A stretch of DNA of 20,008 bases from a virus, in IMG/VR virus record IMGVR_UViG_3300002180_000072, positions 1 to 20,008 of that record; one strand, given 5' to 3'. The position numbers and the translations under genes were made by a program. Positions 1 through 20,008 of this stretch are shown here, piece by piece. The notes under the pieces were generated by a model. That model saw only the letters and a list, made by a program, of their open reading frames with translations. It was not told the origin of the DNA and made no database searches. Within the stretch, counting starts at the first letter, position 1. Every line of letters begins with the position of its first letter.

Positions 1-63
1 AAAAAACAGACCTGTAGCTGTAGCAGACATTGCTGCCACAATAACTGTAGCCTTCACAAACAT
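1..63 (-). CDS. Start of a gene with a hydrophobic N-terminus (partial, runs off the left edge)
   Basis: Only the first 21 codons are in the window, reading MFVKATVIVAAMSATATGLF and one more Phe. This is a short Lys-containing start followed by an Ala/Val/Thr-rich hydrophobic stretch, as in a signal peptide, signal anchor or first membrane helix. I chose the ATG at 61-63 because a strong Shine-Dalgarno (AAGGAGAG) lies just upstream. An in-frame ATG at 79-81 overlaps the stop of the preceding gene as ATGA and would add six residues (MKERTD), but it lacks a good ribosome site. The gene follows an endolysin and a hydrolase, so a holin, spanin or small lipoprotein is a reasonable guess by position. 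The family cannot be named from 21 residues. Confidence 0.6.
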   Translation of the reverse strand, partial: MFVKATVIVAAMSATATGLFF

Positions 64-70
64 ATCTGTT

Positions 71-78
71 CTCTCCTT
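71..78 (-). promoter_or_regulatory. Shine-Dalgarno deciding the start at 63
   Basis: On the minus strand the sequence AAGGAGAG lies about 7-9 bases upstream of the ATG at 61-63. It overlaps the end of the hydrolase gene. It is the main reason to prefer that ATG over the stop-overlapping ATG at 79-81. Confidence 0.55.
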
Positions 79-641
79 CATTTAATATCCAACGCCTTTA
101 CAATCTTAGGCCCAAAGAAACCTAACTTTCTCCACTCAAACACATCACTATGACCGTTGGAAACAAACTCATAATTATCTTCCTTGTTATAGTTGATATA
201 CCGTTCATCATCTCCTATATATCCAGAACTCCCCATCTTTCCCCAAGGATGATTTGGTAACCAACGAGCTATTTTAACCGTACTATCAGACGGTGAATGC
301 CATACATGACAGTGATTGATCTGTGGGGCCAGCTCTGTTCTACGGTTTAGAGCAGCGTTGATATAAACCATCTGAGAAAACGGTGCGTTGTAATGAGCAG
401 CGAGATTCAGAATTGCACATCCGTTACTATGCCCTACCCCAATAGAACCTGGCTCCACGACGCGAGATATAATTCGTGCGATACCTGCGTTACACAGACG
501 CACGCCCAGCAGAAACTTCCACTCATAATCCAACTCCTTTACTGTATAACCAGCTCGCTCAAAATACGGGCGAAGACGGTCAGTAGTACCATCTCCTCCA
601 TCTCTCACATTAAATCCATGTAACAAGTACACCGTTGGCAT
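78..641 (-). CDS. Small serine alpha/beta hydrolase in the lysis region
   Basis: This 187-aa protein has the layout of a compact alpha/beta-hydrolase. An N-terminal strand runs into an oxyanion-type HG pair (LLHGF, residues 6-10). The nucleophile elbow is GHSNG at 70-74, with Ser72 as the probable catalytic serine. Asp119 (in HSPSDS) and His164 (in SNGHSD) are well placed to complete the triad. No signal peptide is visible, so it would act in the cytoplasm unless released or exported by other lysis proteins. The ATG shares one base with the endolysin stop (TAATG), and GGGGAAG lies just upstream, so the two genes are probably translationally coupled. The substrate is unknown. By position it could be an envelope lipid or ester hydrolase, but a metabolic or host-takeover role is also possible. 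The fold call is firm; the role is inferred. Confidence 0.8.
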   Translation of the reverse strand: MPTVYLLHGFNVRDGGDGTTDRLRPYFERAGYTVKELDYEWKFLLGVRLCNAGIARIISRVVEPGSIGVGHSNGCAILNLAAHYNAPFSQMVYINAALNRRTELAPQINHCHVWHSPSDSTVKIARWLPNHPWGKMGSSGYIGDDERYINYNKEDNYEFVSNGHSDVFEWRKLGFFGPKIVKALDIK

Positions 642-1249
642 TACGCTTCCCCAGTAGTTAAGTGAGCCTGCCCTAACGGTAACGCTTTTTGCACGGGCAG
701 AGGATAAGACTTAGGCCAGCGATATCCCAGCACTCGTGAACGTGGAAACGCTTTGATGTTTACAGCGTTAGCCTGGTTGCAGCCCCATACCAATAAGCGA
801 CCTTGTGAATCCTTTCCTACAACCATTCCTACGTGACCTTTCCAAGAGTTCCTACTACCTCTCCAGAATATAACGATGCAGCCAACAGCTGGTTCTTCCA
901 GCTCAACTCCCCATTTTAGATATGATCGAGCATTAGCTTTTCGTGAACTAATGATATCCGCTTCCTCTAACACTCCACCCATCCCGGCTGCGCACCACGG
1001 CGTTTCATCATCACGGATACCAGACATACGTATGGCTACCCACCAGCGAAGAATTTGTGGATTATGTCTGTGGCCTGGAATCTCTTTCAACCCAACATAC
1101 TTTAACGCGATCTTTATCCAAGGATACTGAACAACAGGATCCTCTTTTACCAATCCAGTAAGCCGGTCTAACTCCTCTACCAGCTCCTGCATCAACTTCC
1201 GATCAGTCTTCTCTGCTAGTCGCGCTTTAACTCGTTCGCTAATATTCAT
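641..1249 (-). CDS. Endolysin-like peptidoglycan hydrolase (TIGR02594 / CHAP-like)
   Basis: The 202-aa product matches the TIGR02594 family of phage and bacterial NlpC/P60-CHAP-like cysteine hydrolases, which are expected to cut peptide or amide bonds in peptidoglycan. Recognisable blocks are PWIKIALKYVG-KEIPG-HNP near 43-63, the DDETPWCAA block with probable catalytic Cys86, WGVELEEPAVGCIV near 113-125, GHVGMVVG with probable catalytic His139, and GCNQANAVNI followed by RVLGYRWP near 157-179. About 40 helical, charged residues precede the domain. No signal peptide or membrane helix is seen, so release would need a holin. I place the start at ATG 1249 rather than the in-frame ATG at 1288, because GAGGAG stands five bases upstream and the longer form would run 36 bases into the upstream gene. 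The gene ends in a TAATG overlap with the hydrolase. Confidence 0.88.
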   Translation of the reverse strand: MNISERVKARLAEKTDRKLMQELVEELDRLTGLVKEDPVVQYPWIKIALKYVGLKEIPGHRHNPQILRWWVAIRMSGIRDDETPWCAAGMGGVLEEADIISSRKANARSYLKWGVELEEPAVGCIVIFWRGSRNSWKGHVGMVVGKDSQGRLLVWGCNQANAVNIKAFPRSRVLGYRWPKSYPLPVQKALPLGQAHLTTGEA

Positions 1250-1251
1250 AA

Positions 1252-4200
1252 TTACTCCTCGTACAGTTCTTCCATTCTCTCCGCCCATGGGCGTAATGTA
1301 TTCTGGAATGGCAGACTATGGGACAACCATCTCTTCGTAGCTTCTTCTTTACCGCCAGCCAGTGCTCGCAGCCCTTGTATTGACCACTCAGCCGTGGGCC
1401 CTAGCACGCTCTCCATTGGGAACTTACCATGTTTCATATCCTGGTCAGCATTCACCGCTATCTCACCTACACCGAGCAGTCCAGACCGCTCGAAGGCATA
1501 CCAGGCATGATCCTCTACTTCCCAACCTTCTTTATGAGGATCATCACCGAGCATGTGCTGTAGGGCGTCACGTGCCACCTCAGCCATCATCATGCCAGGT
1601 ATATACATCCCCATCATCATAGCAGGTCGCCAGTCATTCTGTTGCGCAGCCTCGTGATAACCTCTACGGATAATGGTGTCATAGAAGGAATACATGAAGC
1701 CCTTCATGTGGAATACCAACATCCACTTAGGATCTGACGCCCAGGTGGGCCTGGTTGCTGCTGTAGGCCGTAGAATGGCTCCGTCTACCCAACGGTTGAT
1801 GGCTGACTGTACACGGTCCTCACGCTCGATCCTGGCGTCCAGCTGGGTAATAGCGTCGCCTATGTCCTCTCCCTGAAACTTGCGTTCAGTCAGGACATCA
1901 CGCTCAGCCAACAGATCAGCGTATTCCTGGTAACTCATTACTTTTACGTTGCCATCATCAGTAAACTGCAAGTCACCTTCACGCAGCCCCAGCTCATCCA
2001 GATACCGCGCACTGTGTTCAGTCGGGTTCTGACTATGAGACTTGAGAAACTCTGTGGCTCCGGCTACACCCATAACCCTGGTAAACCGAGTGAACTGAGT
2101 CAACATGGTTATGTTGAAAAACCACTCATTCATTCTCTGCAGACCACCAGTAAGATACGTACCGCCATACTGCCACTGCAGCGCTTCGTTGGTAGTGTGC
2201 ATCTCGATAGTACCCAGAGTCTCAGCCAGCTCACGTGTAGCAGTCTTATCGTCCTTGACCTTAGCTTTAATTTCCTCCCAACCGGCTTTATACGCATGCC
2301 ACGCTATCCGCATGTCGCCAGAGCGTACAGCGATGCCCAGAGGGTCTACGAGGCTGGAGAACAGAGCCGTGCTGAGCAGGCGCATGTTCTGGTATACAAT
2401 CATGGCTCCCATGGCTTTCTGGAGCTTAGGATCGATGTCAGCCCCTAATACACCCATTTGAGCATCGGTAAATTTCTGCAGCTGTTCCATCTGCGCTGGA
2501 GTGGCTCCGTGGCTCCTAGCCTTCTGGTACATCTCCTCCATCTTCTCACCATTTTTACCAAAACGCTTAACGAACTCAGCTCGTTTTACACTCTGGTTTA
2601 CATACTGATATAAAGTAGCACCCAGGTCTTTCTGTAAGAACGGTGCTAACTCATCACGGTGGTCATCCAGGAAGTTGAGTGTACGCAGCTCCTGTGCTCC
2701 CATATATGGCCGGTGCATAATCCGTTCACTCATGAAATCCAGATCGCCCTCACCATTATTACGTACAATGGCGGCATAGATGGCGTCAGCCTTACGCTGC
2801 TTCATCTCATCAGTGATCTCTACTCCTTGCATAGCAGGATTCTCCTGCTGAGTACGTTTACCAGTGGCTGGGTCATACGTTACTCGCATACGATAGAAAT
2901 CATCCGGCGCATACTGAATAATCAGCTGTTTGAACCCTTCAGGATCCTGCTGGATAGTATCGATGTCGTAATTACGTGGAAAGTAGTCTGGTCCACGCGA
3001 ACCTATCTCTACACCATTACGTTTGGCGTATGCTCGTACTAACCGCATCACTTTCTGAATTGCCTGCTGTGCTCTGCGTATCTCCGGATCTTCCGACAAC
3101 TGACCTCGTTGCAAGCCATCTATAATCTGCTCAGCATAATCAGTAGAACCGTACTGATTGACGATTTCCTGAATATGTTCTTCAAACTTGCCAGACATAC
3201 GCCGTACACCTTCGTGCCAGGTTTCCTTGATGCCACCGTAGCCATACACACGCTGGAACTGCTGCACAATTAATCGAACGTGTGGGTTACCCATACCTAC
3301 AAGGTTAGCGTAGCCCTGCCCCAAGATCTTCTGTACTGGGTCGCCGACGGTCTCCAGAACATTCCTCACCTGAGCCGTAGCGTACTGAAGTTTATTCTGT
3401 GTGAGTTGTTTAGGCCGGTGTAGCGTCATGGCTGGGTTGGCTTCTTTACGCAGACGCAGCTGCTGATCCTGCAGCACTTTAAGTATATCTCCAGCCTGAT
3501 CATACTTGGTTACAATCCCCAGGATCTCCCGTATACGGAACAGCAGCTTGGCAAACACACCGTTAGCCTGTGGGCCAAGTTTGATTCGCCCTTCGCGTAA
3601 CAGAGCATAGCCGTAGGCCACGGCTTCATCCGGGTTATTACGTATTCGGTCCACAGCTCCAGGAGTACCTGCCAGCTCGCGTTCAAGTTGGCGCATCACA
3701 GGGAATGAAGTAAATGCTCGACTGAGTATTCCCCGCTCTTCAGCATTGAGTAGCGTGTAGAGAGCATCACGAACTGCCTGTTGGTTACCCTGGAAGTCGT
3801 TGTTGTCCAACATGGATGCTGCCATCAGCGCCTCTTGTGGATCGACATCTTTGCCAACATGTGCCCTGACTCGTTTAGCCACTCTGTCGAGAACCTTAGT
3901 CGCCTTATCAGGAGCCTTGGTTTCTTCAGCTACCTCCTTCATCTTGGCTACAGTCTCAACGGTGGTGTTGGATTTGTTGTCCCACAGAGAGTTCAGATAT
4001 CCAGCCACTTTACGATTAGGCATATACCCTTCTTTCTTCATCTGGGCGAACGCTGCTTTGATCGCATCAGCTACTTCCTTGAAGAACTTATCAACCAGTG
4101 AACGTGGGCGCTTATTCATCTCCATCCAGCGAGCGACGTTATCGGCAAACCACTCAGTGTAACCAGTCTCCGACCCAACCAGGTATTCCTGCTGCTCCTC

Positions 4201-7200
4201 AGACATCTCCTGGATATCAATATTATGCCCACGCTCCATACGGTTCATAGCGTAGAAGAAAGGTTTCTTACCTTCCACAGCTGTATGTAGGTCAGTACGT
4301 CCGTGCTTCTTCACCCAGGTCTGGTAAGCCTTGTTCATCGCCTGCTTGGTAGCGTTGTCAGCATTACGCATGAAGTGACCGAACACAGCGTGTCCAATCT
4401 CATGCGAGAGTATTTCAAACCGCTCCACAGCTGTTAGGTCAGGATGAGGATGTACAAATATGTAAGAGGTCTTCCCTTTCGTTGCATGGAATCCATGAGC
4501 CAGGTTACGCTCGATGCGATCCTTCTTATGAGGAGCGACTTTCAGCGCCTCTTCCAAAGTAAGAATCTTGATATTTACATCCAGCCCCATCTTCTCAACA
4601 ATGCGGTCAGCAAACTCCTGCATCTTCTGGTGAGTAGTTGTATCTTCAGCTTTAATCAATTCTCTGATCGTTAGAGGTTCACGAGGCTTGCGTACGCCTT
4701 TTTTTGTACCAGCTTCAGTGATACGTTTAAGCGCGTCATCAAGAGGTTCTACCTTAGCCCCAGAATCTCTCTGCTTAGCTTGTGTTCTTTTTCCTACAGG
4801 TTTCTGTCCCTCAAACCCACGCACAGCTGTTTCTGCTCCACGCATGGTCGGCCCAGCTCCTTCAGCCTGCTCTAACTTAGTTATCTCCTGACGAAGCTTA
4901 CGAACTTCTTGTGCCAGCTCTTTTTTAATTTGGTGCTTTTTCAGTGGCATGATACGCCGCTTCGCATCAGGCATTAATTTCAAAAAGGCTTCATATGCAG
5001 CTTGGTTGCTCATAGAGTCAACCTTGTCACGCAGATCTTTTACCTTCTCATGACGAGAGTTCATCCGCTTCGACGCAGCTGTGTCTTCATCTACACGCTC
5101 ACCTTTATTCTTACGCTTTTCAAAACGCTCTTCCTTAATTTCACGTACAGGATCCCCGCGCTCATCACGATATATAGGGGCAAGTGGTACAGCGTCAGGC
5201 GTACCAGTCTCCGCTCCAGGCTCCTGTTCAATCTCTGACGGATCGAAAACCTGGTAACGTGGGTTGTCAGTCAAACTCTGTACTTGGGTTGTATCGAGAC
5301 TACGCTCAATTACTTCACCAGTTTCGATATCCAATACTGAGAAGAAAGGATAAACTCCAGGTGCTGTTTCCGATTGACTCGGAGTCATGACATCAGCCAG
5401 AGTGAGTTTCGCAGATCCACTCTTATAGACTACGATGCGCTGCTTCACATTGTCAGGAATACTATCAAGATCCACCTGTATATCCTGGTGCATCCGTAGA
5501 GAGTTGAGTCCAGCAATGAGCTGATCACTTACCTGCTGTAACCGTTCTTGGGAATTCACTACACCTTCGATGTCCTGCAGTTTCTGTCCCTTCTCTTTCT
5601 GATACATCATCTGCGACAGACTCATAGCATTGATAATTACCGGCTTACCATCGCCGCGCACACCAACGATGTCATGCTCTTTGAGTTTAGGCACGCCTTT
5701 GGGCGGATCGTAGTAAGGGTTCTCGATATTATCCATGAGCCAGCCTTCTTGACTCTTACTTAAATCTGCAGCTTTACGAGGTTGGCGCAGTGGCTGCGAC
5801 ACCACTTTATCCTGAAACAGCTTTGTAGACAGGTCACGTGGAGAAAGTGCCACGCGCTGGCTGGAGTCGAACAACTTCCCACGAGGATCTAATTCCAACG
5901 TAAGGAAGTGTTCGAGAAACTTCTCTGGGTTTTTTGGATCAAATAATTTATTCCAATCCAGAGTGTTATTCGCAATCTTGCGCTCCAGCTGTTGCTGGCG
6001 TTTCGGTAGCGTCTTATTAATATAGTTCTCCAGGTCAACTACGCTTTGTGAATTGTATTGACCTGCGTTACGTGAACGGTAAGCGCTAGCAGCTTCAATC
6101 AGGATATCGTTATCAGACATATCCCGACGTGCGTTCATAGATTTCAGATTAGCGCTGAGTTTATTGAGTTCTGCTTTATCTGGAGATTCAGATCGTTTCA
6201 TTCTACCGATACGACCTTGTAATGTTTTACTGTTACGATACAGCGCAGTTTTATGCCCACGGATTAACGCCTGAGTTTGCTCAGCACTTAGAGCTGTAAT
6301 ATCAAACCCGGAACCTTCCAACACAGCACTGATATCATCTTCACGAGCCTTAGCATCACTCAAAGCTACATTAGCAGCGTTCATAGTATCAGGGATGCTA
6401 CCCAACGCCCGTTGTAACTTCGAAGATTCTTTCTCAAAAAACCCACGAGCATAGTCAGCCACAAACTCATCTTGTTGGAGTTTAGTTTCGAATGCGCCTT
6501 CAGCTTGAACACGGATCTTATCCAACAGTGTGCGTACTTCTGCGCCTTGCCCAATAGCTCCAAACTGCTCAAGACGTCTATGAATCCCACGCACTGCGTT
6601 CTGCATCATCTCTCTAGCAACAGCTGGGCGTTTACCACGAGCAATCTGTATTGCCTCCCCAGATAATTCTGGCTTGGAATCTTCGAAAATACGGTTCACT
6701 TCTTCAGCAAACATACCGTGGGCAAAAGCCTCATCAGAACCAGGTACAACCCCTTCTCCAACTTCCTGACTAATATCCAGCCCCATGGCCTCAGCTGCTT
6801 CAGGACTAAAATCATCAGCCATCTCCTGGATATCAACTTCAGACAGAGTTGCCTGACGTTCGATCTCTTTGTCCAGATCGCCCATTATCTTGGTAAGTTT
6901 TGGATCTACGCCAGCAGGAGCAGGGATACCACCCAATGCACCGAATGGACCACCGGCGATAGCACCAGCAGCGAAGGCATTCATAATTGCCGACACACCT
7001 TCTTCACCAAGAATCTCCTTATTCTGATCTGCCACCTTCATAGCAGTGCGGCTGATAACTTCCTGCATCGCTTCAGTCGAACCTTCTGTTACAGACTGGA
7101 TCAACGCTTCTTTGCCCATACGTTTAACAACGCCGTTCTTAATCTCTTTGAGGGCCAGTTCTTCTACTGTCTTACCGCCAAACTTATTGAATACACGTAA

Positions 7201-8526
7201 AACAGGCAGTGCTTCCAATGCACCAGCTACAACTCCACCTCCTAGACTGACCAATGCTAGTTGGCGTAAAGACAGTGACCCACCAAAAATACTTTCAGCA
7301 GGCTCAGGAATAGTTCCACGTTTATCACGTGCCTCGATCTGCTCACGAGTTAGCGGTGTTTTTGCGTATTGCGATGTGTACCCTGGAAGTGCGCCTTCTG
7401 CTCCACGCCCCTCGCGTTCGAGCTTATACAGATGCTCTTGCCCTTCGTACCGGGGGTGTACAACTCCGCGTCCAGATTTAAGAACAAGCTCACCGATTGA
7501 TTCGTCGCTATCGGATAAGTACGTATCGTCGATTTGCCTGCCGAATCGATCAACTTTACCTGACGGGGATGTCGCAAGGATTTCCCCTTCTGTGAGTTCC
7601 CGTAAGTACTGCGCTGCTTCATCTTTCCCCTCCTGTCCGACATCAGCTGTGTTAATATGAGGAACGCGGATTCTATAAGGCGCAGAACCATCTTCTGGCT
7701 GAAAGTCGAAAGTATCTCCGTCCACCCACTTAACGGCATATCCCTTCACACCGTTACGAGCATCAGTTATGCGTTCACCACGTTGGATAGCTTCCCAACC
7801 AGCGCGTGTGGCAGGGTCAGTAACAAGAGCAGGCATGATGCCACCTGCTTCCAGCCCCATACCAGTGCCGATAGCTGTTTTGAAAGCAGTACGACGAATA
7901 CCTTTACGACTTATCTCTTGAGCGGCAGTCCCAGCTAAACGACGAGTGGCTTCACGGCCAGCTACAGGAAGAGCGCCACGTTGCGCAGCAGATAGCGCCA
8001 TGTCCTTGGTCATACGCTTCGCTTGCTTCTTTGCAGTAGTAGCGATGAGTTTCTTACTAATGGAGTGCGCAGCAGTCTTAGCAACTACTCCACCAACACC
8101 ACCACCGGCGATAATCGTAGCGAGGGAAGGAAGGGCTTCGCCCATCTTGGCAGCAACGAAAGATCCAGCATCTTCAAGACTTTCAATATCTTCAAGAGTA
8201 TTGATCTCAGGAGCTACAAAAGAAGCTGCTTCAAAATACTTCTGCGCTCGTTCTGCAGATTCGATAGCAGCATCATCAGCACCAACAAGTGCTTGAGCGG
8301 CACTCTTCACTCCATGATAGGCTCCAGCAGTACCTTCTAAACCAGAACGTAACCCACGTTTAAAAGAAGACTCAGTATCAGCGCTTCTTATTGGGCCCTC
8401 ACCAAACTGCTGTACTGGTTCAGTTAGAGCATAAGGGTCATAGCGAGTATCTTCAGCTTCTTCGTAAGCTTTTTGTGAAGCCGCATACTCATCCTCAAGC
8501 TGATGCTTGAAATCACGAATACCCAC
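1252..8526 (-). CDS. Giant polyvalent virion protein with nuclease and zinc-protease domains
   Basis: This 2424-aa protein is by far the largest in the window. The order I can read is: a charged N-terminus; Gly/Ala-rich hydrophobic segments near 131-150 and 218-236; a staphylococcal-nuclease-type domain near 260-360; further hydrophobic segments near 420-445 and 514-538; a long helical, charged middle; a basic linker; a zinc metallopeptidase domain near 1305-1500 with HEIGH at 1375-1379 and probable third ligand Glu1458; and a C-terminal ~650 residues with landmarks PDYFPRNY at 1846 and WASDP at 2262. A Met-rich hydrophobic stretch lies near 2290-2320. Phages of podovirus type often carry such polyvalent proteins inside the virion and eject them with the DNA; that role is inferred here from architecture and position. 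The start is GTG, with AAAAGG eight bases upstream, two bases after the upstream stop; the next Met is residue 128. No vRNA-polymerase or lysozyme motif was recognised. Confidence 0.88.
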   Translation of the reverse strand: MGIRDFKHQLEDEYAASQKAYEEAEDTRYDPYALTEPVQQFGEGPIRSADTESSFKRGLRSGLEGTAGAYHGVKSAAQALVGADDAAIESAERAQKYFEAASFVAPEINTLEDIESLEDAGSFVAAKMGEALPSLATIIAGGGVGGVVAKTAAHSISKKLIATTAKKQAKRMTKDMALSAAQRGALPVAGREATRRLAGTAAQEISRKGIRRTAFKTAIGTGMGLEAGGIMPALVTDPATRAGWEAIQRGERITDARNGVKGYAVKWVDGDTFDFQPEDGSAPYRIRVPHINTADVGQEGKDEAAQYLRELTEGEILATSPSGKVDRFGRQIDDTYLSDSDESIGELVLKSGRGVVHPRYEGQEHLYKLEREGRGAEGALPGYTSQYAKTPLTREQIEARDKRGTIPEPAESIFGGSLSLRQLALVSLGGGVVAGALEALPVLRVFNKFGGKTVEELALKEIKNGVVKRMGKEALIQSVTEGSTEAMQEVISRTAMKVADQNKEILGEEGVSAIMNAFAAGAIAGGPFGALGGIPAPAGVDPKLTKIMGDLDKEIERQATLSEVDIQEMADDFSPEAAEAMGLDISQEVGEGVVPGSDEAFAHGMFAEEVNRIFEDSKPELSGEAIQIARGKRPAVAREMMQNAVRGIHRRLEQFGAIGQGAEVRTLLDKIRVQAEGAFETKLQQDEFVADYARGFFEKESSKLQRALGSIPDTMNAANVALSDAKAREDDISAVLEGSGFDITALSAEQTQALIRGHKTALYRNSKTLQGRIGRMKRSESPDKAELNKLSANLKSMNARRDMSDNDILIEAASAYRSRNAGQYNSQSVVDLENYINKTLPKRQQQLERKIANNTLDWNKLFDPKNPEKFLEHFLTLELDPRGKLFDSSQRVALSPRDLSTKLFQDKVVSQPLRQPRKAADLSKSQEGWLMDNIENPYYDPPKGVPKLKEHDIVGVRGDGKPVIINAMSLSQMMYQKEKGQKLQDIEGVVNSQERLQQVSDQLIAGLNSLRMHQDIQVDLDSIPDNVKQRIVVYKSGSAKLTLADVMTPSQSETAPGVYPFFSVLDIETGEVIERSLDTTQVQSLTDNPRYQVFDPSEIEQEPGAETGTPDAVPLAPIYRDERGDPVREIKEERFEKRKNKGERVDEDTAASKRMNSRHEKVKDLRDKVDSMSNQAAYEAFLKLMPDAKRRIMPLKKHQIKKELAQEVRKLRQEITKLEQAEGAGPTMRGAETAVRGFEGQKPVGKRTQAKQRDSGAKVEPLDDALKRITEAGTKKGVRKPREPLTIRELIKAEDTTTHQKMQEFADRIVEKMGLDVNIKILTLEEALKVAPHKKDRIERNLAHGFHATKGKTSYIFVHPHPDLTAVERFEILSHEIGHAVFGHFMRNADNATKQAMNKAYQTWVKKHGRTDLHTAVEGKKPFFYAMNRMERGHNIDIQEMSEEQQEYLVGSETGYTEWFADNVARWMEMNKRPRSLVDKFFKEVADAIKAAFAQMKKEGYMPNRKVAGYLNSLWDNKSNTTVETVAKMKEVAEETKAPDKATKVLDRVAKRVRAHVGKDVDPQEALMAASMLDNNDFQGNQQAVRDALYTLLNAEERGILSRAFTSFPVMRQLERELAGTPGAVDRIRNNPDEAVAYGYALLREGRIKLGPQANGVFAKLLFRIREILGIVTKYDQAGDILKVLQDQQLRLRKEANPAMTLHRPKQLTQNKLQYATAQVRNVLETVGDPVQKILGQGYANLVGMGNPHVRLIVQQFQRVYGYGGIKETWHEGVRRMSGKFEEHIQEIVNQYGSTDYAEQIIDGLQRGQLSEDPEIRRAQQAIQKVMRLVRAYAKRNGVEIGSRGPDYFPRNYDIDTIQQDPEGFKQLIIQYAPDDFYRMRVTYDPATGKRTQQENPAMQGVEITDEMKQRKADAIYAAIVRNNGEGDLDFMSERIMHRPYMGAQELRTLNFLDDHRDELAPFLQKDLGATLYQYVNQSVKRAEFVKRFGKNGEKMEEMYQKARSHGATPAQMEQLQKFTDAQMGVLGADIDPKLQKAMGAMIVYQNMRLLSTALFSSLVDPLGIAVRSGDMRIAWHAYKAGWEEIKAKVKDDKTATRELAETLGTIEMHTTNEALQWQYGGTYLTGGLQRMNEWFFNITMLTQFTRFTRVMGVAGATEFLKSHSQNPTEHSARYLDELGLREGDLQFTDDGNVKVMSYQEYADLLAERDVLTERKFQGEDIGDAITQLDARIEREDRVQSAINRWVDGAILRPTAATRPTWASDPKWMLVFHMKGFMYSFYDTIIRRGYHEAAQQNDWRPAMMMGMYIPGMMMAEVARDALQHMLGDDPHKEGWEVEDHAWYAFERSGLLGVGEIAVNADQDMKHGKFPMESVLGPTAEWSIQGLRALAGGKEEATKRWLSHSLPFQNTLRPWAERMEELYEE
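1255..1260 (-). promoter_or_regulatory. Shine-Dalgarno deciding the endolysin start
   Basis: GAGGAG on the minus strand sits five bases before the ATG at 1247-1249 and spans the last codons of the large upstream gene. It supports the shorter 202-aa endolysin over the 215-aa form. Confidence 0.75.
4027..4614 (-). other. HEIGH zinc-metallopeptidase domain inside the giant protein
   Basis: Residues about 1305-1500 form a probable zincin domain. HEIGH at 1375-1379 gives two zinc-binding histidines and the catalytic glutamate. TEWFADN carries Glu1458, a likely third ligand in the gluzincin manner, about 80 residues later. A strand-rich run (SYIFVHPHPDL) just before the motif fits the edge strand of such enzymes. 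Such domains occur in phage and plasmid polyvalent proteins. They may cut host targets after ejection or process the large protein itself; the sequence does not say which. Confidence 0.82.
7447..7749 (-). other. SNase-like (thermonuclease) domain inside the giant protein
   Basis: Residues about 260-360 contain the hallmarks of the staphylococcal nuclease (OB) fold: VKWVDGDTFDF at 265-275, the IRVPHINTADV block at 286-296 and DRFGR at 326-330. Aligned by motif to the classical enzyme, Asp269, Asp271, Thr272, Arg287, Thr293 and Arg330 are kept. The Ca2+-ligand Asp40 equivalent is Asn292 (codon AAC) and the general-base Glu43 equivalent is Asp295. The domain is therefore clearly of this family but may have altered or weak activity. 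It lies between the hydrophobic segments of the N-terminal part, which suggests that the N-terminal quarter of the protein works as a unit. Confidence 0.82.
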
Positions 8527-8528
8527 GA

Positions 8529-9902
8529 TTATCGCCTTTTCTTCTTACTTACGTTTTTAAGTCGATCTAGGTTACCACTACTTTGTAAAGCTTTAATAGC
8601 TTCGATATCTTCTGGTTTAAAATCATCAGTGCTTACAGATTCTCCCTGTAAATCAAAGGTTACTGGGGCTTTACCTTCAGCTTTCAACAAAGCTTGCGAT
8701 ATCTTATCAACAGCCCCTACCATCTGCTGCATAGAACCTTTCCCGAGCGGAGCATTTTCCCCAAACCCAAGAGCGGTATACCAAGGAGCATCCTGGAAAG
8801 ATTTTGATAAGGAGCCAAAAATACCTATCGCGTGTTTTGCAGCCGCAGCATCATCTGAATTCTTAGACGTTAGTGCAGGGCTCCACGCATTAGACATTCG
8901 TTCCCCAAAACGCGTATCTGGGTTCCCGTCTTTATCCATCTGCATATTCGCGATATCTTCAGAATGTGCTTGGAAAGCTGCTCGCTTATCATCTTCTATC
9001 GCTCTACCTTCTCTAAACTGTCTTTCTTTTACACTTTCCCCAAGTTGAGCCAACTTAATCCGATCTCCAACATCCATCTGCCCTGCAGCATTCGCTTCTG
9101 CAGCAGTTTTTTCGCGAGCGGTCTGCTGCGTCATCCGAGCTTGCTCCATTCTCATATCCTGTCCACGTATACCACGTCCATGTTCGAGCGCAGTTTTCTC
9201 ACGGCCAGCTTCAGTCCTATCCGCCGCAGTAATAGCTGAACGCTGAGCCTTAGTTATCCCACGTGCGCCAGCTACAGGCTGAATTGCGTTATTGTGTACA
9301 CGTTGGTTACGTGCTTCCAGCTCCTGCCGCCACCGCGAAGGTGCCTGTTTCGCAGTTTGCCAAGGAGCATAAGCTTGGTGGTCAGTCTTAGGACCAGTAG
9401 TACCCCTAATTCGCCGCAGTGCTGCAAGTTGTTCTTCTGGATCACGTCTTGACTGTACAGGTGATGGCACACTACCAACACCATCACGTATACCTCTACC
9501 TTGGTCTAAAGCTTGCCCTGTAGCGCGGTTAGTAAAATATGGTACAGAGGCTTGTGGTCTACCTTCGGCGTCTTCAATATTCTGTCTGCCGTGATAAATA
9601 CCGCCTCCTTTCTCACGAAGACTCACAACATTTTTATCTACAGCTCTAACTGGAGTATCTTCGGGCTGGCTGGGAGCTCCAACATTAGACTCTGTCTTAG
9701 TTTCTGCCTTAGTTTCTGCCTTAGTTTTCGCCTGTGCTACAGAATTAGTACGCTTCTCAGCTATCTGTTTTACAATTTGATCTGGAGTTAGCTCTGCTGT
9801 TTTAGCAAATGCAGATGGTTTACCTCGTTCTAAAGGCACTCCTCGCCGCACTTCAAAACTACTAGGCTTTAGTTTACGCTTTTTCTCTCTCATACCAGCC
9901 AT
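8529..9902 (-). CDS. Charged, probably disordered protein next to the polyvalent protein
   Basis: I do not recognise a family for this 457-aa protein. It is rich in Lys, Arg, Glu, Gln and Ala, with few hydrophobic runs. The N-terminus is very basic (MREKKRKLKPS). A short tandem repeat of AETK lies near residues 55-68. RGI-containing motifs recur (GRGIRDG, ARGITKA, GRGIRGQ), and a helical, Gln/Ala-rich stretch covers roughly 200-320. The end is again basic (KNVSKKKRR). The start is ATG at 9902 with AGAGGAG upstream. Its stop lies two bases before the GTG of the giant protein, so the two are probably co-translated and may act together as virion-internal or DNA-associated proteins. That role is inference from position and charge. 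Confidence 0.8.
   Translation of the reverse strand: MAGMREKKRKLKPSSFEVRRGVPLERGKPSAFAKTAELTPDQIVKQIAEKRTNSVAQAKTKAETKAETKTESNVGAPSQPEDTPVRAVDKNVVSLREKGGGIYHGRQNIEDAEGRPQASVPYFTNRATGQALDQGRGIRDGVGSVPSPVQSRRDPEEQLAALRRIRGTTGPKTDHQAYAPWQTAKQAPSRWRQELEARNQRVHNNAIQPVAGARGITKAQRSAITAADRTEAGREKTALEHGRGIRGQDMRMEQARMTQQTAREKTAAEANAAGQMDVGDRIKLAQLGESVKERQFREGRAIEDDKRAAFQAHSEDIANMQMDKDGNPDTRFGERMSNAWSPALTSKNSDDAAAAKHAIGIFGSLSKSFQDAPWYTALGFGENAPLGKGSMQQMVGAVDKISQALLKAEGKAPVTFDLQGESVSTDDFKPEDIEAIKALQSSGNLDRLKNVSKKKRR
9692..9727 (-). repeat. Three tandem 12-bp repeats coding for AETK-type units
   Basis: On the plus strand the unit ctgccttagttt occurs three times head to tail, the first copy with one change (ctgtcttagttt). 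It is in frame and encodes the short AETK/TES run near the N-terminus of the 457-aa protein. Such a tract could vary in copy number by slippage without breaking the frame. Confidence 0.85.
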
Positions 9903-9914
9903 GCCAGACTCCTC

Positions 9915-11780
9915 TTAATAATCGTAGTTATGGTTTATGTTCGTACTATGATCCGTCGAACTAGACCCAGAAATAGCACCGCTGAGACTTACAGCACTCA
10001 GTGCCGCCTGTGCTAGACCAGATGATACTGTAGCTCCAGATTTCAGAGCTTCCATAACCAGTTGTAATGCATTAATTGAACGCTGAATGTTCACTTCAGC
10101 TGCCTTCATTTCCAGGTTAGCTTGGGTAGAAGCTACCTGGACCTTAATATTCTGTTCAGTGGCCTCTGCTTCTATCTGTGCTTGTTGAGCCCCTAATTCA
10201 GCAGAGAACCCTTTAATTTGAGCATCGAACGAAGTTGATTCAGCTTGAATCCTGGAAACCTCGGCTTGGGTCTGTGTACTAAACGCCTGGAGTTTACCGA
10301 GGTACATTCTAAGTGTAGCTTCATTGACCTCAATATCACTACGATTTACAGCCACCAAAGCATCCACATAAGCACGATACCCATTAATACGCCCATTATA
10401 AGCATTTACATCTCCTTCATATAAGCGGATCTTAGCCAGCTCTCCTTCAACCTGAGCTTGATATCCCTGGAACTCAGTAGCCTTGGCTTCAACCCTGGCC
10501 TTATACGCATCTACCCCACTGCGGTACGCTTCCAGAGCCAGTTTCTGAACATCTGCTTCAATAGCCGACGCCTGCATCTCAGTCTTATAGACCTCCACAA
10601 TGGTCTGCACAGCTGTCAGAGCGCTCTTATATGCTTCCAGCTCCTGTAGATTCATCTCTCCAATCAGTTTCTGAGCAGCCAGTTCTGATTCGAATATCTG
10701 GAGCTTCGCCAGCTCACCCTCTATCCGAGTCTTAAAGACGCCAGCAGCAGCCTGATAAGCTGAGACTTGAGCATTATAAAGCTGAATCTTACCATTAAAA
10801 ATCTGAATAGAAGCGTTCAGAATCGTAGTTTGCACTTCCAACGCCCGTTGGGCTATGGAATTAGAGTAGTTCATCAGCTGAGTTTCGCTCTGAAGCGCAG
10901 TTGTAAGAGCGAACTGGAGCTGCTGTAGAGCTCTCTCAGCTTGATTGATGTACACCTCTCTGGAAAGGGTCACATCCTTATTGATTACTTCCTGTTCAGC
11001 TTCCTGTAATCTGGAAGCCAGTGCTCCAGGGGGTAAACTAAAGCCTCGCGCAGCGAATTCCTCAACCGCAGCTTTACGTCCCCTCTCTCCCTCAGCATGC
11101 TCACGAGAGCGTGCGCGGTCCCACAACTGCGTTTCTACAGCCTGGGGAAGCCCTGCAGTACCATTCTGGATATCATCCAGCAGTTTATCGTTGATCTCAG
11201 TCAACATCGTACTAGAATACAGAGACTCGCTAAAGATAAGCTGTGCTTCCGGCGATACCAGTGATTCCGTCGGCATTGTATCGGTGAAAGTCGGCAGAGT
11301 AATAGTAGGGGCGTCAGGCAGCTCCAACTCACGCAATGTCGGCGTAGTGGGGATATCATACGTAGGCGACCCTGGAATAGACGGTGTAGTATAATCCGGC
11401 GCATCTCCAGGAGGAGTCACAGACAAAGGTGTCGGTGCTACCGGTAGAGTGATATCGGGGTAGAGCGAAATAAATTCCGGGATCACAGGAGGCGAAATCG
11501 CCCCTACAGGAGCCAGTGTAGGTGCGGTCGGTACAGTAGGTGCGGAGAACTCAAAGTTCTCAGGTACAGGGACATCAGGTATAACGATATCGCCGATTTC
11601 ACCATCGGGAAACACCGTAGCAATATCTACCTGCGGGATATCAGTGATCAGATCCGGATCGATAGTAGCTTGAAGCGTAGCCAAATAATCTTCCGCTGAA
11701 CTAAAAGCACTTGTAGCGTATGATCTGGCAACAGACCATCCATCAGTAACAAGCTCACAAGGACTTGAGCAATCCGCCAT
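9915..11780 (-). CDS. Virion protein with Pro-rich N-terminus and long helical, repeat-bearing body
   Basis: The 621-aa product has two clear halves. Residues about 50-175 are proline-, threonine- and aspartate-rich (runs such as PTVPTAPTLAP), probably extended. From about 185 to 590 the protein is almost all helix-forming Ala/Gln/Glu/Leu, with periodic aromatic residues (motifs like YKAxVEA, YxAQVxxY). The near-identical block EGELAK occurs twice, 91 residues apart, with the flanking pattern kept, which suggests internal duplication. A conserved-looking ARGFSLPPGALASRL motif lies near 245-260. The C-terminus is Ser/Gly-rich and ends in NHNYDY. The N-terminus has two cysteines (Cys4, Cys8) but no signal peptide. 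The ATG shares a base with the upstream stop (TAATG). A long fibrous, channel-forming or ejected virion component is plausible; I do not know the family. Confidence 0.82.
   Translation of the reverse strand: MADCSSPCELVTDGWSVARSYATSAFSSAEDYLATLQATIDPDLITDIPQVDIATVFPDGEIGDIVIPDVPVPENFEFSAPTVPTAPTLAPVGAISPPVIPEFISLYPDITLPVAPTPLSVTPPGDAPDYTTPSIPGSPTYDIPTTPTLRELELPDAPTITLPTFTDTMPTESLVSPEAQLIFSESLYSSTMLTEINDKLLDDIQNGTAGLPQAVETQLWDRARSREHAEGERGRKAAVEEFAARGFSLPPGALASRLQEAEQEVINKDVTLSREVYINQAERALQQLQFALTTALQSETQLMNYSNSIAQRALEVQTTILNASIQIFNGKIQLYNAQVSAYQAAAGVFKTRIEGELAKLQIFESELAAQKLIGEMNLQELEAYKSALTAVQTIVEVYKTEMQASAIEADVQKLALEAYRSGVDAYKARVEAKATEFQGYQAQVEGELAKIRLYEGDVNAYNGRINGYRAYVDALVAVNRSDIEVNEATLRMYLGKLQAFSTQTQAEVSRIQAESTSFDAQIKGFSAELGAQQAQIEAEATEQNIKVQVASTQANLEMKAAEVNIQRSINALQLVMEALKSGATVSSGLAQAALSAVSLSGAISGSSSTDHSTNINHNYDY
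10431..10721 (-). repeat. Internal duplication in the helical body of the 621-aa protein
   Basis: The codons for EGELAK lie at 10431-10448 and again at 10704-10721, exactly 273 bp (91 codons) apart. The surrounding residues match in pattern (FKTRIEGELAKLQIFE against YQAQVEGELAKIRLYE). This points to an old tandem duplication of an approximately 90-residue helical unit; only the core is close in sequence. Confidence 0.6.
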
Positions 11781-12916
11781 TATCGTACCCTCCTGGAAAG
11801 AATAACTGGATAGAATTGGATATCTTCCAACTCTTCTATAGTCTCCCCATCTAAATTCGTAAGTTCAAACTGCCAATACCGGCTTTTCACTCCGCGTCCT
11901 AACTTAGCTCGTAGAGTATCAAGTCCAGTGTTAGGTGTATCTGATTCATACCACCGTTCTATGCCGTTGCCAGTGATCGTCTTAACCAACACTTTTCCGC
12001 TGGTCGATACCCCCATATACATCTGTTCTACCCTACTCTGATGTCCCTTTCCTACATCCATCTTACCAGTACGGATGAGAAACTCAATCGGCACGCTATC
12101 ATCATCAGTACCTTCTAGCTTATACAGACCGTTTGGCCCAGCAGCAAAGTAAGTACTTCCGATCCGAGCAAAAGAGTTAAATTCATAGTTGAGATACTCA
12201 GTAACACCTGCGTTCGCAGTATTCATTACCCAAGCACTATAAACTTCTTCACCATCACTGAACGCGATGGCAAAAGTCATTGTATCACTAACCAGTGCTT
12301 GGTAGATGCCCTGAGATTCAGCAGTATCATCCAACGCAATTGCGTCTTCTACTATCCCAAATACAGCGATATAAGGCGTTACGGTATCCTGTAGAATAAG
12401 ATCTTCAGATACTGTCTCATAAGCGTTGAGGTTAAGCTCTTCACTAGCTACCAAATTTATAACTTCTGCTACCGCTGCTTCGAAGCTGTAGCCCTGCGTA
12501 GCGACTAAGTCCATAATCTCAGAAACAACACTATGTACAGTGGCTGCAGAAACAGCTACATCATGAAACTGGCAAATATCGCGTATAAGAATTACTGCTC
12601 CGCGAAACTGCTCCACAGTAGTATCAAACGTAATAGTGTCTGAAACTATTAATTCCCAAGCTATACGGATTGCAGTACTAAAAACGAATTGCTCAGAAAC
12701 TATAGCGTTCTGAGTGCTATTAGAATCTATAGTTGAATTCAACAACAGCGTTTCTTGTACCGTTTTACCGTAAGCAGACGCTATCGAAGGATCGAATTCA
12801 ATTGTCTCCTCAATAGTTTCATACGCTATCAGTTGTGGGCGATACCAAATCCCAAACGCCTGTGCCTGCTGTATAGGCACAGGAGGTACTGGAAAAATGC
12901 AGCTTGGTTGGTACAT
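11780..12916 (-). CDS. Virion structural protein with repeated V-S-E/D strand motif
   Basis: The 378-aa protein begins with a short Pro-rich segment. It then has, over residues about 35-220, a loosely repeated motif of the form V-(S)-[ED]-x-h-x-h followed by a short hydrophobic/Thr run: TVQETLLL, IVSEQFVF, IVSDTITF, VVSEIMDL, TVSEDLIL, IVEDAIAL and LVSDTMTF. The C-terminal ~150 residues (from about AWVMNTANAG) look like a separate beta-rich domain (YFAAGPNGLYKLEGTDD, RTGKMDVGKG, VKSRYWQFEL), of a kind common in phage tail or head-tail proteins. The start is ATG at 12916 with GGAAGAA upstream, one base after the preceding stop. A perfect hairpin lies inside the first codons (12859-12883). The exact structural role is unknown. 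Confidence 0.8.
   Translation of the reverse strand: MYQPSCIFPVPPVPIQQAQAFGIWYRPQLIAYETIEETIEFDPSIASAYGKTVQETLLLNSTIDSNSTQNAIVSEQFVFSTAIRIAWELIVSDTITFDTTVEQFRGAVILIRDICQFHDVAVSAATVHSVVSEIMDLVATQGYSFEAAVAEVINLVASEELNLNAYETVSEDLILQDTVTPYIAVFGIVEDAIALDDTAESQGIYQALVSDTMTFAIAFSDGEEVYSAWVMNTANAGVTEYLNYEFNSFARIGSTYFAAGPNGLYKLEGTDDDSVPIEFLIRTGKMDVGKGHQSRVEQMYMGVSTSGKVLVKTITGNGIERWYESDTPNTGLDTLRAKLGRGVKSRYWQFELTNLDGETIEELEDIQFYPVILSRRVR
12859..12883 (-). other. Perfect 8-bp hairpin just inside the 378-aa gene
   Basis: CCTGTGCC and GGCACAGG form a perfect, GC-rich 8-bp stem around a 9-base loop. In the transcript it begins about 33 bases after the ATG and lies within codons about 12-20. There is no following U-run, so it is not a typical terminator. 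It could slow early translation, block a nuclease, or be chance arising from the PIQQAQAF codons. Confidence 0.6.
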
Positions 12917-12917
12917 A

Positions 12918-13367
12918 TTATTCTTCCCAAACGATCTCAGCTATACAGTTTACTGCAGCGGGGGAAGTAACCTGGATACCAATATACCCCGCACCTGGTA
13001 CTTCAATCTCTGTTCCTGGATAGAACAAGTGCCGTAAACCGAATTGAACATGAGCTTCAAACGCCATAATAACAGTAGTTCCAGCAGGCTCTACAGTCGC
13101 GGTGTGTTGCGCTGTTGCCTGCGCTGTCTCTGGAGCTCCGTTCCTCTTCTGCGGCGTAAGAGAGGTCATAGTACCTGCTCCAGTCTGTCGAAGTATCTGC
13201 ACTACCGCTGGTGCATCGGTACCACCCGGAGCCCCATCAAAAGATACATTGATCTCTTTGATCTTAAGCCTCTGGTTCGTCGGTGCCTTTACCTGCAGAA
13301 CAGTTACTGCTGTAGCTATTCCACACGCAACTTCTGCTGTTGATGCGCTTACTAATACTCCACTCAT
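12918..13367 (-). CDS. Small beta-rich virion protein, family not recognised
   Basis: The 149-aa protein is rich in Val, Ala, Thr and Gly with few charges. It shows alternating hydrophobic strands (VTVLQVKAP, LKIKEINVSFDG, VVQILRQT, TTVIMAFEAH, TEIEVPGAGYIGIQV) and ends in an acidic EIVWEE tail. This fits a beta-sandwich surface or decoration protein, but no specific family is recognised. The ATG at 13367 has AGGAGA six to seven bases upstream. Its stop is one base before the next gene. It sits within the block of structural genes, so a virion role is likely. Confidence 0.78.
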   Translation of the reverse strand: MSGVLVSASTAEVACGIATAVTVLQVKAPTNQRLKIKEINVSFDGAPGGTDAPAVVQILRQTGAGTMTSLTPQKRNGAPETAQATAQHTATVEPAGTTVIMAFEAHVQFGLRHLFYPGTEIEVPGAGYIGIQVTSPAAVNCIAEIVWEE

Positions 13368-13382
13368 TTCATCTCTCCTAAG

Positions 13383-15533
13383 TTAAATTGGGGTTGAGGT
13401 TTTAGGAATCCCAACCCATGCATTTATATTCCCAGCAGTATTTGGATACTCTTCATGACTGCCTTCCATAACAGCTTCATCCATATCTGGTGAGTACAAG
13501 TTTAAATCCGAAATCCTATCGTTAATAGCCCAAAGCCTCTTTGTATCATAAGCAAGAACTAACCATTTATTACCATAGTCTGGAATTTTTATAGAATCAC
13601 CATAATCACTAGTATAAGTTTCGGACTCACTAAAGATTTCAAGATCAGTATGCCCAGCCCGATATAGCATCAAAGTGTGGGTATGGTTTTTCTCGGTATA
13701 TGTATCTGTATCCTGGTCAAAGTACACTCCAGCTAATCCCGCACCAGTAGGATCACCACACCAGCCTGTCTTGTTGAACGGCCATGGTCCACCAACACAA
13801 TCGAAAGTTACTGTATACGGCTCAAATGTATCATCCCACTCCTTTAATTGATTCGATACATTTACACTCTCCGATATTGAATCTACAAGTGGCTTAGGGG
13901 TGTAACTAATTTGCTCTCGATAAGTTGTGCCATCACAAGAAAAAGACTTAAAACCAGCCCCCGAGCATGGATCGACCTCTACCTGCACTGACCGACTCGC
14001 CATTGTAGCCCATTCGGAATTCCACCCTGTAGTTGTCTGGTAGAAGTTCCACTCTTTAGATAGTGATGAATAAGCATATGTATACACAGCTTCCCGCTCA
14101 CCATTAGGTATTGCCGCACACCTCACATGCTGTGCATCGTATGATGTATAGTTATGCCAAAAAGCTTCTAACCATATTCGCTGCGGCATCAGCGTGTCTG
14201 CACCACTACTCCGGTCATATAGTGTTGGCTCGTTTACAATTTCCCCTACTAGAGTTTTTTCTACTCCAAGGAAGTAATCATTCACTCCCTGAGACTCTGT
14301 GTTCATATACAGACCCGCTTCAGTCCCTACTGTCTCGGTCCCATCACGCCCAGAAAAGGTGCCAGGAGTGCCGTATAAAAAACCCTGGGTACCGACCTTG
14401 CCACCGCTATACCAAGGAATAAATACATCGTCCTCCACACTAGTAGCGACACCACCAGTTTCATTTATAAAGCTTAATATCCTCAGATCATCACCATCAT
14501 AAAACACATAGATGGGAATATCCCCTGTATCACCAGCCTGAGTTTCTAAATCAAAGTCAGTCATCAATCCACTACCAGCAGGTATCCATAGAGTTTTATA
14601 GCTCCTCTCTGCTTTTGGCCTTCCGTTACTAATCTCAGACATTGATGCTGCAATAGGATCACCGGTTTCTGGATCAGAGGTGATGTTTATACGGTAATGA
14701 TGAAATCTAATATTATAAGTATCTTCTCCTGCCCAGCAAGTATTATCAGCAGCGGTACCATCTGTATTAAAAGCCCAACCACATTTATAAAAAAGTGGAT
14801 ATCTAATATAGAAATCATTAACAACGCCTGCTGAAGCTAACGTTGTCCATCCACTGGATAAAGACTCTTCTTTAATAGGGATGGGGATACCACCTAACAA
14901 GGTAGTAAGAATAGCGCCATCCGCATCCACACCTTCAAATCCATATCCTTCTTCACAAAGCTGTAGCTTCTTAGTTTCTATCCCAACAGCACTGATCCTA
15001 ATAATCCATGGCACCGGCGCATCTGGATCTTTCCTATTGATAAAAATACCATGCGTTTTATACCACGTTGGACTAAAAGGAATTTCCCCTGCTACACCCA
15101 ACAAAAATTGAGCAACTTTAGCCATAGTCCCAGAAAACTCACTAGGAACGCGTGACATGTCTCCTTCTGTAAACAGAAACTTCGGTTCGCCTTCATCGTT
15201 ATAGAAAGCGTCCTGTCCTGGTTTCTCTGTAAAGTTTTCAAATCCAGTGCCAAGAAGTAACCCGTTAAGATACCCAAGACATACTTCTTCTTCTTCCTTT
15301 ATATCCGGTGCTACATAAATACGACATTCGTCCATCCCGCTATAATGAAGGCACTCTATATTTACACCTTCTACGGGTTTAAAAAGATGTTGCGCATGCT
15401 GGCGATTATCCCGGTTAGCTTGCGCTATGAGCCCACCAAGCAACCCACGGGCGAAGCCTGTGAGCCGCTTGGCTTTTTCTTCATCCCCAGAAAACCGGAA
15501 ACGAACTGGACCATGATGTCGCAACCTGGTCAT
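13383..15533 (-). CDS. Large unrecognised virion protein (716 aa)
   Basis: I do not recognise the family. The N-terminal ~60 residues are basic (MTRLRHHGPVRFRF, then a GFARGLLGGLIAQ helix and RDNRQHAQH). The remainder is acidic, aromatic and Gly/Thr-rich, with many Tyr/Trp strands and at least eleven cysteines, some in CxxxxxxxxC-like spacing (DPCSGAGFKSFSCDG). This looks like an all-beta surface or tail protein with a distinct N-terminal attachment segment. There are no membrane segments and no obvious catalytic motif. The start is ATG at 15533, three bases after the upstream stop. Its Shine-Dalgarno is weak (GAGGTC is too distant), so it probably depends on coupling to the preceding gene. 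Confidence 0.78.
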   Translation of the reverse strand: MTRLRHHGPVRFRFSGDEEKAKRLTGFARGLLGGLIAQANRDNRQHAQHLFKPVEGVNIECLHYSGMDECRIYVAPDIKEEEEVCLGYLNGLLLGTGFENFTEKPGQDAFYNDEGEPKFLFTEGDMSRVPSEFSGTMAKVAQFLLGVAGEIPFSPTWYKTHGIFINRKDPDAPVPWIIRISAVGIETKKLQLCEEGYGFEGVDADGAILTTLLGGIPIPIKEESLSSGWTTLASAGVVNDFYIRYPLFYKCGWAFNTDGTAADNTCWAGEDTYNIRFHHYRINITSDPETGDPIAASMSEISNGRPKAERSYKTLWIPAGSGLMTDFDLETQAGDTGDIPIYVFYDGDDLRILSFINETGGVATSVEDDVFIPWYSGGKVGTQGFLYGTPGTFSGRDGTETVGTEAGLYMNTESQGVNDYFLGVEKTLVGEIVNEPTLYDRSSGADTLMPQRIWLEAFWHNYTSYDAQHVRCAAIPNGEREAVYTYAYSSLSKEWNFYQTTTGWNSEWATMASRSVQVEVDPCSGAGFKSFSCDGTTYREQISYTPKPLVDSISESVNVSNQLKEWDDTFEPYTVTFDCVGGPWPFNKTGWCGDPTGAGLAGVYFDQDTDTYTEKNHTHTLMLYRAGHTDLEIFSESETYTSDYGDSIKIPDYGNKWLVLAYDTKRLWAINDRISDLNLYSPDMDEAVMEGSHEEYPNTAGNINAWVGIPKTSTPI

Positions 15534-15536
15534 AGT

Positions 15537-16058
15537 TTAGGTGCTCTGAGCTTCGACCTCATAAGTGATGTATACATCATCATTATCCATGAGGCCAGTA
15601 CGTGCTGCGGCGAACAATCCAGCTGAGAACAAAGTACCAGTAGTACCGCCCTTCACATTGTTGGTACTCAAAAAAGCACCATAGATATCAGAGCTATCCG
15701 TATCAATAGTAAACTGTGCTTTCGCTAAAACATTCGAAGCAGTCTGGGCAGTACGAGCACCGGACCAAGCAGGACGTGTTGCCGAGTTATCATAATCAGT
15801 AAACTCGTTTGCTCCTGCTTCAGTCATAGTCCAACCAGCCAACGGGGTAGCATTACCCAGAAGGCCAACATACCAGTTAGCACTTTGAGAACCATTCAGC
15901 AAAGTGTCGTCAATCGCTTTCTGCAAGCCCGTATTAACGACCATATTTTGAATTAGTTCTTTGAACAATAGTTTTCCATCACGATACGCTTCTACATAGA
16001 AACGACCACCGACCTTAAATCTATCTTCAAGTTGCGACATATCCACCTTATTATCCAT
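15537..16058 (-). CDS. Phage virion/tail protein of ~170 aa
   Basis: This 173-aa protein has the look of a common phage structural protein. It has an N-terminal strand pair (GGRFYVEAYRDGKLLF), the NMVVNTGLQKAIDDTL helix, a WYVGLLG strand followed by AGWTMTEAGANEFTDY, and then RPAWSG and alternating strands to the end. I recall this pattern from many tailed-phage genomes next to tail genes, but cannot name a characterised member. The start is ATG at 16058 with AGAGGG seven bases upstream, 19 bases after the stop of the upstream gene. This is one of the few small gaps here. Confidence 0.78.
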   Translation of the reverse strand: MDNKVDMSQLEDRFKVGGRFYVEAYRDGKLLFKELIQNMVVNTGLQKAIDDTLLNGSQSANWYVGLLGNATPLAGWTMTEAGANEFTDYDNSATRPAWSGARTAQTASNVLAKAQFTIDTDSSDIYGAFLSTNNVKGGTTGTLFSAGLFAAARTGLMDNDDVYITYEVEAQST

Positions 16059-16077
16059 TTCGATACCCTCTTACTAG

Positions 16078-17337
16078 TTAAATAACAACACCATTCCGGC
16101 GTACTTCTACAGTAACCCGATCACCCATAGCGAAAGTCTGGACATCATCAATAGGTTCTTTCAAAGTTGAAAGAAACTGTAACAACCCATCTCTCTTAAC
16201 AAACGCCATTGCCCCTTCACGACTTACAGGGAACGACACTTTCTTTTCTGATAATAGCTGTACTTCTCCAGTAGGAAAAGCTACTGCGAACCCCCGATCA
16301 CTCATCCATACTGCCATCGTGCCCTGACCTTCGCCTTCTCCAAAATCAGAAGCATCTACGTTCATACCAGTATACCACAAGGCTTTTGAGCTAGAAGCTT
16401 TCTTCAACTTCATCTGCGGAGCATCTTCCCCTGCAAGAAAGTATGTTTGATCAGCGCTAACTACCATCCCTCCATCAACGAACTCCATCATAGATACATC
16501 TTCAGAAAAATAGAAGAAATTCGCAGCTCGGCGTACTTGCCCATAAGCAAGCGCTTCGGTATACCAAATAACTTTACCAACAGCCATGTAAATACGCCCG
16601 TTATAATACCGAACTATGCTGGCCGGTTCAGGCGGAGTAATATGCTGAGTGCGTAAAGGTGCACCATATATACCGTTAAGAACAGAAGCGAGTGACGTAA
16701 CCGTACGCTCCGCTTCGTAGAAGATATCACCATTGAGCTGAGTAATATAAACTCGTGCTTCAACAGCATCTCCCAAATAAACGATATCTGATACGTAAAT
16801 CCCTGCAGTTTCTAAAAGTGTAACCAGCTGCGCTTCACAAGCTCCTGACTCTTCGCCTGCTGCATTAGCATAAGTAATACATACTTGGTAATCTCCGGCA
16901 GGTAATGCCCCAGCTCCTGTTTCAACAGTCGGTGCTTGAGGAACAGGGAGACCCCAGTTTTCAACTGCGCCATCCTGGATAATTCCTTTCTCATAGCCGT
17001 TAGAAAAATAAATATCGCTATTAACTTCCGCAAAAGACATACGAGCATCGAGCGTAAAACCGGATTGCAGAGTAACTTCAGTACCATCCTCATCAACTGA
17101 GTATAAAGTATCTCCTTGTACAACGTACCCAACTGTATCCCCAAAAGCTGACCACAAACTATGACGCTTCCCAGACTGCAGTAACTCATACCCAGGACGT
17201 TGGCGAAGTTTGTTAGTGTTGGTCAAGTCAACATTTTGCGCCTTACGTAGTTCTCCAGGCTTTAGTTCTTCCCCACGACCACGGTTATTTATACCTAAGA
17301 ACTTATTAATTTTGATGGTAGGATCATTAGTAGGCAT
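16078..17337 (-). CDS. Probable beta-propeller-type virion protein with an FN3-like insert
   Basis: The 419-aa protein has the frequently seen phage N-terminal signature FLGINNRG...L-PGELRKAQNVDLT...LRQRPGYE (roughly residues 10-50). It then has repeated strands of propeller character (VGYVVQGDTLYSVD, SDIYFSNGYEKGII, GRIYMAVGKVIWYT, MVVSADQTYFLAG). An inserted FN3-like stretch lies near 130-170 (PAGDYQVCITYANAAGEESGA). Phage proteins of this kind are virion components, often tail-associated. I start it at ATG 17337, with GGGGGA a few bases upstream, rather than at an in-frame TTG at 17349 that would add only four residues. The stop of the upstream gene lies one base before this ATG. No enzymatic motif is seen. 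Confidence 0.82.
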   Translation of the reverse strand: MPTNDPTIKINKFLGINNRGRGEELKPGELRKAQNVDLTNTNKLRQRPGYELLQSGKRHSLWSAFGDTVGYVVQGDTLYSVDEDGTEVTLQSGFTLDARMSFAEVNSDIYFSNGYEKGIIQDGAVENWGLPVPQAPTVETGAGALPAGDYQVCITYANAAGEESGACEAQLVTLLETAGIYVSDIVYLGDAVEARVYITQLNGDIFYEAERTVTSLASVLNGIYGAPLRTQHITPPEPASIVRYYNGRIYMAVGKVIWYTEALAYGQVRRAANFFYFSEDVSMMEFVDGGMVVSADQTYFLAGEDAPQMKLKKASSSKALWYTGMNVDASDFGEGEGQGTMAVWMSDRGFAVAFPTGEVQLLSEKKVSFPVSREGAMAFVKRDGLLQFLSTLKEPIDDVQTFAMGDRVTVEVRRNGVVI

Positions 17338-17338
17338 C

Positions 17339-17725
17339 TTATCCCCCAAATATGGCTTTGGCGATCTCAGCTATATTAGCTAAAAAAGCAATAAAAGCAC
17401 CTACGAATACAGCAGTACCGAACACCCATTTAAGGATATGTTTATTTTTAGTAACTTGCATATGCAACTGCACAAATTCATCCTTAGTAACAAACTGCGC
17501 AACAAGAAGCTCGTTATGCTTAGAAATTTCGTCGTGGATATCTGTATGGATATCTTTACCGATCCTATCCAAGCGCTTATGCAGAGCGTTGATCGCAGCA
17601 TGCAATTCTCCCCATCGTCTATCTTCTTCTTGCATGTGCTTAATCACCTGTTCATGAGCCCATTGCTGTTCTCGTTCAAGGATTGATACTCGTGTTTCTA
17701 ACTGCTGTACAGTTTCTTTACACAT
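17339..17725 (-). CDS. Coiled-coil protein with C-terminal membrane anchor (holin-accessory-like)
   Basis: The 128-aa product has a charged, heptad-like helical part from residue 5 to about 95 (TVQQLETRVSILEREQ, INALHKRLDRIGKDI). It ends in a single hydrophobic segment at about 98-120 (WVFGTAVFVGAFIAFLANIA). This layout of a soluble coiled coil plus one tail anchor is like XhlA-type holin-accessory proteins and several small phage membrane proteins. It lies among structural genes, however, about 16 kb from the endolysin gene. The start is ATG at 17725 with GAGGAA upstream, nine bases after the previous stop. Alternatives are an inner-membrane adaptor for infection or a superinfection protein. 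The topology is clear; the function is not. Confidence 0.78.
   Translation of the reverse strand: MCKETVQQLETRVSILEREQQWAHEQVIKHMQEEDRRWGELHAAINALHKRLDRIGKDIHTDIHDEISKHNELLVAQFVTKDEFVQLHMQVTKNKHILKWVFGTAVFVGAFIAFLANIAEIAKAIFGG
17342..17347 (-). promoter_or_regulatory. Shine-Dalgarno for the propeller-type gene
   Basis: GGGGGA on the minus strand lies four bases upstream of ATG 17337. It overlaps the last two codons of the membrane-anchored coiled-coil gene, supporting the 419-aa form. Confidence 0.5.
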
Positions 17726-17734
17726 AGCGTTTCC

Positions 17735-18058
17735 TCAAGCATCGTCCAAATTAGGGAATACCGTAAAAGAACCAGTCTCAGAAGACCAAGTGCCTGTTGG
17801 TAATACTACTCGTCCTTGTATCTGCCATAATTCAGTCTCATCCAAGTCATCAGCTATAGTGACATATTGAATTTTCCCATCTGTACCATCAGTAGTAAAC
17901 ACTGCATCTTTCACTACAGAAGTTTCTGACTCTGACTTGAAAAAAATAATGTACATATCAGTTGCTAAACTAATATCCATTATGCCAACACAATCTTCAA
18001 GTTCAACTTCAAAAACAGTACCAATATCACCTTTATGAATTTCATTTTCACAAGACAT
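17735..18058 (-). CDS. Small BppU-like domain protein
   Basis: The 107-aa protein resembles the small beta-domain common in phage baseplate and receptor-binding regions (BppU N-terminal-like). It has IHKGDIGTVFEVELED, then a strand carrying MYIIFFKSES, an acidic DGTDGKIQYVTIADDLDE turn, and WQIQGRVVLPTGTWSSETGSF at the C-terminus, which fits the usual ending of these domains. It is almost wholly beta-strand and acidic. The start is ATG at 18058 with TTTGGAG seven bases upstream, one base after the stop of the decapeptide-repeat gene. A role in tail or baseplate assembly is likely by family and by position. Confidence 0.75.
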   Translation of the reverse strand: MSCENEIHKGDIGTVFEVELEDCVGIMDISLATDMYIIFFKSESETSVVKDAVFTTDGTDGKIQYVTIADDLDETELWQIQGRVVLPTGTWSSETGSFTVFPNLDDA

Positions 18059-18059
18059 G

Positions 18060-18245
18060 TTATAGCTCCAAAGAAAAATCTACTTTACGTCGTATTTTTA
18101 ATCCTACAGCTACCAAAGAACGAGTAGGTAAATTAAAACTAACTTGCGGTCTTACACCTAAGTTAAAAGCAACCGCTCTCCGTGCCTTTAGAGTATGAGC
18201 AACAGCACGCCTAGCTTTTAAAGTAAATTGGATAGTATCGCTCAT
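18060..18245 (-). CDS. Decapeptide-repeat mini-protein (61 aa)
   Basis: After six residues the whole protein is a perfect ten-residue periodicity: FTLKARRAVA, HTLKARRAVA, FNLGVRPQVS, FNLPTRSLVA, VGLKIRRKVD and a half unit FSLEL. The pattern is hydrophobic at positions 1, 3 and 9, with basic residues at 4, 6 and 7, giving a strongly basic protein. I do not know a named family. A short beta-solenoid, or a peptide that binds nucleic acid or a tail partner, are both possible. I start at ATG 18245, which shares the A of the upstream TGA (TGATG), rather than at the adjacent GTG 18248. The upstream gene is a partial copy of this one. Confidence 0.75.
   Translation of the reverse strand: MSDTIQFTLKARRAVAHTLKARRAVAFNLGVRPQVSFNLPTRSLVAVGLKIRRKVDFSLEL
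18063..18227 (-). repeat. Five and a half tandem 30-bp (10-residue) repeats
   Basis: The codons for residues 7-61 of the 61-aa protein form tandem units of 30 bases. The first two units differ by one residue at position 1 (FTLKARRAVA and HTLKARRAVA). Later units diverge but keep L at position 3, R at position 6 and V at position 9. Confidence 0.8.
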
Positions 18246-18376
18246 CACCCTTCCAAAGAAAATTGTACCAACCGTCGTATCTTCAACGTAAATCTTACAA
18301 CTTCACGCCAACCTATAGTTCCAATCCCAAGACCAAACGTACATATACCCTTTTTATTTAGCCCAAACGTATTCAT
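18245..18376 (-). CDS. Second decapeptide-repeat mini-protein (43 aa)
   Basis: Between the 414-aa gene and the 61-aa repeat gene a 43-codon frame fills the whole interval. Its ATG overlaps the upstream TGA as ATGA, and its own TGA shares a base with the next ATG. The product starts MNTFGLNKKG and ends in RFTLKIRRLVQFSLEG. Units beginning F-x-L recur at residues 4, 14, 29 and 39, and the last one and a half match the end of the 61-aa neighbour (GLKIRRKVDFSLEL). A 15-residue unit in the middle (14-28) shows an insertion. The DNA at 18251-18280 matches 18066-18095 at 23 of 30 positions. Precise overlaps at both ends and the shared repeat argue that it is real, although the ribosome site is weak and coupling is likely needed. 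Confidence 0.72.
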   Translation of the reverse strand: MNTFGLNKKGICTFGLGIGTIGWREVVRFTLKIRRLVQFSLEG

Positions 18377-19617
18377 TGCGGCGTCAACTCAGACATATCA
18401 GCGTTAGTATCAAATACATGCAACGGAGTAACATTATCAGTGTCATAAATAGTTACAGTATTTGCACCCTTATCCCACTTACGCCGGTTGTAAGCTGCAT
18501 CGAATAGAGCCTGCACCTGAGTAGGAATAATAGCAGCATTGGTATGGATAGTAGTACCACTAGTTGTGCCTATGATCTCACAGATACCTCGAACATAAAT
18601 ATCACCGGCAGTCAAGTTATCACCCAACACCAAAGTAGATCCTGACACCACATCCAGGCAAACAGTATTAGCACCAGTCAGATTTTCCAGCTTCACCGGG
18701 CCTGACCAGTTACGAAACGCTAGATTACGACCGCTGCCGCCTAGATTGACCACCGGCAAATCCGCAGCACCCTGACCGACGCAACCAGACTTACAATCGA
18801 TGATAAACGAATCATCGGAACCGTCAATACTGATGTTACCACTTAACTTACACTCTTCGATCTGCCCCTCAATGTACTGCAAATTATGAATATTACAACC
18901 ATTAATCCAACTATTACCATCCAGCACCGAGTCGGTAATCGTAGCATTCAGGATCTGGCAATCTAATACATCAGCTCCTGACTGAATCGTCAAAGTAGTT
19001 AGAATTGGATTCTGCCCTTTGATAGAAAACCCCGCCAAAATATCGCCTGATACAAAAGCAAAATTGCCTATCACTCCGATGGCATCAAGACCTACGTTAC
19101 TAGCTATCGACACCGCATTATTCACATGGTAAAGAGGATATTTACGATTACCCACCCCTGAGATATCCTCAGTACCGTCCAAAGTGCTGTCGCTCTTAAG
19201 CCATACTGCATTTTGATAAGAAGCAAATTCCAGCTGCTCAGCCATAACCGAGGTCACTCCCTGAGTGATAGGTTGCAGGCCCAGAATAGCCGCTGTATAC
19301 GCTCCATCAGTGGGAACGAACGCTGGCAAAGAGGTGCTATCCACAGCGAGGTTGCCAGTTAAGTAAATAGTGATGTCTTCCTCGGGTGGCTTTAAGCGCC
19401 AGCCATCAGTATTGTTCAGAAAAATGTAGCCACCCTGGTTGATGATCGAAGACAAGGGCGCTCCACCGTCTGAACGGAACAGAGCTGGGTAATGCCTATT
19501 ATCAGGGTGCCCCAGCATCCAGTCCTTCCACGGTTCATACAGATCATCGAACACATCGACTTCAGATTGACCTGAATCGAGTGTTACGATTAAATTGTCT
19601 CCATCGAATGTTGGCAT
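18373..19617 (-). CDS. Phage tail protein with probable beta-helix centre
   Basis: The 414-aa protein begins with the recurrent phage tail signature PTFDGDNLIVTLDSG...DVFDDLYEPWKDWML...YPALFRSDGGAPLS...GYIFLNN-DGW (residues 2-75). About residues 160-310 look like a right-handed beta-helix with short rungs and regularly placed Cys, Ile, Asn and Gly (LTIQSGADVLDCQI, ATITDSVLDG, INGCNIHNL, IEECKLSG, FIIDCKSG). A short C-terminal helix and strand follow (PTQVQALFDAAYNRRKW). Proteins of this kind lie in the distal tail or baseplate region. No lyase catalytic residues can be assigned. The ATG shares a base with the upstream TGA (TGATG). Confidence 0.82.
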   Translation of the reverse strand: MPTFDGDNLIVTLDSGQSEVDVFDDLYEPWKDWMLGHPDNRHYPALFRSDGGAPLSSIINQGGYIFLNNTDGWRLKPPEEDITIYLTGNLAVDSTSLPAFVPTDGAYTAAILGLQPITQGVTSVMAEQLEFASYQNAVWLKSDSTLDGTEDISGVGNRKYPLYHVNNAVSIASNVGLDAIGVIGNFAFVSGDILAGFSIKGQNPILTTLTIQSGADVLDCQILNATITDSVLDGNSWINGCNIHNLQYIEGQIEECKLSGNISIDGSDDSFIIDCKSGCVGQGAADLPVVNLGGSGRNLAFRNWSGPVKLENLTGANTVCLDVVSGSTLVLGDNLTAGDIYVRGICEIIGTTSGTTIHTNAAIIPTQVQALFDAAYNRRKWDKGANTVTIYDTDNVTPLHVFDTNADMSELTPQ

Positions 19618-20008
19618 CAGTCCACCGGATCGTAGTTGCGATCAGTCTGCTGGTTCACGTCTATGTTTTGAGATACTGAGAACGTCTTATTTATAACGAA
19701 TATCTCAAGCTTACCAGGATAGATGATCTTATAATCAATTGCAGCCCCTGCTGATACAGAAGCTACATAACTGGTTCCGCTGCTATCAGTACCAGCATCT
19801 GCATAATCACTGGTTCCTGTGTCGAATACCCGCACCTCAGATCCCGCTACCAGAGGTGTAAAAGTTAAATTGATTGTGGCGACGTCATCAGACGTAGCAC
19901 TAGTTCCGTTCCTAAACGACGGTTGGGTACCCCCGCCGGAGCGGTTGAATGTCCTGGCCGCTGCAGCGTTGTTGTAAATCATCGCGTCATTGGAGCCAGA
20001 CGCCGGGG
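19617..20008 (-). CDS. C-terminal end of a tail protein (5' end beyond the window)
   Basis: The frame stays open to the right edge: codons before the internal Met at 19982 read PASGSNDA and then MIYNN. The gene therefore almost certainly begins outside the window, and that Met is not assumed to be the start. The visible ~130 residues include SFRNGTSATSDDVATINLTF, then a beta domain (PLVAGSEVRVFDTG, GTSYVASVSAG, IDYKIIYPGKLEIFV) and a C-terminal QQTDRNYDPVD. This ending, with AGSEVRV and DRNY, is one I recall from the C-terminus of phage tail proteins encoded just before the 414-aa type of tail protein, which is what follows here. The full length is unknown. Confidence 0.78.
   Translation of the reverse strand, partial: PASGSNDAMIYNNAAAARTFNRSGGGTQPSFRNGTSATSDDVATINLTFTPLVAGSEVRVFDTGTSDYADAGTDSSGTSYVASVSAGAAIDYKIIYPGKLEIFVINKTFSVSQNIDVNQQTDRNYDPVD

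Follow-up and report, generated by a model that had tools for sequence, protein, structure and literature searches.

What does a virus do with a single polypeptide of 2424 residues that combines hydrophobic segments, a thermonuclease-type (SNase) domain and a zinc metallopeptidase, as encoded in a 20,008-bp stretch of a viral record (IMG/VR IMGVR_UViG_3300002180_000072, positions 1 to 20,008; hereafter the window)? The initial annotation, made from the sequence alone, had proposed a polyvalent protein that is packaged in the phage head and ejected into the cell, and this proposal is well supported as a reading by the homology of the C-terminus to the T7 gp16 class, by structure matches, by the position of the gene at the end of its cassette and by the annotation of the family homologues as virion structural proteins. 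In our best explanation, the giant is very probably a protein that a short-tailed relative of phages KPP25 and phiA008 carries inside its virion and ejects, with a gp16-class C-terminus and enzyme domains plugged into the chain.

The giant gene, its neighbours and its family

The giant is encoded as one chain in a single open reading frame, as the initial annotation had it, and the neighbouring proteins of 457 and 621 aa match the charged and the long helical protein described there (Table 1). Over 18.5 kb, the window matches a section of a 70,109-bp IMG/VR contig with 100% identity; on this contig the giant, itself 100% identical, comes last among the large virion-module genes and marks the end of the virion gene block. 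This contig also codes for TerL, portal, major head protein (MCP), DNA polymerase and a primase-like protein, and its TerL has KPP25 and phiA008 as closest relatives. A PHROG scan placed a head-closure family protein near the giant.

Table 1. Coordinates of the giant gene, its predicted parts and its neighbours in the window
Feature	Position	Strand	Basis
Giant protein, 2424 aa	1252..8526	(-)	ORF list; GTG start, directly past upstream stop
N-terminal domain, first half, aa 51-240, helical, Gly/Ala-rich	7807..8376	(-)	hmm 34-175, 2.5e-30
Inserted block aa 241-417 carrying the SNase domain	7276..7806	(-)	N-terminal HMM match breaks off at hmm 175 (aa 240) and resumes at hmm 178 (aa 418)
SNase-type core, aa 262-362	7441..7743	(-)	PHROG 452, 2.6e-5; profile vs PDB, 3e-11
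N-terminal domain, second half, aa 418-538	6913..7275	(-)	hmm 178-291, 1.2e-34
Middle segment aa 920-1095, possible small conserved domain	5242..5769	(-)	Parts with pLDDT 70-85; weak similarity to KPP25 and phiA008
Predicted zincin Z1, aa 1291-1480; HEIGH at 1375, EWFAD at 1458	4087..4656	(-)	Conservation, model, PHROG 87
Z2 remnant, aa 1601-1691, HExxH half lost	3454..3726	(-)	Live-Z2 HMM, 6e-13, hmm 58-148 only
C-terminal region, predicted ejection region, aa 1825-2424	1255..3054	(-)	hhalign and BFVD structure matches; remote homology to T7 gp16 class (internal virion protein D)
Charged Ala/Arg/Gln-rich protein, 457 aa	8529..9902	(-)	Composition comparison
Largely helical virion-module protein, 621 aa	9915..11780	(-)	PHROG 10969, 1e-102
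CHAP-type peptidoglycan hydrolase	641..1288	(-)	Pfam CHAP, 1.6e-5, 25.7 bits vs cutoff 26; PHROG 1259 tail lysozyme, 1.4e-38

Comparable loci carry a protein of 385-896 aa, usually Ala/Arg/Gln-rich, immediately upstream of the giant, the exception being L020 with only a 194-aa ORF there, and homologues of the 621-aa helical protein occupy the matching position in ctwe8250, L013, L017 and L019. This recurrence of the upstream pair supports a conserved three-gene module; tblastn of the 457-aa protein against phages gave no match. By position and size, the giants of these loci would suit the place of the last and largest gene of a T7-type ejection module, which follows a gp15-like gene. Downstream, the CHAP ORF, if its start is at 1288, would overlap the 3' end of the giant by 37 nt, an overlap that an inner ATG start would avoid, and an ORF at 78-641 (-), of 187 aa, has a GHSNG motif like that of alpha/beta-hydrolases and matches nothing in Pfam or PHROG. 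Homologous 620-aa helical proteins are also followed by giants of 2166 and 3799 aa in ctwe8250 (L030:18021-24521; annotated 'DNA repair protein') and Epa33 (L031:19103-30502), and these have HExxH motifs and no detectable C-terminal homology to the giant of the window.

By sequence comparison, the giant belongs to a family made up of KPP25 ORF088, phiA008, 11 further metagenomic contigs and three bacterial contigs. Profile scans of viral contigs recovered, besides KPP25 and the 70-kb contig of the window itself, 11 further distinct giants (with near-identical copies on two contigs), tblastn matches to the C-terminal third came from KPP25-type phages, tf and phiA008, and PHROG 30152, a family of virion structural proteins, matched the giant at 1.1e-89 over its C-terminal third. 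KPP25 is placed in the Podoviridae by a title in the reference list of PMC13340246, and the open papers hold no confirmation of KPP25 ORF088 or LUZ24 gp50 by mass spectrometry. The bacterial contigs are from Motiliproteus (L023) and Endozoicomonas (L024, a partial sequence only, and L025); L023 and L025, both with an N-terminal SNase, are probably prophages or phage contigs. Weak Pfam matches to Uroplakin, NETI, PIN_8 and CdiA tRNase fell below the cutoffs and were taken as noise.

The closest known systems share the architecture to different degrees. KPP25 ORF088 and its CRPAP1904 homologue (PHROG 30152) have the N-terminal domain, a zincin and the C-terminal region in the same order as the window, and KPP25 ORF088 is 29% identical to the giant over 827 aa; it differs, however, in that it has no SNase, lacks Z1 and has Z2, reduced to a remnant in the window, as its live zincin. 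Aeromonas phage phiA008 pA_gene0066 (2051 aa) resembles the window in its SNase, hydrophobic N-terminal domain, Z1 and C-terminal region, but has the SNase at the extreme N-terminus, over aa 1-125, and lacks the Z2 remnant. LUZ24 gp50 and tf gp51 have the N- and C-terminal chassis in common with the window, whereas tf gp51 is only 1021 aa long, without zincin and without SNase. As the tf version consists of the N-terminal and C-terminal parts only, the chassis exists without the enzymes.

The SNase block and the zincins

An HMM of the N-terminal domain, built from relatives with the window left out, matched the giant at 2.2e-63 overall, and reversed sequences gave no score. In the relatives this domain runs uninterrupted over the site at which the window has a block of 177 residues, and the SNase block, as judged from this alignment, is a clean insertion into the N-terminal domain. 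The Gly/Ala-rich hydrophobic segments that had been proposed were recovered by hydropathy, the best 19-residue stretches (Kyte-Doolittle mean) lying at aa 131-149 (1.65) in the first half of the domain and at aa 425-443 (1.77) and 513-531 (1.38) in the second; all three are Gly/Ala-rich and no more than borderline candidates for transmembrane helices. Most relatives show a clear C-terminal hydrophobic segment, which is weaker in the window protein. For aa 1-1110, the AlphaFold model was of low quality (pLDDT 51, SNase unformed) and was used only for the first helical domain, where aa 50-130 were modelled as helical with a pLDDT of about 85.

The SNase domain lies between these segments, as the initial annotation had claimed. 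The PHROG 452 endonuclease family matches aa 266-361, and a profile of the SNase domains of the window and four relatives retrieved staphylococcal nuclease structures; Pfam SNase found no match in the window protein alone, and it is therefore PHROG 452 and the family profile that carry the assignment. The phiA008 copy exceeds the Pfam cutoff (29.9 bits vs 21), and a scan of the collection with L023 in the SNase search found nothing. In staphylococcal numbering, the window copy retains D19, D21, R35 and R87, but D40 is replaced by N and E43 by D, and it thus falls short of the full catalytic set (D21, R35, D40, E43 and R87), every position of which is retained in phiA008 and L023. We take D40 and E43 of staphylococcal nuclease to be metal-ligand and general-base positions. 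Because of D40N and E43D, nuclease activity of the window copy is doubtful, and the action on host DNA that had been suggested is not established by a copy with these substitutions, in a domain that most relatives are missing.

In a tree of the C-terminal region, the members with an SNase at the extreme N-terminus (phiA008, L023, L025 and L028) form one clade (support 98/97), and five of the six members of the window's own clade have no SNase. The window domain is 20-28% identical to those four copies and 26-37% identical, over partial matches, to free-standing phage SNases, and it is no closer to the former than to the latter. Given the different site and the different clade, the simplest reading is that the SNase probably entered the family twice, although a single domain that moved within the family is possible.

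It is quite conceivable, even if we lean slightly against it, that the block is a dead or decaying passenger, non-catalytic and retained solely to bind nucleic acid or to act as a spacer, as the two substitutions and the rarity of the domain within the window's clade would suggest. Against this stand the four positions that the window copy retains, and the other clade, in which an SNase at another site, catalytically complete in phiA008 and L023, argues for repeated recruitment of this fold. We favour the reading of the block as an accessory effector, which might bind or slowly cut nucleic acid near the entry site.

By its motif and predicted secondary structure, Z1 is classed as a zincin metallopeptidase with putative protease activity, and the HEIGH...E metallopeptidase of the initial annotation is thereby upheld. 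PHROG 87, a metallo-protease family, matches the Z1 region (4e-4). Twelve members share Z1, with HEhGH or HEhAH followed by an EEWFAD-like motif and with H76, E77, H80, E159, W160 and A162 invariant. In addition, the model of aa 1290-2424 shows a helix, three strands, the HExxH (HEIGH) helix and a third-ligand (EWFAD) helix, the layout described for the MPTases of polyvalent proteins (PMC5512222). An intact HExxH is present in 17 of the 17 homologues compared, the short version of tf apart, at an expectation from composition of 0.007-0.09 per protein.

In KPP25, L017 and L019, the live zincin is the other one, Z2, immediately before the C-terminal region. An HMM built from these three also matches L026, L015, L012, L013 and the window, where the match begins only at position 58, which is why we consider the HExxH half of the window's Z2 to be gone. 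The live-Z2 members form one supported clade in the C-terminal tree (98/97), and the window groups, with weaker support (81/94), with members in which Z1 is live and Z2 mostly dead. One zincin thus appears to have replaced the other, in either order, with a live one present throughout. The giant of L022 (L022:1-10359, more than 3452 aa), with three HExxH motifs, carries another accessory domain on the same chassis, which is DprA-like and lies at aa 716-851 (PHROG 768, 2.4e-11).

The zincin would most likely cleave its own chain after assembly or ejection and so separate the membrane, effector and hub parts, and a role of the MPTase as polypeptide processor has been proposed for polyvalent proteins (PMC5512222). 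That it instead targets a host or envelope protein following ejection seems rather unlikely to us; Iyer et al. name effector roles as another option (PMC5512222), and the retention of a live zincin in every member other than tf, even though two different zincins serve, would agree with such a target, while none of the matches suggests a host target. N4 vRNAP, also with an HExxH domain, is packaged unprocessed (PMC5512222), and hence both self-cleavage and host cleavage are putative.

The C-terminal region and the T7 gp16 class

The alpha-helical C-terminal region is the most conserved part of the giants, with invariant residues across 15 members; it had been put at about 650 residues, and while its presence and conservation stand, its size is better given as about 600-820 aa. 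By profile comparison, the C-terminal ~600 aa are remotely homologous to the T7 gp16-class internal virion protein D. In hhalign, a joint profile of T7 gp16, phiKMV gp37, JG068 gp39 and LIMElight was matched at 97.2% (E 4.5e-11) and one of phiKMV and LIMElight alone at 97.5% (E 8e-12), the alignments being collinear across most of the region (380-505 columns), and reversed and column-shuffled profile controls reached at most 0.6%. As single members, LIMElight scored 95.8% and phiKMV gp37 54%, and T7 gp16 alone was undetected (0.3%), so that the link to gp16 depends on the phiKMV-type members. Values were near zero against T7 gp15, N4 gp50, ctwe8250 and F116-like Epa33, and homology of the C-terminus to T7 gp15 (0.1%) was rejected.

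Structural comparison of the model with BFVD by Foldseek retrieved KPP25 (3e-31), a large number of entries under the name 'large polyvalent protein' and the internal core or virion proteins of Ab05, VP2, LIMElight, RSB3, CB5A, JG068 and others (3e-9 to 2e-6), with low TM-scores (at most 0.44) and large rmsd. No solved structure in the PDB resembled the C-terminal model by Foldseek, and the best PDB sequence match of the C-terminal profile, a dehydrogenase (0.008), was taken as chance.

T7 gp16 and phiKMV gp37, collinear with the window in the C-terminal part, differ from it in their length of about 1320-1340 aa and in having no SNase, and the HExxH domain is shared by phiKMV gp37. T7 gp16 further has an N-terminal SLT transglycosylase (1.7e-31), whereas neither Pfam nor PHROG found one in the giant; this domain is phage-specific and not universal in the gp16 class (PMC8954989). 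The motif is HEAVH in phiKMV gp37 (L033:5567-9577) and HESMH in LIMElight (L035:4911-9014), in both ahead of the gp16-like C-terminal region, and T7 gp16 has no HExxH at the corresponding place.

N4 vRNAP gp50 shares a layout of membrane N-terminal domain, central enzyme, HExxH domain and helical C-terminus (PMC12633501), but the window has no RNA polymerase domain by Pfam or PHROG and the C-termini are not detectably homologous (hhalign 0.6%), and membership in this group was rejected. The vRNAP idea had been prompted by this layout and by a weak PHROG 2206 match of L023, whose N-terminal domain retrieved no vRNAP in tblastn.

The giant is also like the polyvalent proteins of Iyer et al. (2017), in which several unrelated enzyme domains and a zincin occur in one phage late-gene polypeptide, as it has an SNase fold and a zincin in one chain among virion genes; no Pfam LPD domain was found in it. 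The combination of enzymes is thus present as the initial annotation had stated, but it is not unique, with phiA008, L023, L025 and L028 also having SNase and zincin on the same chassis.

This likeness raises the possibility, which we find doubtful, that the giants are packaged mainly as effectors against host defence or competing phages, the C-terminal part being merely a packaging or delivery tag. The zincin is the hub domain of polyvalent proteins (PMC5512222), the closest BFVD matches carry the label of large polyvalent proteins, and the accessory domains vary, with an SNase in the window, phiA008, L023, L025 and L028 and a DprA-like domain in L022. However, it is the C-terminal region that is most conserved, it aligns with the part of gp16 placed in the cytoplasmic hub, and the tf version dispenses with the enzymes altogether. 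That the giant instead belongs to a long-tailed phage, as its tail tape-measure or another of its tail proteins, as a very long helical protein late in a structural operon next to a CHAP protein of a tail lysozyme family might suggest, is very improbable in view of the TerL closest to KPP25 and phiA008, the match of the C-terminus to internal virion proteins of short-tailed phages and the head-closure family protein coded nearby.

A proposed course of entry and its implications

The homology of the C-terminal ~600 aa to the T7 gp16 class supports an ejection role, and on account of it the giant should act like T7 gp16 in membrane association and DNA entry. In T7, gp16 is an ejected protein with two putative membrane regions and a cytoplasmic DNA-binding hub (PMC8954989). 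We infer that the giant and the two upstream proteins would be packaged together in the head, that the giant would leave it before the DNA on ejection, that its Gly/Ala-rich N-terminal segments and the C-terminal hydrophobic segment would associate with the inner membrane, like the two putative membrane regions of T7 gp16, and that the C-terminal region would serve as an inner-membrane or cytoplasmic hub for DNA entry.

Here we speculate further, on a reading that we consider distinctly unlikely, that a nuclease fold was built into a gp16-type entry protein of short-tailed phages on at least two independent occasions, and that this would yield a membrane-tethered, virion-delivered nuclease at the DNA entry gate, released or switched on by the zincin, that would act on host or competing DNA in the first moments of infection.

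On its gp16-class chassis the giant carries polyvalent enzyme domains, among them an SNase, a domain with 0 occurrences in the main text of the 2017 survey (PMC5512222), and it ties together the giant virion proteins of KPP25 and LUZ24, the ejection proteins of the T7 gp16 class and the polyvalent zincin proteins. The role of the zincin is directly testable in cultured phages such as KPP25 and phiA008, and the HExxH of phiKMV gp37 would be worth testing as well. The entry protein thus emerges as a chassis that swaps its enzyme domains, with an SNase at two sites in two clades and one zincin exchanged for another.
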